Assembly: GCA_903897145.1 (NCBI GenBank)
Contig: CAIUAN010000034.1
Span: 1-64,000 of the forward strand
Length of the DNA: 64,000 bases
Reading direction: 5' to 3'
Source of the DNA: an uncultured Bacteroidia bacterium
GTDB taxonomy: Bacteria; Bacteroidota; Bacteroidia; Bacteroidales; Prolixibacteraceae
In this document: positions 1 to 64,000 of the stretch, one piece after another
Layout of the letters: the number at the start of each line of letters is the position of its first letter
How positions within the stretch are numbered: position 1 is the stretch's first letter
The notes under the pieces: model-generated
Told to the model about the DNA's origin: nothing
Database searches by the model: none
What the model saw: only the letters and a program-made list of their open reading frames with translations
Made by a program: the position numbers and the translations under genes

Positions 1-662
1 ATGATATTATTGTGATTATCACCTATTATCTGAACTTCAACATGACGTGCATTTTGAATGTATTGTTCCGCAAAGATGGTTCCATTTCCAAAATAGTTCA
101 AGGCCATACGCGATGATTTCTCCATTTTCTGATGAAGATCATCTAATGAATGAACCAATTCCATTCCCTTTCCGCCACCTCCAAAAGCAGCTTTAATTAA
201 AATTGGAAAATCAAGTTGGGTATCTTGGGTCGAAGAATTTGTAAAATTCAATTCATAAGACTTAGCCATTGGGATTCCTAGACTAGAAACAAATTTCTTG
301 GCCTCCGGCTTGCTGCTCATCAGACTTAATACTTCAGAAGAAGGCCCAATAAATAAGATTCCATTCTCTTCGCAGGCTTTTGCGAAAGCAGGATCCTCCG
401 ATAAGAAGCCATATCCTGGGTGGATAGCTTGAACATCAGTAGACTTAGCGACACTTATTATCTTTGCAATATCCAGAAAGGTGGAGGTCAATGATCCATC
501 TCCTAAGCTGACCTTCTGATCGGCTAATGAGACATAAGAAGAATTACTTTCACTCTCGACATAGATAGCTACGGTCTTAATCCCTAATTTATTGGCCGAA
601 CGAATAATTCGCAATGCGATTTCTCCTCTATTCGCAATTAATATTTTGGATATCAAACTCAT
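1..662 (-). CDS. liuA: Acyl-CoA carboxylase biotin carboxylase subunit, probably 3-methylcrotonyl-CoA carboxylase alpha (partial)
   Basis: Reading the minus strand from the ATG at 662 gives about 220 residues with no stop before the window edge, so only the N-terminus is present. It opens with the biotin carboxylase signature ILIANRGEIALRIIRSA (about residues 7-23), followed by IHPGYGFLSED, and reaches the glycine-rich ATP-grasp loop IKAAFGGGGKGM. These enzymes use ATP and bicarbonate to carboxylate biotin for transfer to an acyl-CoA. The gene is last in a run with an E1 dehydrogenase, a methylcrotonyl-CoA carboxylase beta subunit and an enoyl-CoA hydratase, which points to leucine degradation. 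The N-terminus alone cannot separate it from propionyl- or acetyl-CoA carboxylase; the specific name rests on context. The biotinyl domain would lie outside the window. Confidence 0.85.
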   Translation of the reverse strand, partial: MSLISKILIANRGEIALRIIRSANKLGIKTVAIYVESESNSSYVSLADQKVSLGDGSLTSTFLDIAKIISVAKSTDVQAIHPGYGFLSEDPAFAKACEENGILFIGPSSEVLSLMSSKPEAKKFVSSLGIPMAKSYELNFTNSSTQDTQLDFPILIKAAFGGGGKGMELVHSLDDLHQKMEKSSRMALNYFGNGTIFAEQYIQNARHVEVQIIGDNHNNI

Positions 663-711
663 TTATATCGTAAATGCTAAAGTCTTTTTTTTATAATAAT
701 AAGTCAGTAAC

Positions 712-1500
712 TTATTTGTTCCAATTAGGCTTTCTTTTCTCTAGAAAAGCTGTAAAACCTTCTCTGGCTTCCGGCGATACTCTTGTTTTAGCCAATAATT
801 GAGGAAGTGAATCTTTGAACGGAGAAATATTGTTCATGACAAGCTTATTTAAAAGCTTTTTTGATTCGATAATAGCTTGAGTTCCATTGTATAAAATCTG
901 GGTGGTGATTTTATACAATTCTAAATCAAGTTTTTCTTCTGAATCGTATGAATTATTGACTAAATTTAAATCCATTGCATTGGGCCCATCAAAGAGTTTT
1001 GCCGTAAAAATTAACTCTTTTAATTGCGAATGGTTTATTTTCAGTAACAAGTAAGGTGTGATCGTAGCTGCCACAACTCCTAATTTGGCTTCACTGAGGA
1101 CAAACTTGGAATCATTAACGCAGTATGCCAGATCACAACTTGCGATAATTCCGATAGCACCGCCATAGGCGTTTCCATGAATTGCGGCTATGATAACTTT
1201 ACTACTTGAATAAATGGTACTGAAAAGTTGTGCTAAAGTTTGACACTCTTTTAAATTTTCTTCAGGAGTAAGTGTAAAAGATTTTTTCATCCAGGACAAA
1301 TCGGCTCCGGAGCAGAAGGATTTTCCTTCGCCACGTAAGACAACGATCCGGATAGAAGGATTATTTTCTATTTCATTAAATATTGAAATAATCTCTTCTA
1401 TCATAATGTTATTTAATGCATTATGAACGTCAGGTCTTGCAAAATAAATTGTCGCAATCTGATCTTTTTCGATGTATTTTAATGTGGTGTATGTTAACAT
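712..1500 (-). CDS. liuC: Enoyl-CoA hydratase/isomerase family, probable methylglutaconyl-CoA hydratase
   Basis: This is a 262-residue crotonase-fold protein, normal length for the family. Visible features are the N-terminal RPDVHNALN segment, the oxyanion-hole motif CSGADLSWM, the central IAAIHGNAYGGAIGIIASCD signature and a FVLSEAKLGVVAATI segment carrying the expected catalytic glutamate. The last segment resembles LiuC-type hydratases more than short-chain crotonases (recalled, not searched). The predicted reaction is hydration of 3-methylglutaconyl-CoA to HMG-CoA in the cytoplasm. It lies 108 bp after the carboxylase beta gene and 49 bp before the biotin carboxylase, consistent with one operon. 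Substrate assignment is inferred from neighbours. Confidence 0.83.
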   Translation of the reverse strand: MLTYTTLKYIEKDQIATIYFARPDVHNALNNIMIEEIISIFNEIENNPSIRIVVLRGEGKSFCSGADLSWMKKSFTLTPEENLKECQTLAQLFSTIYSSSKVIIAAIHGNAYGGAIGIIASCDLAYCVNDSKFVLSEAKLGVVAATITPYLLLKINHSQLKELIFTAKLFDGPNAMDLNLVNNSYDSEEKLDLELYKITTQILYNGTQAIIESKKLLNKLVMNNISPFKDSLPQLLAKTRVSPEAREGFTAFLEKRKPNWNK

Positions 1501-1608
1501 CTTTAGGCTCTAAATTTTGGTTTATTCTGTGGTTGCTAGCTTAGGTAATACCTTTAATAGAATGTAATAATAGACTTGTTTTCGAGATGTTGGAGGGCTG
1601 AGACCTTG

Positions 1609-3174
1609 TTACATTCGATAGATTCCATTTTGTGGCAACGGAGTCTTTTTATTTGAAGATATTGCAATGGCAAGTCCGACTATAGATCTAGTGTCCTTTG
1701 GATCAATAATTCCATCATCCCAAAGTCTTGAAGTACTGTAATACGCAGAGCTTTCCAGTTCAAATTGAGTAACTAGATCGTTGTTTTGATCAGTCCCTTT
1801 ACTTTTGATTGAATTTAATACATCCTGTGCTTGCTGGCCGCCCATAACACCAATCTTGGAATTTGGCCACATGAACAGAAAATTAGGATTGTAGGCTCTG
1901 CCAGCCATCGCATAGTTTCCAGCACCAAAAGAACCACCAATTACGACTGTTATTTTTGGAACCACAGAGGTAGCTACTGCGTGAATCAGTTTAGCCCCAT
2001 TGCGAGCTATGCCTTCATGTTCGTACTTTTTACCGACAATAAAACCGGTAATATTCTGTAAAAAGAGAAGTGGTATCTTTCTGAAATTACATATTTCAAT
2101 AAAATGAGCGCCTTTTAGTGAGGCCTCAGAGGTTAAAAAGCCATTATTAGCAATTATTCCAACTGGAAAACCCATTATTCTGGCATAGCCTGTGATCAAC
2201 GTAGTGCCATAATCTTTTTTGAAATGTTCAAATTGACTTCCATCGGTAATTCGTGCGATAATCTCCAGAATATCGATGGGTTTTTTCAGGTCAATCGGTG
2301 CAAAACCATACAAATCATGGGCCTTATAGAGCGGTTCTTCTAACGGAAATGGTTCAAAAGACTGGGAATCGCTTTGTGGTATCGATTCAAAGATATTTCG
2401 ACAGATACGAATCGCATCTATTTCATTTTCAGCTATATGATCTGCGACACCAGATATTGCAGTGTGTACGAACGCACCGCCTAGCTCTTCTGCTGTTACC
2501 TCTTCGCCTGTTGCGGCCTTCACAAGGGGCGGTCCTCCAATAAATATGGTGCCTTGATTTTTTACGATGATTGTCTCATCGCTCATCGCTGGAACGTAAG
2601 CTCCTCCAGCGGTACATGAGCCCATCACAATCGATATCTGAGGAATACCCAATGCCGACATTTGCGACTGATTGTAGAATATACGACCAAAACCATCTTG
2701 ATCAGGAAATATTCTTGCTTGTTCAGGTAAAAATATTCCACCTGAATCGACTAAATAAACACATGGAAGGTAATTTTGCAAGGCAATCTCTTGAGCGCGT
2801 AAGTGTTTTTTAACCGTTTCGTGAATATAGGTACCCCCTTTAACAGTTGCATCATTGGCAATAATTAGGCATGTTTTGCCCTGTATTTTCCCGATTCCAG
2901 TAATGATTCCAGCAGAAGGGAATTGGTTATCATATTGACCGTAAGCGGCTAATGTTGAAAGCTCTAGAAAAGGTGTCTGCTCATCCACCAGCAAATCAAT
3001 TCGTGTTCGTGCGGTCAATTTACCTCTTGAGAGATGCTTCTGGACAGCTGAATCTTCATCCCGATGAATAGTTTCATTCATTCGAGAATTAAAAATGTCC
3101 ATCAAGGCTTGATAGGACTCAACTCTTGCTTGAAATTGATCCTCTGATTGAATATGGGATAAAATCTTCTTCAA
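1609..3174 (-). CDS. liuB: 3-methylcrotonyl-CoA carboxylase beta subunit (carboxyltransferase)
   Basis: This 521-residue carboxyltransferase shows the methylcrotonyl-CoA carboxylase-type core: NDATVKGGTYIHETVKKHL, then VYLVDSGGIFLPEQARIFPD, then MGSCTAGGAYVPAMSDE. The C-terminal half carries GGSFGAGNYAMAGRAYNPNF. Length and motifs fit the beta subunit that moves the carboxyl group from biotin to 3-methylcrotonyl-CoA, giving 3-methylglutaconyl-CoA. Geranyl-CoA carboxylase is a close relative, but the leucine-pathway context favours methylcrotonyl-CoA. The start is 14 bp after the stop of the fused E1 gene, so co-transcription is very likely. No residue appears to be missing. Confidence 0.9.
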   Translation of the reverse strand: MKKILSHIQSEDQFQARVESYQALMDIFNSRMNETIHRDEDSAVQKHLSRGKLTARTRIDLLVDEQTPFLELSTLAAYGQYDNQFPSAGIITGIGKIQGKTCLIIANDATVKGGTYIHETVKKHLRAQEIALQNYLPCVYLVDSGGIFLPEQARIFPDQDGFGRIFYNQSQMSALGIPQISIVMGSCTAGGAYVPAMSDETIIVKNQGTIFIGGPPLVKAATGEEVTAEELGGAFVHTAISGVADHIAENEIDAIRICRNIFESIPQSDSQSFEPFPLEEPLYKAHDLYGFAPIDLKKPIDILEIIARITDGSQFEHFKKDYGTTLITGYARIMGFPVGIIANNGFLTSEASLKGAHFIEICNFRKIPLLFLQNITGFIVGKKYEHEGIARNGAKLIHAVATSVVPKITVVIGGSFGAGNYAMAGRAYNPNFLFMWPNSKIGVMGGQQAQDVLNSIKSKGTDQNNDLVTQFELESSAYYSTSRLWDDGIIDPKDTRSIVGLAIAISSNKKTPLPQNGIYRM

Positions 3175-3188
3175 TTTAAATGTTTTTA

Positions 3189-5609
3189 TCAGTCGTAAAG
3201 ACCAGGAAATTTATCCGGATTTACTTCGTTCATTATTTGATACACAGCCTCTATAACAGTTTCTGTGTTAGGTTTTGAGAAATATTCTCCGTCTGTGCCA
3301 TAAGCTCCTCTATGAACTTTTGCGGTGTGTGTTCTAGGTGAACACTCAAGGAATTTAAATGCTTTTTGCTCTTCGATCACTTTTTGCATCATAAATGCAG
3401 TAGCTCCTCCAGGAACATCTTCATCAACAAAGAGTATTTTTTTAGTCTTTTGAACCGAACGGCTAATAATATGTTGAGTATCAAAAGGTATTAAGGTTTG
3501 AACATCAATTAATTCAACATCTATTCCTAAGGTTTTCAGACGATTAACAGCACTATGAGCGACAGTGACATTCCATCCATAGGTGACTAATGTTAGATCT
3601 GTTCCTGTTTCAATAATCTCCGGCACTCCCAATGGAACTGTAAACTCACCTAGGTTTTTAGGAAGATTTTCTCGAATGTAATACCCCTTTAATGGTTCAA
3701 TCACTAAAGCTGGATTATGAATTTTAAGTAGCATGTTGTAGAAGCCTGCAGCTTGAGTCATATTTCTAGGGACACATATATTGACTCCTGTCAGTGATCC
3801 GAGTAGCATGCTCATTGGTGATCCAGAATGCCACATTCCTTGCAATTGATGACCCCTGGTGCGAATGATTAGTGGAGCGATCTGCTGACCAGCTGATCGG
3901 TAGTATAAAGTCGATAAATCGTCGGATATAGTTGGTAAGGCATATAACAAGTAGTCGAGGTATTGGATTTCTGCGATAGGTCTAAATCCTCTAAGTGCCA
4001 GTCCTATTCCTTGTCCTATGATAGTTGCCTCGCGAATGCCCGTATCTCCAACACGATGTGCTCCATATTTGGCTTGCATACCTTTTAAGCCTTGGTTTAC
4101 ATCACCAAGTTTCCCCGTGTCCTCACCAAAGGTTATTAACAAAGGATATTTTGCAAATAAGACATCAAAATTATGATTTAAAATTTCATGAGCTGGCACG
4201 GAGTCTGGTTCTTCATCATAGCTGGCTTTGATCTCATTTGTGGCATTGAAGATGTCTAAATCATTGAAAACATGAGTATTGTATTTCTCTTTTCCTTTAA
4301 GTTCAATTTTTGATATCCAATTAGAGAGATTTCGTTTGTTCTTCTGAACCGAAAGGTCACCATGCATGGACCGCAATTGTGTTTTTGCCAGGGCCAGTAA
4401 TTTTTTCCTAGTAGGGAAGGCGGCAGCAAGAACTTGTTCAAGTTCGTTCTCGATTTTCGATTGAACAACGCTATCCTCTATTCCAATAGAATCAATTAAA
4501 TCTTGCAACTCAGCTTTTTCTTCTTCGAACTCCTGAATAAAAGATTGCCAAGCTAGATCTTTTGCCATTCGCGCGCGCTCCGATGCTTTTTTCTCTAAGC
4601 CTTCAATGGTGTCTAAGTCTGCAAGATTTTGCTTAATAATCCACTCTCTAAAGATCAGTATTGGATCGTGGGCTTTCTCCCAAGCAATTCGCTTGTCGCT
4701 CTTATAGCGCTCATGGGATCCAGATGTTGAATGTCCAAGAGGTTGCGTCAGATGAGTTATGTGAAATACCACAGGAGTATGTTGTTCGCGACAAATGCGG
4801 ATTCCTTTTTCAAAGGTTTCTATTAATGCTGCGTAGTCGTATCCGGGACAAACAAGTATTTTACAGCCTAGGTCATTCTCGTCAGTTTCGAATCCCTTTA
4901 AAGCCTTAGAAATACTGGCCTTAGCGGTTTGCACTTCAACCGGAACACTGATGCCAAAGCCATCATCATAAACGGTAATAGCCAATGGAACTTGCATGAC
5001 ACATGCTGCATTGATGGTTTCAAAAAACATCCCTTCAGAAGTACTCGATTCTCCAATGGTGCCAAATGCAACTTCGTTACCAGTAACTTTATCGGATAGG
5101 TATTGTCCTAATTCAGGATGCTCTCTAACAACTTTGGATGCTTGCGCTAAGCCGAGAAGTCGTGGCATTTGACCTCCGGTAGAAGAAACATCAGCAGAAG
5201 AGTTTTTTTGATTTAGTAGATTATCAATTCCAACACCAGCTGTGAATGTCTTGGTAGAGTGATGATTATTAAAGTTACGACCTCCAGTAGCAGGATTATT
5301 AGCTAGGTCAGTATCTCCATAGATCTGAGCGAAGAACTCTTCAGGAGCTAATAAGTCAGCAGCCATCATAAAGGTTTGATCTCTATAATACCCTGATCTC
5401 CAGTCGCCCTTTTGAAAAAACTTAGCGTATGCTATTTGAGCTAGCTCTTTACCATCCCCGAAAATACCAAAATGGGCACGACCTGCATGCACCTCTTTAC
5501 GCCCTAATATACTTAGCTGTCGACTAAGATAAGCAGTGTAGTAGTCACTAATAGCAACCTCTTTGGTAATGATCGTTGATACTTTTTGTTTCTCTTCTTT
5601 CAGATGCAT
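3189..5609 (-). CDS. Fused alpha/beta 2-oxoacid (branched-chain) dehydrogenase E1, long form
   Basis: The 806-residue protein joins an E1-alpha half (about residues 1-460) to an E1-beta half (about 480-806). The alpha half has the thiamine diphosphate region GTIGESSTSEGMFFETINA followed by VYDDGFGISVP, so the usual GDG...NN is written GES...DDG. The beta half begins around LITFGEDTGKLGDVNQGL and ends with the transketolase C-terminal segment containing FVDEDVPGGATAFMMQ. It is first in the leucine-degradation operon, which supports decarboxylation of branched-chain 2-oxoacids. No E2 or E3 gene is adjacent; the only E2 in the window is at 60.3-61.6 kb next to a second fused E1. Substrate preference is inferred. 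Confidence 0.85.
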   Translation of the reverse strand: MHLKEEKQKVSTIITKEVAISDYYTAYLSRQLSILGRKEVHAGRAHFGIFGDGKELAQIAYAKFFQKGDWRSGYYRDQTFMMAADLLAPEEFFAQIYGDTDLANNPATGGRNFNNHHSTKTFTAGVGIDNLLNQKNSSADVSSTGGQMPRLLGLAQASKVVREHPELGQYLSDKVTGNEVAFGTIGESSTSEGMFFETINAACVMQVPLAITVYDDGFGISVPVEVQTAKASISKALKGFETDENDLGCKILVCPGYDYAALIETFEKGIRICREQHTPVVFHITHLTQPLGHSTSGSHERYKSDKRIAWEKAHDPILIFREWIIKQNLADLDTIEGLEKKASERARMAKDLAWQSFIQEFEEEKAELQDLIDSIGIEDSVVQSKIENELEQVLAAAFPTRKKLLALAKTQLRSMHGDLSVQKNKRNLSNWISKIELKGKEKYNTHVFNDLDIFNATNEIKASYDEEPDSVPAHEILNHNFDVLFAKYPLLITFGEDTGKLGDVNQGLKGMQAKYGAHRVGDTGIREATIIGQGIGLALRGFRPIAEIQYLDYLLYALPTISDDLSTLYYRSAGQQIAPLIIRTRGHQLQGMWHSGSPMSMLLGSLTGVNICVPRNMTQAAGFYNMLLKIHNPALVIEPLKGYYIRENLPKNLGEFTVPLGVPEIIETGTDLTLVTYGWNVTVAHSAVNRLKTLGIDVELIDVQTLIPFDTQHIISRSVQKTKKILFVDEDVPGGATAFMMQKVIEEQKAFKFLECSPRTHTAKVHRGAYGTDGEYFSKPNTETVIEAVYQIMNEVNPDKFPGLYD

Positions 5610-5700
5610 ATTAAATTTTAAAAATTAAATATCAATCATCTCAGCCCTGTTAAAATAACCACTAGCTGCAATTAACGTTCTATTTATCCAGGATATTTCA

Positions 5701-6204
5701 TTAGTCTACCAGGAGTTCATTTTCAAAGCCTTGCTGCAAAGCAACCATCTTAAGTGCTGTAACTGCTGCTTCATCCCCTTTATTTCCTAGTTTACCTCCA
5801 GCTCTGTCACTAGCTTGTTGTTGATTTTCTGTTGTTAAGACACCGAAAATAACGGGAAGGTTGTATTTTATATTTAGATCCGTAGCACCTTGAGCCACAC
5901 CTTGACAAATAAAATCAAAATGACGTGTTTCACCTTGAATCACGCATCCCAATAAGATCACAGCATCTACGTCGGTATACTCCGCAAAAAACTGACCACC
6001 TAAGGTTAATTCAAAACTGCCTGGAACATGTTTAATATGTATGTTTTCTTGCTTGACGCCATGTTTCACTAGTGTTTTAGATGCACCATCTGCCAATGCA
6101 CCAGTGATTTCATAATTCCATTCTGAAACTACAATACCAAATTTCATCGCATTCCCCTGAGGAACAGAATTCAGATCGTAAGTAGAAAGATTTACTGTAG
6201 CCAT
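5701..6204 (-). CDS. ribH: 6,7-dimethyl-8-ribityllumazine synthase
   Basis: A 167-residue lumazine synthase, the penultimate enzyme of riboflavin synthesis, condensing a ribityl-aminouracil with dihydroxybutanone phosphate. Family segments seen are [16 protein letters not shown] near the N-terminus, [32 protein letters not shown] (with the catalytic-region His) and [11 protein letters not shown]. The length is slightly above the bacterial norm because of a short N-terminal extension. No FMN riboswitch is seen upstream. It stands as a single gene between the catabolic operon and ywbE; a candidate promoter lies at 6224-6260. Confidence 0.95.
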
Positions 6205-6223
6205 TCTAATATTTATTTTTTTA

Positions 6224-6260
6224 CAAAATTAACAAGAAATATGTCAAAAGTCGCCCAAAA
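6224..6260 (-). promoter_or_regulatory. Candidate Bacteroidota promoter of ribH
   Basis: On the minus strand TTTTG is followed after 24 bases by TAATTTTG, close to the Bacteroidota consensus TTG-N17-23-TAnnTTTG. It would start transcription about 10 bases before the ribH ATG. The spacer is one base longer than usual, so support is moderate. Confidence 0.4.
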
Positions 6261-6330
6261 GCTTGCTTAAGACCTTAACTTCTTGTGAATCTTAATCAAT
6301 ACGATTCGTTTATAGTCTTGCAAAAGTCTG

Positions 6331-6534
6331 TTATTTATTCTCAGACTTAATTTCCTTAACTCGACCAACTGCGCCATTTGTCAATCTGACTTTTATACCA
6401 TGCGGATGATGCGAACTGCTAGTCAGGATGTTCTGAACAATGCCAGTCGTTAGAGTTCCTGAACGCTGGTGCTCTTTTAGCACGATGCTTACAGCTTCTC
6501 CGAGCCTAATATTGCTTCTATCTCTTCCATCCAT
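6331..6534 (-). CDS. YwbE family small protein
   Basis: A 67-residue protein beginning MDGRDRSNIRLGEAVSIVLK and continuing with HQRSGTLTTGIVQNILT, then HPHGIKVRL and GRVKEI. This is the compact beta-rich pattern of the conserved YwbE family (DUF2196), whose function is not known to me. The whole family length is present. It is 127 bp upstream of ribH on the same strand and may be transcribed separately, because a ribH promoter candidate lies between them. Confidence 0.85.
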   Translation of the reverse strand: MDGRDRSNIRLGEAVSIVLKEHQRSGTLTTGIVQNILTSSSHHPHGIKVRLTNGAVGRVKEIKSENK

Positions 6535-6794
6535 AACTTAGCTAAAACTAATAATTATATCTCTTTTGGACAAGTGATTTTAAAGAATTGAGTAAAATAA
6601 ATAGATTGACGAACCCTATTCTTTAGAAATGAAGACATAATATAGGTCCAATTATTTTAATCTTGAGATTGTATTTATTATTCAAGGATAGTTTAAGATA
6701 ATTGAGAAATGAGAAATCAAATTAATAAAAAGCATATTGAGAATTTCAAAGGTGTGATAACCCACTTCTAATTGATTTTTAGTCAATCATACAT

Positions 6795-7865
6795 CTATTT
6801 AAAGCAAAATGAACCTGGAATAATGCCTGTTTTAAAGCTATCTAGTTTAGCTCCAAATGTTGAATACCGATAAATAACCCCTTGTTGCTGATAATCAATG
6901 GCATCACCGATATAAAGATCTGAATTTTGAGGGTCTACGCCTACCGTATAAAAAAGATGAGTTCCTAAATTTATAAATGGGCTATTGTTGATAGACTCCT
7001 GCAGTATCGGTTGCTTCCAAACCCCATTACTAAGATATACTAAGGTGTCTTTCGTTCCATTTATAGCTAATCGCGAGGGGGTGGCATCCGCAGATAAGGA
7101 AAAACTTTTTTCAATAATTCTGCTTGAGGTATTAATGCGCTGAAGCACCGGCGTTCTTTTTGAAGTCCCCGTTTTTGACCAGCCTCCATCACACAAGATC
7201 CATAGCTTATTTAACTTATCTAAAGCGAGGCCTGCCGGCTGAATTCCAACTTTAATGGAGTCAACTACTTGGTTTAATTTGGTGTCAATAACTAGAATTG
7301 TATTGTCAAACGACCAACAGCTCACGTAAAGCCGATCATTAATCTCAACCATATGCTCTGTAGATGGATGGCCAGGTGTCTTAATTGAACCCGTAATTTG
7401 ATAATTCTGTGGATTGAAAATTGTTATTTTTCCAGCATAAAGATCTGTTATATAGCCATTACCATTGTTTGAAAAGAAAATATTTCGGGGGGAGACTAAT
7501 CCCGTTATTTTCTGAACATATTTTCCAGTACGACTGTCTATCACATAAATTTTCCCCGAATTATTGATCACGATAAAACCTAAATTATTGTGTATAATCA
7601 TGGACTGAGCGACATCTCCAAGTGGAAGGCCATTGATTTTATAGAACAGGTCAAGTTGCACTTTTTTAGTTGCTGGATCATAGTAGGATAGGGAAGCGTT
7701 TCCATACATGAAATTTCCTTCATTCACGATAAACAAACCTTTGTTAGCCAAGGCAATAGATTGACTTCCAGTCCATGAGTCGTCTTTCATGCAACTAACA
7801 AGTGTAAATTGCAAGGCAATCAATAGTCCTGATATAAGTAGATAATACTTCATACTAAAAGTCAT
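6795..7865 (-). CDS. BtuG-like surface beta-propeller lipoprotein (YncE/DUF5074 type)
   Basis: The 356-residue product has a lipoprotein signal ending LQFTLVSC (lipid Cys near residue 26), with the more natural start at the fifth residue (MKYYLL). The rest is a string of propeller-like blades: FIVNEGNFMYGNASLSYYDP, then YVIDSRTGKYVQKI, FNPQNYQITGSIKT and LVIDTKLNQVVDSIKVG. In gut Bacteroides, BtuG is a surface propeller lipoprotein that captures B12 and caps BtuB. This gene is third in a cobalamin-riboswitch operon directly after a BtuB-like receptor, so that role is a strong inference here. Its start overlaps the receptor stop by up to 11 bp, indicating coupled translation. Confidence 0.78.
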   Translation of the reverse strand: MTFSMKYYLLISGLLIALQFTLVSCMKDDSWTGSQSIALANKGLFIVNEGNFMYGNASLSYYDPATKKVQLDLFYKINGLPLGDVAQSMIIHNNLGFIVINNSGKIYVIDSRTGKYVQKITGLVSPRNIFFSNNGNGYITDLYAGKITIFNPQNYQITGSIKTPGHPSTEHMVEINDRLYVSCWSFDNTILVIDTKLNQVVDSIKVGIQPAGLALDKLNKLWILCDGGWSKTGTSKRTPVLQRINTSSRIIEKSFSLSADATPSRLAINGTKDTLVYLSNGVWKQPILQESINNSPFINLGTHLFYTVGVDPQNSDLYIGDAIDYQQQGVIYRYSTFGAKLDSFKTGIIPGSFCFK

Positions 7866-9912
7866 AACGTATTAAAAACGAATAATTTATTCCAGGCATT
7901 GGATTTTGTAGAATAGTTCTGTAAGACTCATTAAAGAGGTTAAGGATTTTTAGTTCTACGTCTAATTTAGAGCGTTTGAAATTTATTCCTCGACCTAGAT
8001 AAATGTTATTCATCAAATAGGGATGTAAGGTTTCAAACGGGGATGTTTTCGTATTGCTTGTTGATGTATACCTTGAGCTATAATAGGTCCATACCCAAGT
8101 AAAATGATATTGTTTACGGGATAGATCGAACAAGATATTGGCCGAGTTTCTGGGGATATAGGGAAGCTGCTTTCCAATGGACTCATCAGCCCAGGATTTT
8201 GGATTATCTCGATTAATAGATCTGGTATACGCATAGTTACCATTTAGTCTGAATTGAATCGATTTTATTTTTCCACTTACACTGGTGTTAAATTCTAGAC
8301 CACTTGTATTAACCCTTTTTATATTGGAAGGTTCCCAGTACCCCTTTGGAGTTGGAAGCCAAATAATCCAATTGTTAATTCCTGATGCATAGGCTGAAAT
8401 GTTTGCGTTAAACTGAATTTGATTTAATGCACCTGAGAAGCCACTTCCTAGATCTATCATTGTTCCCTTTTCGGCCTTTAATAGTGGATTTCCTCCTGGA
8501 ACAAAATATAAATCATTTAAGCTAGGTAAATGGTAGTTTCTGGCTAAATTTCCATTTAAAAAGAAGCTTTTATTGGCCAAAGGATGATAGATTAAACCAG
8601 CTGAAGGGATGATTGGCAAGAAAGATTTTCCCACTAACTCAGTTCTAGAAATTAGTTTGCCGGTTAAGTTCTCATTGAAAATATTTACAAGTTGAACAGT
8701 TACCGAATGGTCTTGTCGCTTTGCATCGTACCCTTCGGTTTGACTGTTTTGTGGCGAATTAATAGAATTAACGCTTGAAAATACTTCATTCGCTGTTGTA
8801 GTTATGTTTAGATTTTCTTTGATCTTGAAATCGTAAGTGGCTATAAATAAGTATGATTCTACATTTGCAGTCGCATCTGTTATCAACTGATCAAGTGTAC
8901 CAGAGATTTTATTTTTTAATTGATAAGTCGAATGTTGCAGATTAGCTCCGGACTCAATGGTCAAGGTTCCTTTTGAGCCATAGTGCTTGTATTCGCCCAT
9001 AACTCTGTTGGCGTTCTCTTGCTGTCGATTTAAATTGTAGTTTATATTGGTTTCATTGGTTTGAAGACGTGGTAAACTTCGATCATTATACTGATACCAA
9101 TATCGAAAAGTCAAAAAACTTTGTTGAGAAGGATGCAAATAAAATTCTTGCAAGACCCCTTTACTTCCATATTGAGCATTTAAATTTTTCTGGGAAGGAT
9201 AGATATAGTTACCTGTAAGCGGGTCAATATTTGCAATTAACTTATTTTTAAAGGTATAGTCATTATCAGAAAAGCTATAGAAAGCTCTTGTTTGGGATTG
9301 GACTTTGGTATTTCCTAAACTAAGTTTGATAAACTCGTCTTTAGTTCCATAGCTTCCAATGCCAGTTAAGATCTGACCGGAGAATTTATTTTGCCAATCA
9401 CCCTTATTTTCAATCTTTACAAGTCCGCCTAAGGCTCCACTCTGATCAACTAAGGAGGCTGATCCATGCTCCACCGTTATTTGATCACTAAAGTAAACTG
9501 GTATTGTAGAGAAATCCACCATTCCAAGCATCGGCGAGTTTAAAGGAATTCCATTCCACAAAACGGAGGTGTGCGAAGGAGCAGTTCCTCGAAATGAGGC
9601 TGTTGTCATCGCACCGCGTCCATATTCCTTTATGTAGATTGAAGTATTCTGCGTTACTAACTCTGCAAGGCTAGATGTTAACGATTTAATCATGGATAAT
9701 GAGTCGATTGCATGAGTCCTTCCATCGTTATAGACTGTTTGAGTCGATCGTGAAATGATTGAGATTGGCTTAATCTGATGAGTGTCTGACAAGTTTTGTG
9801 TATACCCAGTATTTAGGAGTAGAATGAAGCAAATAATGGAGTATAATAGCGTTGCGAACCTCTTTTTAGCCTTCGATCTGCGCATCATTTGCTTAATTCG
9901 CTGGGTAATCAA
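7855..9912 (-). CDS. BtuB-like TonB-dependent outer-membrane receptor, predicted cobalamin importer
   Basis: A 685-residue TonB-dependent receptor. A basic N-terminus and hydrophobic stretch (LLYSIICFILLLNTG) form the signal peptide. The plug domain follows, with SFRGTAPSHTSVLWNGIPL and ITVEHGSASLVDQSGALGG. The remaining 500 residues are barrel strands ending in the aromatic terminus INYSFLIRYDF expected for BAM recognition. Internal Mets at residues 9 and 10 would start just after the upstream gene's stop and may be the real starts; the longest reading overlaps by 20 bp. The upstream cobalamin riboswitch and a BtuG-like neighbour indicate B12 or a related corrinoid as substrate. Confidence 0.85.
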   Translation of the reverse strand: MITQRIKQMMRRSKAKKRFATLLYSIICFILLLNTGYTQNLSDTHQIKPISIISRSTQTVYNDGRTHAIDSLSMIKSLTSSLAELVTQNTSIYIKEYGRGAMTTASFRGTAPSHTSVLWNGIPLNSPMLGMVDFSTIPVYFSDQITVEHGSASLVDQSGALGGLVKIENKGDWQNKFSGQILTGIGSYGTKDEFIKLSLGNTKVQSQTRAFYSFSDNDYTFKNKLIANIDPLTGNYIYPSQKNLNAQYGSKGVLQEFYLHPSQQSFLTFRYWYQYNDRSLPRLQTNETNINYNLNRQQENANRVMGEYKHYGSKGTLTIESGANLQHSTYQLKNKISGTLDQLITDATANVESYLFIATYDFKIKENLNITTTANEVFSSVNSINSPQNSQTEGYDAKRQDHSVTVQLVNIFNENLTGKLISRTELVGKSFLPIIPSAGLIYHPLANKSFFLNGNLARNYHLPSLNDLYFVPGGNPLLKAEKGTMIDLGSGFSGALNQIQFNANISAYASGINNWIIWLPTPKGYWEPSNIKRVNTSGLEFNTSVSGKIKSIQFRLNGNYAYTRSINRDNPKSWADESIGKQLPYIPRNSANILFDLSRKQYHFTWVWTYYSSRYTSTSNTKTSPFETLHPYLMNNIYLGRGINFKRSKLDVELKILNLFNESYRTILQNPMPGINYSFLIRYDF

Positions 9913-11050
9913 TCAAAGAGAGGTCTACAGCTCCACTGACTTCAGTCGATATTTCGTTTAACCATCCAGCTATCTGAAAAACACCACTTTGTACTTTAAT
10001 AAATGAAATATTCGTAACGGTCACTGAATGTCCATTTTTATCAACACAATCCGAAAGATCAAATAGATTAGCTTTCAGCGCAGCGTTGTAATCTAAATTC
10101 GAGTAACATTCTCCATAACCAAATGAAAACAAACCTGCTCGCAAAGCCCAATTCTCTTGACCAGAGTTATTTGAAGTATTTTGATAGGCATTTGGTAATT
10201 TTTCACCTGTAAATACGACCTCTGCTTTAGTCCCATAACCGCTCCACCACCACGAAGTTGAGCCAAACCCAGGAATGAGTTCACCATGGTGACCTAGGTT
10301 GTCGTTCCAAGTGACATTCCCATTTATTGTTGGTTTTAAGTATGTTACTTGATAGTTGTGTATAGTTTCTGGGTTGCTATACTCACTTCCCTTGATCTCA
10401 AGCCAATCACCATCATTGGGGATTCCGTCATTGTTAACATCACTCATGACAGATATAACGGCTGGCTCAGAACCTGGTCCTGGCTGGGTAAAGACTCCAA
10501 AATCTTTTCCTGTGGTATTGTTTATAGGATGATCAAATCCAGCAATGATATAGCCACCCCAGCCTCCAAGCGAAGTATATATTTTTGAACCAGTCCAAGG
10601 TTGCCCGATGAAATCCGAGCCATTCCAATCCGCAGAAATGATAGAGGCATGCTGACCAGGTCCATATTTGTAATCAAAGACCTTGGTTATATAGGGAGAG
10701 AAGTTTGAAAAGGCTTTAATAGAGATGGTTTTGAAATCTGATCCTATTTGATTTGATACTTTAAGTTGAATATCGTAATTACCTATTTTTGAAGGATTAA
10801 AGTTTAATATTTTATCCAACGAAACTACATTTCCATTCAGAGTCCATGTATAACTTGAGTGGTTGTCATTAACGATTAAAGGGGTAATAGGAATTGATTT
10901 TCCAACCTCGACTTTGAACCCATCAATAGGTACATTAATGGATATAATGGGTCCTGTGATTTTATCTGCATGACTGCACGATAAAACAAATATGACAATA
11001 TATACAGGCCATAAAGCCTGATATTTAGAATAAAACATACTTAAAATCAA
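9893..11050 (-). CDS. Surface lipoprotein with PKD-like domain, B12-regulated
   Basis: The 385-residue product has a lipoprotein signal (IVIFVLSC, lipid Cys near residue 25). An Ig/PKD-like domain follows (about 35-115, with YTWTLNGNVV and GNYDIQLKVSNQIG). A C-terminal domain contains GGWGGYIIAGFDHPI, SDVNNDGIPNDGDWLEIKGS and a Trp/Gly-rich SWWWSGYG segment. The aspartate-rich loop resembles calcium-binding loops. The architecture matches the PKD_3-type Bacteroidota cell-surface proteins often found near BtuB-like receptors (recalled). It is the first gene after the cobalamin riboswitch, so a role in surface corrinoid binding is plausible but unproven. The exact biochemical function is unknown to me. 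Confidence 0.72.
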   Translation of the reverse strand: MILSMFYSKYQALWPVYIVIFVLSCSHADKITGPIISINVPIDGFKVEVGKSIPITPLIVNDNHSSYTWTLNGNVVSLDKILNFNPSKIGNYDIQLKVSNQIGSDFKTISIKAFSNFSPYITKVFDYKYGPGQHASIISADWNGSDFIGQPWTGSKIYTSLGGWGGYIIAGFDHPINNTTGKDFGVFTQPGPGSEPAVISVMSDVNNDGIPNDGDWLEIKGSEYSNPETIHNYQVTYLKPTINGNVTWNDNLGHHGELIPGFGSTSWWWSGYGTKAEVVFTGEKLPNAYQNTSNNSGQENWALRAGLFSFGYGECYSNLDYNAALKANLFDLSDCVDKNGHSVTVTNISFIKVQSGVFQIAGWLNEISTEVSGAVDLSLIDYPAN

Positions 11051-11139
11051 ATAATTAATAACTATTAATTGATTTTAAGCTAATGGGAAGTATTGCAGAA
11101 TGGAAAAATCGGCCATCTGTACGCTTTTGTCCCGAAAGC

Positions 11140-11330
11140 TTAAACCGTGAATGGCTGGTCTTCTGACTTATCCCGATTTCTAATCACCTTCCCATCCCTA
11201 TTTGAGGTAAGAATAGTGGTATTTGACTAGAAACATACTATTCCGCATTTGCGGAATCGGGTTTTACAGCAGCGGGAACTGTTCCGGATTTACACCGGAT
11301 TCCCAAATTAAGCCCCTAAAGGCACCAATT
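11140..11330 (-). promoter_or_regulatory. Cobalamin (B12) riboswitch
   Basis: Read on the minus strand, the region begins GGTGCC (11326-11321), continues GGGAATCCGGTGTAAATCCGG, then CCCGCTGCTG (11276-11267), a perfect TTCCGC/GCGGAA hairpin (11256-11241), GGGAAGGTGATTAG, and ends with GTCAGAAGACCAGCC at about 11167-11153. These are the conserved blocks of the adenosylcobalamin riboswitch, including the core and the B12-box equivalent. It sits in the leader of the PKD lipoprotein, BtuB-like and BtuG-like genes, about 90 bases before the first start codon. Cobalamin binding normally represses such operons. Confidence 0.96.
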
Positions 11331-11335
11331 CATCA

Positions 11336-11365
11336 CAAAAATAAGTAAATCATTCTAGCGTCAAA
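11336..11365 (-). promoter_or_regulatory. Promoter of the B12 uptake operon
   Basis: On the minus strand TTTG (11365-11362) is separated by 18 bases from TATTTTTG (11343-11336), an exact match to the Bacteroidota TTTG-N-TAnnTTTG pattern. Predicted transcription start is about 11330, exactly where the riboswitch begins, which supports both calls. Confidence 0.75.
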
Positions 11366-11399
11366 GGAATATTGATTAATTATTTAAAATTGTTAATAA

Positions 11400-12143
11400 C
11401 TAATCAACCGTGTTACGCGCATGTATGTGGCTAAGGTTATAGATAACAGCTATATAAAGATAGCTTTTTCTTGAATTACCGGCTGGATTGTAGATGGTAT
11501 CGCTAAGTCGACCAAATGAAAGTGTGGCATTGTGATTCATTTGAAGTCCAGCACCAGTAAACAACCTATTTTTCTCGATTTTGATCCCATCTAAAGGAAT
11601 ATAAAGCTCATTGTTACAGGAAAGAAAGAATCGACTGGGTTTTTTAGGGTCTTGATTCAGATTCGCCATAAACCCGATTCGAAAGCGAAATCTATTCTGA
11701 TATCCATCAGAAAGAAAACGTTGCTCTAGACGGCCTCTGTGCTCAAAACTAAAACGATCATAGGAATGTTTAACGTTTAGCTCCTCCCAAGTTCGAAACT
11801 CATTTCTTGATTTCTGTACATCAAATAGAGTGCCGCTATCGCACGTATGGAAAAGTCCCGAGCCTATTGCCGTGGCGAGGTTTGATCGAATGGCATAATA
11901 GACCGTTTCTTTGACCTCATAATAATCGTATTTTAAATTGAAATCAGCGCTTTTAAAATGATTTTCTTGTATCATCGACCACTTCTCATTAAACTTACTC
12001 TTGAAAATAAGGGCATTCCAATTTCCAAGCCCAGTTTCTGAGCGGGCCTCCTGGCACGAAAAGGCAATCATCCAAGGGAGTATCAGTAATCTAAATAGGA
12101 CTTTAATAGGCAAGGGTGCTGAATGAAATTTTCGAAAGTCCAA
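11400..12143 (-). CDS. DUF2490 outer-membrane family protein
   Basis: A 247-residue protein with a hydrophobic export signal (VLFRLLILPWMIAFSC) and a body of short amphipathic strands: LGNWNALIFKSKF near the start, FSFEHRGRLEQRFL, YQNRFRFRIGFMANL, and a final YLYIAVIYNLSH strand. This is the DUF2490 pattern, predicted to form a small outer-membrane beta barrel of unknown role. The gene ends 35 bp before the B12 operon promoter and is not under the riboswitch, because the riboswitch lies downstream of it on the same strand. A Cys at the end of the hydrophobic stretch could make it a lipoprotein, but this is uncertain. Confidence 0.75.
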   Translation of the reverse strand: MDFRKFHSAPLPIKVLFRLLILPWMIAFSCQEARSETGLGNWNALIFKSKFNEKWSMIQENHFKSADFNLKYDYYEVKETVYYAIRSNLATAIGSGLFHTCDSGTLFDVQKSRNEFRTWEELNVKHSYDRFSFEHRGRLEQRFLSDGYQNRFRFRIGFMANLNQDPKKPSRFFLSCNNELYIPLDGIKIEKNRLFTGAGLQMNHNATLSFGRLSDTIYNPAGNSRKSYLYIAVIYNLSHIHARNTVD

Positions 12144-12229
12144 AAATAGTATTTATCTCGTGGTCTATGAGTATGAAAAGAATAATTTGTATTCAACTAA
12201 GTAGGTTATAAGCGATTTAAATATCGAAA

Positions 12230-12243
12230 AAAAGTATACTTTT
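12230..12243. promoter_or_regulatory. 14-bp perfect palindrome in a divergent intergenic region
   Basis: AAAAGTATACTTTT lies between the divergently transcribed DUF2490 gene and pepD. It could be an operator for a dimeric regulator, but AT-rich palindromes arise by chance and no second copy was noticed. Confidence 0.25.
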
Positions 12244-12304
12244 AAATGATAGGTCTATGTTCGATCTAATGCATTAACATATTAAAATTCAATATACTAG
12301 AAAA

Positions 12305-13756
12305 ATGACTTCCCTAGATTCATTATCACCTAAGTCAGTTTGGCGATTTTTTGATGCGATATGCAAAATTCCGCGACCTTCTAAACACGAAGAGGAAATT
12401 ATAGCATTCCTTATGGATTTTGCTGCAAGTCATAATCTATCGGCGAAACGTGACGAGGCTGGCAATGTTTTAATTACAAAGTCCGCAACTCCTGGATTTG
12501 AAGCGCGAAGGCCCCTTGTTTTGCAGTCACATCTTGACATGGTTTGCGAGAAGAATAGCGATACGATACATAATTTCTTCACTGATCCTATAAGACCAAT
12601 TATAGCGGGCGATTGGGTTACAGCTCAAGGGACTACATTGGGGGCCGACTGTGGGATTGGAATTGCAACGCAATTAGCTGTTTTAGAATCAGATGATCTT
12701 AGGCATGGTACAATTGAGTGTTTGTTTACCGTTGATGAAGAGACTGGTCTTACTGGTGCGAAGGCATTACAGCCCGGATTTTTTAGTAGTAAAGCGCTTA
12801 TTAACCTTGATTCCGAAGATGAAGGAGAACTTTTTATTGGGTGTGCAGGTGGCATAGATACGGTTGCTACACTATCATACCAGCTACAGAAAGAACCAGA
12901 AGGATATTTCCCTTTGCGAATAGCAGTATCTGGCTTCCAAGGGGGGCATTCGGGTGATGATATTGATAAGAATAGAGGAAATGCCATAAAAGTTCTCAAT
13001 CGATTTTTGGCACACTTAACTCAAAATTACTCTTTTCTTCTACAACATTTTGAAGGGGGAAACCTTCGTAATGCAATTGCTCGTGAGGCTTTTGCAATTG
13101 TATTAATACCAAAATCTAAAAAGGAGTCGGTGACAATTGATTTTAATCTCTTTCGCTCTCAGATTGAAATTGAAATGCTATTGAATGAACCTTTTATGCA
13201 GCTAAATTTAGAATCGACTGAGTCAGCTGGTTTTGTTTTAGATCAAGTTACTCAGACTAATCTAATTCGTTCTTTATATGCATGTCCTCATGGTGTTCTG
13301 GCGATGAGCACTCGAATGCCCGGGCTCGTCGAGACCTCTACGAATCTAGCATCTGTTAAGTTTATACCTGGGAATAAGATTGAAATAACCACCAGTCAGC
13401 GTAGCGACCTTGGAAGTGCTATTTTAGATGCATCAGCCATGGTACATTCTGTCTTTCATATGATAGGAGCTGAAACGACTAGTGGCGAAGGCTATCCTGG
13501 ATGGACACCAAATCCATCTTCGGAACTGCTTGAGCTAACAAAAAAGGCATATATAAGCTTGTTTAATCAAACACCTATTGTACGATCTATTCACGCAGGA
13601 TTGGAGTGTGGTCTATTTCTTGAGAAACTTCCTGAATTGGATATGATATCATTCGGTCCAACAATGCGCGGAGTTCATTCGCCAGATGAGAAGATAAATA
13701 TTGAAACGGTTGATAAATTTTGGAAGCTATTAGTTAAGGTTTTAGAAAATTATTAG
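12305..13756 (+). CDS. pepD: Aminoacyl-histidine dipeptidase (peptidase D)
   Basis: A 483-residue M20-family metallopeptidase, standard length for PepD. The metal-binding landmarks are LQSHLDMVCEKN (His/Asp ligands, about residues 78-89), TTLGADCGIGIA, and FTVDEETGLTGAKAL with the catalytic Glu-Glu. The lid domain follows (FQGGHSGDDIDKNRGNA). The C-terminal metal site includes SIHAGLECGLF and ISFGPTMRGVHSPDE. It hydrolyses Xaa-His dipeptides in the cytoplasm. It is monocistronic or leads into the lipoprotein gene 117 bp downstream. Confidence 0.93.
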   Translation: MTSLDSLSPKSVWRFFDAICKIPRPSKHEEEIIAFLMDFAASHNLSAKRDEAGNVLITKSATPGFEARRPLVLQSHLDMVCEKNSDTIHNFFTDPIRPIIAGDWVTAQGTTLGADCGIGIATQLAVLESDDLRHGTIECLFTVDEETGLTGAKALQPGFFSSKALINLDSEDEGELFIGCAGGIDTVATLSYQLQKEPEGYFPLRIAVSGFQGGHSGDDIDKNRGNAIKVLNRFLAHLTQNYSFLLQHFEGGNLRNAIAREAFAIVLIPKSKKESVTIDFNLFRSQIEIEMLLNEPFMQLNLESTESAGFVLDQVTQTNLIRSLYACPHGVLAMSTRMPGLVETSTNLASVKFIPGNKIEITTSQRSDLGSAILDASAMVHSVFHMIGAETTSGEGYPGWTPNPSSELLELTKKAYISLFNQTPIVRSIHAGLECGLFLEKLPELDMISFGPTMRGVHSPDEKINIETVDKFWKLLVKVLENY

Positions 13757-13873
13757 CATATAGAAACATTAAATAACTCAAAGAATTAGTTTATTTGCAG
13801 AATAATTTTGTCATTGACTTACATGCATAGTTTGTACTTTAAAATAATATACAACCTCAAAATAAAGAGTTTA

Positions 13874-14908
13874 ATGACCAGTAAACACTTGTTTTTATTG
13901 GTCGTAGGTATTTTGTTGTTCGGTTGCTCTTCATTGCGCGATATTGCTGTGGAGACATCTGTCGCACCTGAATATCCAATTGCAGATGATGTTCAAAGTC
14001 TTGTTTTACTCAATCGAAGTATGAATGCTGAATTCTCCAACCTCTCGATTGATTCCTTGGAGCATTTGCTAGTGAGTAAAAATTTAAATCTCGATTCGGT
14101 GTATAGAGATAGTCTGGCGGCAGATACTTTGATACATGTTACTGCTCACTCGCTTTTTGATTCTGGTCGTTTTGATGTCGTTGTTCCTCAAGAATATGCT
14201 GTTTATCGGAATAATTTCAAGGATGTAGATGCACCTTTATCTCACAAAGCAGTGGATGAAATTTGTGAGATTTATAAAGCAGATGCTATATTGGTCTTAG
14301 AAGGTTTTGCCGAGCGTTTAGTAACACGCTATAGCTACAGTGCATTTGAAATTTCTCTTTCTGATCCTTATACCGCATCTTCTGATTTAAGTCATAAATC
14401 TGACTGGCGATTGTATCGCAAGGGGCAAACTAAACCACCTCTTCGCTTTTCAGTGAATGATTCAATATACTGGAAACAAAGTAGTTCAAACCTAAATGAT
14501 CTTTATATAAGAATGCCAAAAACGAAAGAGGTCTTGATCTCTGGTGGGGTAGATGCTGGTCTTAAAATGGCAGGTTTAATATCTCCTAATTGGTCAACAT
14601 CAAATCGTCATTATTATCTAACAGGAAATACGGAAATAGATAAGGCTGAATTGTATGTCAAGGAAAATAAATGGGATTTAGCTGAAGCAATCTGGATAAA
14701 ATCTAGCACTATCCCGTCCAAAAATATTCGTTCTAAAATAGAGTATAATTTAGCTTTAGCAGCGGAGATGAAAGGGGACTTAGATGGAGCACTCGAATGG
14801 GCACTTAAATCTTACAAGTCGGCTTATTCACCTAAAGTTGACGAATACTATAAGCTTTTAACCAATCTTAAAAGAAAGCGCAAGAACGAATCGAAAGAGC
14901 ATTTTTGA
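13874..14908 (+). CDS. DUF6340-type lipoprotein of unknown function
   Basis: The start at 13874 is preferred because it gives a clean lipoprotein signal (MTSKHLFLLVVGILLFGCSS, lipid Cys at residue 18). An upstream ATG at 13808 would add 22 residues that spoil it. The 344-residue product has a central DAILVLEGFAERL segment and a C-terminal helical repeat region (EKNKWDL-like, then LALAAEMKGDLDGALEWALKSYKSAY) that looks like a TPR pair. This arrangement matches Bacteroidota DUF6340 lipoproteins as I recall them. It probably acts in the periplasm or inner leaflet of the outer membrane; role unknown. Confidence 0.65.
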   Translation: MTSKHLFLLVVGILLFGCSSLRDIAVETSVAPEYPIADDVQSLVLLNRSMNAEFSNLSIDSLEHLLVSKNLNLDSVYRDSLAADTLIHVTAHSLFDSGRFDVVVPQEYAVYRNNFKDVDAPLSHKAVDEICEIYKADAILVLEGFAERLVTRYSYSAFEISLSDPYTASSDLSHKSDWRLYRKGQTKPPLRFSVNDSIYWKQSSSNLNDLYIRMPKTKEVLISGGVDAGLKMAGLISPNWSTSNRHYYLTGNTEIDKAELYVKENKWDLAEAIWIKSSTIPSKNIRSKIEYNLALAAEMKGDLDGALEWALKSYKSAYSPKVDEYYKLLTNLKRKRKNESKEHF

Positions 14909-15048
14909 GCTGAAATTTGCTTGATTCATCACTCTTTGTAGCTTGTTAATCCGATTATTTAATGCGATAGAAAGTTTGCGCAGTTAGGTTTATCGAGTTA
15001 TCAAGAAAGATTAGTATTTTTGTAGACTAAATAATTTAACCATAAAAA

Positions 15049-15795
15049 ATGAAACTTTTACAGGGAAAAACGGCAATCATTACCGGAGCATCTCGCGGTA
15101 TTGGCAAAGCAATTGCAATTAAATTTGCAGAGGAAGGATGTGATATCGCTTTTACAGATTTGTTCTACGATGATATTGCAAAGGCTACTGAAGCTGAACT
15201 TAAGGCTATGGGCGTTAAGGCACAAGGATATGCCTCTGATGCATCTAAGTTTGATGACACTCAAAAAGTTGTTGATCAGATTATTGCAGATTTTGGTGCT
15301 GTTGATGTTTTAATTAACAATGCTGGTATCACAAAGGATACACTTTTAATGAGAATGACAGAAGATCAGTGGGATGCTGTAATTCAAGTTAATCTTAAGT
15401 CTGTATTTAACTTTACTAAAGCTGTTCAGACTATAATGTTAAAGCAGAGAAGCGGTTCTATTGTTAATATGAGCTCTGTTGTAGGGGTAAGTGGCAACGC
15501 AGGACAATCGAATTATTCGGCTTCTAAAGCTGGTATCATCGGATTTACTAAATCAATTGCTAAAGAGCTAGGTTCGAGAGGTATTCGTTCGAATGCGATT
15601 GCTCCTGGCTTTATCATCACTGAGATGACTGCTAAAATTCCTGAGGATGCTCGTAAACAATGGGAAGCTTCAATTCCAATGAAAAGAGGAGGAACACCAG
15701 AAGAAGTGGCGAAAGTGGCTCTGTTTTTTGCATCTGATCTTTCTTCCTATGTCTCAGGACAGGTTATTACCGTTTGTGGTGCAATGAATACTTAA
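15049..15795 (+). CDS. fabG: 3-oxoacyl-[acyl-carrier-protein] reductase
   Basis: A 248-residue short-chain dehydrogenase with the cofactor loop TGASRGIGKAIA (residues about 13-24), the NNAG motif, the catalytic NMSSVVG serine segment and the YSASKAG Tyr-Lys pair. FabG reduces 3-oxoacyl-ACP with NADPH in fatty-acid elongation. Length and a C-terminal SGQVITVCGAMN fit FabG well. A TATTTTTG -7 box lies at 15015-15022 without an obvious -33 element. The gene is followed by a strong shared terminator. Confidence 0.9.
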   Translation: MKLLQGKTAIITGASRGIGKAIAIKFAEEGCDIAFTDLFYDDIAKATEAELKAMGVKAQGYASDASKFDDTQKVVDQIIADFGAVDVLINNAGITKDTLLMRMTEDQWDAVIQVNLKSVFNFTKAVQTIMLKQRSGSIVNMSSVVGVSGNAGQSNYSASKAGIIGFTKSIAKELGSRGIRSNAIAPGFIITEMTAKIPEDARKQWEASIPMKRGGTPEEVAKVALFFASDLSSYVSGQVITVCGAMNT

Positions 15796-15812
15796 TCAAT
15801 CGTTTCCATTAT

Positions 15813-15848
15813 AAAACAAAAGAGCTGAGAAATCAGCTCTTTTGTTTT
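15813..15848. terminator. Bidirectional intrinsic terminator between fabG and an OMP gene
   Basis: AAAACAAAAGAGCTGA and its exact complement flank a 4-base loop, giving a 16-bp stem ending in A and T tracts. It is placed between two convergent genes and can end transcription from both. Confidence 0.9.
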
Positions 15849-15878
15849 ATATATGCATTGATCAAGCTTGTTTGCACA

Positions 15879-16475
15879 TTAAATGAATTTAAATCCGACA
15901 GCTAAACTTACAAAGTTAGCTTTGTTGCCAAAACCACTTCCTGTTAAGATTGGCACACTTAACTGAGAAAGGCCCCATTCATATCGTATGTCAAATGTGA
16001 GCGGGCCGATGTCGATTCCAGAACCGAGCTGCCAATCCCAAGTGTTATTATTTAATTTATCTAAGCTTACAGAACTTATATTTGAAACTTGGGTGCCTGA
16101 GGCTTTAAATGACATTGCAGGTCCTGTAAACACCCGTAAAGAGGCTAATTTTAAGTCAATTAACTTATAGCCTAACAAGATTGGCACTTGAAATGTGTTT
16201 AAGGTTAGATTCTGCAAGACCGCGCCTGCACTTGACCCACAAAGTTTATGACAGAAGAGTATTTCGGGCTGAACATAAAATTTCTTAACACCCAAACGGG
16301 CAAAAACACCTAAGTTATATCCAGACTTTGAAAGCGAACTGAAAGTCGTAGAGTTAATGGTGCTTTCAGTTAACGTAGTGCTCTTATTTAGCCCCCCTTT
16401 GACCCCAAAGTGAAACTGAGCAAAGCTCGAGGCAAAAAGAGCTGTAAAAACAACACTTAAGACAATTTTTTTCAT
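15879..16475 (-). CDS. Porin-family outer-membrane beta-barrel protein
   Basis: A 198-residue exported protein. The signal peptide is MKKIVLSVVFTALFASSFAQ, and the mature part opens with FHFGVKGGLNKST, the usual start of the Bacteroidota PF13568-like eight-stranded barrel. Alternating strands follow (GVFARLGVKKFYVQPEILF, then DIRYEWGLSQLSVP), and it ends in a terminal FVSLAVGFKFI strand for barrel assembly. No specific function can be assigned. It is convergent with fabG. Confidence 0.8.
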   Translation of the reverse strand: MKKIVLSVVFTALFASSFAQFHFGVKGGLNKSTTLTESTINSTTFSSLSKSGYNLGVFARLGVKKFYVQPEILFCHKLCGSSAGAVLQNLTLNTFQVPILLGYKLIDLKLASLRVFTGPAMSFKASGTQVSNISSVSLDKLNNNTWDWQLGSGIDIGPLTFDIRYEWGLSQLSVPILTGSGFGNKANFVSLAVGFKFI

Positions 16476-16580
16476 AGCTTAATAGTTCGTTAAAATCTAA
16501 TATTTAATAACTTGAGCTAAGGTACGAAAACCATTGGTTTATAGTTTCTTTTCGAGCTTTTTTAAATTATTGACCCTATT

Positions 16581-17309
16581 TTAGACAATAGAACGCTCTT
16601 TGCAAACTAATTGGTAAGCTTCATTAAGCTTTTGAAACTTCTCTTTAGCCGCATTTTGCACATCTTCGCCAAGATAACTCACCTTGTCAGGATGATATTT
16701 AAGTGCCATCTTTCGATAGGCCTTTTTAATCTCATCATTGGTTGCCTCATTCGTAATCTCAAGGATAGCATAAGCCCAGTCAGTCTTTGGAATAAACATC
16801 GCTTCTAAGGAGCCATATTCAGCTGTTGAAAGTCCTAGCAAGGTTGCGATTTGTTGAATTAATCGCAGTTCGTCGGGATGTAACTGACCATCTGCATTGG
16901 CAATTCCAAAAAGAAAATGAACGAGCTGCAGTCGTGAGGAAGAATCTACAAATTGTCGGATCTGCAGACAGACTTCCTGAACTTGAATATCCTGTTTTGT
17001 TAACTCTTTAAGGATTATTAGGGATTGTTTTGCGCCTTCATTTCCAAAACTTTGGACAAGAAATTTTTTAACATAATCAAGTTCTGATTTTAGTATTTTT
17101 CCATCAGCCTTTAAAACGGCTGCCACAAGTACAAGTAGACTGAACATATAGTCGCCTTGGGTAATTTGACTATTTGCTGCATAGGGGGTATTTTGTGCTG
17201 AATCAGCATCATCAAAAAAAGAGCCTAAAAAGAAGCCGGCCAAAGCTCCTATGGGTCCACCAAGTGTAAACCCTAATCCACCACCGATCCATTTACCAAA
17301 CTTTCCCAT
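16581..17309 (-). CDS. TerB/DnaJ-domain co-chaperone-like protein (DjlA-like)
   Basis: The 242-residue product starts with a glycine-rich hydrophobic segment (WIGGGLGFTLGGPIGALAGF) that may anchor or associate with membrane. A TerB-like helical domain follows (about 50-160, with LVLVAAVLKADGKI and FGIANADGQLHPDEL). A C-terminal J-domain has the essential HPD in YRKMALKYHPDKVSYLG. This is the DjlA arrangement, which recruits DnaK. Its start overlaps the end of coaE by 17 bp, so the two are probably co-translated. Confidence 0.85.
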   Translation of the reverse strand: MGKFGKWIGGGLGFTLGGPIGALAGFFLGSFFDDADSAQNTPYAANSQITQGDYMFSLLVLVAAVLKADGKILKSELDYVKKFLVQSFGNEGAKQSLIILKELTKQDIQVQEVCLQIRQFVDSSSRLQLVHFLFGIANADGQLHPDELRLIQQIATLLGLSTAEYGSLEAMFIPKTDWAYAILEITNEATNDEIKKAYRKMALKYHPDKVSYLGEDVQNAAKEKFQKLNEAYQLVCKERSIV

Positions 17310-17892
17310 TTTCTCGAATTGATTTATCTATTTTTAAAATTTGAGGATAGAGTAGCTCCAGGTCATTATTGTCTATAATATAGTCTGCAAGCTTAATTTT
17401 ATCTCGATCCAACATTTGATTTGACATTCGTAATTTAACCTGTTCCTCAGAGATACTATCTCGCGCGATTATACGCTTTATTTTGAGTGGCTGATCAGCC
17501 ACAATTAGAATTATTTGATCAAAATCCGAAATTGTTTTGGATTCAAATAAAATTGCTGCTTCATAAATTACGTAAGGAAACTCTTGATTCTTAAGGACCC
17601 ATTTATGAAATAACTCGCGTACAGCTGGGTGAACAATCTCATTCATTTGAGTTAACAACGATTTATCGCTAAAGATCTTGGATGCAACATGTTTACGATC
17701 CATGATCCCTTCGCTGCTATAGCTCTCTTTGCCTAGTAATTTAATGATTTGTTGCCTGATAAAAGAGTCGTTGTCTTGCAATCGCCGAGCTTCTAAATCA
17801 GCCTCGAAAATAGGAATATCCAGGGAGGCAAAGATTGCACAAACAGTACTTTTGCCACTTCCGATGCCCCCAGTTACGCCAATCTTGATCAT
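17293..17892 (-). CDS. coaE: Dephospho-CoA kinase
   Basis: A 199-residue kinase with the P-loop IGVTGGIGSGKSTVCAIF at the N-terminus, the FEADLEARRL substrate segment and a VHPAVRELF motif, all typical of CoaE. It phosphorylates dephospho-CoA at the ribose 3'-hydroxyl, the last step of CoA synthesis. It overlaps the upstream YbbR-like gene by 4 bp and the downstream DnaJ-like gene by 17 bp. The length is normal. Confidence 0.94.
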   Translation of the reverse strand: MIKIGVTGGIGSGKSTVCAIFASLDIPIFEADLEARRLQDNDSFIRQQIIKLLGKESYSSEGIMDRKHVASKIFSDKSLLTQMNEIVHPAVRELFHKWVLKNQEFPYVIYEAAILFESKTISDFDQIILIVADQPLKIKRIIARDSISEEQVKLRMSNQMLDRDKIKLADYIIDNNDLELLYPQILKIDKSIRENGKVW

Positions 17893-18890
17893 TGCTTATC
17901 TAATTTCCGTTCTATAATAAATTCAACCTCTTTAGGCATGTAATCAACTGAGATAATGTCATCTGATAAGTTTAAAAGCTTTACGGGTAATTTTGATCGT
18001 TGCGAGTTACCAGTAAAATCAATAACAGCTTTAAAACTAGCGTTGCTTAATTTATTATAATCACTAATTCCTACGCGACAAAGAACTTTAACTTGGGATG
18101 GAAAAGTTTTAATTGTCAATCCCTCAGGTTGACTATTTACTTGAATAGGCACTTCGAATTTTCCCTCCGTATATTGCTCAACCATTACTTTTACTGACAC
18201 TTTAGACGTCTCAGATTTCAGCTCATTTGGTATGATTAATGAGGTTGATTTAGTTAGGGACTGAGAAATATTTTTACCTTCTATGGATTTGGTATAGATA
18301 AATTTCAGAGTGTCAAGAATTTCCTCAGGACCTCTAATAAGGACCGATTCAGGTTCTACCTGAGCTTCTTTATGCTGGATATACTCCTTTGCAAAATTAA
18401 GCGATAATAGGGGATAAACTTTGACTAGTTTTTCTACCAAATGACTTATTTTAAAGGTTATCGTATCAGGTCTAATGGTTGTAATAGTCATCTCGTTACT
18501 AAGTTGTTTAGCGAATTCATCTCTGTGCTTGATTGCAGAAATAGAATATTTAGTACTGAAATTGTTTTCTAAATAATTATTAGTCAATTCATTTACATCA
18601 ATAAGTAGGGGAGAGATAGCAATATTTAGTTTGTATTGCAGCAAGGTATATCCGACTGCATCCACTGTTAACTCCAAATGGTCGGGCAACTTACCGGTAA
18701 GTTCTTTAGAACTTGGTTTATTGATGTATTGGACAGGAATGGAGATGTGATCGATGTAGCGCTTTTGAAGTGCATTTAAAACCCACAAAAAAGAAGCTAA
18801 ACAAAGACAGATTAAAAACACGAAGGCCTTTCCGTTTCCAATTGCTTGTAACTCTGTTTTAAGAAAACCAATAACACGTCTAAACATCAC
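17889..18890 (-). CDS. YbbR-domain membrane protein (CdaR-like)
   Basis: The 333-residue product has one N-terminal membrane helix (VFLICLCLASFLWVLNAL, about 24-41), then YbbR-like beta domains that face the periplasm. Repeats of PVQYINKPS-like and VPIQVNSQPEGLTIKTFP-like segments can be seen. YbbR proteins act as regulators of diadenylate cyclases in some bacteria, but no cyclase gene is in this window. It overlaps coaE by 4 bp, a common arrangement in Bacteroidota. A terminator-like hairpin separates it from yajC upstream. Confidence 0.82.
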   Translation of the reverse strand: MMFRRVIGFLKTELQAIGNGKAFVFLICLCLASFLWVLNALQKRYIDHISIPVQYINKPSSKELTGKLPDHLELTVDAVGYTLLQYKLNIAISPLLIDVNELTNNYLENNFSTKYSISAIKHRDEFAKQLSNEMTITTIRPDTITFKISHLVEKLVKVYPLLSLNFAKEYIQHKEAQVEPESVLIRGPEEILDTLKFIYTKSIEGKNISQSLTKSTSLIIPNELKSETSKVSVKVMVEQYTEGKFEVPIQVNSQPEGLTIKTFPSQVKVLCRVGISDYNKLSNASFKAVIDFTGNSQRSKLPVKLLNLSDDIISVDYMPKEVEFIIERKLDKQ

Positions 18891-18912
18891 TAGAGGCTAT
18901 TAAAATTAAATA

Positions 18913-18936
18913 AAAAGGCCGGTTACCCAGCCTTTT
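18913..18936 (-). terminator. Intrinsic terminator after yajC
   Basis: On the minus strand AAAAGGC and GCCTTTT flank a GGGTAACC-containing centre, followed by a T-rich run. It lies between the yajC stop and the YbbR-like gene start, so the latter may have its own promoter or depend on readthrough. Confidence 0.65.
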
Positions 18937-18989
18937 AGAAATTCATTTCACGACTAAATCGCATTTAATTTATTTAGTACTGCAAATCA

Positions 18990-19313
18990 TTATTTCTGCA
19001 CTGGAGCATCTGACATGTCATTTAAAACAACACTTTTATCCACTTTGACTTTTACGTTAGGAGCTACTTCTAAAACAATAATATTGTCTTTAATCTCCTC
19101 TATTTTACCATATAGTCCGCCTGTTGTTACAACTTTATCACCTTTTTGAAGACCAGAACGAAATTTAGCCATCTCCTTTTGGCGTTTTATTTGCGGGCGA
19201 ATCATAAAGAAATAAAATACTAAAATCATCAAGCCCATCATCAATAACATACTCATTGGAGAGTTACCTGCTTGCGGATTAGCCTGGGCTGTAATAAATA
19301 AAATCGAATTCAT
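18990..19313 (-). CDS. yajC: Preprotein translocase subunit YajC
   Basis: A 107-residue protein with one membrane helix (MSMLLMMGLMILVFYFFMIRP) followed by the conserved QIKRQKEMAKFRSGLQKGDKV and VVTTGGLYGKIEEI segments of YajC. It associates with SecDF at the Sec translocon. The first ATG is used; it overlaps the upstream DUF1573 gene by 4 bp, as in many Bacteroidota genomes. Confidence 0.94.
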   Translation of the reverse strand: MNSILFITAQANPQAGNSPMSMLLMMGLMILVFYFFMIRPQIKRQKEMAKFRSGLQKGDKVVTTGGLYGKIEEIKDNIIVLEVAPNVKVKVDKSVVLNDMSDAPVQK

Positions 19314-19777
19314 TTTAATGTATTTAAAAGGTTATTAAACTGTTTATTTTCAATGTAGGCACCTACCTGTAATGTTTTTTTCTCACCGTTCGAGGTTTCA
19401 ATTATTTTCTCTCTTATTAAATTTCCCCATTCTCCAGCTGTATTTAAGCTAATTTCAATGGAAGACTGCTCGCCGGGAGCTATTTCAATAGAACTATAAC
19501 GCACTTCAAGACAGTCACAGGATTTGTCTGCTTTTACAACCTTAAAAGGTAGCTCCCCTGAATTTTTAAATACAAAGGAAAAGGCAGCAACTTCGCCATC
19601 TTTAAGTTTACCAAAATTATGAATTTCTTGATCAAATACAATTTTGCCAAGACCTTTATTTTCTAGTGGTTTTGATTTATTTGATTGCTTAGTATTGGGG
19701 TTTGTAGCACATGAACTAATACATACGCAGAGAAGCAGGGCGCCTAAGACTTGAATTATGGTTCGCTCAGTTTTCAT
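19310..19777 (-). CDS. DUF1573 lipoprotein
   Basis: A 155-residue protein with a lipoprotein signal (LLLCVCISSC, lipid Cys about residue 23). A DUF1573 domain of immunoglobulin-like strands follows: FDQEIHNFGKLKDGEVA, FSFVFKNSGELPFKVV, KADKSCDCLEV and IAPGEQSSIEISLNTAG. The conserved CDC pair is present. The function of the family is not known; it is common between nusB and yajC in Bacteroidota. It overlaps both neighbours by 4 bp, indicating a tight operon. Confidence 0.88.
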   Translation of the reverse strand: MKTERTIIQVLGALLLCVCISSCATNPNTKQSNKSKPLENKGLGKIVFDQEIHNFGKLKDGEVAAFSFVFKNSGELPFKVVKADKSCDCLEVRYSSIEIAPGEQSSIEISLNTAGEWGNLIREKIIETSNGEKKTLQVGAYIENKQFNNLLNTLK

Positions 19778-20721
19778 GATTCCAACAAGCCACGTCCAGT
19801 TTTAATGATTTCCCCAGCTTCTTTGAAATCTTTAGTGATCCGATCCAATACTCCATTGATGAAGGTACTGCTCTTGGTGGTACTGTAGTATTTTGCAAGC
19901 TCAATATACTCATTAAGGGTGACTTTTATTGGGATTGAGGGGAACTCAGTAAGTTCAGTTAATGCCAATTGCATGATCAAGATATCCATGATCGCAACTC
20001 GGTCGACATCCCAATTTTTTGTGTAGGTCTCGATGATTTTTCTATTCTCTATATTGTTTAAGACTGCTTTTCGAAATAAGGTAGCTGTAAACTCTTGGTC
20101 CTCTTCATCTTTATACAATGACATTAAGTATTCATTGTTATCATCTTCACTTTTGAATTTTTTGATTGTTTTTATAACCATCGATATGGTAAAATCTAAA
20201 TCATCGTTCCAATAGATGCTTTGCTCTTCAAGTTCAGCAAGCATGCTTTCACTATTCACCAAAATAATACTGAAAATATCTTCACAGAATTGTCGATCAG
20301 TTTGAAAATTATCCGTCGGAGAATTGATATATTCGGTATATATTTCTGATTCCTCAAGTGAAATAAATAAGCTACGAATAAGATCAGGATACATAGCCCA
20401 ATTAAGCTTGTTTGACTTTAAATAGTCATTTAACCCTTTGTTTTCTTTGAGTTTAGCAATTAGTCTGTTGTTGACAAATTTTAAATTGGGATTGAGATCG
20501 TCAGCTGTAGGAAGGTTTTTCAGCTTGCGAGCCTCTATTCTTTCATTTGCAAAATCACTAAATTCAACTAGAATAGCAAATAGCAAATGATAGAGATCGT
20601 AGGTTTTTTTGATGCTAAAATGAAGTTCTGTCTCCGATTGTGTAATGGTCTTCTCAGAAGATGATACGTGAGCATAGATTATCTGAAGTACTTTTGTGCG
20701 GATTATCCTTCGACTTATCAT
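19774..20721 (-). CDS. nusB: Transcription antitermination factor NusB, long form
   Basis: The 315-residue protein starts with SRRIIRTKVLQIIYAH, an NusB-like first helix, and carries the NusB RNA-binding and protein-binding core in the C-terminal 110 residues (DRVAIMDILIMQLALTELTEFP, then KVTLNEYIELAKYYSTTKSSTFINGVLDRI). Typical NusB is about 140 residues; the inserted 150-170 residue helical middle is a Bacteroidota feature. It works with NusA, NusE and NusG in rRNA antitermination. Confidence 0.92.
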   Translation of the reverse strand: MISRRIIRTKVLQIIYAHVSSSEKTITQSETELHFSIKKTYDLYHLLFAILVEFSDFANERIEARKLKNLPTADDLNPNLKFVNNRLIAKLKENKGLNDYLKSNKLNWAMYPDLIRSLFISLEESEIYTEYINSPTDNFQTDRQFCEDIFSIILVNSESMLAELEEQSIYWNDDLDFTISMVIKTIKKFKSEDDNNEYLMSLYKDEEDQEFTATLFRKAVLNNIENRKIIETYTKNWDVDRVAIMDILIMQLALTELTEFPSIPIKVTLNEYIELAKYYSTTKSSTFINGVLDRITKDFKEAGEIIKTGRGLLES

Positions 20722-20786
20722 GATTTTAACAGAACTAGTTTCAATTATTAAATTGCTCGCAAAAATACAACAAAAAACCGAAATGA

Positions 20787-21488
20787 TTACTTGTTTTCTG
20801 GCGGTTCTATTGAATCAAGTTCAGTTTCATTCACAATATCGGAGTCCAGATCATCGTTTTCATCCTCGAAATAGGGATTGACAGGGGCTGATTTTCGAAA
20901 CATCAACGCTATTCCAAATCCCATCACACCTCCCCAAAGATGTGATTCCCAAGATATTTCAGGTTTAACAGGGAATATGCCCCAGAATAAACCACCATAG
21001 ATCAAAGCTACAATTAGGGCAATCGTTAATAGCCGAGCATTATAGCTGATCACACCACTGAGAAATAAAAAGGCTGCAAGTCCATAAATAACGCCACTTG
21101 CTCCAATATGCAAGGAATCGCGACCCACAAACCAAACCGACAATCCAGCTGAAAAATAGATTAATCCAAATATTAGGTAAGCAGAGTGTCGATAAAAGAA
21201 AAACAATGAAAATGTTAAAATGAAAATAGAGAATGAATTGGCAATTAGATGCTCAAAATTTGCATGGATTAACGGTCCGAAAAGAATGCCCCGTAAACCT
21301 TTAATCGACAATGGATAGATACCCCATGAAGCAAAGTCATGATCAAACTCAACTTCGAAAATTTTCACAAACCATAACACCACTAAAAGAAATAGAGAGA
21401 CAAAAAGAGCATGGTTCACAACCCTTTTTTCGAGTAGAAATTGATCCTCGGTATAAGCTCCTGGATGATATCTTGAAAATATTGACAT
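20787..21488 (-). CDS. Rhomboid-family intramembrane serine protease
   Basis: A 233-residue membrane protein with six or so hydrophobic segments. The rhomboid signature is intact: HANFEHLIANSFSIFIL in the second helix, the catalytic serine in HIGASGVIYGLAAF, and the catalytic histidine in ESHLWGGVMGFG. A short acidic tail (DENDDLDSDI) is likely cytoplasmic. Substrates are unknown. It lies between nusB and threonine aldolase on the same strand. Confidence 0.92.
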   Translation of the reverse strand: MSIFSRYHPGAYTEDQFLLEKRVVNHALFVSLFLLVVLWFVKIFEVEFDHDFASWGIYPLSIKGLRGILFGPLIHANFEHLIANSFSIFILTFSLFFFYRHSAYLIFGLIYFSAGLSVWFVGRDSLHIGASGVIYGLAAFLFLSGVISYNARLLTIALIVALIYGGLFWGIFPVKPEISWESHLWGGVMGFGIALMFRKSAPVNPYFEDENDDLDSDIVNETELDSIEPPENK

Positions 21489-21532
21489 CTAACTTTAGCT
21501 CTATTAATCGATCGTTAGGACGGTGATTTTTA

Positions 21533-22567
21533 CTAATAATTTACTAGAAGTTGTTTCATCAAGGAGATAAAACCATTGATGTCGTCCTCTGTTGTATCAA
21601 AAGAAGTCATCCATCTAACTTCATTTTTTCCCTCATCCCAGGTATAGAAGAAATATTGCTCCTGCAGTTTCTGCAGAATAGCTGCAGGTATTATGGCAAA
21701 TATTCCATTGGCTTCTACCGGTTGAGTAATTTGAATTTGCTTGATCTCTTTCAATTTATTCTCAAGAAGTTTAGCCATCTTATTCGCATGAGTGGCATTT
21801 TTTCTCCAAAGGTCATCTTGCAGATAAGCGACAAACTGAGCTCCAACAAACCGCATCTTAGAGTAAAGCTGAGCCGCTTGTTTTCTGAAATATTTACTGT
21901 TGTGAGCTAATTTAGGATTCAAAAAAATAACAGCTTCACCGATCATCATCCCATTTTTTGTGCCGCCAAAAGAGAGAATATCAACACCCACATCTTTAGT
22001 AAATGCTTTAAAGGAGAGGCCCAAAGAGACTGCGGCATTGGCAATTCGTGCACCGTCCATATGGAGATACATGTCATGTTGATGAGCCAAGTCGGCAAGG
22101 GCTTTAATCTCAGTAGGAGTATATACGGTGCCTAATTCAGTAACTTGAGTGATGCTTATAAGTCCAGGTTGAGAATGATGTTCGAAGCCAAATCCGTGAA
22201 GTTGAGTCTGAATTAATTCAGGCGTCAGCTTGCCATTCTTGGTCGCTATCGGGATAAGTTTACTTCCGGTGAATTTTTCGGGTGCTCCACATTCATCAAC
22301 ATGAATATGAGCAGTAGAAGCACAGAGAATAGAATGAAACGAATAGACAGCAGATTGAATACTTAAAATATTTGCTCCAGTTCCAGTAAGCATAAAGAAC
22401 ACTTCGCTATCACTACCAAACTCTATTTTAAATAGGTCTATCGCTTGTTTAGTCCATTGATCATCGCCATATCCAATGGCATGATCAATATTCGATAATT
22501 CAATTGCCCTTAAAATCTGTGGATGAATGCCAGAATTGTTGTCGCTTGCAAAACCTCTTTGTCCCAT
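21533..22567 (-). CDS. ltaE: Low-specificity L-threonine aldolase
   Basis: A 344-residue PLP-dependent enzyme of the beta-eliminating lyase family. It has the N-terminal GFASDNNSGIHPQIL, the MLTGTGANILSI cofactor segment, LHMDGARIANAAVSLG with the PLP-binding Asp, and DILSFGGTKNGMM with the Schiff-base lysine. It cleaves L-threonine to glycine and acetaldehyde. The length fits the family. It starts 131 bp from the divergent photolyase gene. Confidence 0.9.
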   Translation of the reverse strand: MGQRGFASDNNSGIHPQILRAIELSNIDHAIGYGDDQWTKQAIDLFKIEFGSDSEVFFMLTGTGANILSIQSAVYSFHSILCASTAHIHVDECGAPEKFTGSKLIPIATKNGKLTPELIQTQLHGFGFEHHSQPGLISITQVTELGTVYTPTEIKALADLAHQHDMYLHMDGARIANAAVSLGLSFKAFTKDVGVDILSFGGTKNGMMIGEAVIFLNPKLAHNSKYFRKQAAQLYSKMRFVGAQFVAYLQDDLWRKNATHANKMAKLLENKLKEIKQIQITQPVEANGIFAIIPAAILQKLQEQYFFYTWDEGKNEVRWMTSFDTTEDDINGFISLMKQLLVNY

Positions 22568-22698
22568 AATTGTTATAGTTTAGAATGTTTGTATAGACAT
22601 TAATTTTCTTTGTAAAAATAAGTTTTGTTTTGGGGTTTTTAGTATATTTCAGCAAGCTTATTTAGCGCGATTTAACCTTTTATCTTGGAGTTATAGAA

Positions 22699-24024
22699 AT
22701 GACACAAAAAGTAAAACCAATTGTTAATATATTCTGGATGAGGCGCGACCTGCGGCTCGAAGATAATACGGCCCTTTATCATGCATTAAAGACTAGGGAG
22801 AATGTACTGCCATTGTTCATTTTTGATGCTGACATTCTTGATCAGCTTGAATATCGTCCTGACTGTAGAGTGAATTTTATCTATAAAACACTTTTAGAGA
22901 TAAAGGCATATCTCGAAAACATAGGGTCTTCACTGTACATCGGACATGGGAAATCACTCGATGTATTTAAGCAATTAACTGAAAAATATCATATTTGTAG
23001 CGTATATACGAACCGCGATTATGAGCCCTCGGCATTGGAACGAGACCATCAGGTGGATAAATATCTTAAGCAGCATAAGATAGAGTTTCAAACCTACAAG
23101 GATCATGTGATTTTTGAAAAAGACGAGCTAGTTAAAAATGATGGCAAGCCATACACCGTCTTTACTCCATATAAAAATAAGTTCATCGAAAAATTTAATA
23201 TGGAGATGGTGAAGGCTTTAAATACAACGCTATATTTTCATCATTTCTATAGAACAAAACCACTTCCAGTAATGTCGATCGAGCAACTTGGATTTGAACG
23301 AGTGGATCTTCTTTTTCCCTCCATTTCACTAGATCAAAAGCTAGTCGAGTCATATGCTGAGACACGAGATTTCCCAGCCTTAAATGGCACATCAAAACTT
23401 GGCGTTCATCTGCGCTTTGGCACCATAAGCATTCGAAAGATTACTGCCTTTGCTCTATTGCACTCCGAGACTTTTTTATCTGAACTTATCTGGCGTAACT
23501 TTTATAGTCAAATCCTTTGGTTTTTTCCACATGTTGCCACGAAAGCTTTTAAGCCTATTTATGATTCAATTCGGTGGGAAAACAACATTGAGCATTTTAA
23601 AGCTTGGTGCGAGGGAAAGACTGGCTATCCAATGGTGGATGCAGGGATGCGCGAACTTAATTCGACTGGCTTTATGCATAACAGAGTAAGAATGGTTACC
23701 GCTAGCTTCTTATGCAAGCATCTTTTGATTGACTGGAGATGGGGCGAAGCGTACTTTGCGAGTAAGCTGAATGACTTTGATTTAGCCTCAAACAATGGAG
23801 GCTGGCAGTGGGTGGCAGGTTCTGGCTGTGATGCAGCCCCTTATTTTAGAATCTTTAATCCTACCTTACAAGCTAAGAAATTTGATCCTAAAAATGAATA
23901 CCTAAACAAGTGGATTCCTGAACTAAATAGCTTTGAATATTGCGCTCCAATAATAGATCACCAGTTTGCTCGTGAAAGAACGTTGAAAAGATATGGCCAA
24001 GCCATTGGATACTCAGAAGACTAG
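22699..24024 (+). CDS. phr: Deoxyribodipyrimidine photolyase / cryptochrome family
   Basis: The 441-residue flavoprotein has the N-terminal antenna domain beginning IFWMRRDLRLEDNTAL and the C-terminal FAD domain. The latter shows LGVHLRFGTISIRKI, LIWRNFYSQILWFFPH, GKTGYPMVDAGMRELNSTG and WQWVAGSGCDAAPYFRIFNP. These fit class I CPD photolyases, which repair UV dimers using blue light. Some Bacteroidota homologues are cryptochromes, which sequence alone does not exclude. It is convergent with the exonuclease gene, whose stop lies 3 bp away. Confidence 0.9.
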   Translation: MTQKVKPIVNIFWMRRDLRLEDNTALYHALKTRENVLPLFIFDADILDQLEYRPDCRVNFIYKTLLEIKAYLENIGSSLYIGHGKSLDVFKQLTEKYHICSVYTNRDYEPSALERDHQVDKYLKQHKIEFQTYKDHVIFEKDELVKNDGKPYTVFTPYKNKFIEKFNMEMVKALNTTLYFHHFYRTKPLPVMSIEQLGFERVDLLFPSISLDQKLVESYAETRDFPALNGTSKLGVHLRFGTISIRKITAFALLHSETFLSELIWRNFYSQILWFFPHVATKAFKPIYDSIRWENNIEHFKAWCEGKTGYPMVDAGMRELNSTGFMHNRVRMVTASFLCKHLLIDWRWGEAYFASKLNDFDLASNNGGWQWVAGSGCDAAPYFRIFNPTLQAKKFDPKNEYLNKWIPELNSFEYCAPIIDHQFARERTLKRYGQAIGYSED

Positions 24025-24026
24025 GC

Positions 24027-25373
24027 TCAGAAGGAGATGATTTGAAGACGTTTATTTAGCCGTAAAAAACTAGTAATGATTCTTTGTGCATCTCTATTAT
24101 CTGCGTATTTCTTTATACAATCATCTAGAATGGAGAGATCGGAAACTGAGTAATTCAGACCAACATAACCAAATCCAATATAGCGGTTATTTGCAATTTT
24201 TACAATCGATTTTTCATCTGTCGACCTTCCTTGATCTACAATGAAAAAATTCTCGTATTTATAACTCAGTGGACGAATGGCATTCGTAACACGAACATTA
24301 TAGCTTTCAGAACTTTCACGACCACCACAAGCACCATGACAGTCATTTAACTGTGCGCTAAAACATTCGCCATCCGTTTTATAGAGATGACATAATTTTT
24401 TACAAAGTGTAAATTCCATAACAAGTTCATGCAGAAAGTCTAAACCTTCCTGCTGTGAACTAAATGTGGTGAGTGGGTCTGATTCATTCTCAACTTTCTG
24501 AAGTCTTAGATTTAGGTATCCCTTTGAATCTTCAAAAGCAAATAATCCAAAATTAAAAGATGTCTTTCGTTGCGCCCTATTGAACAAAGGCTTATGTTTT
24601 TTAATCTCATCTGACTCTAGCAAAAGTGCTAAAAGTTCACTGCCTGTCTCTTCCCACGAAACATCAGCCATCTTATCACGCATTTCAATGGCTTTTTTAG
24701 TTTTTGGACTATTCAAATGGGTGAGTACCCGTTGTCGAATATCTTTACTCTTCCCGATATAAATAAGGTTGTTTTGGTTGTCATAAAAATAATATACTCC
24801 AGTTAAGGCAGGTAATGAAGCGATCTTTTCATGATTTAATTGGTGATTGGAGTTTGTCGGAAGAAGATTTTCTGTTAGACTACTTTTCTTGAGTAAGATA
24901 TCAAAAAGCTTAGCTGTTGCCAAAGCATCACCGAGGGCTCGATGTCGATCGGTAATGACAATGCCTAAATCAGCGCACAAATTACCAAGCGAATACGATC
25001 GATGACCTGGGATAATTTTACGTCCAGTTTTTACTGTGCAGATTGTTTCTCGACTAAAAGAGTATCCTAAGCGCTTAAATTCTTCCTTGACAAAAGAATA
25101 ATCAAAAACGGCATTATGAGCTACGAAAATTCGCCCTTCGGTCAGACTGAGTATCTGTTTTGCGACTTCATAAAATTTGGGAGCATTCGCTACCATAGCA
25201 TTTGAAATACCTGTAAGACTGGTGATTTGATAGGGGATAGAGCATTCAGGGTTAATCAAGGTGTTGAAAGTCTCGGTAACCTTCTGACCATCATGAAGAA
25301 CAATAGCGATCTCTGTAATTTTACCATAGGAGGCAGCACTACCCGTTGTTTCAATATCGATTATGGCATACAC
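24027..25373 (-). CDS. Exonuclease domain fused to GIY-YIG endonuclease domain
   Basis: A 448-residue two-nuclease protein. Residues 1-170 form a DnaQ/epsilon-type 3'-5' exonuclease with the acidic motifs YAIIDIETTG, AHNAVFDYSFVKEEF and HRALGDALATA. Residues about 195-280 form a UvrC-like GIY-YIG nuclease with GVYYFYDN and LIYIGKSKDIRQRVLTHL. The last 170 residues contain a Cys-rich stretch (LCHLYKTDGECFSAQ, then CHGACGGRES). The fusion is like bacterial Cho/epsilon fusions used in excision repair or an alternative proofreading role. It neighbours a photolyase, so a repair role is plausible. Confidence 0.85.
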   Translation of the reverse strand: MYAIIDIETTGSAASYGKITEIAIVLHDGQKVTETFNTLINPECSIPYQITSLTGISNAMVANAPKFYEVAKQILSLTEGRIFVAHNAVFDYSFVKEEFKRLGYSFSRETICTVKTGRKIIPGHRSYSLGNLCADLGIVITDRHRALGDALATAKLFDILLKKSSLTENLLPTNSNHQLNHEKIASLPALTGVYYFYDNQNNLIYIGKSKDIRQRVLTHLNSPKTKKAIEMRDKMADVSWEETGSELLALLLESDEIKKHKPLFNRAQRKTSFNFGLFAFEDSKGYLNLRLQKVENESDPLTTFSSQQEGLDFLHELVMEFTLCKKLCHLYKTDGECFSAQLNDCHGACGGRESSESYNVRVTNAIRPLSYKYENFFIVDQGRSTDEKSIVKIANNRYIGFGYVGLNYSVSDLSILDDCIKKYADNRDAQRIITSFLRLNKRLQIISF

Positions 25374-25449
25374 TAGCGAACTTACTTTTAAAATTAAAAG
25401 TCTAAATATAATACTTCAAAGGCAAAATATGAAGGAGTGCAAATCGCTT

Positions 25450-26226
25450 TTAGATTCTATTTTCAGAATAAATCCGAATCATTCGGTAAATCTCAATGAC
25501 ACTATCGTTTTTAGGCAACGAATCATACAAATGTCGGATATACTGTTTCTGATTTAGGATCTGAAAACTTTTCTTGAAATTTAAATCAAACACTAATGAC
25601 ATCTGAAAAATAATAAAGTCATTAAACGTGATGAGATCCGTTTTACTTGGAATACCACCATCAATAATAGTTTGACAAAATGATGCCGTGACGAAAGGTT
25701 TTTCTGAAAGTGCTAAGTCTAAGGCTAAATTGGGTTTTCCAGCTTTATGTTTTACATATTCAGACGTTGAATACCAGACATCTAACTTGTCAGCATCACG
25801 GAGTAATTTCAAGTAAAAAAGAACTAGATCGCCCTCTTTTTGACTTACTTCGGGTTTATTGTGGTTCAAAATTGTCTCGATAACAATAGTCTGAATTTTA
25901 TCAGATAACAGTACAAAAGATTTGTTCTGTTTTAGAAATTGAACACTTAGATCCGCGTGATTAGTGGGCAAGGAGGCCGTATCTTCATCTAGTAAGACTT
26001 TGATTCGACCAATATCATGAAATAGAGCAACAATCTCTGAAATTGCTTTCTCATTTTCATCAAGTTCTAAATTCTCACACAGAATTAAAATATTTGAGAC
26101 TACTCGATCGGTGTGCTCGATTGTTTTTAAGGCTGTTGGATTAAGCGCTAAAGGGGGCAATTGGCACTCTTGTTTTATAGCTTGGTATGCTTTTCTTAAA
26201 TCTTCTAAAATTTCAATATAGTCCAT
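25450..26226 (-). CDS. HD-domain metal-dependent phosphohydrolase
   Basis: A 258-residue protein with the HD superfamily pattern: EHTDRVVSNI (first His), EIVALFHDIGRIKVL (HD pair), NHADLSV, and LLRDADKLDVWY (last Asp). This arrangement is seen in HD hydrolases acting on nucleotides or phosphates. The substrate is unknown. It stands alone between the exonuclease and tRNA-Arg. Confidence 0.8.
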   Translation of the reverse strand: MDYIEILEDLRKAYQAIKQECQLPPLALNPTALKTIEHTDRVVSNILILCENLELDENEKAISEIVALFHDIGRIKVLLDEDTASLPTNHADLSVQFLKQNKSFVLLSDKIQTIVIETILNHNKPEVSQKEGDLVLFYLKLLRDADKLDVWYSTSEYVKHKAGKPNLALDLALSEKPFVTASFCQTIIDGGIPSKTDLITFNDFIIFQMSLVFDLNFKKSFQILNQKQYIRHLYDSLPKNDSVIEIYRMIRIYSENRI

Positions 26227-26390
26227 TTGTCATTTACTTGTTACGGTATAAATTTAACATTTATATGGTTAAGCTATGCCTTTCATGAAGGTTATATTCG
26301 ATATGATGACAGAAACATAACAATGAGACTAAATTTCGCACCTTACAACGAATAAAGCTAAAGAACAATTCTGAGTTTAAAGAATATTGC

Positions 26391-26398
26391 TACTTTTG
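26391..26398 (+). promoter_or_regulatory. -7 element of the tRNA-Arg promoter
   Basis: TACTTTTG matches TAnnTTTG and sits 17 bases before the mature tRNA 5' end, a suitable distance for a short leader. No clear -33 TTG is seen. Confidence 0.5.
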
Positions 26399-26414
26399 CT
26401 ACCCTTCAAATTAG

Positions 26415-26486
26415 GGCCCCATAGTTAAATGGATAGAATGGAGGATTCCGGTTCCTTTGATCCGAGTTCGAATCTCGGTGGGGTCA
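26415..26486 (+). tRNA. tRNA-Arg (anticodon CCG)
   Basis: A 72-nt cloverleaf. The acceptor stem GGCCCCA pairs with TGGGGTC, with A as discriminator. The D arm is GTT/AAT with a GG-containing loop. The anticodon arm GAGGA-TTCCGGT-TCCTT has five pairs and anticodon CCG. The T arm CCGAG-TTCGAAT-CTCGG is perfect. CCA is not encoded (CAA follows). It is followed at once by an intrinsic terminator. Confidence 0.95.
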
Positions 26487-26492
26487 CAACAA

Positions 26493-26520
26493 AGCCTCTC
26501 AACCATTTGGTTGTGAGGCT
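26493..26520 (+). terminator. Terminator after tRNA-Arg
   Basis: AGCCTC-T-CAACC, loop ATTT, GGTTG-T-GAGGCT, then TTTTG. The stem is 11 bp with one internal mismatch and begins 7 bases after the tRNA. Confidence 0.85.
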
Positions 26521-26822
26521 TTTGTATTTATATACATCCTTTTATACATCCCCTTTTAAACTTTTACCGAATCCAATTGAGATTATTTTTACATCCTATT
26601 CTACTTCTTAATTAACATGATCAGTTGATCCGAATAAAGCTAAATTTTGAATGCTACTTCCTGAAATCATTCAATTTTTCTCTAATAATCGCCCTCCCAA
26701 AGTTCAATTCTTTTTCCAATGATTAAACTTTTTTAAATTATTATAGTCAGATAATCAATTAATTGTATCTTTGTTACGTCTATATTGATCAGTTTTTTCA
26801 AACCCTTATCAATTCACAAACC
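26521..26822 (+). other. Intergenic region with short direct repeat and -7 box
   Basis: This AT-rich gap holds a TATACATCC direct repeat (two copies near 26531-26550) and a TATCTTTG -7-like box at 26766-26773 that could drive the lipoprotein gene that follows. No gene, attachment-site duplication of the tRNA 3' end or RNA structure was recognised. Confidence 0.4.
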
Positions 26823-27647
26823 ATGAAAAAGTATCTTGAAAAGCTAATTTTTGTTTGATGTGTTATTGTAATTCTTGGTGCCTGCCAAAAAGATTCAGCA
26901 CCCAATTATGTTACGCCGGTGGCTGGATCTGCAAATTCTTCGGAATCAACAATTATTATGGCCAATGCGACCTTTGAAGGTTTAAATGGGTATATGGATG
27001 GTTATCTATCAGTGAGTGGACTTAAAGCTATCTCAATTGGAACTTGTCCTACTATTACAGCTACATTAAGCACAAGTTTTCCAATCAATATTTCCTTGGA
27101 TTGGGGTACTGGATGTTCTAGTGCATTAGATACTACAATACGAAGCGGTAAGCTTTACATTTCACTTTCTGGGAAAATGAATGTTCCTAATTCAATTGCA
27201 ACCTTTACTTTCTCTAATTTTGTAAGCAATGGAAATGTGATTACAGGAACACACCGAATTACTTATATCGGTCTTAATGCAGGAAATTCATGGCCTCGTT
27301 ATCAAATCTTCACGGAAGCTAAGATTGAATTTCCAGACAAGAAATCTATGACTTATCGCACAGAATACGTTAGACTACAGTCGGAAGGTTCTGCGACTGC
27401 AACACTGGACGATGATGTGTATCGCATTGAAGGTTCATCATCTGGAAAAGATAGAAATGGTCTAACTTGGACAGCTAGTTTCCCTAGTGCATTGGTAAAA
27501 AAGAATTCATGTAAATGGTTCTCTAGTGGCTCCGTATTAATTACTCCACAAGGAGAGCTAGCTAGAACAATAAATTTCGGTGACGGCACTTGCGACAATA
27601 AAGCCACTATGACAATAGGGGATAAGACCAGTACAATAACACTTTAA
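26823..27647 (+). pseudogene. Lipoprotein gene interrupted by an in-frame TGA in the signal peptide
   Basis: From the ATG at 26823 the reading is MKKYLEKLIFV, then TGA at 26856-26858, then CVIVILGACQKD in the same frame, followed by about 250 more open codons. Reading through the TGA gives a perfect lipoprotein signal ending LGAC, so the true gene clearly starts at 26823 and the stop is a nonsense change (for example TGG or CGA to TGA). The mature part is Thr/Ser-rich with beta-strand character (TFSNFVSNGNVITGTHRITYIG) and no family I recognise. A GTG at 26919 could start a leaderless cytoplasmic product but would lose export. A sequencing error cannot be excluded. Confidence 0.8.
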
Positions 27648-27668
27648 CATTGTTAGAGATACATTGAA

Positions 27669-27700
27669 GAAGAGCCATAGATAAGTGTCTATGGCTCTTC
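27669..27700. terminator. Bidirectional terminator
   Basis: GAAGAGCCATAGA and TCTATGGCTCTTC form a 13-bp perfect stem around TAAGTG, followed by TTTTTG. It lies between the interrupted lipoprotein gene and the convergent RND permease gene. Confidence 0.9.
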
Positions 27701-27709
27701 TTTTTGTAA

Positions 27710-30700
27710 CTATGATCGCTTGTAAAGAATCCGGAGTAAAGAAGGATAAACGACTAGTAACAAAGGAATAGCAATTACAAAACCACCTATCACAGCGATT
27801 GCTAATGGCTGATGCAATTGAGCCCCTGTTCCAATACCCAGAGCGATTGGCGTTAAAGCAATGATTGCCCCCAAGGCTGTCATGAGCTTCGGCCTAATCC
27901 GGGTTGATATGGCATAAACGATGGCTTGATCTCGTGAATTCGTTCGAGCACTTTGCTGATATTGCAGGAAGGTGAAAATCGCATTCTCTCCGATAATGCC
28001 GACAATCATAATAATTCCTGTGTAGCTTCCAATGTTAAGAGGTGTATTGGTTAAGTAAAGCGCTATTAGACTTCCAGAGGTGCCTAAAGCTGCTAAAGAG
28101 ACAATCAAGGTGGCAATTTTAAACTCTTTAAAGAGAAACAGCATCGTGGCAAACACTAATAAGATAGCCGTTATTAAAATTATCAGTAACTCTTTAAAAG
28201 ATGTTTGTTGCTCTTCGTAGGCTCCACCATAAGTTATGTGATAGCCATGCGGTAAATTGATATTTGATTGTATCGCTAACTTTAGATCTTTCATCACATT
28301 GCCCAAATCACGATTATTTAGTCTTGCTGTGACTGGAATCATCGACTGAAGGTTTTCTCTTACAATTTCTGAAGCGCCATTGTCAATGCTAATATGGGCT
28401 AGCTGTGCAATAGGTTGAAGCCTCCCATTGGGCAAAAATATCGAGCTCTGTTTGACTTTATCTAGCGTTGAATTAGCCGCATCAGGATAGAGCATTCGAA
28501 CTGAAGTTAATTGCTCTTTCTCATAAATATTGCCCACGATAACTCCAGCTAGTTGCGTTTGAAGTTGATTTTGAAAGTCGGATGGAGTAATTCCTAGTAA
28601 AGCTAGTTTTTTGTGATCAGGCTCAATATTTATGGATGGACCGGCAATCGTAATACCATTAAAAACATCAGCAGTTCCAGGCACTTGAGCTGTTAGATAC
28701 GCAATCTTTCTTGCTAGATCTTTCAAGATGCCTACGTTGTCACCATAGACTTTAATTTCAATAGGTTGGGTAGCGCTCATGAGATCTCCTAGCATGTCTC
28801 CAATAACCTGACCGAAATCAATCTTTAAGGCTGGTTGTGATGCTTCTACTTTTTTTCGAATCTCATCAATAACCTCTTCAGTACTCTTTGATCTGCTCTT
28901 TTTTAACTGAATTAAATAGTCGCCATAATTAGGTTCAGTGATAAAAAATCCCATTTGAGCTCCTGTTCTTCTTGAATAAGTTTCGATCTCAGGGATGGAT
29001 GGAAAAATCTTTTCAACCTCGCGCAACATTCGATCTGTTTCTTGCAATGATGTACCTGGTGGAGAGGTATAATCTAGCACGATACTTCCTTCATCCATCT
29101 CAGGCAAAAAGCCTGTTTGTAATTTGCCATAAACAAAAAACGCAGAAATAATAAGCAGGACGATAAAAGAGAAACTGATTAAAGGCCGATGTATAAAATA
29201 TGAAATCCACTTTCCAGATGTTTTCTCTTTCTTGAATTTTTCAGTACGATCTAAATTAGAATTTTTAGAAAGCAATAGATAGTTTATCGGAAGTCCAATC
29301 CAAGTAACAAGAAATGAACAGACTAATGTGACCATCATGGTATTGGTGAGTATTTTAAAATACGCTCCAGCGACACCACTCAAGATAACAAAAGGCAGAA
29401 AGATTACAATCGTGCTAATTGATGAGCCTATCATGGCTGGTAATAGATATCCTATTGAACCCGTTAAAAGCTCCTTGGTAGGTTTATCAGGATACTCTTC
29501 ATGCGTCCGATGTATCTGCTCAACAACCACGATTGCATCATCGATGATTAAGCCAATACTTGCAGCAATGGCACCCAGAGTCATGATGTTGAAATTATAG
29601 CCAATTAGGTAGAGGACCGTTAAGGTTAAAGATAAGGTAATAGGTATTGTTGCCAAGATGACGAAGCTAGACTTTAACGAACGAAGGAAAATAAAGGCAA
29701 CAAGAATTGCCAGAATCAAACCAATCCATAGGCTATCATTGACGCTCTTGATTGAATCTTTTACGAAATCAGCTTGAACATAATACGGACTTAGCTTAAC
29801 ATCTTTGGGTAAAATAGTCTTATTTAGTTCGTCAATTTTTTGTTTAACACCATCGGTCACTTCAATGAGATTTGCATTGGGTTGCTTGATAACTGCCATA
29901 AGGATAGCCGCTTTCCCATTTGCATTCACTCTAACATATTGCGTCTGTTCAGCGATTTTCAGTGTGGCAATATCTTTTAATTGAATAACTCGCTTGCTAT
30001 CATTGCTTAAGATTAGCTCTTCGAGCTCTTCAAGATTGTGAACATTCGCATCCGTGACGGTAAGGTATAAGCGATTATAATCGCTTAGATAACCATTGCT
30101 ACTTATGAAATTTGTATTACTTAAAGCAGTTGAAATCTTGGCTGGTGTGATTCCTAAAGCTGCCATTTTCTGAGGTAGCAGCTCAATATGAAATTCTTTC
30201 GTCTTACCACCTACAACCCAAACATCTGCAACTCCTGTCGCCTGAGCTAAGAAAGGTTTAATGGTATAATTAGCAATCTGATTCAACTCAATGTTACTGC
30301 GAGACTTACCTTCAATTACATACCCGATAATCGGGAGAATGGATGGATTCATCTTCTCCACAGTTAGATTGGTGCCCGGAGGTAAATCGTTCTTAATTTG
30401 ATTAATTGCCGACTCTATCTGACCTTTACTTAAGTCAATATCTGCACTCCAATCCATAAAAGCTGAGATTTCGCAATTACCTCGACTTGTAATGCTACGA
30501 ACCGTTCTTAAATTTGGGACTTTTTTAATTGCATTTTCAAGAGGTTTGGTGACCGTTACCATCATCTTACCGATAGGCTGCAATCCACTATCAGCAATAA
30601 TCTTTATCTTGGGAAAAGTCACCTCTGGGAACAATGAAGATTGCATCTTCGAGTAGCTGTATATCCCAGCTGCGAGAATGATAAACAAGACTATAACAAC

Positions 30701-30733
30701 AGGATTCTTGTGCGATACAAAAAAATCTTTCAT
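27710..30733 (-). CDS. RND-family efflux permease
   Basis: A 1007-residue inner-membrane proton antiporter with about 12 helices and two large periplasmic loops. Helix 1 is VIVLFIILAAGIYSYSK. The helix-4 proton-relay pair is in LGAIAASIGLIIDDAIVVVEQIH. The second half repeats the layout (IIMIVGIIGENAIFTFL). It is slightly shorter than AcrB (1049) and lies nearer to HAE1/MdtC-like Bacteroidota pumps. It is third in a TolC-adaptor-permease operon, 4 bp after the adaptor. The exported compound is unknown. Confidence 0.9.
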   Translation of the reverse strand: MKDFFVSHKNPVVIVLFIILAAGIYSYSKMQSSLFPEVTFPKIKIIADSGLQPIGKMMVTVTKPLENAIKKVPNLRTVRSITSRGNCEISAFMDWSADIDLSKGQIESAINQIKNDLPPGTNLTVEKMNPSILPIIGYVIEGKSRSNIELNQIANYTIKPFLAQATGVADVWVVGGKTKEFHIELLPQKMAALGITPAKISTALSNTNFISSNGYLSDYNRLYLTVTDANVHNLEELEELILSNDSKRVIQLKDIATLKIAEQTQYVRVNANGKAAILMAVIKQPNANLIEVTDGVKQKIDELNKTILPKDVKLSPYYVQADFVKDSIKSVNDSLWIGLILAILVAFIFLRSLKSSFVILATIPITLSLTLTVLYLIGYNFNIMTLGAIAASIGLIIDDAIVVVEQIHRTHEEYPDKPTKELLTGSIGYLLPAMIGSSISTIVIFLPFVILSGVAGAYFKILTNTMMVTLVCSFLVTWIGLPINYLLLSKNSNLDRTEKFKKEKTSGKWISYFIHRPLISFSFIVLLIISAFFVYGKLQTGFLPEMDEGSIVLDYTSPPGTSLQETDRMLREVEKIFPSIPEIETYSRRTGAQMGFFITEPNYGDYLIQLKKSRSKSTEEVIDEIRKKVEASQPALKIDFGQVIGDMLGDLMSATQPIEIKVYGDNVGILKDLARKIAYLTAQVPGTADVFNGITIAGPSINIEPDHKKLALLGITPSDFQNQLQTQLAGVIVGNIYEKEQLTSVRMLYPDAANSTLDKVKQSSIFLPNGRLQPIAQLAHISIDNGASEIVRENLQSMIPVTARLNNRDLGNVMKDLKLAIQSNINLPHGYHITYGGAYEEQQTSFKELLIILITAILLVFATMLFLFKEFKIATLIVSLAALGTSGSLIALYLTNTPLNIGSYTGIIMIVGIIGENAIFTFLQYQQSARTNSRDQAIVYAISTRIRPKLMTALGAIIALTPIALGIGTGAQLHQPLAIAVIGGFVIAIPLLLVVYPSLLRILYKRS

Positions 30734-30737
30734 GGTC

Positions 30738-31658
30738 TTAAGGTTGCGTAATCGTTACAAAGGCAGTATCTGGTAATCCATATTGACCCTTGCTGATAAT
30801 CTGCTCGTTGACTTTAAAAATAGGCGAAAGAATTTCAATTTTACGACCCGCCTTTAATCCAAGTTGAATAGGTGTCCGAATAGCAATGCTTTCATTTAAA
30901 AGTCTCATGACCCAATATTTTTCCATGGTTTCATCCGACAGAATACATGATTTATCAATGACTTGAGCATTCGGTTTAGTCTGAGTTGTGATCTGCACGA
31001 CTACAGATAAATTTTCAGGTAACGAATTCTTTCCCACAGCTTTCACAAGATAGGATTGAGTCTGAGAAACTGGATCAATCGAGGCTAATTTCCCAGCTAT
31101 CGTGCCAACTAAAATCGTCGAATCAGATAATATTATGGAACATTTTTTTCCTATTGAAACTAATTTGTTTTGCTCAAAAGGGACATTTAGACTAAATACA
31201 AAACTATTTAAGTCAGCTAAACTGCAAAGTTGATCACCATCACTGACATAATCATTCGTATGCTTATTGGCTTCGAGAACAATTCCTGAGGTTGGAGCTG
31301 TAATATTCTGTTCGCCTTTAAATGCTAATGATGAATCAGTTAAGGTGAGATGGCTAAGAGCTTCGCCTTCCTTTGTCCGTATGGTATATAGTAACTGTCC
31401 TACTTTGACTTTATCCCCTTGATTGACATGAGATTTCATAACGTAGCCGCTGATGTTGGAACGAATGCTATTTTTTCGCTGATAGGAGGAAACCGCATTG
31501 AAACTCACTGATTCACTGATCGAAGCATTTTCAATGCCCAAAACACTGACAGGAGTGGTAACTCTTGAAGATTTGTCAGCCTTTTCGTCCGAAGTAGTAC
31601 CACACTGGTAGAGAAGAAAAATAACAAGAAGACTTAACGTTAAACGGATTATTTTCAT
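30738..31658 (-). CDS. RND efflux periplasmic adaptor lipoprotein
   Basis: A 306-residue membrane-fusion protein with a lipoprotein signal (LLVIFLLYQC, lipid Cys about residue 19). Split biotinyl-lipoyl halves are visible (YVMKSHVNQGDKVKVGQLLY, then ITAPTSGIVLEAN), and beta-barrel segments follow. The alpha-hairpin between the lipoyl halves is very short, so this is a compact adaptor. Its start overlaps the TolC-like gene end by 4 bp, and it precedes the permease by 4 bp. Confidence 0.85.
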   Translation of the reverse strand: MKIIRLTLSLLVIFLLYQCGTTSDEKADKSSRVTTPVSVLGIENASISESVSFNAVSSYQRKNSIRSNISGYVMKSHVNQGDKVKVGQLLYTIRTKEGEALSHLTLTDSSLAFKGEQNITAPTSGIVLEANKHTNDYVSDGDQLCSLADLNSFVFSLNVPFEQNKLVSIGKKCSIILSDSTILVGTIAGKLASIDPVSQTQSYLVKAVGKNSLPENLSVVVQITTQTKPNAQVIDKSCILSDETMEKYWVMRLLNESIAIRTPIQLGLKAGRKIEILSPIFKVNEQIISKGQYGLPDTAFVTITQP

Positions 31659-32902
31659 TTTAAATAATTCAATTGATTAATAATCTGCATTTTATTATTT
31701 TCAGTAATTACTGAGGTTGCTTTTGTAGTGGTATAATTGTTCAATACTGTTATGAAATCTAAAAATCGCACTAGACCTGATTCAAGTTCTTTTCTATAAA
31801 CCTCGATTAATTTCTCCTGATCAAGAAGTTGTTGCTCAATTTCAGCTGAAAGATTATTTGTTAATTCTAGTTGCTTAATCAATTGATCGGATTGAAGTTT
31901 GTATTGAGTGGAGTAAAAGTTTTTATAATAAATCCTTGTATTCTCAGCCAAGTCAATTTTTTTGAGCTGTAATTTTCGCTGCTTGCCATCATAGATTGGG
32001 ACACTTAAATTGATACCTAGGCTAGTTCCAGCATTGTGCGGTAAATTCTGAGGGGTAATGCCGGTAAAACCTGCATCTGCAATGAAATTAACTTTCGGAC
32101 GATAGGTCTGATTTAGCAGTAGTTTGCTATTTTTATTTTTCAAACTATCGATATGGAACTGCGCAAATACAGGTGAATTCTCTAGATTCTGCTTAGACAC
32201 AGGCACTAAATTAGGTTTAGTTAATACAACGTTAGATTGATCTTTAAAACCACTAACTAAACTCAAAATACTTAAGTCGTTTTTGTACTGTATAAATGCC
32301 TGATTGATTGCGATAGACTGAGCACGAATGACAATCTGTAAATTCATATAATCAGTGACCTGATAAACCCCTTTCTCAACTAAGGCTTTTACCGTATTTT
32401 GTTCTTTATTTAGTAAATCAAAAATTGACTTGTTAAATTGATATTGTGCAAAATCATTGTAAGAAGTTAAATATTGCGCTGTGATTGATTTCTTAAGATC
32501 GATGAGAGTTATTTTAGCATTTTGCTTGACCGTCTGATTCAGTAATTCAATGGTTTGAAGCTGCTCTTGAATCCGTTTTTTCACAAACAGTGGTTGTGCT
32601 AAACTAACCAAAGCGGCATAGTTTCCACCATTTGTAATTGCATCGTCATAACCCCAGCCATTTCCAGAGGGGTAGTGAACAGCCTGCGTAACTTGATTAA
32701 TTTGAGGCTTATAGGAAGCTATTAAAATCAAGCTATCTAACTTACTTGCTAACTTTTGGTTGTTAAAGTCAGCCAAAAATGGACTATTTTTTATACCTGA
32801 TTCAATAAATGTTTCAAGCGGTTGAGCAAACCCCTTTGAACAGAAACCAAGTATTAAAAATAGTACAAAGATTACACTTCTTCTCATAGGGCTATGGACC
32901 AA
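31655..32902 (-). CDS. TolC-family outer-membrane efflux protein
   Basis: A 415-residue protein with a signal peptide (VIFVLFLILGFCSKGFAQ) and two long amphipathic helical regions of the TolC type (SITAQYLTSYNDFAQYQFNKS, then SDQLIKQLELTNNLSAEI near the end), with SLGINLSVPIYDGKQRKLQLKK as the characteristic middle strand. It is the first gene of the efflux operon and forms the outer-membrane exit duct. Confidence 0.88.
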   Translation of the reverse strand: MVHSPMRRSVIFVLFLILGFCSKGFAQPLETFIESGIKNSPFLADFNNQKLASKLDSLILIASYKPQINQVTQAVHYPSGNGWGYDDAITNGGNYAALVSLAQPLFVKKRIQEQLQTIELLNQTVKQNAKITLIDLKKSITAQYLTSYNDFAQYQFNKSIFDLLNKEQNTVKALVEKGVYQVTDYMNLQIVIRAQSIAINQAFIQYKNDLSILSLVSGFKDQSNVVLTKPNLVPVSKQNLENSPVFAQFHIDSLKNKNSKLLLNQTYRPKVNFIADAGFTGITPQNLPHNAGTSLGINLSVPIYDGKQRKLQLKKIDLAENTRIYYKNFYSTQYKLQSDQLIKQLELTNNLSAEIEQQLLDQEKLIEVYRKELESGLVRFLDFITVLNNYTTTKATSVITENNKMQIINQLNYLK

Positions 32903-33017
32903 ATCATTCTTAAATTTAATGATGGTAAAGTTAAAAATATATCAATTATAGCATAGCTTAAAAAAACTAAATAGGAATTAGATTTAAATAATCTATTTGT
33001 ATTGATTTGTTAGTTGT

Positions 33018-33052
33018 TTTGTCATCTAGACCTTTGAAATTTGCTATATTTG
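33018..33052 (+). promoter_or_regulatory. Candidate promoter of the downstream OMP gene
   Basis: TTTG (33018-33021), 23 bases, then TATATTTG (33045-33052) matches the Bacteroidota promoter pattern. The predicted start near 33060 rules out the long reading from 33007 and supports initiation at 33067 or 33088. Confidence 0.55.
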
Positions 33053-33087
33053 AGAATAATAGTGTAATGAAATCACACAAAAAAAAC

Positions 33088-33870
33088 ATGAAAAAAATTC
33101 TCATTTTTGCTTTCATCCTAATTTTGTCAGGAGTAAGTCATGCTCAAGAACAGGCTCCAGAAAAGCTTTCGCGTGGAAATGTTTTTAAATTCTTACCTAT
33201 TAATATCCCATTTCAATCTCTTTCATTTGAATATGAACGGATGATAAATCCGAAGAATTCTTTTACCATAGGGGTTGGAATACCAACTCAAAAATCAATC
33301 ATTGGCATGTTTGGATCAAACGAAACTTCTTCCTTAAAGACGGCCAATTTCAGTACCATGCATGTTCGTGCAGCGTATAGGCATTATACTGGTAAGAGTC
33401 AACTGCCGCGTGGATTTTATGTGGAGCCGTATGTAAAATACCAAGATATTAGCTGCTCAGCTGGTGTTTCTGGAACTGAAAGTCAATATTTTCAACCTTA
33501 CGCGAGCGATTTATCGATCAAATTAAACACGATGAACTTTGGATTGCAGTTTGGCACGCAAATTCTTATAGCAAAGCGTGTTTCGTTGGATTTTTATTTC
33601 CTAGGCGTGGAAGCGGGATTTTTAAGAGGAGATTTATCAGGAACTGTCAAATTGACCAATTCAAATCTTCCATCTAATGCAGACCAAATACTTACTAGTG
33701 CAACGAATACGATTGTTTCCAATATAAACTCATCTAAAACAGATGTCTTACCTGCTTTTATTGGAAACAAAATAACAATAAGTCAAACTGGAAATCGAGT
33801 CAATGCAAAAATCAATGGAGTTCCCTATCCTTGGCTTCGTGCAGGAATAAGTCTAGGGATAGCTTTCTAG
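33088..33870 (+). CDS. Outer-membrane beta-barrel protein, DUF3575-like
   Basis: The start at 33088 gives a clean signal peptide (MKKILIFAFILILSGVSHAQ); an ATG at 33067 in the same frame is possible. The mature protein of about 240 residues begins FKFLPINIPFQSLSFEYERM, and has GFYVEPYVKYQDISC, MNFGLQFGTQILI and a terminal WLRAGISLGIAF strand. This looks like a small outer-membrane barrel of the DUF3575 type, but the family assignment is tentative. The function is unknown. It is a single gene between divergent and convergent neighbours. Confidence 0.68.
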   Translation: MKKILIFAFILILSGVSHAQEQAPEKLSRGNVFKFLPINIPFQSLSFEYERMINPKNSFTIGVGIPTQKSIIGMFGSNETSSLKTANFSTMHVRAAYRHYTGKSQLPRGFYVEPYVKYQDISCSAGVSGTESQYFQPYASDLSIKLNTMNFGLQFGTQILIAKRVSLDFYFLGVEAGFLRGDLSGTVKLTNSNLPSNADQILTSATNTIVSNINSSKTDVLPAFIGNKITISQTGNRVNAKINGVPYPWLRAGISLGIAF

Positions 33871-33895
33871 TGATTTTCTTATTAAGTTTCAAGCT

Positions 33896-34330
33896 CTATT
33901 CAGGTACGCAATTTATAATCTGAATATCCATTAACATTCCGGAGCAGCGACCCTTCAAAGAGGCACTTGAGCCCTCTTTTATTGCAGATAGCTTTGTTTT
34001 ATATTTCACCACATCTAGGCTGTCAACAGAGCAACTTACCCCTTCCATCGCATCTTCTAGACTAATGACAATGCCATGATTTTCAAGTCTCCGAATGCTT
34101 TTGACAATCCCACTAACAGATAGAGCTTGATTGAGGTATTTTTTATTCGCTTCAACGTCATCTTTTTTAAATTGCGTGATGAGATCTGCTGCTTTGAGTG
34201 TATAAGAAGCTGTCTCGGTTGAGAGATTCCGATGCGGCATATTAAAGACGTAGTAGATCGAACTAAATGCAATGATTAGTCCAAGATTAAAAATCCATAC
34301 AACGATACGAAGTGTCCGCTTTGAAGTCAT
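33896..34330 (-). CDS. OB-fold protein, tRNA_anti-like family
   Basis: A 144-residue protein with an N-terminal membrane anchor (IVVWIFNLGLIIAFSSIYYVF). An OB-fold of the tRNA_anti-like type follows: LNQALSVSGIVKSIRRLENHG, VISLEDAMEGVSCSV, and GSSASLKGRCSGMLMDIQIINC. The domain probably faces the periplasm and may bind a ligand or oligonucleotide, but no function is established. It is the last gene of the cytochrome/YceI operon, 11 bp after yceI. Confidence 0.75.
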   Translation of the reverse strand: MTSKRTLRIVVWIFNLGLIIAFSSIYYVFNMPHRNLSTETASYTLKAADLITQFKKDDVEANKKYLNQALSVSGIVKSIRRLENHGIVISLEDAMEGVSCSVDSLDVVKYKTKLSAIKEGSSASLKGRCSGMLMDIQIINCVPE

Positions 34331-34341
34331 AAAGGCAACTA

Positions 34342-34887
34342 TTAATGGTAAGGGACAAACGTGGCATCTATTTTAAGAGCCACCTCTTTGGCTATCTTTT
34401 CTCGAACAGCAGAAGGAATTGGTATATTAAACTGTTCAGGTGTTATTTTCAATGTTGCAGAGGCCGCGATCTTATCTTTTCCTGGAGTAATCTGGGCTTG
34501 GAAAGTATATTCTTTGGTGACGCCATGCATGGTAAGATCTCCCTTAACATCGACGATTGCCATTTTATCGCTTGACCAGTCAATGATAGAGGTGATCTTT
34601 CCTTTAAAAGTGGCTTTGGGAAATTTTGGTGATTCAATATAATTTTCATTGAAATGCTCTTCCATAAGGGCTCTTCTAAATTTAAAGGAGGTGGTAAGCA
34701 CCGAAAACTGCAGTGCATTTTTCTCAATGTCAATAACTGCTGTAGCCTGGCTTGATTCAGCAATAATGTCTTCAATCGGGGTTGAAGAGTTAAAATTAAT
34801 CTTTGCATCCTTGGTAAGAAAAACCTTTTGAGCACTCAGATTAAAGGCTAAAAAGCCTAAGAAAGTTACGAGTATGAATTTTTTCAT
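34342..34887 (-). CDS. YceI-family periplasmic protein
   Basis: A 181-residue protein with a signal peptide (MKKFILVTFLGFLAFNLSAQ) and the YceI lipocalin-like barrel: FLTKDAKINFNSSTP, FKFRRALMEEHFNENYIES, FPKATFKGKIT, and VKGDLTMHGVTKEYTF. YceI proteins bind isoprenoids or long amphiphiles in the periplasm. It is 6 bp after the broken DUF5777 gene, within the cytochrome operon, suggesting a link to quinone or lipid handling. Confidence 0.9.
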   Translation of the reverse strand: MKKFILVTFLGFLAFNLSAQKVFLTKDAKINFNSSTPIEDIIAESSQATAVIDIEKNALQFSVLTTSFKFRRALMEEHFNENYIESPKFPKATFKGKITSIIDWSSDKMAIVDVKGDLTMHGVTKEYTFQAQITPGKDKIAASATLKITPEQFNIPIPSAVREKIAKEVALKIDATFVPYH

Positions 34888-34893
34888 GATTTA

Positions 34894-35788
34894 TTATTTT
34901 GTGAATGAGAATACTCTAGAGATATTAAATCCAAGATGAACCCCTGCATTACTCCAAGAGCCTGTTGTTTTGCCAATAAATCCGCCTTCGCGCATGGCCT
35001 GAGCATTGGTTAGCATAATCTGAAAAACATGACCTCCTGTTTCAATATCAATGCCAATGGAGAGCGGATTGTAATATTTTATAGCACCAGAATTAGGAGC
35101 ATTTAACGCACTTTCGTTTGCCCGATAGACGTAAAAATATTCGACGTTCAAGGAGATTCGCTTCGAAAGTTTTAACCGACCACCTAAACCCAAAGAAAAT
35201 AGATCATTCTTATCTAATTCGGATGGTACTAAGTTTCGATGAATATAGGTTGGAGCCAATTGAATAGAAAGATTATCACTGAACTTGCGGGCTAGTAAGA
35301 TTTGCTGCACGTAAGAGGTTCGCGAATAGCTATTCGTATAATTCGGATCTAAATTAGATCCAATATATTCTGTACTTAACAAATATGACAATTGAATTGG
35401 CATATTACGAACGCCACTGCTTTGACGAAGTAAAGAGATCTTGCCAAATCCATCAACTGTTTTTTCATAGGTACTGCGGCCAATACCAACTTCTAACCAA
35501 TCATTCTAAAGCTAAATGGATCGTCCCTTGGTCGAGACCCCAGAAATTATAGGAACCTGAATTAAGTTCGCCAAATCTGTGAGATACCCGAAACTCCAAT
35601 TGATTTTTCTTCATTCGCTCAATCGAATGACCATTTACCACGCGGGTCGACTTAAAAGTCGCGGTAGCATATACTGTTTGGGGATTTGTCGATTTCGCTA
35701 ACAAGCTATCCAAATCCTGACCTTTAGATTGAAAACTTAGCAATAAAAAAGAAGTAATAAGCAAAGCTTGAGAAAAAACAGTTTTCAT
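34894..35788 (-). pseudogene. DUF5777-family outer-membrane barrel, frameshifted
   Basis: The first reading frame (35788 down to 35501) begins with a signal peptide and runs to FWGLDQGTIHLALE, then TGA. The continuation is present in another frame from about 35505: NDWLEVGIGRSTYEKT and then DGFGKISLLRQSSGVRN, joining the open part that reaches 34894 and ends in FNISRVFSFTK. The joined product would be about 295 residues, the DUF5777 size. From memory of the family, a few residues (Tyr-Gly-Ile-like) are missing at the break, which would fit an 11-base deletion. It is not in a homopolymer. The protein is probably not made intact. Confidence 0.85.
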
Positions 35789-35792
35789 TGGT

Positions 35793-36167
35793 TTAATTGT
35801 TAGGTGAGCCTTTAGTAATCCATGCTTGAATCATTGATATACTACAGTCGGTTAGTTTCAATCCACCTTTGGGCATGGGCGAATACCCAGCAGCTTGCTG
35901 GACAGTTCCTAATAATCTATCAGTATGTATTTTAACATCGGCATAGTCTTGAAGCTTTATTCCAGCACCACTAGAGGCAGCTGACGAATTTGAATGACAA
36001 CCCAAACACTTAGATTGTAGGATAGGCTTTATATTAACTGAGAACTTGGTGGAATCTATGTTGCAAGTTGAAGTTAAAGCAGCTGGTTTGCCAAACAAGG
36101 CCTCTTCGCTATCGTAATAGCAACCGGCCAAAATGAAAAGAATGACTATTAATAATAGATTTTTCAT
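35793..36167 (-). CDS. c-type cytochrome-domain lipoprotein, one haem site
   Basis: The start at 36167 gives a lipoprotein signal (LLLIVILFILAGC, lipid Cys about residue 16); a longer reading from 36227 overlaps the upstream gene and is less likely. The 124-residue product has a single haem c motif CLGCH preceded by FSVNIKPILQSK and followed by MPKGG, whose Met may be the axial ligand. It matches the planctomycete-type cytochrome C modules in the upstream broken gene. It is intact and 4 bp upstream of the DUF5777 pseudogene. Confidence 0.83.
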   Translation of the reverse strand: MKNLLLIVILFILAGCYYDSEEALFGKPAALTSTCNIDSTKFSVNIKPILQSKCLGCHSNSSAASSGAGIKLQDYADVKIHTDRLLGTVQQAAGYSPMPKGGLKLTDCSISMIQAWITKGSPNN

Positions 36168-36174
36168 AGGATAA

Positions 36175-37176
36175 CTAATTCTGTTTTCCACCATTTGCTT
36201 TCCAAAGATCCAATTGGCGTAATTCACAACTTGTAATTTTATACCCTGGAGGCATCTGTATGGATGTCCCTTTGACGGCTGACAATAACTTTCCGTTGTC
36301 TAGATAAGTCTTAACATTCGCATAAGTATCCAACATGATCCCCTTCTGTGCACTTGATCCACTATGACAGGAGACGCAATTAAGTGACATTAAAGTAGAG
36401 ATCTGATTGGCATAAGTCACCGTAGTTAATGTGTCACAATTTGAGGTACAAACGCTATTCAATGCCCCGTTTTTAATCCAATTGTAGATACTATCTTTTG
36501 AAGCTTGAGTTAACTTCGCATAGGAACTCGGAGGCATATTGTTATTAGCTACCACTGTATAAAGCCTACTTGAATTAGGAGACCCTGGATTTACCATGTT
36601 AGCCATTACTGAAGCATAACTTACAGTTACATAACCTTCTCTTGCAGATGCTTGATTGTGGCACCCAGTTGTTCCACAAGATGATAACAAAATCGGAAGA
36701 ATATCACGTTGAAAACAAACAGCATCACTTTTAAGTCCAGTTGAACCTCCACCGGTTGTGCCCCCCGTTGTTCCACCGGTATTTGGAGGTGGGGTACAAA
36801 CTGTATTTTTCGCACCTTGATCAATCCAAACCCTCACAAGAATTCGGTCATTTTCAGACAAGGCAGAATTCGGTGGCATTAATTGGGTAAAGGCTTTACC
36901 AGTAATAGCTTGATAAGCTTTGCTATTTTAAGCATTGTATGGGGTGACAGACTTCATGATGGAATTGTAATCAGCGTATGAATAACCACCTTTGGAATGT
37001 GTTCTATTGTGGCAACTTGCACAATTATTAACGAAGATCGGAGCAATCTCCGTATCAAAGCAAATGGTTCGAAGGGTCGAAACATTTAAACCATCATGCC
37101 TACACTGCACTTGAATTGCAATCAGAAGAATGGTCCCAAAGAAGAACAAAATAGATAATCTAAAGCTCTTTCTCAT
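36175..37176 (-). pseudogene. Three-module c-type cytochrome gene interrupted by an in-frame TAA
   Basis: The frame from 37176 reads a signal/anchor (LSILFFFGTILLIAIQVQC) and a first module with CASCH, then TAA at 36928-36930. The same frame continues NSKAYQAITGKAFTQLMPP and remains open to 36175. Two further modules follow, with CGTTGCH...MPP and CVSCH...MPP, separated by a Thr/Gly-rich linker. Aligned to module 2, the TAA replaces one ordinary residue between the haem motif and the MPP ligand loop. Intact length would be 333 residues. The gene heads the operon with the one-haem lipoprotein, DUF5777, YceI and OB-fold genes. Confidence 0.88.
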
Positions 37177-37380
37177 TTGTATTTCTTGGTATTTTAATCA
37201 ATTTTAAGAATAAATACCGAAATTTTAGACAAGCAAATCAATTATTAACATTTGGATGATCATAAATTGAAATGGTTTGAAACAAGAGAAACAGAACGGT
37301 TGTTTTTTTAAATAATTGTCATCCAATTTATTGTTCATTAAATGACAAGTTAATTAATTGCTATTTGTAAAGGTTCTAAA

Positions 37381-37980
37381 TTAATAATAGATGTTCTGAA
37401 TAGGGATAATTGGGGAGTTCTCAATAGAGATCATCGCATTAATGATTCGAGCTTCGCTATATAAATGGAGGTCATCGGGAGATACTAGAACAGGAGTCAC
37501 TAAACTTTCTTGTACATAACTTAGCAATCTAGTTCCAAGAAGCAATGGATTCAGCATCGAATACCAACGATTCTCTCGCAATAACACTAAATTAGCATAA
37601 AAGCTATCGGTCAAAAAACCATCTTTAACGATTAGGATATCATCGCATTCGCCTCTCTTGGAATACAATTCCCCAAGCTCTTCTCGGTTGGCATATTTGA
37701 AGCTGTAATCTATTAAGTTGTGATCGATGAGTTTTAGTGAATTAACCGCTCTCATTTGATAGTCGGAATAGGAGATATGCTCTATCTCATTTGAATAGGT
37801 AACCGTGCATTTAACTGTTGAATTGATTAAATCCTGTGGCACTTTTAAGTGATCAAAAAGATTTATAGCTATCTGATTACCAAAAAAATGGTGGCGCGTA
37901 CGATTTAGCCGATTGGTGTGAAGGTCGATTCGTTCAAACAGGCCATTTTTGTAACAAATAGTCTCAATGAATTGGTACAT
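37381..37980 (-). CDS. Aminotransferase class IV, aminodeoxychorismate lyase-like
   Basis: A 199-residue, compact class IV PLP enzyme starting YQFIETICYKNGLFERIDLHTNRLNRT. The expected Schiff-base lysine is in DYSFKYANREELGEL, and the cofactor-phosphate loop is near DGFLTDSFYANLVLL. It overlaps the chorismate-binding gene upstream by 17 bp, so the pair probably makes 4-aminobenzoate for folate (PabC role). It is shorter than E. coli PabC (269). Confidence 0.8.
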   Translation of the reverse strand: MYQFIETICYKNGLFERIDLHTNRLNRTRHHFFGNQIAINLFDHLKVPQDLINSTVKCTVTYSNEIEHISYSDYQMRAVNSLKLIDHNLIDYSFKYANREELGELYSKRGECDDILIVKDGFLTDSFYANLVLLRENRWYSMLNPLLLGTRLLSYVQESLVTPVLVSPDDLHLYSEARIINAMISIENSPIIPIQNIYY

Positions 37981-38944
37981 AAACTTTATCGATTAGTTCC
38001 TGATATTCCTTTTCTGGATCACTATAGCAGGTTATTCCACCGCCGCTCTTAAAAATATAGTTTTGATCTGCTTTCTCAATATATCGAATCATAACAGCAG
38101 ATTGCAAATTCTGGCCATCAAATATTCCAAATATTCCAGTATAGTAACCTCTTTCATAGTTTTCAGCCTTGTTAATAGATTCTAAGGTTTTTTTCTTTGG
38201 AGCTCCGCTGATAGACCCGGCTGGAAGCAATTTCGATAGAATAGTACCTAGGTTACTCTTGTAGTTCTCGGGTAGGCTTCCAGTTATTTCAGAACTTACT
38301 TGGATTAACGTTTTATCACTTGTCTGAACATGATTGAGAAACCTGAATTTCTCGACCTTCACATCCTTAGCAACTATCGACAAATCATTTCGGATCATAT
38401 CCACAATGGTATGGTGTTCTGCGATCTCTTTAGGATCATTTAATAGTTCATTTTCCGCATTTGGAAGTGAGGCATCAATGGTTCCTTTCATCGGATAAGA
38501 CGAGATCTTCCCATCGGTTATTGTCACAAATGACTCGGGTGAAAATACTACAAATTCATCGCCAAACAGAAGCTTATAAGGAGCCTGGCTTCTATGAAAA
38601 ATCGTTGAGAGCGATAGGGAAGTTTTAATTGGTGTTGGAAAGGTTAGGTTGGTCAGAAAGGAGTTGCCTAACTTAATTTCAGTTAGTACTTTATCGTATG
38701 CCTCTTTGAATTTTTCATAAGACACTGGAAATTTTTCAAACGTAAACTTATCCTTGATTTCCGGCTCTTCTTGAAAGTTTTTCGTACTATTTAGGGTATA
38801 TAAAATTCCTGCATCTGAAGCTTCTTCTAACGGAAAAACAATGGGCTTTTTCAATTCGAAATCAAGGATAAACAAGAAGGGCTTTTCTTGGTCACCCCAT
38901 TCATTCATCCGTTGCACAAAATCATTGCAGGGAATCCTTTTCAT
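37964..38944 (-). CDS. pabB: Aminodeoxychorismate synthase component I-like chorismate-binding enzyme
   Basis: A 326-residue chorismate-binding domain lacking most of the N-terminal part of full-length PabB (about 450). Catalytic segments present are KEIAEHHTIVDMIRNDLSIVA, LLPAGSISGAPKKKTLESI, GYYTGIFGIFDG and FKSGGGITCYSDPEKEYQE. It converts chorismate to aminodeoxychorismate with a glutaminase partner not found here. Pairing with the class IV aminotransferase favours PabB over TrpE or a salicylate synthase. Confidence 0.85.
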   Translation of the reverse strand: MKRIPCNDFVQRMNEWGDQEKPFLFILDFELKKPIVFPLEEASDAGILYTLNSTKNFQEEPEIKDKFTFEKFPVSYEKFKEAYDKVLTEIKLGNSFLTNLTFPTPIKTSLSLSTIFHRSQAPYKLLFGDEFVVFSPESFVTITDGKISSYPMKGTIDASLPNAENELLNDPKEIAEHHTIVDMIRNDLSIVAKDVKVEKFRFLNHVQTSDKTLIQVSSEITGSLPENYKSNLGTILSKLLPAGSISGAPKKKTLESINKAENYERGYYTGIFGIFDGQNLQSAVMIRYIEKADQNYIFKSGGGITCYSDPEKEYQELIDKVYVPIH

Positions 38945-39477
38945 ACCGATTTCTTTAATATTCCTTCTTAGAGAATGATTTTAATTGATGAAGAAAATTG
39001 GATATTACAGTGTTTATCTAGTGACTTTCATACAAGTTAAATAGGGAAGAGCGGCCTAGAATTTTGAACATCCTATTTTAATTGACAAAGATACGATAAG
39101 GTGCAATAGTTGTTGCTATTTTTAAAAATGAACTTTAAATTAATTCTAATTCCATCAAGTAAAAAATAGGGTACATTGTGAAAATGGTTTTTAAAAGCAA
39201 TTCTTTTGACCTACAGGATCTCTAAGGTTGAAAAAACAGTTGTTTTTGGATAAACAGTTTTTAATTACAAATAGTTCAACTAGTTGTATGATCGGCCCAG
39301 AGAAAAGTCTCAGATAATCTTGCAATAGCTAGAAAATAATTGAAGAAGGTTTGAAATGTTCAGACTTATTTTACGATTACATTAACATTGCACCCCGGCG
39401 TAGATTAATCAGAAGGCAATGGTTAAGGTGTGCTATGTTTTTAATATCTTCGCCAAACCGTTAACGAATGGCATTTT
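38945..39477. other. 533-bp divergent intergenic region
   Basis: This AT-rich spacer separates divergent pabB and DUF502 genes. It contains two small inverted repeats (AAAAACA-GT-TGTTTTT at 39232-39247 and CAACTAGTTG at 39277-39286) and a TATCTTCG box at 39445-39452 that may be the DUF502 -7 element. No gene or RNA was recognised. Confidence 0.4.
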
Positions 39478-40065
39478 ATGAAAAGATTATTTACCTATTT
39501 TATTCAAGGATTATTGTTGGTTGCCCCATTGGGAATAACTGTATTTTTTGTTTATCGAATTTTCATTCTTACAGATGGGTTACTCTCAGTCTATTTAGAG
39601 GAGCATTTCGACATTAAAACTCCTGGATTAGGCATTCTTATCATTTTCATTTTCCTTGTTTTGCTTGGAATGATTGGAGAAACAATCCTAGCACGGCCGA
39701 TTAAGAAATTTTTCAATGGCATACTTCAGCGAACACCTTTTCTGAAGCTAATATACTCTTCGATAAACGATCTTTTCTCTGCTTTTATTGGAAAAGAACG
39801 AAAATTCCATCGTCCAGTTATGATCCTGCTGAATAAAGAAAATGACATTTGGAAAATGGGGTTTGTCACACAAGAAAAGCCCATCTTAGCCGATAAATCT
39901 GAATTAATTACAGTCTATTGCCCGTTTTCTTATGGTTTTGCAGGTGAATTATTCTTCGTTTCAGCTTCCAATGTTAAAGATTTGGATGTTGCACCTACTG
40001 AGGCAATGAAATTTATTGTCTCAGGTGGTGTCTCGGCAGGTGACTTTAATCCAAAAGCAAATTAA
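39478..40065 (+). CDS. DUF502 membrane protein
   Basis: A 195-residue protein with two membrane helices near the start (TYFIQGLLLVAPLGITVFFVY and GILIIFIFLVLLGMIGETI) and a soluble C-terminal half containing TPFLKLIYSSINDLFSAF and VYCPFSYGFAGELFFV. This is the DUF502 family, of unknown function. Its stop overlaps the stop of the convergent small secreted protein gene by 4 bp. Confidence 0.88.
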   Translation: MKRLFTYFIQGLLLVAPLGITVFFVYRIFILTDGLLSVYLEEHFDIKTPGLGILIIFIFLVLLGMIGETILARPIKKFFNGILQRTPFLKLIYSSINDLFSAFIGKERKFHRPVMILLNKENDIWKMGFVTQEKPILADKSELITVYCPFSYGFAGELFFVSASNVKDLDVAPTEAMKFIVSGGVSAGDFNPKAN

Positions 40066-40340
40066 GGATTGTTTCTTTTTTTTATGGTCTGATGGATATT
40101 CTTGTCTGTAGATAAACTTCTAACTTTCTTTTCTTTGTTTACAGAATGTTCCTTTAGTTCGACATCTTTCTTGCTCTGAACTTCTGAAACTGAATTCTGA
40201 TTTTTCTGCTGTTCTAGCTTCTTAGCTTGCTTTAAATCTTTTGAGGTCTTCGTAGGTTTCTGAATGCTTAAAGATCCATAACTGGGACTCAAAGTCAGGA
40301 TAAATAAAGCAAGAATTGAAAGAGTAAAAATCTTTTTCAT
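40062..40340 (-). CDS. Small Lys/Gln-rich secreted protein, no family recognised
   Basis: A 92-residue product with a good signal peptide (MKKIFTLSILALFILTLSPSYG) and a strongly charged mature part of about 70 residues rich in Lys, Gln, Glu and Ser (KTSKDLKQAKKLEQQKNQN), with no Cys or aromatic core. It is likely disordered. The 3' end overlaps DUF502 by 4 bp. It could be a real small periplasmic protein; coding status is supported mainly by the signal peptide. Confidence 0.5.
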   Translation of the reverse strand: MKKIFTLSILALFILTLSPSYGSLSIQKPTKTSKDLKQAKKLEQQKNQNSVSEVQSKKDVELKEHSVNKEKKVRSLSTDKNIHQTIKKRNNP

Positions 40341-40645
40341 GATCTTAATTTTAAATTGTTATAAAAAATGCTGACGACTAAATTTCCTTTTCTGAATTTA
40401 CACAATTAAAAGGAATTAAGTATGTTTATTTTGACAGTTAGAAGGTTTTTTTAGTTTAATTTTAATTTTTATTAAGTCGCGCTTTATAGTTATTAAAAAT
40501 CTAATATTGAAAATATTAAAAAAAATTATGACGTATAAATATGGTTTATTAGAAACGTAAGTCTGTCAAAATTTCAGAGTTTAAATTTTTGGCTAGAAAT
40601 TTGATAGATTTATATTAAATATAGTTACTACTAAAAAATAAAGTT
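40341..40645. other. 305-bp divergent intergenic region
   Basis: Very AT-rich spacer between the small secreted protein gene and the metallopeptidase gene. It must hold promoters for both, but no exact TTG-N-TAnnTTTG pair was found and no other element was recognised. Confidence 0.35.
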
Positions 40646-41329
40646 ATGATCGGAAGTTGGATTATTTTTATTGTTTTCGCGTTAGCTAGTTGGCTTATCA
40701 GTCATCAACTTAAACGTCGGTTTGAAGAGTATTCACTAATCCCAACATCAAACGGGATGTCAGGTCGGGAAGTAGCTTTAAAGATGCTTCAAGATTTTGG
40801 AATTCAAGGTGTTAAAATTGAGTCGGTCGAAGGTCAACTAACAGATCATTACGATCCGACGACCAAAACAGTTAATCTTAGCGAAGATGTTTATGAGGGT
40901 CGCAGTGTTGCAGCTGCAGCAGTGGCAGCCCATGAATGCGGTCATGCCTTACAACATGCTGCTGCTTACCAATGGCTTGGATTACGATCTGGACTCGTTC
41001 CGATGGTAAGCTTTGCATCTCAATGGATGCAATGGATACTGCTAGCAGGGATTTTAATGGTTAACTCTTTCCCTGGAATCTTGCTGGCCGGAATAGTCTT
41101 ATTTGCTTTAACGACCTTATTCAGCTTTATCACCTTGCCAGTAGAGATTAATGCCAGTCATCGGGCACTTGTTTGGATTAGAACTTCTGGTGTGACCAAT
41201 GCTCAGACACAAGAAAAGGCTGAAGATGCTCTAAAATGGGCTGGATATACATATATCATTGCCGCTTTAGGCTCGCTGGCAACGCTTTTGTACTATGTTA
41301 TGATCTATCTAGGAGTACGAAGAGACTAA
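40646..41329 (+). CDS. YugP-type zinc metallopeptidase membrane protein
   Basis: A 227-residue membrane protein with an N-terminal helix (WIIFIVFALASWLISHQL), the zinc motif AAVAAHECGHALQHAAAY (HExxH written HECGH) and further helices (ILLAGIVLFALTTLFSFI, then YIIAALGSLATLLYYVMIY). The segment LPVEINASHRALVWI probably supplies the third zinc ligand region. It matches the zinc metallopeptidase family PF04298. The substrate is unknown. A terminator follows. Confidence 0.9.
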   Translation: MIGSWIIFIVFALASWLISHQLKRRFEEYSLIPTSNGMSGREVALKMLQDFGIQGVKIESVEGQLTDHYDPTTKTVNLSEDVYEGRSVAAAAVAAHECGHALQHAAAYQWLGLRSGLVPMVSFASQWMQWILLAGILMVNSFPGILLAGIVLFALTTLFSFITLPVEINASHRALVWIRTSGVTNAQTQEKAEDALKWAGYTYIIAALGSLATLLYYVMIYLGVRRD

Positions 41330-41352
41330 AAAAGTAGCTTATAAAAAAAGAG

Positions 41353-41387
41353 GTGGGCAGTCTAACGAAATTTTTCAGACTGCCCAC
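41353..41387. terminator. Bidirectional terminator
   Basis: GTGGGCAGTCT and AGACTGCCCAC form an 11-bp perfect stem, followed by TTTTATTTTT and preceded by an A-rich run, between two convergent genes. Confidence 0.92.
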
Positions 41388-41395
41388 TTTTATTT

Positions 41396-42841
41396 TTAAA
41401 AGAGGTTATTGATATAATCACGCTCCGGATCAATTGGAAATTGAACATCCATAGCAAAACTTGGATGACGTTTGATCCACTGACCACGGGTGAAATCAGG
41501 GAAGTCGACGAGTTCACCGCCTCTAGCAACCGACATCTCAGACAAAGCTGAAACAGCGCTCCAGGCTGCAGCATCGTAAGCATCTAATGGGACTTGTCTT
41601 TTGTGGCGAACAGTATCGTAAAAGTCACTAAGCATAATAAAATCCATTCCACCATGCCCCGCACCTAATGCTTTGCCACCTTTTTCGCGCCAATATTGAT
41701 GGTCGTACTTTTGAAGCCAAGGTTCAGCTTTATCCCATTGATGTGGTTGAGATTGTCCTTCAATGTAGATTTGCTCGCCAGCATCTTGCCAATCGCCACC
41801 TCCTTCGCCTTTCCAAAGTCCATTGGTTCCTTGAACTCGGAAGCCCAACGAATAGGGGCGCGGTAAATTTGTATCGTGGGTAACAATAATTGTTTCGCCG
41901 TTGGCACATTTTATCATCGAAGTGACGATATCTCCCGAATTAAACGTTAAGGGCTCTAGGCTATTATCATTTTTGGAGTGATCTTTGATATATTTTTTTA
42001 GTCCTCTTGACTTGGTGGCCATTGAGGCAATATTCAAGAATCTGTTTCCACGATTGATATCAAGGTATACACCAATAGGACCAAGACCGTGAGTGGGATA
42101 CAAGTCACCATTGCGCCGAACAGAATGAAGGCCTCTCCAGTTGGCTTCACTTCTGGCGTTTTTGCCAATTGTTAGAACCTCATTTTTGAAATCAAATTTT
42201 ACGCCGCGTAGATCATGCTCGTAACCACATCGACAATGAACAAGTTCACCAAAAAGATTCTTTCTCACCATGTTAAGAATAGCCATCACATCTCTTCGGT
42301 AGCAGACATTTTCCATGATCATAACCTGATTACCAGTTTGTTCATGAACATTCACAAGGTCCCAGCACTCTTCTAAAGTATTGGCAGCCGAAACTTCAAC
42401 ACCTGTATACGGAACACCAGCTTTCATCGAAGCAATAGCCATTGGAACATGCCATTCCCAAGGAGTAGCTATAATGACTGCATCGAGTTTTTCATTTTTC
42501 AACATCTGCTCGAAAGCGCGATCACTGCCAGTATAAGCTTTGGCTGGTTTATGTCCATTTTTAGAAAGCAAGCTCTGAACATTATCGATAGCCGCTTGAC
42601 TGATATCGCATATTGAAACTATTTCAAGACCACCAACGGTAATTGAATCGTGCACATGGCCGGTGCCACGACCACCAATACCAATAAATCCAACTCTTAC
42701 AATACTTGGATCTGAAGATTCACTAGCTTTTGTTTTGGACTTGTGTCGCCCAAATGCTGCGGCATCAGTTAAGGTTAGTCCTGCAATTCCAGCACCAGCG
42801 ATGGCACCGGTTTTGACAAATTCTCTGCGGCTTTTTTTCAT
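41396..42841 (-). CDS. GH109-type NAD-dependent glycosidase (Gfo/Idh/MocA fold), Tat-exported
   Basis: The 481-residue protein starts with a twin-arginine signal (KKSRREFVKTGAIAGAGIAG). The Rossmann domain reads VRVGFIGIGGRGTGHVHDSI, then ATPWEWHVPMAIASMKAG. The body has ENVCYRRDVMAILNMVRK, YPTHGLGPIGVYLDINRGN and GAGHGGMDFIM, which match alpha-N-acetylgalactosaminidases of family GH109 as I recall them. These use bound NAD for a redox-assisted cleavage of GalNAc. The actual glycan is unknown. Its start is 180 bp from a divergent TonB-dependent receptor. Confidence 0.82.
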   Translation of the reverse strand: MKKSRREFVKTGAIAGAGIAGLTLTDAAAFGRHKSKTKASESSDPSIVRVGFIGIGGRGTGHVHDSITVGGLEIVSICDISQAAIDNVQSLLSKNGHKPAKAYTGSDRAFEQMLKNEKLDAVIIATPWEWHVPMAIASMKAGVPYTGVEVSAANTLEECWDLVNVHEQTGNQVMIMENVCYRRDVMAILNMVRKNLFGELVHCRCGYEHDLRGVKFDFKNEVLTIGKNARSEANWRGLHSVRRNGDLYPTHGLGPIGVYLDINRGNRFLNIASMATKSRGLKKYIKDHSKNDNSLEPLTFNSGDIVTSMIKCANGETIIVTHDTNLPRPYSLGFRVQGTNGLWKGEGGGDWQDAGEQIYIEGQSQPHQWDKAEPWLQKYDHQYWREKGGKALGAGHGGMDFIMLSDFYDTVRHKRQVPLDAYDAAAWSAVSALSEMSVARGGELVDFPDFTRGQWIKRHPSFAMDVQFPIDPERDYINNLF

Positions 42842-42986
42842 GCTAATTGATTTAGTTTATGAATTTAGATAAAGTTCAAATAGCAGAAGCTTAAATAGAA
42901 CCTTTAAATTTAGTTAACATATGTTGGCAGTCATTTAATTCGGCTGTAAAAATGTCTATTCAAAACCAGATAATAAAATGTTTGGA

Positions 42987-42994
42987 TAACTTTG
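42987..42994 (+). promoter_or_regulatory. -7 element upstream of the TonB-dependent receptor
   Basis: TAACTTTG matches TAnnTTTG and sits 27 bp before the receptor ATG. A -33 TTG is not evident at the usual spacing. No riboswitch is present in this leader. Confidence 0.45.
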
Positions 42995-43021
42995 CGACGT
43001 TAAATTTAAAAATAAATTCAT

Positions 43022-45094
43022 ATGAAAAAAAATGTTCTCGTGCGCAAGGCGGGGCGTGTTTTAACTTTCAAAAAATTTGGACGAAAGGGATTCTCGATTT
43101 TTCAGAGTCTTAATCGCGTGGTGAAGATTGGGAGCTTAAGTGTTGCTTACCTATTATTTGCCATACCTTCAAATGCTGAAAGAAACATGTTGATAGCCGG
43201 TCACGACACCCTTAACGCCATTCGAGATGTGGCTGTTGATGAGGTGATTGTGAGTGCACAGCGCGTTCCTGTGGCCATATCACAGGTTGCTCGCGTAGTT
43301 AAAGTTATTGGAAAAGAAGAGCTGCAATCGGCTCCGGTGCAAAGTCTTCAAGACTTGCTTAGGTATGCCTTAGATGTCGATGTTCGTCAGCGGGGAAACC
43401 TAGGAGTGCAAACCGATTTAAGTATTCGCGGAGGATCGTTTGATCAGGTCTTAATTTTGCTCAACGGAATTAATATCAACGACCCGCAAACGGGACATCA
43501 CTCTCTAAATCTTCCCGTTAGTTTTGATGCGATTGACAAGATCGAAATATTAGAAGGACCCGCCGCTCGGATTTATGGTCCAAATGCTTTTAGTGGAGCA
43601 ATAAATATTATCACGGGTACCGACACCCGTTCGAACCTCAAAGTTCAACTCTCCAAAGGACAGAATAATTACCACGATCTGGGTGCATCTGCGACAATCG
43701 TCTCAGGAAAAGTTAAAAACTTCTTCTCTGTCGATAATCGCGCGTCTGATGGATACATTAAAAATACCGACTTTAACCTTACCGACGCCTTTTATCAAGG
43801 AAGTGTAAAAACGAAGATAGGTGATTTGAATTGGCAATTGGGAAATTCTTCCAGAGGATTTGGAGCCAACAGCTTTTATACTCCCGCTTATCCTGATCAA
43901 TACGAGCAAGTTAAGACTACTTTTGCCTCTGTAAAACTGGAGACTAATACAAAAATCCATTTTACCCCCTCCATTTACTGGAGGAGAAATCAAGATCACT
44001 TTGAGCTTTTCAGGTATCCAGAGCTTATACCATCATGGTATAAGACGGACAACTACCACCTAACAGATGTTTATGGTGCTAACCTCAATGCCTGGTTTGC
44101 TACTTCATTCGGCAAAACAGCCTTCGGAGCCGATTTTAGACAAGAAGATATTTTGAGCAACGTTTTGGGAACGCCCCTTGGTACACCAATTAATGTGCCT
44201 GGTGAGAGTGGCCATACGTTTAACAAATCAGATGAACGAAAAAATATTAGCCTTTTTGCTGAGCACTCCATTACCTTCAATAAAATCAGGATATCTGCAG
44301 GTGCTATGGCAAATTCAAATACGCAATTAGGTTCTAGCTGGAGCTTGTTTCCTGGGGCCGACCTAAGTTATTCTATTACCAATCAATACAAATGGTACTC
44401 GTCGGTAAACTCCTCTTTGCGAATGCCAACTTTTACAGACTTGTATTATTCAAGTGCTACTAATATTGGAAATGCCTCGCTTAAGCCAGAGAAAGCATTT
44501 GAAGCAGAGACCGGTTTTAAATACCAGTTCGAAGGAATCGAAGGTCATTTATCGTATTTTCATCGAGATGGTACTGACATCATAGACTGGGTTAAAAGAC
44601 CTTCAGACAACGTCTGGTATGCAGAAAATATTACCTCGCTGAAGACCGATGGACTTGAATTTTCAGCTAAGATAAATCCTAGTAAGTTATTGAATCATAA
44701 GATCTTTATTCAATCTGTAAATTTCTCAATGTCTATACTAAATCAAGGTAAGCAATCTGGTATCTATTCCTCTAAATATGTCTTAGATTATTTAAAGAAC
44801 AAGATCAATTTAGGATTGACGCACAAGATAGCGAGAAACCTATCAGCTAATTGGCAGTTTTCGTACCAAGATCGGAATGGCACATACACCTATTGGGATG
44901 GATCAAGATATGGTGCTGAAACTGCCTACAAGCCATTCGTATTAGTTGATACACGAATTCAATACCAACCAAAGAGAATGACTTATTATTTAGAAGCAGC
45001 CAATTTATTTGATCAGAAATACACAGACTTTGGAAATGTTTCTGAGCCAGGAAGATGGATTAAGTTTGGAGTAATCCGGAAATTTAATCTTTAA
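43022..45094 (+). CDS. TonB-dependent outer-membrane receptor
   Basis: A 690-residue receptor. The N-terminus is extended and basic (VLTFKKFGRKGFSIFQSLNRV), then hydrophobic (IGSLSVAYLLFAIPSNA), an arrangement seen in many Bacteroidota TonB receptors. The TonB box region is followed by a plug with VIVSAQRVPVAISQVARVV, LSIRGGSFDQVLILLNGI and IEILEGPAARIYGPNAFSG. The barrel ends in WIKFGVIRKFNL. The substrate is unknown; there is no SusD partner or riboswitch, and the plug resembles BtuB/vitamin-type receptors more than SusC. Confidence 0.88.
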   Translation: MKKNVLVRKAGRVLTFKKFGRKGFSIFQSLNRVVKIGSLSVAYLLFAIPSNAERNMLIAGHDTLNAIRDVAVDEVIVSAQRVPVAISQVARVVKVIGKEELQSAPVQSLQDLLRYALDVDVRQRGNLGVQTDLSIRGGSFDQVLILLNGININDPQTGHHSLNLPVSFDAIDKIEILEGPAARIYGPNAFSGAINIITGTDTRSNLKVQLSKGQNNYHDLGASATIVSGKVKNFFSVDNRASDGYIKNTDFNLTDAFYQGSVKTKIGDLNWQLGNSSRGFGANSFYTPAYPDQYEQVKTTFASVKLETNTKIHFTPSIYWRRNQDHFELFRYPELIPSWYKTDNYHLTDVYGANLNAWFATSFGKTAFGADFRQEDILSNVLGTPLGTPINVPGESGHTFNKSDERKNISLFAEHSITFNKIRISAGAMANSNTQLGSSWSLFPGADLSYSITNQYKWYSSVNSSLRMPTFTDLYYSSATNIGNASLKPEKAFEAETGFKYQFEGIEGHLSYFHRDGTDIIDWVKRPSDNVWYAENITSLKTDGLEFSAKINPSKLLNHKIFIQSVNFSMSILNQGKQSGIYSSKYVLDYLKNKINLGLTHKIARNLSANWQFSYQDRNGTYTYWDGSRYGAETAYKPFVLVDTRIQYQPKRMTYYLEAANLFDQKYTDFGNVSEPGRWIKFGVIRKFNL

Positions 45095-45121
45095 TTAAAC
45101 AGACTGGCTTAGCCAATTTTA

Positions 45122-45151
45122 TTGTCAAGGATTGAAAAAGTATTATCTTCG
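45122..45151 (+). promoter_or_regulatory. Promoter of the DUF5606 gene
   Basis: TTG (45122-45124), 19 bases, TATCTTCG (45144-45151). This matches the Bacteroidota promoter with one change (TTCG for TTTG) and lies 30 bp before the ATG. Confidence 0.6.
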
Positions 45152-45181
45152 GCGATCGTAAAAAAATAAAGAAACGTATTT

Positions 45182-45634
45182 ATGTTAAAAGGAATCTTAG
45201 CCATTTCAGGACAACCAGGTCTATTTAAAGTTATTTCAGAAGGTAAAAACAGTGTTGTCATTGAATCATTGCTTACTGGCAAAAAGTCGACTGCTTATGC
45301 TGATGCGAAAATGAGTGCCTTAGAAGATATAGCGATCTATACGATTATCGAAGATGTCCCCTTACGTGAGGTATTGAAAAAGATATCAGACAAAGAGATT
45401 GGCGGAGTTTCTATCTCAACGAAGTCATCACCTGATGAATTCAAAAAATATTTCGAGACCGTTCTTCCTGATTACGATAAAGAGAGAGTTTATGTTTCAG
45501 ACTTAAAAAAAGTAATCTCGTGGTACAACCTTTTGCATGAAAAAGGGTTGTTGAACTTTGAAGAGCCGAAAGAAGAGGTTGCCGAAGTAACAGATGTACC
45601 TGCAAAAAAGACAAAAGCTAAAAAATCAGAATAA
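45182..45634 (+). CDS. DUF5606 protein
   Basis: A 150-residue soluble protein starting MLKGILAISGQPGLFKVISE, with TGKKSTAYADAKMSALEDIA and VYVSDLKKVISWYNLLHEKG, the pattern of DUF5606, which is restricted to Bacteroidota. The N-terminal part looks like a small barrel. The tail is Lys/Glu-rich (AKKTKAKKSE). Function unknown. A strong terminator separates it from convergent purC. Confidence 0.85.
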   Translation: MLKGILAISGQPGLFKVISEGKNSVVIESLLTGKKSTAYADAKMSALEDIAIYTIIEDVPLREVLKKISDKEIGGVSISTKSSPDEFKKYFETVLPDYDKERVYVSDLKKVISWYNLLHEKGLLNFEEPKEEVAEVTDVPAKKTKAKKSE

Positions 45635-45654
45635 ATCTGTCATACACCAAATTT

Positions 45655-45689
45655 AAAAAGAGCGGGAATTATTCATTCCAGCTCTTTTT
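45655..45689. terminator. Bidirectional terminator between DUF5606 gene and purC
   Basis: AAAAAGAGC-G-GGAAT, loop TATTC, ATTCC-A-GCTCTTTTT: a 14-bp stem with one mismatch and A/T tracts on both sides. Confidence 0.9.
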
Positions 45690-45715
45690 ATGTCTGAATT
45701 AAATAGGGTAGTTAC

Positions 45716-46666
45716 TTAAATTTTCTGGTCTATAAATTGATTTATGTTGGCTTCAATTCTAGATCCTGCACTTGCTACATTACCTTTGATAAACTTATCT
45801 CCTGTGATATTTTCATATAACTCGATATAGCGCTCCGAAATCTGGCTCACAATCGCTGGTGTCATCTCAGGTACTTTCTGTCCTTCTAGACCTTGAAAAC
45901 CATTCTCTATCAACCATTGACGCACAAACTCTTTTGAAAGTTGTTTCTGATCTTCACCTTTAGCCAAACGATCGGAGTAGCCTTCCAAATAAAAGTATCG
46001 AGAAGAGTCAGGTGTATGGATTTCGTCAATGAGGTAAATCTGATCGCCTTTTTTTCCGAATTCATATTTAGTATCCACCAAGATAAGTCCTTTTTCGGCT
46101 GCCATCTCAGTGCCTCTTTGGAAGAGCGCTCTGGTATATTGCTCAAGTATCACATAATCCTCTTCTGCGACTAGTCCTTGTCTGATAATTTCTTCTCTAG
46201 AGATATCTTCGTCGTGACCTTCCGAGGCTTTAGTCGTTGGGGTAAGAAGCGGTTCAGGGAACTTCTGACTTTCCACCATACCATCAGGCATTTCAACGCC
46301 ACATAAAACACGCTTACCTGCACGGTATTGTCTCCAAGCATGACCAGTTAAGTAGCCTCTGATAACCATTTCAACTTTAAAAGGTTCGCAAAAATGACCC
46401 ACCGTAACCATCGGATCTGGAGTGGCTATCTTCCAATTTGGAACAATGTCTGAAGTAGCATCTAAAAATTTAGCAGCAATTTGGTTTAAAACTTGTCCTT
46501 TAAACGGAATTCCCTCTGGCAAAACAACATCAAAAGCTGAAATTCGATCCGTTACAACCATCACGAGATAGTCGTCGTTAATATTATACACATCTCTAAC
46601 TTTTCCTTTGTAAAAGCTTTGCTGTCCGGCAAATGAAAAATCGGTTTTAACTATTGCATCACTCAT
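45716..46666 (-). CDS. purC: Phosphoribosylaminoimidazole-succinocarboxamide synthase
   Basis: A 316-residue SAICAR synthetase of the longer type. Motifs are [63 protein letters not shown], and [28 protein letters not shown]. It joins aspartate to CAIR with ATP in purine synthesis. It starts 21 bp after phoH and is probably co-transcribed with it. Confidence 0.95.
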
Positions 46667-46687
46667 GTTTTTTTAATTTAAACGTTA

Positions 46688-47653
46688 TTAATAATCTTCA
46701 TTGTGTAAAATATTGTATTGATCATAGGCTTCCACAATATCTTTTACTAATCGATGTCGAACGATATCGCTCTTATCAAAATGAATGGTTGAAATTCCTT
46801 CAACACCTTGAAGTATTTTTAAGGCGAGGATTAAACCAGAATGCTGCTTACGCGGCAAGTCAATTTGAGTCACATCACCAGTGATAATATATTTTGTATT
46901 TAACCCCATTCGGGTTAAGAACATTTTAAGTTGTGGAATGGTTGTGTTTTGTGCTTCATCAAGGATAACAAAGGCATTGCTTAGCGTTCTTCCGCGCATA
47001 AAAGCTAAAGGTGCAATTTGAATGACGCCATCTTTAAGGTATTCCTCTAATTTCTTTGGTGGAATCATGTCCAATAGCGCGTCATAAATAGGCTGAAGAT
47101 AAGGATCGATCTTCTCTTTTAAGTCGCCTGGTAAAAATCCAAGATTTTCCCCCGCTTCAACGGCCGGTCTGCTGACGATGATTCGTTTGATTGTTCTATT
47201 TTTAAGTGCGCCAATGGCTAAGGCAATTGCAACATAGGTTTTCCCTGTGCCTGCAGGTCCAATTGCAAAGACTAGGTCATCTTTTTTTGCACCGTCAACA
47301 AGCTTTTGCTGATTTTGGGTTCTGGGACGAATCGGCTTACCATTATTTGCAAAGACCAAAACATCACTTGCATTCAACAGACTTTGTTCAATCGAGTTGA
47401 TATCGTCCATCATGATCTGATGAATAGTCTCATCAGATAAGGCGTTAAAATGATAGTAATGTTCAATGATCAGTTGAAACTTACGGATAAACTCACCGAC
47501 TTCCAATTCCTCGCCTTTAACTTTAATCGTGTGACCCCGAGCCACCACAAGAATTTTGGGACAATACGATTTAATCAACTCCATTTTGGAGCTTCTAACA
47601 CCGTAAAATTCGGTGGGTTCTATCCCTTCTAACGAAAAAGTATGCTCGATCAT
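46688..47653 (-). CDS. PhoH-family ATPase
   Basis: A 321-residue P-loop protein with Walker A in AIGPAGTGKTYVAIALAIG, Walker B in AFVILDEAQNTTIPQLKMFL, and RIIVSRPAVEAGENLGFLPGDL between. An N-terminal KH-like region (LGVRSSKMELIKS-like, then GHTIKVKGEELEVGEF) is present, as in PhoH/YbeZ. YbeZ acts with the RNase YbeY in rRNA maturation; ybeY is not adjacent here. It precedes purC. Confidence 0.9.
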   Translation of the reverse strand: MIEHTFSLEGIEPTEFYGVRSSKMELIKSYCPKILVVARGHTIKVKGEELEVGEFIRKFQLIIEHYYHFNALSDETIHQIMMDDINSIEQSLLNASDVLVFANNGKPIRPRTQNQQKLVDGAKKDDLVFAIGPAGTGKTYVAIALAIGALKNRTIKRIIVSRPAVEAGENLGFLPGDLKEKIDPYLQPIYDALLDMIPPKKLEEYLKDGVIQIAPLAFMRGRTLSNAFVILDEAQNTTIPQLKMFLTRMGLNTKYIITGDVTQIDLPRKQHSGLILALKILQGVEGISTIHFDKSDIVRHRLVKDIVEAYDQYNILHNEDY

Positions 47654-47814
47654 ATAGTTCCTTAAATGCTGTTACAAAATAAACATTTTTTTGAACTTGA
47701 CCCTAAAAACAGTTGTCTATTCATCAATAATTTTAAACATATTAGCCCCTTAATAAGTTCAATTCAAAAGAACAGAAATTTTGAACTCGATTGAGTTCAA
47801 TTCCATTTATCCAA

Positions 47815-47843
47815 TTGGAAGTTAATTCAATTTATTACCTTCG
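47815..47843 (+). promoter_or_regulatory. Promoter of mazG
   Basis: TTG (47815-47817), 18 bases, TACCTTCG (47836-47843), again with TTCG for TTTG. The predicted transcription start is about 13 bases before the GTG start codon of mazG, so the leader is very short. Confidence 0.6.
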
Positions 47844-47863
47844 CTATCCTAAAATAATCTGTC

Positions 47864-48655
47864 GTGAACAATAGAAAAGAGCAGTTGGAGTCATTTGAAA
47901 AACTCCTTGATATTATGGATGAGTTAAGGGAGAAATGCCCTTGGGATAAAAAGCAGACCTTTGAAAGCTTGCGAAGGCTGACCATTGAGGAAGTTTACGA
48001 ATTGGGTGATGCCATTTTAAAAAATAATTTAAACGAGCTAAAGAAAGAGCTTGGCGATCTTTTATTACATATTGTCTTCTATGCGAAGCTTGGATCAGAG
48101 GTCAATTCGTTTGATATTGGAGACGTAATCACTCAATTAACAGATAAGTTGATTTACCGCCATCCCCATGTTTTTGGAGATATTTCGGTTGCCGATGCAA
48201 CAGAGGTGGAACAAAATTGGGAAGCCTTAAAATTAAAAGAGAAGGGAAGGAGTAATCGAGTTCTTGAAGGCGTTCCCGCTGCATTACCAGCTTTAGTTAA
48301 ATCCAATAGGATTCAGGAGAAAGCTCGCGGTGTAGGCTTCGATTGGGAAGTAAAAGAACAAGTGTGGGATAAAGTAAAGGAAGAGCTTGTAGAATTCGAG
48401 TTGGAGATGAAAGCAGGAGAAGTAGTTAAGATGGAGCAAGAGCTAGGCGATTTGATCTTTTCACTCGTTAATGTGGCTCGACTTTACGATATTGATCCGG
48501 AAAGTGCCTTAGAACGGACCAATCAGAAATTCATACGACGGTTTAATTACTTGGAAGAGCAGACTCTACTAAAGGGGCAATCCCTGCACGATCTTACCCT
48601 AGCTGAGATGGATGTGCATTGGGAAGCAGCTAAGCTATTAGAGAAGAAAATGTAA
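47864..48655 (+). CDS. mazG: Nucleoside triphosphate pyrophosphohydrolase MazG
   Basis: A 263-residue tandem MazG protein starting at GTG; this start follows the predicted promoter closely and no earlier start fits. The first domain has LREKCPWDKKQTFESLRR, LTIEEVYELGDAI and ELGDLLLHIVFYAKLG; the second has EQELGDLIFSLVNVARLY. The acidic ExxE(12-28)ExxD pattern binds magnesium. It hydrolyses NTPs to NMP and pyrophosphate, removing abnormal nucleotides. Confidence 0.93.
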   Translation: MNNRKEQLESFEKLLDIMDELREKCPWDKKQTFESLRRLTIEEVYELGDAILKNNLNELKKELGDLLLHIVFYAKLGSEVNSFDIGDVITQLTDKLIYRHPHVFGDISVADATEVEQNWEALKLKEKGRSNRVLEGVPAALPALVKSNRIQEKARGVGFDWEVKEQVWDKVKEELVEFELEMKAGEVVKMEQELGDLIFSLVNVARLYDIDPESALERTNQKFIRRFNYLEEQTLLKGQSLHDLTLAEMDVHWEAAKLLEKKM

Positions 48656-48660
48656 AAAGA

Positions 48661-48684
48661 AAAAAGCGACTATTGGTCGCTTTT
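48661..48684. terminator. Terminator shared by mazG and clpC, overlapping the clpC stop
   Basis: AAAAAGCGAC, loop TATTG, GTCGCTTTTTT. The stem includes the clpC stop codon and its last codons (AGC GAC CAA TAG on the minus strand), so the coding end doubles as the 3' arm of the hairpin. Confidence 0.85.
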
Positions 48685-51225
48685 TTCTTTTTCAATCAAT
48701 ACCGGCTCCTGAGGAACTATGCGAACAGCAATCTTCTCCTTGGTTTCGTCCAAATCTATCTGAATAATATCTCCTTCCTTGACCGTGTTTCCAATGATTG
48801 ACTCTGCCATCTCATCTTCAAGATATTTTTGAATCGCACGTTTTAATGGACGAGCACCAAATTGAGGATCGAAACCTTTATCAGCAATAAAATTCTTGGC
48901 AGCTTCGGTAATTTCAAGCTTATATTTCAGAGCCTCTACGCGCTCGTAAAGCCCTTTTAATTCAATATCAATAATTTGTTCAATGTCTTTCTTCTCGAGT
49001 GGATTGAAAATTATAACATCATCAACACGATTTAAAAATTCAGGAGCAAAGGCGCGCTTTAAGGCTTTCTCAATAACGAATTTTGCATATTCATTCTCCT
49101 CTTCAACAGTCTTACGAGTAGAGAAACCAACACCTTGTCCGAATTCTTTAAGCTGGCGTGTTCCAATGTTAGAAGTCATAATAACAATGGTATTTCTGAA
49201 ATCAATCTTACGACCCAGACTATCCGTTAAGCGACCCTCATCCATCACTTGTAATAAGATATTGAAAACATCCGGATGTGCTTTTTCAATCTCATCTAAA
49301 AGAATAACAGCGTATGGTTTGCGTCTAACTTTTTCTGTTAGCTGACCACCTTCTTCATACCCTACGTATCCTGGAGGAGCTCCAACTAAGCGAGACACAG
49401 AGAATTTCTCCATGTATTCAGACATATCAACGCGAATAATGGCATCGGCTGTATCGAATAGATACTTCGCTAGAACTTTTGCAAGCTGTGTTTTTCCGAC
49501 CCCAGTTGGACCAAGAAAGATAAACGAACCAATTGGCTTGTTTGGATCTTTTAGCCCAGCACGGTTTCGTTGAATAGCTTTTGTGATTTTCAGTACAGCA
49601 TCATCTTGTCCTATGATGTTTAGCTTCATATCGTCAAACATATTCTGCAGTCTTTTACCTTCAGCTTGGGCAATACGCTGAACAGGAATACCTGACATCA
49701 TGGCTACAATATCGGCTACTTGTTCTTCACCAACTACCTCACGATGACTCTCAAGTTCTTTTTCCCAAATCTCTTTCTCTTTTTCGACAGAAGCAAGCAG
49801 GTTTTTTTCTTGGTCTCTATAGCTAGCAGCAAGCTCAAAATTCTGACTTTTTACAGATTGAATCTTTTCATTTCTAGCAACTTCTATATCTTCTTCAAGC
49901 TTTAGAATCTTTTCAGGAACAGTGATGTTCGTAATGTGTACTCTTGACCCTGCTTCATCTAAAGCATCAATTGCTTTATCAGGCAAATGACGATCTGAGA
50001 TATAGCGAGTGGTTAATTTAACGCAAGCCTCAATCGCTTCATCGGTATAGGTTACGTTGTGATGATCTTCGTAACGTTCTTTTATGTTGTGTAAAATTTC
50101 AATCGTCTCTTCAACGCTCGTTGGCTCGACCATAACTTTCTGGAAACGTCGCTCTAAGGCGCCATCTTTCTCGATATGCTGACGATATTCATCTAAAGTT
50201 GTCGCTCCAATACATTGAATGTCTCCGCGTGCCAAGGCAGGTTTAAGCATGTTCGCAGCATCTAGAGAACCGGTGGCACCACCAGCGCCTACAATGGTGT
50301 GAATCTCATCGATAAATAAGATGATATTATCAACCTTTGCTAACTCATTCAAAATCGCCTTCATACGCTCTTCGAACTGACCTCTATATTTTGTGCCTGC
50401 AACGATGGAAGCCAAGTCTAGACTGATGACTCGTTTTTCGAATAATACTCGCGATACTTTCCGCTGAGAAATACGCAAGGCTAGCCCTTCAACGATGGCC
50501 GATTTTCCAACGCCTGGTTCACCAATTAAGACTGGATTATTTTTCTTCCGCCTGCTTAATATTTGCGCAATGCGTTGAATTTCTTTCTCTCTTCCAACAA
50601 TTGGATCCAAACTGCCTTCAATAGCTGCTTTCGTAATGTCGATGCCAAAATTATCCAATACTGGAGTGTCAGTCTTGGGAGCAGCAGTTGCCTTTGAAGC
50701 CGATGAACCACCAGAGGCGCTACCACCTTTGCCGAACATATCATCGCCTTCATCGCTATCTTCAGGGAAATCAGACTTATTCTCAATCTTAGAAAGCTCT
50801 TCTATTTTCATCTTAATATCTTCATAACCAAGATTATTTAACTTGAATATAGAGCTTATTAAGCCTTGCTTTTCTTTCAGAATTGCCAGAAGTAAATGTC
50901 CAGTGTTTACAATATTTTCGTTCATCGCACGGGCTTCTAGGAAGACTAATTTTAAAACTTTTTCAGTATTTTTTAAAAGCGGAATGTTGGCCTCCAATTG
51001 CAAGGATGACTCTTTGCGAATTTGTAATTCTAAATCTTTACGCATCGACATATAGTCCAGTTGTAATTTATTCATTACGTCAATCGCAATACCTTCTCCA
51101 TCCCTAATAATACCTAGGAAAAGATGCTCTGTTCCAATATAATCATTTCCCAAACGTATTGCTTCTTCTCTGCTATAGGAAAGTACATCTTTAATACGGG
51201 GAGAGAATTTTGAATCCATATTCAA
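48670..51225 (-). CDS. clpC: ATP-dependent Clp protease ATP-binding subunit ClpC
   Basis: The 851-residue AAA+ unfoldase has an N-domain repeat ([21 protein letters not shown], then [17 protein letters not shown]), a first AAA domain with Walker [16 protein letters not shown], a short coiled middle region ([21 protein letters not shown]-like), and a second AAA domain with [18 protein letters not shown] and [22 protein letters not shown]. The UVR-like middle and length mark ClpC rather than ClpB (no long M-domain). The start may be the third residue. It delivers substrates to ClpP. Confidence 0.93.
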
Positions 51226-51543
51226 TAAATGGTTTGTATGTTGTTTTATGAACTGCTTTATTTCGGCACTAAATTACAGAATTATTCACAATATATCATC
51301 ATTAATCTATGTTAAATGAATTTTAAGAAAGTAACCAATATTATCCTATTTAACTATAAAACAATATATTGCAACATTTAATTTGAATAACTTCAGGTGA
51401 ATGAAAAATGGGAAAGTCCTGTCTTTCAAATCATTATTCTAATGTGTTTTAGCAAGGGATAAAAAGTCTAATTTGGTTATGATTTACGATATAATTTAGT
51501 ATTTTTGTAAGACTTTTTACAATTTAAACAAAACAAGGCATAT
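51226..51543. other. 318-bp divergent intergenic region between clpC and gyrA
   Basis: AT-rich spacer carrying the gyrA promoter candidate at its right end. No CIRCE or other heat-shock operator was seen on the clpC side, and no RNA gene. Confidence 0.4.
51472..51507 (+). promoter_or_regulatory. Candidate promoter of gyrA
   Basis: TTTG (51472-51475), 24 bases, TATTTTTG (51500-51507). The -7 box is exact; the spacer is one base over the usual range. It lies 36 bp before the gyrA ATG. Confidence 0.5.
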
Positions 51544-54060
51544 ATGTCTGATTCAGAGAGAATTATACAGATAAACATTGAAGAGCAGATGAAAACTGCC
51601 TACATCGATTATTCGATGTCGGTGATTGTATCAAGAGCACTTCCGGATGTCCGTGATGGACTTAAACCTGTGCATCGCAGGGTTTTATATGGTATGAGTG
51701 AGTTAGGCAGTGCGTCTAATAGACCCTATAAAAAATCGGCAAGAATAGTGGGAGAGGTGCTTGGTAAGTTTCATCCCCATGGTGATTCTTCGGTTTACTT
51801 TGCAATGGTTCGTATGGCCCAAGAGTGGTCCTTGCGTTATCCATTAATTGATGGCCAGGGTAACTTTGGTTCTGTCGATGGAGATAGTCCCGCTGCCATG
51901 CGTTATACCGAAGCACGTTTAAAAAAATTAGCAGAGGAAGCACTTGCAGATTTAGATAAGAACACGGTTGATTTTCGTCCGAACTTTGACGAAACACTTC
52001 AGGAACCGACTGTCTTGCCAACGAAATTTCCAAATCTATTAGTAAACGGAACTTCTGGTATTGCAGTTGGTATGGCAACAAATATGCCACCTCATAATCT
52101 GTCAGATACGATCGATGCAATTGTCGCCTATATTGCAGATAACAACATCGAGATTAGTCAATTAATTGACATTGTAAAGGCTCCAGATTTTCCTACAGGT
52201 GGAATAATCTATGGCTATGCAGGTGTTAAAGAGGCCTTTGAGACAGGGAGAGGACGGATCGTTGTTCGTGGCAAGGCGGAGATCGAGTCGGTAGAGAGCG
52301 GGCGTGAGAAGCTTGTAATCACGGAGATTCCTTATATGGTTAATAAGGCCGAATTGATTATCAAAATTGCCGATTTGGTCAACGAGAAGAAGATCGAAGG
52401 TATTTCAAATATTAATGATGAATCAGATCGTACTGGAATGCGCATCGTGGTCGATATTAAACGCGATGAGATGGCCAGTGTGGTTCTGAATAAATTATAC
52501 AAGTTTACGCAGCTACAGACTGCCTTTAACGTGAATAATATTGCGTTAGTCAAGGGGCGTCCGCAGATGCTTAATCTTAAAGACCTGATTCACTATTTTG
52601 TGGAGCATCGTCATGAAGTGGTTATTCGTCGCACACAATATGATTTAGAGCAGGCTGAGAAAAAAGCACATATCTTAAGAGGACTTATCATCGCAATCGA
52701 TAATTTAGATGCAGTTATTAACCTTATTCGTAGTGCGAAAACACCAGATGAAGCTCGTGATGGCTTGATTTCTAATTTCGAATTGGATGAGATTCAAGCA
52801 AAAGCAATTTTGGAACTTCGTTTGCAGAGACTTACGGGTCTAGAACGCGACAAGATTCATGCAGAATATGAAGAACTTCGTAAACACATCGAATACTTAA
52901 AAGAAATTTTAGCTGATGAGTCTATTCGAATGGGCATTATTAAAGATGAGCTAATCGAGATAAAATCTCAATATGGTGATTCTCGCCGAACGGAAATTGT
53001 TTATGCTTCTGAAGAGTTTAATCCAGAAGATTTCTATGCGGATGAAGAGATGGTGATTACAATTTCCCATTTAGGATATATTAAACGGACGCCATTAAGT
53101 GAATTCAGAACACAGGCTAGGGGAGGAACAGGTTCTAAAGGATCGAGCACGCGTGAGGAGGATTTCTTAGAGCATATGTTTATTGCAACCATGCACAACA
53201 CGTTGTTGCTGTTTACTGAAAAAGGGAAGTGCTTCTGGCTCAAGGTATACGAGATCCCTGAAGGTACGAAAGCTTCTAAAGGTAGAGCCATTCAAAACCT
53301 ACTCGGCATAGAGGCTGATGACCAGGTTCGTGCCTATATCAATGTAACTTCTTTAAAAGACGAAGAGTATATCAACAATAACTATATCATTCTTTGTACC
53401 AAGAAGGGTGTAATCAAGAAAACACCTCTTGAGGCTTATTCACGTCCGCGCCAGAATGGTGTTAACGCAATCACAATACGTGAAAATGACCAATTGATTG
53501 AAGCTCGCTTAACAAATGGTAACAATGAAATATTGTTGGCTATAAAATCAGGTAAAGCGATTCGTTTCCATGAGAAACATGCTAGAGCTATTGGTCGTAC
53601 TGCATCTGGAGTTAGAGGAATAAGTCTGGCCAATGAGCAAGATGAATTAGTTGGTATGATTTGTGTTGAGAATGACCTAGAAGATGTATTGGTAGTCTCT
53701 GCACACGGTTATGGTAAACGTTCAAAAATCGAAGACTATCGAATCACAAACCGAGGTGGCAAAGGGGTGAAAACCATTAATGTAACCGAGAAAACTGGTT
53801 CTTTAGTTGCCATTAAAAATGTAACCGACAAAGACGATTTGATGATCATCACACAAGCTGGAGTGACAATTCGACTTCCGATTTCAAAAATTAGAATGAC
53901 CGGTCGAGCTGCACAAGGCGTTAAGCTAATCAACCTTAGAGATGACGATTCAATTGCATCAGTCGCTAGGGTAGAGGTAGAAGAGGGTGAGGAGCTGGAT
54001 TCTGAAGAAGCTGAATTACCAGAATCGGAAGAAGAGACACCTGAAGTTGAGTTAGATTAA
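51544..54060 (+). CDS. gyrA: DNA gyrase subunit A
   Basis: An 838-residue type IIA topoisomerase subunit. The N-terminal domain has [20 protein letters not shown], the quinolone-resistance region [20 protein letters not shown], and the catalytic tyrosine in [10 protein letters not shown] (Tyr121). The C-terminal pinwheel has the GyrA box written TNRGGKG (usual QRRGGKG) in [13 protein letters not shown], which separates it from ParC. The last 40 residues are very acidic. The position equivalent to E. coli Asp87 is Phe86, while Ser83 is kept (Ser82). Confidence 0.96.
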
Positions 54061-54140
54061 GGTTTGCTTATTCAATAATATTAAAAATTTTAATTTTTAG
54101 TTTGATATTTTAGAATTAACTGTTAACGCAAAAACACAAT

Positions 54141-55307
54141 ATGACTAAATTATTTATCACAACAACGCTCGTATTATTTAGTGTTCTGACTTTTGCTCAG
54201 AAAGGAAAAGTTTCAAGTGCATTGTCCTACAAAGAATCTGGAAGGCTTGATAAAGCTTGGGAAACTATTAAAGAAACCTTAGATCCAGCCAACCCAAAAG
54301 CAGAAAAAACAATCAATTGGAATGGAGCTTGGCAAGCGCGCGGAGAGATTATCGAAGCGATCATACTTTCTAAAGATGAGAAATATAAAAACCTCGTTGC
54401 AGAACCAGTAGAGGAAGCCTTCAAATCGTATATGAAAGCGATTGAATTGGATGAAAAAGGTGGTAATCCACTTATTAAGCTGAAATTAGTCTCTTTTTCA
54501 AATGTGCTAATTAATGCTGCAGTAACTGCCTTTCAAGCCAATGCTTTTGACAAGGCAACCGATTATTTTGAAAAGAAATTGCTAATTGACAAGCTGCCAC
54601 TTTTCAAAACTGAAAGTACCATTGATACTGCCATCATCTACAATACAGGGTTGTCTGCAATGAATGCAAAACAATATCCGAAAGCAATCAAGTATTTCAC
54701 CGAGTGTACCAAGTATGGTTATAACACTGATGCACCATTTTCTCAGATTATTAGCGCTTATCAACTGCTAAAGACCAAAGAAGACACCGTTGCATCTGTT
54801 GAAGTGATGAAACAAGGATTGGCGAAATACCCAAGTGCTCAAAGCATTAACGTACAACTAATTAACTATTATATTCTGACTCATCGTGATAGTGTAGCGA
54901 TGCAATACCTCGATAAAGCCATCGCAAAAGAGAAAGATAACGTATCATTCTATTTAGCGAAAGGTGTAGCCCTAGACAGGTTAAAACGTACCGACGAGGC
55001 TATTGAAGTTTACAAACAAGCGATTGCGGTAAAACCCGAATCAGCAGATGCTTATTATAACATCGGTGTTATATATTTCAATCGCGGAGTCAAACAATTT
55101 GACATCGCCAATAGTGTCCCAACTTCAGACCTAGTGCGTTACGATGCAGAAAAGAAAAAAGCAGATGAACTTTTTGCAAGTTCTGTGCCATACCTTGAAA
55201 ATGCAGTCAAATACAATCCTACCGACACCTACATTGCTGACCAGCTTAAAGGGTTATATTACCGACTAAAGATGATGGATAAATACAATGCTTTAAATAA
55301 GAAGTAA
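54141..55307 (+). CDS. Exported tetratricopeptide repeat protein
   Basis: A 388-residue protein with a signal peptide (TKLFITTTLVLFSVLTFAQ) and several TPR units: AIIYNTGLSAMNAKQYPKAI, then FYLAKGVALDRLKRTDEAIEV and SADAYYNIGVIYFNRGVKQF. It begins with a KVSSALSYKESGRLDKAWETI helix pair. TPR arrays mediate protein contacts; the partner is unknown. It is 80 bp after gyrA and may be read through from it. A hairpin terminator follows. Confidence 0.85.
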   Translation: MTKLFITTTLVLFSVLTFAQKGKVSSALSYKESGRLDKAWETIKETLDPANPKAEKTINWNGAWQARGEIIEAIILSKDEKYKNLVAEPVEEAFKSYMKAIELDEKGGNPLIKLKLVSFSNVLINAAVTAFQANAFDKATDYFEKKLLIDKLPLFKTESTIDTAIIYNTGLSAMNAKQYPKAIKYFTECTKYGYNTDAPFSQIISAYQLLKTKEDTVASVEVMKQGLAKYPSAQSINVQLINYYILTHRDSVAMQYLDKAIAKEKDNVSFYLAKGVALDRLKRTDEAIEVYKQAIAVKPESADAYYNIGVIYFNRGVKQFDIANSVPTSDLVRYDAEKKKADELFASSVPYLENAVKYNPTDTYIADQLKGLYYRLKMMDKYNALNKK

Positions 55308-55339
55308 AAATAGAGAGGGTTAATTTCCCTCTTTATTTT
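55308..55339 (+). terminator. Terminator after the TPR gene
   Basis: AAATAGAGAGGG, loop TTAATTTC-like, CCCTCTTTATTT: a stem of about 12 bp with one mismatch and a T-rich tail. Confidence 0.75.
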
Positions 55340-55497
55340 AATGTATCATATTTAACATAATATTAATTATAAGACAGAATTTGCAAACAGAAAAATAGGG
55401 GTATAAATAGCCATGAGAAACGATAAAAATAACCAATTAGATCACGAATTTAAACAATTATAGTAATTTAGGCGTTACGTATTCAAAAAGACTAAAT

Positions 55498-56004
55498 ATG
55501 AACTATCTCTATTTAATACTAGTGGTAATTGGCTTAAATCTAAATACACAAGTTATGTCGCAAGATAAATCAGGCTCACAAGAGTTAAAAATCAAACAAG
55601 TGGCACCCAAGGTGGTAAAAACTGCTGATGAGTGGAAATCCATACTAACTCCGCTAGAATACGAGGTTACGCGGAATAAAGGGACCGAGAGGCCATTTAC
55701 AGGACAATATTTCGACTTCTATGAGAAAGGTAACTATATGTGCTCAAATTGCAGTGCATTTCTATTTGATTCTGATTCGAAATTTAAATCTGGATGTGGT
55801 TGGCCTAGTTTTAGTGCCGTAGCCGATACTAAGTCTATCAACGTCATTGTTGACAAGAGTCATGGAATGTTTCGGACAGAAATTACGTGTTCCAATTGCG
55901 ATGCTCATTTAGGTCACGTATTTAACGACGGTCCACCGCCAACAGGATTACGCTACTGTATCAATTCGGTATCTATCAAATTTGTAGCTGCTACCAAAAA
56001 ATAA
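55498..56004 (+). CDS. msrB: Peptide-methionine (R)-S-oxide reductase, exported
   Basis: A 168-residue MsrB with an N-terminal signal peptide ([20 protein letters not shown]), so it is predicted to act in the periplasm. Two CxxC zinc pairs are seen (MCSNCSAF and [16 protein letters not shown]), with [11 protein letters not shown] and the catalytic Cys in [12 protein letters not shown]. It repairs oxidised methionine residues. The terminator directly after it is shared with mgsA. Confidence 0.93.
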
Positions 56005-56033
56005 AAGACTGAAATTTCAGTCTTTTATTTTTT
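55999..56033. terminator. Bidirectional terminator between msrB and mgsA
   Basis: AAATAAAAGACTGAAA and TTTCAGTCTTTTATTT make a long near-perfect stem with almost no loop, followed by T7. It begins within the msrB stop region and touches the mgsA stop. Confidence 0.85.
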
Positions 56034-56506
56034 TATTCAATTGTGCGAGTGATATATACGCTGTAATCTTTTAAGATTGGCTTATAATCTAGGTGAAATA
56101 AGGGTGACGAGATTATAAAATCAGCCGTCGATCGATTTGAAGCTGTAGGTATATTGTACAAAACAGCAATTCTTAGCAGTGCTTTTACATCAACATCATG
56201 TGGTTGTGGTTGCATCGGATCCCATAAAAATATAAGTAAATTAACATTTCCTTCGCAGATCATGGCGCCTAACTGTTGATCCCCCCCAAGTGGTCCAGAT
56301 TTTAATTTAATCACCTTTGGTGGCATTTCGTCGTGCTCCTTGCATTTCAGACTGATGGTATCTTCGACCATTTTACCAGTAGTACCAGTACATACAATGC
56401 TATGTTGAGCTAATTCTTTCCAATTGTATCCAACCCATTCAGCCATATCTTTCTTACGGTTATCGTGGGCCACGATAGCAATTGTTTTCTTTACTTTCAT
56501 TCTCAT
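56033..56506 (-). CDS. mgsA: Methylglyoxal synthase
   Basis: A 157-residue enzyme converting dihydroxyacetone phosphate to methylglyoxal. Motifs are IAIVAHDNRKKDMAEW, CTGTTGKMVED, KSGPLGGDQQLGAMI with the catalytic Asp, and FLWDPMQPQPHDVDVKALLR with the conserved His. The start may be the third residue. It is a single gene between a shared terminator and the 56.6-kb repeat. Confidence 0.95.
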   Translation of the reverse strand: MRMKVKKTIAIVAHDNRKKDMAEWVGYNWKELAQHSIVCTGTTGKMVEDTISLKCKEHDEMPPKVIKLKSGPLGGDQQLGAMICEGNVNLLIFLWDPMQPQPHDVDVKALLRIAVLYNIPTASNRSTADFIISSPLFHLDYKPILKDYSVYITRTIE

Positions 56507-56584
56507 TTTTTAAAATTTATTAGACAAAGGTAGAACAATACATGTATTATTTGTCTACTATGATGATTATCAAATTATTAATAT

Positions 56585-56697
56585 TTCAGAAAAAAAATGC
56601 CACCAAGGCTCCAAGGCACCAAGAACGATTCAGAAAAAAAATGCCACCAAGGCTCCTAGACTCCAAGAAAAGCAAATTAGTGCCTTAGTGGCAACTC
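56585..56697 (-). repeat. Terminator-like repeat with a duplicated 3' arm
   Basis: A 28-base unit (TTCAG, A8, TGCCACCAAGGCTCC) occurs exactly twice, at 56585-56612 and 56629-56656, with a 44-base period. A related inverted arm AGTGCCTTAGTGGCA lies at 56679-56693. On the minus strand this reads as one 5' arm followed by two alternative 3' arms, each ending in T8. That is an intrinsic terminator for the glucosaminidase gene with a tandem copy of its second half. CAAGGC-rich repeats like this recur in some Bacteroidota genomes (recalled). Confidence 0.8.
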
Positions 56698-56700
56698 TTT

Positions 56701-57570
56701 CTAATACTTCATTAAGAAAGATCTCAACGAAAAATGCTCTTTGAATTTAGGGTCAATGGAGATAACATCGTACTTTTCAAGGTTATTGCTTGCTATTATT
56801 GACCGAGCCATAACCGAATATTGGTCCGTATCTTCGTGGTAGCTATTCAGGTATCTGATCAGCTGAGAGGAGGAACCTCCCTCCCACCTTTTTTGTCTGA
56901 ATTTTTTGTACGATGAGACAGTTGAGATAAACTGAAAATAGTGTTCAATAGACTCAATTACAGATCCATAGGTTCTCAGATATCGGTCGTCATCGCCTTC
57001 ATTAAAGCGGATAAGAGCGCGCGATTCATCGTTTGAGAAGGACATAATACCAAAGATATTATTACCATGTCGAAATATACTGGAGGTTCCCCAGCCCGAT
57101 TCAAGAATTGCCTGAGCCAAAGCTAGACTGACTGGATGTGGATAGATTCTTTTCCTTAATTCACTAATAGAGTCAGTCTTGTATTTTGTCTTTACCTCAG
57201 ACAAGAAAGTAGAATCAAACTTAGATACCGATTTATGTTGATTTATTCGATTTTCAATAAACTCAACATGATGCAAGTCATCCAGTAGCTTATCTCGGGT
57301 AAGGACGATGGCTGGAAGGATATGCATGATAAAGAGATCTTTTCTCTTTTCACCATCCACAGCGCGGAAGTCGATAGCACCTTTGTAGTCAATTGGAATG
57401 ATCGTCGACCCTTTTTGACTGACAATAGAATCAGGTGAAGTAAGTTGGATCGTTCGAACTTTAACGATCCTAGACCAATAGCTAGAAAAGTAAATGTCTA
57501 CCTTAACACCGAAGTATAAGGCAAATATGAAAAGTGAAAAATAGAGTACTTGACGAAAGATTTTAAGCAT
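56701..57570 (-). CDS. Glucosaminidase-domain peptidoglycan hydrolase
   Basis: A 289-residue protein with an N-terminal hydrophobic signal or anchor (VLYFSLFIFALYFGVKV) and a C-terminal glucosaminidase domain: PHPVSLALAQAILESGWGTS with the catalytic Glu, RHGNNIFGIMSF, and YLRTYGSVIESIEHYFQFIS. The domain is of the FlgJ/LytG type and cuts the glycan strand of peptidoglycan. It is the gene served by the repeat-terminator at its 3' end. Confidence 0.87.
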   Translation of the reverse strand: MLKIFRQVLYFSLFIFALYFGVKVDIYFSSYWSRIVKVRTIQLTSPDSIVSQKGSTIIPIDYKGAIDFRAVDGEKRKDLFIMHILPAIVLTRDKLLDDLHHVEFIENRINQHKSVSKFDSTFLSEVKTKYKTDSISELRKRIYPHPVSLALAQAILESGWGTSSIFRHGNNIFGIMSFSNDESRALIRFNEGDDDRYLRTYGSVIESIEHYFQFISTVSSYKKFRQKRWEGGSSSQLIRYLNSYHEDTDQYSVMARSIIASNNLEKYDVISIDPKFKEHFSLRSFLMKY

Positions 57571-57645
57571 AAAAACACATGGTTAAAATGCTACCTATTT
57601 GCTAAAATAATCAGCCTTTAAATCCCAATAAATAATTTTCCAGTC

Positions 57646-58155
57646 TTACTTCTTAAACTCTTTTTTCAGAAGTTCAACCCACTGTTCAATTCTTTTAGTC
57701 GATAGTCTAGCTTGGTTCTCTTGATCTAAAGGAAGACCTATAAATTCTCCATCTCTGACAGCTTTTGAATGTTCAAAGGTATATCCTTCCAAAGGGAAGT
57801 TACCGATAATCGTTGCTCCTTTGTTTTCGAAAAAAGTGGCCATAATCCCTATCGCATCGCAGAAATTCTCTGCGTAACCCACTTGATCGCCTAGACCAAA
57901 AATGGCAATTTTTTTAGTTGCAAAATTCTCATCTTCCAAAGCTGGAAGAATTTCGTCCCAATAATTTGGCAATTCACCATCAAACCAGGTAGGTACGCCA
58001 AAAATCATTCGATCGTATTGTAAAAAATTTTCGTGATGCACCTCATCAACATTCACTGACTCAACATCAACATCCGAAAATGCATTCAGAACTAGTCCGG
58101 CAACCTTCGCGGTTTTTTTTGATTTAAAGCTATAAAAAAGGCCTATTTTTCCCAT
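57646..58155 (-). CDS. fldA: Flavodoxin
   Basis: The start at 58155 (MGKIGLFYSF) is preferred over 58203, which adds 16 basic residues before the first beta strand. The 169-residue protein has GVPTWFDGELPNYWDEI and AIFGLGDQVGYAENFCDAIG, the FMN-ring loops of long-chain flavodoxins, and the 20-residue insertion loop near the end. The phosphate loop reads YSFKSKKTAKVA instead of the common GSTTGNTE, which may be typical of the phylum. It carries electrons in place of ferredoxin. Confidence 0.9.
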   Translation of the reverse strand: MGKIGLFYSFKSKKTAKVAGLVLNAFSDVDVESVNVDEVHHENFLQYDRMIFGVPTWFDGELPNYWDEILPALEDENFATKKIAIFGLGDQVGYAENFCDAIGIMATFFENKGATIIGNFPLEGYTFEHSKAVRDGEFIGLPLDQENQARLSTKRIEQWVELLKKEFKK

Positions 58156-58242
58156 TCGATACTTCTTTTTATATTGGCGGATGAGCTTATTGGGCCCATC
58201 CAATTTAATTTGACGAATATAATAACTAAATAGTTTATACCA

Positions 58243-60309
58243 CTAGTAGTTTAATAAATCCTTAACTGCTTCGTAGATCTTCTGTTCGTTGATCAAGATA
58301 GCCGCTTCTAGGATTCTGCTAAAGCCGACAGGTGTATTTTCTGAACCGACACGACGAACTGGAGCATCAAGGTATTCAAAGGCTTCTTCGCCAATAATTC
58401 CGGCTAATTCACCCCCAAAACCTCCGAAGATCTTATCTTCATGTACAATTAATACACGACCAGTCTTTTTAACGGTATTTAATATTGCCTCTTTATCTAA
58501 TGGAATCAGAGACCGAAGATCCATTACTTCAATGTTGATCCCTTCACTAGCTAATCTCTCAGCAGCTTTTAGCGACAGATGCGTGGTATTTCCATAGGTA
58601 ATTAAACTAAGGTCAGTTCCTTCGCGGCGAATACGAGCTTTTCCAAAAGGAACTTCAAAGTCATCTGGAACCGGAGTAGCGGCCACAGGTGAGTTGTAAA
58701 GAGCTTTAGGCTCTAAATACAATGTTGGGCCCTGAGAACGTAAAGCTGTCCGTAATAATCCTGCAGCATCATCTGCAAAAGATGGATAAACAATACGAAT
58801 ACCTGGGAATGTTGCTAAGGTACCTTCGGTCGTTTGAGAGTGGTATAATCCGCCTCCGATATAACCTCCTGATGCCAAGCGAATGGTTACATTTGGACTG
58901 AATTTTCCATTTGTTCTCCAATATTCGTGAGTCATCTCTACATATTGTTCCATAGCTGGCCAGAAATAATCGGCAAATTCAGCTCCTTCAACAACAATTC
59001 TAATTTTATCGCTGTAGCGTGACATACCATTCGCTGTACCTGTTATAAAATCTTCTGCAATGGGTCCGTTAAAGACTCTGGCTGGACCAAACTCTTGTTG
59101 CAATCCCTTAGAGACATTGAAGATTCCCCCTTTTTCTTTATTCGCAATATCCTGACCCCATATAAATGTATCTGGATTTAAGCGAAATTCTGCTTTAAGA
59201 GTCTCATTAATTCCCTCGATTAACTTTTTCTTCTCTCCCTGGAAATCATGAAGACCTTCTGGATATTTTGAGGCTGGATAGGCATCTGGTATAACAAAGT
59301 CGTGTATCGAAGCTGGATCAGGATCCGGAGAAGCCAAAGCAATCCGATGAGCTACCTGAACAACTTCTTTCGCTTGTGCCTCAATTGCATCGATTTCTTC
59401 CTGCGTTAGGCGCTCGTAACGAATTAACATTCGCTTGAACTTCAAGAGTGGATCAGAAGCCGCCACATAACCTAATTCAGCTTCATTTCGGTAAAGATCG
59501 TGTCTATCAGAATTTGAATGCGAATGGATTCGGATACAGTTTGCTTGAACGATACATGGCTGTTGATTGGCTACAGACCACTTTTTAGCCTCTACCATGG
59601 CGTTCATAGAATCGAAAACATCTTTTCCATTGCAGTGAATGATACGAAGATTTTTAAATCCAGTAAAGTTATTAGCCACTTTCCGGTTGGCAGTCTGATC
59701 TTTCTTTGGAACAGAAATTCCGTACCCATTGTCTTGAAAGACAAATATCACTGGAAGTTCTTCGGTAGAAGCACCATTGATCGCTTCGTAAACATACCCT
59801 TCAGATACAGAAGACTCTCCTTGTGAACTAATTGAAACACCCTTGCTTTTATAATATTTCATTGCTCTTGCAACCCCAACTGCATGTAGTGTATGGTTAC
59901 CAGTAGCTGAAGATACATTGTGGATGTTCCATTCCGGTTTACCGAAATGGTTTGACATATGGCGACCTCCACCGGTAACGTCGGCAGCTTTGGAGATCCC
60001 ATTTAAGATAATCTCTTCAGCAGTAAGCCCGGCGGAAATATTGGTTAGCATATCTCTATAATATGGAAATAAATGATCGTGCTCTTTTTCAAATATCTGT
60101 CCAATAGCTAATTGAATTCCATCATGACCAGCATAAGGTGCGTGATACGACCATCCAATAGCTTGTTTCAAGTAGTTGGGTGCTTTTTCGTCGATGATAC
60201 GCCCTACGGTCATCAGATGAAGCCATTTTGCAAGCGTTTCTTTATCTGTATTTTTAATCGTAAAGATCCGATGTACAGGCAAATCGTGATTGTCTTTCAT
60301 TGTGTGCAT
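58243..60309 (-). CDS. Fused alpha/beta 2-oxoacid dehydrogenase E1, short form
   Basis: The 688-residue protein again joins E1 alpha (about 1-340) and beta (about 360-688). The alpha thiamine region is SSQGESSVSEGYVYEAING with VFQDNGYGISVP; the beta half starts KAEFRLNPDTFIWGQDIANKE and ends with HEDKIFGGFGGELAGII. It is 118 residues shorter than the paralogue at 3.2-5.6 kb and clearly distinct. The E2 gene directly upstream (10 bp) shows that these form one complex, probably for branched-chain 2-oxoacids or pyruvate. Substrate is not decided by sequence. Confidence 0.88.
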   Translation of the reverse strand: MHTMKDNHDLPVHRIFTIKNTDKETLAKWLHLMTVGRIIDEKAPNYLKQAIGWSYHAPYAGHDGIQLAIGQIFEKEHDHLFPYYRDMLTNISAGLTAEEIILNGISKAADVTGGGRHMSNHFGKPEWNIHNVSSATGNHTLHAVGVARAMKYYKSKGVSISSQGESSVSEGYVYEAINGASTEELPVIFVFQDNGYGISVPKKDQTANRKVANNFTGFKNLRIIHCNGKDVFDSMNAMVEAKKWSVANQQPCIVQANCIRIHSHSNSDRHDLYRNEAELGYVAASDPLLKFKRMLIRYERLTQEEIDAIEAQAKEVVQVAHRIALASPDPDPASIHDFVIPDAYPASKYPEGLHDFQGEKKKLIEGINETLKAEFRLNPDTFIWGQDIANKEKGGIFNVSKGLQQEFGPARVFNGPIAEDFITGTANGMSRYSDKIRIVVEGAEFADYFWPAMEQYVEMTHEYWRTNGKFSPNVTIRLASGGYIGGGLYHSQTTEGTLATFPGIRIVYPSFADDAAGLLRTALRSQGPTLYLEPKALYNSPVAATPVPDDFEVPFGKARIRREGTDLSLITYGNTTHLSLKAAERLASEGINIEVMDLRSLIPLDKEAILNTVKKTGRVLIVHEDKIFGGFGGELAGIIGEEAFEYLDAPVRRVGSENTPVGFSRILEAAILINEQKIYEAVKDLLNY

Positions 60310-60319
60310 AATATTCTAA

Positions 60320-61630
60320 TCAAAGAGTTTTGGGTTGTTCGAATTGTTCTAATAAATCAGCTATGCGGCGAAGAAATCTGCCACCTAACATGCCATCAAC
60401 GACGCGATGATCGTATGACAACGATAAAAACATTTTATGTCTAACCACAATAGCATCACCAGTTGGTGTTTCCATCACGGCCGGTTTTTTCTCTATCATG
60501 CCCACAGCCAAGATCGCCACTTGCGGTTGATTGATAATTGGGGTTCCGATAAGACCTCCAAATGATCCAAAATTAGTGATTGTAAAGGTTCCACCTTGAA
60601 CATCATCTGGATTCAGTTTATTCTCACGACCAGCTTTGCCATAATTGTTGATCTCACGAGCCAATCCAACAAGATTTTTAGTGTCAGCATCTTTAATTAC
60701 AGGAACAACTAGATTTCCATCATTGGTTGCTACGGCTATTGCAACGTTAATATGTTTACGAAGAATGATATTATCTTCATCTACTGAGGCGTTCACTTGA
60801 CGGAATTCGGTAAGTGCTTTTGCGGTAGCCTCTACAAATAGAGGCATAAAAGTAAGCTTTTGTCCATTGATCTTTTCAAATTCGTCTTTAACAGCATTTC
60901 TCCAAAGGACAATATTTGTTACATCGGCTTCTACGACTGAGGTGACGTGCGGAGAGACTTGTTTCGACATCACCATATGGTTTGCAATCAGCTTGCGGAT
61001 GCGATCCATTTTGAAAATGGTGTCTTCCGCCCCTATTGAAACGGAAACTTTAGGTCTTTCAACCTGACTTCCGGATGAGCTAATAGACCCGCTTTTTTGT
61101 CCACCTTTTTGAGATAAATATTGAACGATGTCGTTTTTTTGTACTCTACCACCTAATCCAGTACCAGTTAGAGCTTCCAATTCAGCTAAACTAACACCCT
61201 CTTTTGAGGCAATACTTTTCACTAAAGGAGAATAAAATCGAGAGGCACTATTTAAATCCTCTTTAGATGCAGCTTGCACAACTGGTGTAGGCTCCGCTTC
61301 AACCTTTGCTGGTTTAGCTTTTTCCTTTTTTTCTGAAACTACAGGTGCCTCTTCGACTACTGGTGCGGTTGCAGGAGTTGAAGCAACCCCACCCATAGAA
61401 ATAACCATAACAGCCTGTCCAACAGGTATTAAGTCATTATCTGCACACATAATCTCTTTGATAACCCCAGCCACAGGGGATGGAATCTCAGAATCCACTT
61501 TATCGGTCGCGATTTCGAAAAGTATTTGGTCTTCAATTACTGTATCTCCTAGCTTCACAAACAATTTTGTTATGGTAGCCTCTTGGATACTCTCTCCCAA
61601 TTTTGGTATTAGTACATGAAAATCAGACAT
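60320..61630 (-). CDS. 2-oxoacid dehydrogenase E2 (dihydrolipoamide acyltransferase)
   Basis: A 436-residue E2 with one lipoyl domain (lysine in FEIATDKVDSEIPSPVAG), an Ala/Pro/Glu-rich linker, an E3/E1-binding domain (SPLVKSIASKEGVSLAELEAL, then GTGLGGRVQKNDIVQYL) and the catalytic domain ending in LSLSYDHRVVDGMLGGRFLRRI, where His and Asp are the active residues. It precedes its E1 by 10 bp. The acyl group is likely branched-chain, but a pyruvate role is possible. Confidence 0.92.
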   Translation of the reverse strand: MSDFHVLIPKLGESIQEATITKLFVKLGDTVIEDQILFEIATDKVDSEIPSPVAGVIKEIMCADNDLIPVGQAVMVISMGGVASTPATAPVVEEAPVVSEKKEKAKPAKVEAEPTPVVQAASKEDLNSASRFYSPLVKSIASKEGVSLAELEALTGTGLGGRVQKNDIVQYLSQKGGQKSGSISSSGSQVERPKVSVSIGAEDTIFKMDRIRKLIANHMVMSKQVSPHVTSVVEADVTNIVLWRNAVKDEFEKINGQKLTFMPLFVEATAKALTEFRQVNASVDEDNIILRKHINVAIAVATNDGNLVVPVIKDADTKNLVGLAREINNYGKAGRENKLNPDDVQGGTFTITNFGSFGGLIGTPIINQPQVAILAVGMIEKKPAVMETPTGDAIVVRHKMFLSLSYDHRVVDGMLGGRFLRRIADLLEQFEQPKTL

Positions 61631-61742
61631 TGTTTCTTATTTACATTTTAATTAGTACTTATAAAAAAACGAAATCTTTTTGGTTTACTCGATATGCAAT
61701 CAACAAAAAGATAATCTTTAGTTTAAAATAGATATTAAATCA

Positions 61743-63059
61743 TCATTTGCCTATAGAAGCAAACAGGTTATAATCGGGCCAATTCTTTACTTTGAGCAAG
61801 ATATGTGACATCACTTTGTCCATCTCTTTAGCTAAATGCGGTCCTTTATAATTGCTAGTATTCGATAGAATAACCCATGAAACACCATTTGGCAAGCGTT
61901 TTACAAGAGCTGACGCACCAGCTAAGGTGCCAGTTCTCCACCATTCTCCATTTGCTTTAGTACCTCTCCATCCCAATGGATTTAGACCTTTCGGGTCAAC
62001 TTTAGTCATCTGATTAATACTCTCAGCACTTAGGATATCTTTTACTGCTGGTTCATTATCAATCACCACAATTAATTTCATTAAATCAACAGACGAAGCG
62101 AGCCATCCGCCAGCTGATCCTAGCAAATGAATGTCATTACCACCATAGATCTTTGGAACAATTCGTCCACTTCCATCAAAGGCTTCGGTAGGTTTGCCAT
62201 CTTCAGGCTGATAGTAGCTCACTTCATTCGGAAAGGCATCTTCGATAAAGCTCTTTCCCAGCCTCATATCATGAATTCCTGCAGGCTTTAATACGGTCAC
62301 CTTGACATAGGATTCATAGTCCATACCGGAAACTTGGGCGACTACCTTTCCAAGGATTAAATAGCCCAGATTAGAATATACGCTATTGGAGCCAGGTTCA
62401 AAATGGACCTTGTGTGTTGTGACAAATTTAATGTATGAATCGATACCCACTGGCAATGGATCGCCAACCCCCTTAGAAACTGTTTTAGGTAAAAAAGCTA
62501 AATCACCATAATGTTGGGTCCAGCCACCCGAATGGTTTAAGAGGTTGCGAACGGTGATTTTTTCTAATCGCTTATCTTTTATATGCAAAAAAGCTTCATC
62601 ATTTAGAATCCCATTTTTACCAAAAACTTTTGATTCAAGGGTTATTTTACCACTCTCAACAAGTTTCATCACTGCCACAGCGGTAATTAATTTGGAGACG
62701 CTTGCTAATCGAAATAGGTTTGTTGGAGCGACCGATTGTTTTGTTTGTAAATTGGAGAATCCATAACCTTTTGCAAAAACCAACTTCTCATCCTTGACAA
62801 TAGCCACTGAAATACCTTTAAGACCATTCTGGCTTCTAAACCTCTCTAAGGCGGCATCTATGAGCACCGTGTTCTTGTCTTCAATAGCTTTATTGACGAC
62901 TAGACTATAGAGCGATTCACCGGTAGGTGATAAAACGATATTTCGACTAGAATATGACAACTGACTGAACGGACTAAGCAGAAAGATCAGAAGCCAAACA
63001 AAACATATTCTTCTCGAAAAACTAGACATATACCGGTTAAAACTTTTATTAAAATCCAT
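61743..63059 (-). CDS. Serine hydrolase, class C beta-lactamase-like
   Basis: A 438-residue exported protein with a signal peptide (ICFVWLLIFLLSPFSQLSYS). The serine hydrolase motifs are RLASVSKLITAVAVMKLVE (SxxK), VYSNLGYLILGKV (YxN) and EWWRTGTLAGASALV near the end (the KTG-like triad). These enzymes are peptidases or esterases of the PBP/EstB group more often than true beta-lactamases. It starts 3 bp after pyrD and is probably co-transcribed, without an obvious functional link. Confidence 0.87.
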   Translation of the reverse strand: MDFNKSFNRYMSSFSRRICFVWLLIFLLSPFSQLSYSSRNIVLSPTGESLYSLVVNKAIEDKNTVLIDAALERFRSQNGLKGISVAIVKDEKLVFAKGYGFSNLQTKQSVAPTNLFRLASVSKLITAVAVMKLVESGKITLESKVFGKNGILNDEAFLHIKDKRLEKITVRNLLNHSGGWTQHYGDLAFLPKTVSKGVGDPLPVGIDSYIKFVTTHKVHFEPGSNSVYSNLGYLILGKVVAQVSGMDYESYVKVTVLKPAGIHDMRLGKSFIEDAFPNEVSYYQPEDGKPTEAFDGSGRIVPKIYGGNDIHLLGSAGGWLASSVDLMKLIVVIDNEPAVKDILSAESINQMTKVDPKGLNPLGWRGTKANGEWWRTGTLAGASALVKRLPNGVSWVILSNTSNYKGPHLAKEMDKVMSHILLKVKNWPDYNLFASIGK

Positions 63060-63062
63060 AAA

Positions 63063-63974
63063 TTACACTTGCAATCCGCCTATAATATCGTTTATAGAAC
63101 TAAATTTATGACGATTTAAGTAATCATCTATTCCGTCAATAATTTTTAAGGTTATCATCGGATCCAGATAATTTGCTGTTCCAACTTGAATCGCAGATGC
63201 ACCAGCTAGAAAAAATTCTATTGCATCTGTTGCATTCATAATACCACCCATCCCAATGATTGGAACTTTAACTGATTTGGCGACTTCCCACACCTGACGA
63301 AGTGCGATAGGCTTCACGGCCGGTCCTGAAAGTCCACCGGTGATGGTTGAGAGAATAGGTTTGCGACGCTCGGCATCTATAGCCATCGCCATTAAAGTAT
63401 TGATTAAGGATAAGCTATCTGCACCAGAAGCTTCAGCAGAACGCGCTAATTCGCCAATATCAGTCACATTTGGCGATAGCTTAACAACCATCGTTTTGTG
63501 ATAAACCTTGCGAACAGCACTGACCACCGCCTCAATTGAAGCGCAGGAAGTTCCAAAGGCCATTCCGCCCTCTTTTACATTTGGACAAGAAATATTCAAT
63601 TCGATACCTGGTATGTGATCTAGTTCATTAATAATCTCAGCACAAGCAATGTATTCTTCAATTGTAGAACCAGAAACATTTACGAGTATGTTGGTATCGT
63701 ATTTTAAAAGATTAGGGTAGATGTCGGTAGCGAAATATTTTGCCCCTTTATTTTGCAGTCCAACCGAATTTAGCATCCCGGATGCTGTTTCGGCCATCCT
63801 CGGATAATCGTTTCCTTGTCGAGGGTGAATGGTTGTCCCTTTCACAACAATACCGCCTAGAAGACTTACATCCATAAAATCATCGTACTCGAGGCCATAG
63901 CCGAAAGTGCCCGATGCCGTTAAGACTGGGTTCTTGAGTTTTAAGTTGTGTATACTGACTGTTAGATCTCCCAT
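63063..63974 (-). CDS. pyrD: Dihydroorotate dehydrogenase, class 1B
   Basis: A 303-residue flavoenzyme starting [24 protein letters not shown], with [11 protein letters not shown], the catalytic cysteine in [15 protein letters not shown], and [27 protein letters not shown] in the FMN site. The Cys (not Ser) and the length mark a class 1 enzyme, and the sequence fits the NAD-linked 1B type that needs PyrK; pyrK is not in the window. It oxidises dihydroorotate in pyrimidine synthesis. Confidence 0.94.
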
Positions 63975-64000
63975 TTCAATATATTTATATTAAACACTGG

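Follow-up and report, generated by a model that had tools for sequence, protein, structure and literature searches.

A cobalamin-riboswitch operon in a probable Prolixibacteraceae genome encodes BtuB, BtuG, and a BtuH-like lipoprotein with exchanged pocket residues

Results

Three genes for probable outer-membrane cobamide uptake

The open reading frames of the window (the whole 64-kb stretch of DNA that was analysed) include three closely spaced minus-strand genes behind a cobalamin riboswitch: a gene for a BtuH-like lipoprotein of 381 residues (9893..11038; listed ORF starting at TTG 11050), a gene for a BtuB-like TonB-dependent receptor of 676 residues (7855..9885; listed ORF starting at TTG 9912), and a gene for a BtuG-like propeller lipoprotein of 356 residues (6795..7865). 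BtuB starts 7 nt past the BtuH stop, if it begins at 9885, and BtuG overlaps the BtuB 3' end by 11 nt. Intrinsic-terminator-like sites in 6200-11500 occur at chance level (3 vs. a mean of 3.5 in shuffles), and the scan of that interval lists no terminator after BtuG.

By homology, the window BtuB and BtuG are orthodox. BtuB matches BtuB2 (8bmx_C; phmmer E 8.4e-117) and BtuB3 (8p97_A; E 2.2e-109), has the plug, barrel, and EL8 segment of these Bacteroidota-type receptors, and matches NCBIfam TonB-B12 below that model's cutoff (E 2.8e-26). BtuG, which adjoins btuB, matches BtuG2 (8bmx_D; E 6.8e-99) and is the only DUF5074 match in the genome (Pfam E 3.1e-14). Relative to BtuB2G2 and BtuB3G3 of Bacteroides thetaiotaomicron (8bmx, 8p97/8p98; PMC10404256), homology is near full-length for both partners, and the genes are likewise adjacent. 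The aromatic at the EL8 position of BtuB3 Tyr538 is retained as Trp, as in BtuB1, and, of the five BtuG2 pocket aromatics named in the same source, Trp194, Tyr316, and Tyr335 are identical, Tyr239 is Trp, and Trp272 differs, being Thr (positions counted by hand).

The product of the first gene had been called an uncharacterised PKD-like lipoprotein in an earlier note on this DNA. Pfam names its PKD part only (PKD_3, PF16820, E 4.7e-13; 10751..10951, minus strand, residues 34-100 of a 385-residue frame) and NCBIfam names nothing, as would suit an uncharacterised PKD-like family that may bind corrinoids; that reading is nevertheless highly improbable, because the protein matches BtuH2 (BT_1956) of B. 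thetaiotaomicron (7biz_A; phmmer E 3.4e-39), a member of a family whose description in 2022 included a crystal structure with B12 bound and a phenotype in vivo (PMC8941943). The AlphaFold model (pLDDT 86.2) superposes on the B12-binding domain of 7biz_A with Z 31.1 and 2.1 Å over 249 residues at 32% identity; the structural alignment pairs residues 112-374 (9917..10705, minus strand) with 7biz_A 315-592. A homologous domain is present in BtuGH (BtuG1, BT_1490) of B. thetaiotaomicron (8blw_B; E 9.3e-27, Z 28.5), in which BtuG and BtuH are fused, whereas they are separate genes in the window. After these two BtuH entries, the matches listed align mainly on the PKD part, the next two having Z 12.6 and 10.6.

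BtuH2 resembles the window protein also in its N-terminal PKD part, its lipoprotein signal, and a locus with a cobalamin riboswitch, btuB, and btuG; it differs in having three PKD domains vs. the one found here, and the window BtuH differs in being the first gene of its operon. Lipobox-like signals can be read by eye in the window BtuH (...FVLSC-SHADK) and BtuG (...LVSC-MKDDS). Homology and fold agree with the earlier note in pointing to a B12-uptake operon where BtuB and BtuG are joined by another lipoprotein that is likely to bind corrinoids, but place the predicted binding site in the C-terminal ~265 residues, not in the PKD part. An N-terminal PKD or propeller domain is an optional part of BtuH lipoproteins, and PKD_3 is probably a spacer; in 7 of 7 members of one genus of the clade defined below, the PKD match is absent and the B12 domain is present. 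The note had also set the PKD lipoprotein in first position "instead" of the BtuG that caps BtuB in gut Bacteroides: the position holds, but nothing has been replaced, since BtuG is the third gene, as in gut Bacteroides, and the PKD protein is additional.

The window BtuH and 27 relatives from three genera (n = 28) form one clade, compared here within a set of 166 BtuH domains. BtuH of this clade stays in the same operon: BtuB lies beside BtuH in 27 of 27 relatives, and BtuG is present in 24 of 27, the remaining three loci stopping at a contig end.

Riboswitch, promoter, and leader

The aptamer (RF00174; 11136..11345, minus strand) aligns over the whole model, positions 1-189, with 84 bits vs. 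a gathering score of 31.5 (cmscan E 3.2e-19; E 3.3e-21 in the search of its own genome), bearing out the expectation of a complete cobalamin riboswitch before the operon. It is the only one within the 64-kb window above the gathering threshold; a B12-box-like match at 47162 (up to two mismatches) falls below the Rfam threshold and was rejected. RF00174 was found in 22 of 23 clade relatives searched, the miss being cut by a contig end, and a B12 box is present in 26 of 27.

Directly upstream of the aptamer is an exact match (11336..11365, minus strand) to TTTG-N18-TATTTTTG, which we take to be the Bacteroidota promoter consensus, with TTTG at -33 and TATTTTTG at -7. The -7 element is invariant, with TANNTTTG unchanged, in 14 of 14 aligned leaders, and the -33 TTTG is less conserved. 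The promoter, earlier termed ideal, is supported by its position but not by statistics: the pattern occurs 3 times in 64 kb vs. 3.7 expected, not above chance, and was rejected as statistical evidence. Sigma-70-like sites in 6200-11500 are likewise at chance level (15 vs. a mean of 18.7 in shuffles).

A hairpin with an outer stem of 12 bp (11039..11080, minus strand), a candidate expression platform, ends directly before the BtuH AUG at 11038. The 131-nt leader fold has a z-score of -2.2, with 6 of 200 shuffles equally stable, and of the 27 clade leaders that have a B12 box, 22 carry both hairpin arms. A proposed switching strand, UUUAAGCUU (11136..11144, minus strand), follows closely on the 3' side of the B12 box; it complements the hairpin's 5' arm, is found in 22 of 22 leaders that carry the hairpin, and could pair with that arm. 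According to this proposal, B12 bound in the aptamer would withhold UUUAAGCU, whereupon the hairpin at the BtuH start codon would form and block expression.

A proposed cobamide route into the cell

The genome of origin, a draft of 69 contigs and 97.28% completeness, encodes MetH and both subunits of methylmalonyl-CoA mutase (MutAB), the small subunit scoring under its cutoff; neither CbiC nor CobS was found in it. Elsewhere in the genome a Peripla_BP_2 binding protein adjoins a FecCD permease and an ABC ATPase; the permease has BtuC as its best NCBIfam match, at a score below the cutoff. No cobalamin riboswitch lies beside these genes, the genome's two being located elsewhere, and no B12-specific cutoff is reached, so that a cobamide role for this transporter rests on family membership.

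Taken together, the locus is very probably a cobalamin-repressed outer-membrane uptake operon in which BtuH serves as a cobamide binder, an operon of the same kind as known from gut Bacteroides, here in a probable Prolixibacteraceae genome. At low intracellular B12 the riboswitch would leave the operon on; BtuH at the cell surface would catch cobamides by its C-terminal domain and pass them to the BtuG lid that caps BtuB; the cobamide would cross BtuB into the periplasm, and the BtuF/C/D-like ABC transporter would import it for use by MetH and methylmalonyl-CoA mutase. For B. thetaiotaomicron, PMC8941943 reports that BtuH2 was not enriched when BtuB2 was immunoprecipitated, and that BtuH2 did not robustly enrich BtuG2.

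Exchanged residues in the BtuH pocket

The polar ligand residues of BtuH2 are Q333, N399, H476, Y510, W511, and W577, with Asn399 contacting the phosphate (PMC8941943). In the window BtuH, Q333, W511, and W577 are kept, whereas N399 is replaced by Gln (Gln185 by alignment; codon 10484..10486, minus strand), H476 by Gly, and Y510 by Asn, and the Phe401 position is gapped. Trp263-265 (codons 10244..10252, minus strand) form a WWW motif where canonical BtuH has an HxQxYYPxW segment; the second and third Trp (264, 265) take the aligned positions of Tyr481-Tyr482, close to the lost His476. The earlier note had overlooked these exchanges, which are the unusual part of the locus.

Across the clade, two of the six polar contacts (N399 and H476) are lost, the loss of the corrin-contacting His476 lying beside the fixed WWW motif, and Tyr510 is Asn in 18 of 28 members; tight B12 binding therefore cannot be read across from BtuH2. 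In place of Asn399, His476, and the Phe401 position, the clade carries the set Gln, WWW.GYG, GYAE[CT]Y or GYGECY, and Trp-Leu-Asn. Position 399 is Asn in 134, Gln in 28, and another residue in 4 of the 166 domains. On a BtuH tree made without the contact columns there is one N/Q change, and the clade has SH-aLRT 94. Nine positions are fixed in the clade to a residue other than that outside it; whether they cluster near contacts in the linear sequence varies with the distance used (p 0.37, 0.07, and 0.002 at 3, 6, and 9 residues). We conclude that this is a new BtuH clade, recognised from its sequences by exchanged pocket residues, with what looks like a remodelled cobamide pocket.

Discussion

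It is possible, though in our judgement doubtful, that clade BtuH binds ordinary B12 as BtuH2 does, with Gln and Trp giving equivalent contacts and the differences meaning little. Fold, operon, and riboswitch are the same; Gln333, Trp511, Trp577, and Leu578, four of the eight named contact positions, are unchanged in 28 of 28; and positions 401, 510, and 511 vary in BtuH rows outside the clade too. However, while BtuH proteins commonly vary at 510/511, they seldom lose N399: of the 138 non-clade rows, 134 have Asn. Nine positions fixed in 28 of 28 would, moreover, hardly be expected of unconstrained drift.

Loss of the phosphate contact and of one corrin contact could instead mean that clade BtuH no longer binds cobamides and has another role, either in helping to open the BtuBG lid, as suggested for BtuH in PMC10404256, or with another ligand, for example a different tetrapyrrole. 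We consider this unlikely: 28 of 28 members retain Gln333 together with the pocket's aromatic side, and dN/dS is low (0.056-0.110 for BtuH pairs above 75% identity, one pair not computable), BtuH being under purifying selection. Each of the 28 genomes has a single BtuH match, so that no canonical copy covers for the altered protein; a decayed duplicate was rejected on the grounds of single copy and low dN/dS.

We think that clade BtuH has kept its ability to bind a cobamide but touches the nucleotide loop and the corrin side chains differently. It is possible, though somewhat less likely than not, that a single rebuild of the pocket in Prolixibacteraceae, around its nucleotide-loop side (Gln for Asn399, loss of His476, the Trp-Trp-Trp motif, and gain of Glu522 and Asn579), produced a surface B12 catcher with another cobamide preference or faster hand-over to BtuG, matched to the cobamides of lake and sediment communities. 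We considered a cobinamide specialist because the altered contacts lie partly on the nucleotide loop. CobS is needed to finish cobinamide, and a specialist is disfavoured because CobS was not found in the 97.28%-complete draft, although a gene not found there could lie in unassembled sequence.

A clade of single origin, in relatives from outside the gut, whose pocket is fixed in another form offers a natural mutant series for cobamide choice and release and, if the single-rebuild reading is true, ties a BtuH variant to a change in selectivity. In gut commensals, BtuH is reported to be a lipoprotein conferring a fitness gain under B12 limitation, and the reason that only some gut Bacteroidetes keep it is given as not known (PMC8941943). 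Among the open-access literature matches listed, no paper was found that deals with BtuH from other habitats or with variants of its pocket. The occurrence of BtuH is not confined to the gut: among the matches listed, relatives with names include Pedobacter, Chryseobacterium, Flavobacterium, and Chitinophaga, and BtuB is nearby in 68 of 79 named loci, gut loci included.

A DUF4465 protein had been expected as the product of the first gene, which has no PF14717 match at E up to 1 in Pfam. DUF4465/BtuJ lipoproteins belong to that other Pfam family (PMC12751083, PMC13398666), and BtuH and BtuJ are treated as separate proteins in PMC12751083. The genome has one DUF4465/BtuJ gene, on contig C27, where it is preceded by the genome's second cobalamin riboswitch.

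Layout of the operon and identity of the first gene

The operon lies on the minus strand and comprises a cobalamin riboswitch (RF00174; 11345-11136, 84 bits) and three genes taken from the ORF listing: the first at 11038-9893, the second, encoding BtuB, at 9885-7855 (start taken as the ATG at 9885), and the third, encoding BtuG, at 7865-6795. With that ATG the first two genes are 7 nt apart, and the second and third overlap by 11 nt; as expected, this spacing fits a single transcript. Pfam identifies a DUF2490 gene upstream (11400-12143) and a lumazine synthase gene downstream (5701-6204). A short reading frame 3' of BtuG (6300-6540, minus strand) presumably resembles a YwbE-type small protein.

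The earlier note described the first gene product as a PKD-like, uncharacterised lipoprotein. The PKD-like part stands (PKD_3, residues 34-100), and the protein seemed uncharacterised because Pfam detects PKD-type domains only; "uncharacterised" has to be given up. Among solved structures the protein matches B. thetaiotaomicron BtuH2 with B12 bound (7biz, E 3.4e-39) and BtuGH (8blw, E 9.3e-27). An AlphaFold2 model (input alignment 45 sequences; mean pLDDT 86.2, pTM 0.83) has 7biz as best Foldseek match (6.9e-29) and superposes on 7biz residues 315-592 with Z 31.1 and 2.1 A over 249 residues; the structures ranking below the two BtuH chains (Z 12.6 and 10.6) cover the PKD part. PMC8941943 describes BtuH2 as a membrane-associated lipoprotein required at low B12, whose N-terminal part consists of Ig-like PKD domains and whose C-terminal domain binds B12. 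From the structure matches, the modelled fold and this description, we conclude that the first gene, as judged by sequence and prediction, encodes BtuH.

A clade of BtuH proteins with an altered B12 pocket

We aligned 172 BtuH domains (166 after removal of six exact duplicates) and read the B12 contacts named in PMC8941943 (BtuH2 numbering). At position 399, a phosphate contact, 134/166 sequences have Asn and 28 have Gln. The remaining four, which are deviating paralogues and the fusion protein of locus L034, have a gap (two), Ala (one) or Gly (one). The 28 Gln sequences are those of the window, 16 genomes of the same genus, four of a second genus and seven of a third; 17/18 listed genomes of the window's genus match, the exception being 64% complete. 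His476 is present in 123/134 Asn399-type sequences vs. 0/28 in the clade, where the position holds Gly (15), Asp (6), Ser (4), Glu (2) or Thr (1). Nine positions are fixed in the clade to a different residue: 329 Pro-Tyr, 399 Asn-Gln, 409 Ile-Val, 481 Tyr-Trp, 482 Tyr-Trp, 485 Trp-Tyr, 522 Asp-Glu, 569 Thr-Ser and 579 Gly-Asn. With distance counted along the chain, which is a proxy only, 8/9 are no more than 9 residues away from one of the named contacts vs. 26/65 eligible positions (permutation p 0.002); the clustering has p 0.07 at 6 residues and is absent at 3 (p 0.37).

In a tree built without the contact columns, a single branch separates the 28 from the rest (SH-aLRT 94; 99 on adding L034), and one Asn/Gln change suffices (quick method, no bootstrap). 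Genome G408, outside the clade yet with the order BtuH-BtuB-BtuG, keeps Asn and His. Each clade genome has one BtuH match (28/28). dN/dS is 0.056-0.110 for BtuH pairs that share more than 75% identity, leaving aside one pair for which it could not be computed; between the window and clade locus L176 it is 0.075 for BtuH, 0.079 for BtuB and 0.130 for BtuG. The low dN/dS indicates, at the level of sequence, that the altered BtuH is a retained protein under selection.

A PKD match is present in the four other clade members tested (L178, L181, L188, L192) and absent from 7/7 members of the genus g186. These seven proteins indicate that the PKD part of clade BtuH, in so far as domain matches reveal it, is dispensable; it is probably a spacer.

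BtuB and BtuG

BtuB matches BtuB2 (8.4e-117) and BtuB3 (2.2e-109) and, much more weakly, BtuB1 (3e-25). Its EL8 region (NNWIIWLPTPKGYWEPSNIKRV) aligns gap-free, and the aromatic Tyr538 of BtuB3 is replaced by Trp (counted by hand), as reported for BtuB1 (PMC10404256). BtuG residues 22-356 match BtuG2 (6.8e-99). Of the BtuG2 pocket residues named in PMC10404256, Trp194, Tyr316 and Tyr335 are identical, whereas Trp replaces Tyr239 and Thr replaces Trp272. The same paper reports that Trp272 of BtuG2 rotates, admitting adenosylcobalamin; with Thr there (6795-7865, minus strand), upper-ligand handling is possibly different. The contrast previously drawn with gut Bacteroides, in which BtuG caps BtuB, fails, since a BtuG that is near-canonical by its sequence match is present.

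Gut Bacteroides are already known to have this type of operon and its three proteins, BtuH, BtuG and BtuB (PMC8941943, PMC10404256, PMC12751083 and PMC13398666), and the BtuH survey in PMC8941943 covers human gut species. Among the matches listed from the open-access literature there is no report of BtuH operons outside the gut or of a Prolixibacteraceae clade with an altered pocket, and within that scope both are new. The window operon is an ordinary system with an unusual binder variant.

Distribution and gene order

The nearest named BtuH relatives among the matches listed come from MAGs whose labels, LacPavin (87%) and Loclat (85%), we take to denote lakes, and from a Mariniphaga MAG (63%) that falls in the window's genus (NCBI family Prolixibacteraceae). 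BtuH matches occur in 75/140 genomes of the family, in 76/295 of an even sample of the order (part of them via the PKD part only) and in 26/395 of a class sample (many via the PKD part only); the two best class matches outside the order have 36-37% identity and a pocket canonical by eye.

Neighbourhoods were read at the 40 best-matching order-sample loci and at 79 named loci (the best 80 of at least 576 confirmed relatives), sets that share a few genomes; three of the 79 belong to the window's clade. BtuB on the same strand, BtuG and RF00174 lie near BtuH at 34, 34 and 33 of these 40 loci, and BtuB, BtuG and a B12 box (up to 2 mismatches) at 68, 70 and 75 of these 79. The commonest order is BtuB-BtuG-BtuH (22/40 and 52/79 in these best-match sets); the window's order, BtuH-BtuB-BtuG, occurs in 4/40 and 4/79. 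In the window's clade it is the rule (24/27 relatives, the other three reaching a contig end within BtuB).

Promoter and riboswitch leader

The promoter claimed earlier is borne out: TTTG-N18-TATTTTTG lies upstream of the aptamer, and its -7 element is invariant in 14/14 aligned leaders. As a bare pattern it does not exceed chance within the 64-kb window. Fold prediction places a hairpin at 11080-11039, its 3' edge abutting the BtuH AUG; the 131-nt leader stretch has z -2.2, with 6/200 shuffles equally stable. Both arms are conserved in 22/27 clade leaders having a B12 box and absent from five loci of one genus (L196, L197, L199, L201, L202); L200 is cut. In 22/22 leaders with the hairpin, TTTAAGCTT stands immediately 3' of the aptamer and is complementary to the hairpin 5' arm. 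We infer as the simplest switch two mutually exclusive pairings: with B12 bound the hairpin would form and close the BtuH start codon, and alternatively TTTAAGCTT would pair with the 5' arm. The arms are near-invariant across leaders and so offer little covariation. The B. theta cobalamin riboswitches are described in PMC12751083 as proposed transcription terminators; the switch mode here may differ from these, or the hairpin reading may be wrong.

Cobamide genes elsewhere in the genome

Two cobalamin riboswitches occur in the draft assembly (2.8 Mb in 69 contigs, completeness 97.28%). The second (contig C27, 14772-14978) precedes a lone DUF4465 lipoprotein-like gene (L033, 13780-14538, minus strand), the sole DUF4465 match in the genome. 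The protein matches PF14717 (E 3.4e-49) and structure 9fct, BtuJ1 (E 1.4e-19); the predicted product is a BtuJ kind of B12 binder. This gene stands apart from any transporter gene nearby. On contig C58 the gene for a Peripla_BP_2 protein is grouped with those for a FecCD permease, whose best NCBIfam match, BtuC, scores 195 bits (cutoff 334), and for an ABC ATPase, which matches FecE best and a corrinoid transporter ATPase next, without reaching any cutoff.

A B12-binding-domain search of the genome finds two proteins, MetH and the methylmalonyl-CoA mutase large subunit, both exceeding NCBIfam cutoffs; the small subunit gene adjoins the large. CbiC and CobS were not found in this 97.28% complete genome, and control searches matched in 7/14 and 10/14 genomes. 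By this gene content, the organism therefore probably relies on external complete cobamides.

Unusual BtuH architectures

The protein encoded at locus L034 (5777-7822, minus strand; 682 aa) carries a BtuH domain, placed by the tree as sister to the window's clade, together with DUF4465 and a Por secretion tail; it is apparently secreted and combines two B12-binder domain types. The gene lies behind two cobalamin riboswitches (8773-9012 and 9559-9686, the latter cut). Two Flavobacterium loci (L126, 6950-10743; L137, 7001-10824) each have three tandem BtuH-type frames, one canonical and two without most B12-contact residues. BtuH domains also occur within huge frames at L063 (1048-5277, 1410 aa), L098 (11761-15198, cut, at least 1146 aa) and L209 (9320-16465, 2382 aa), loci that additionally hold a BtuH of ordinary size.
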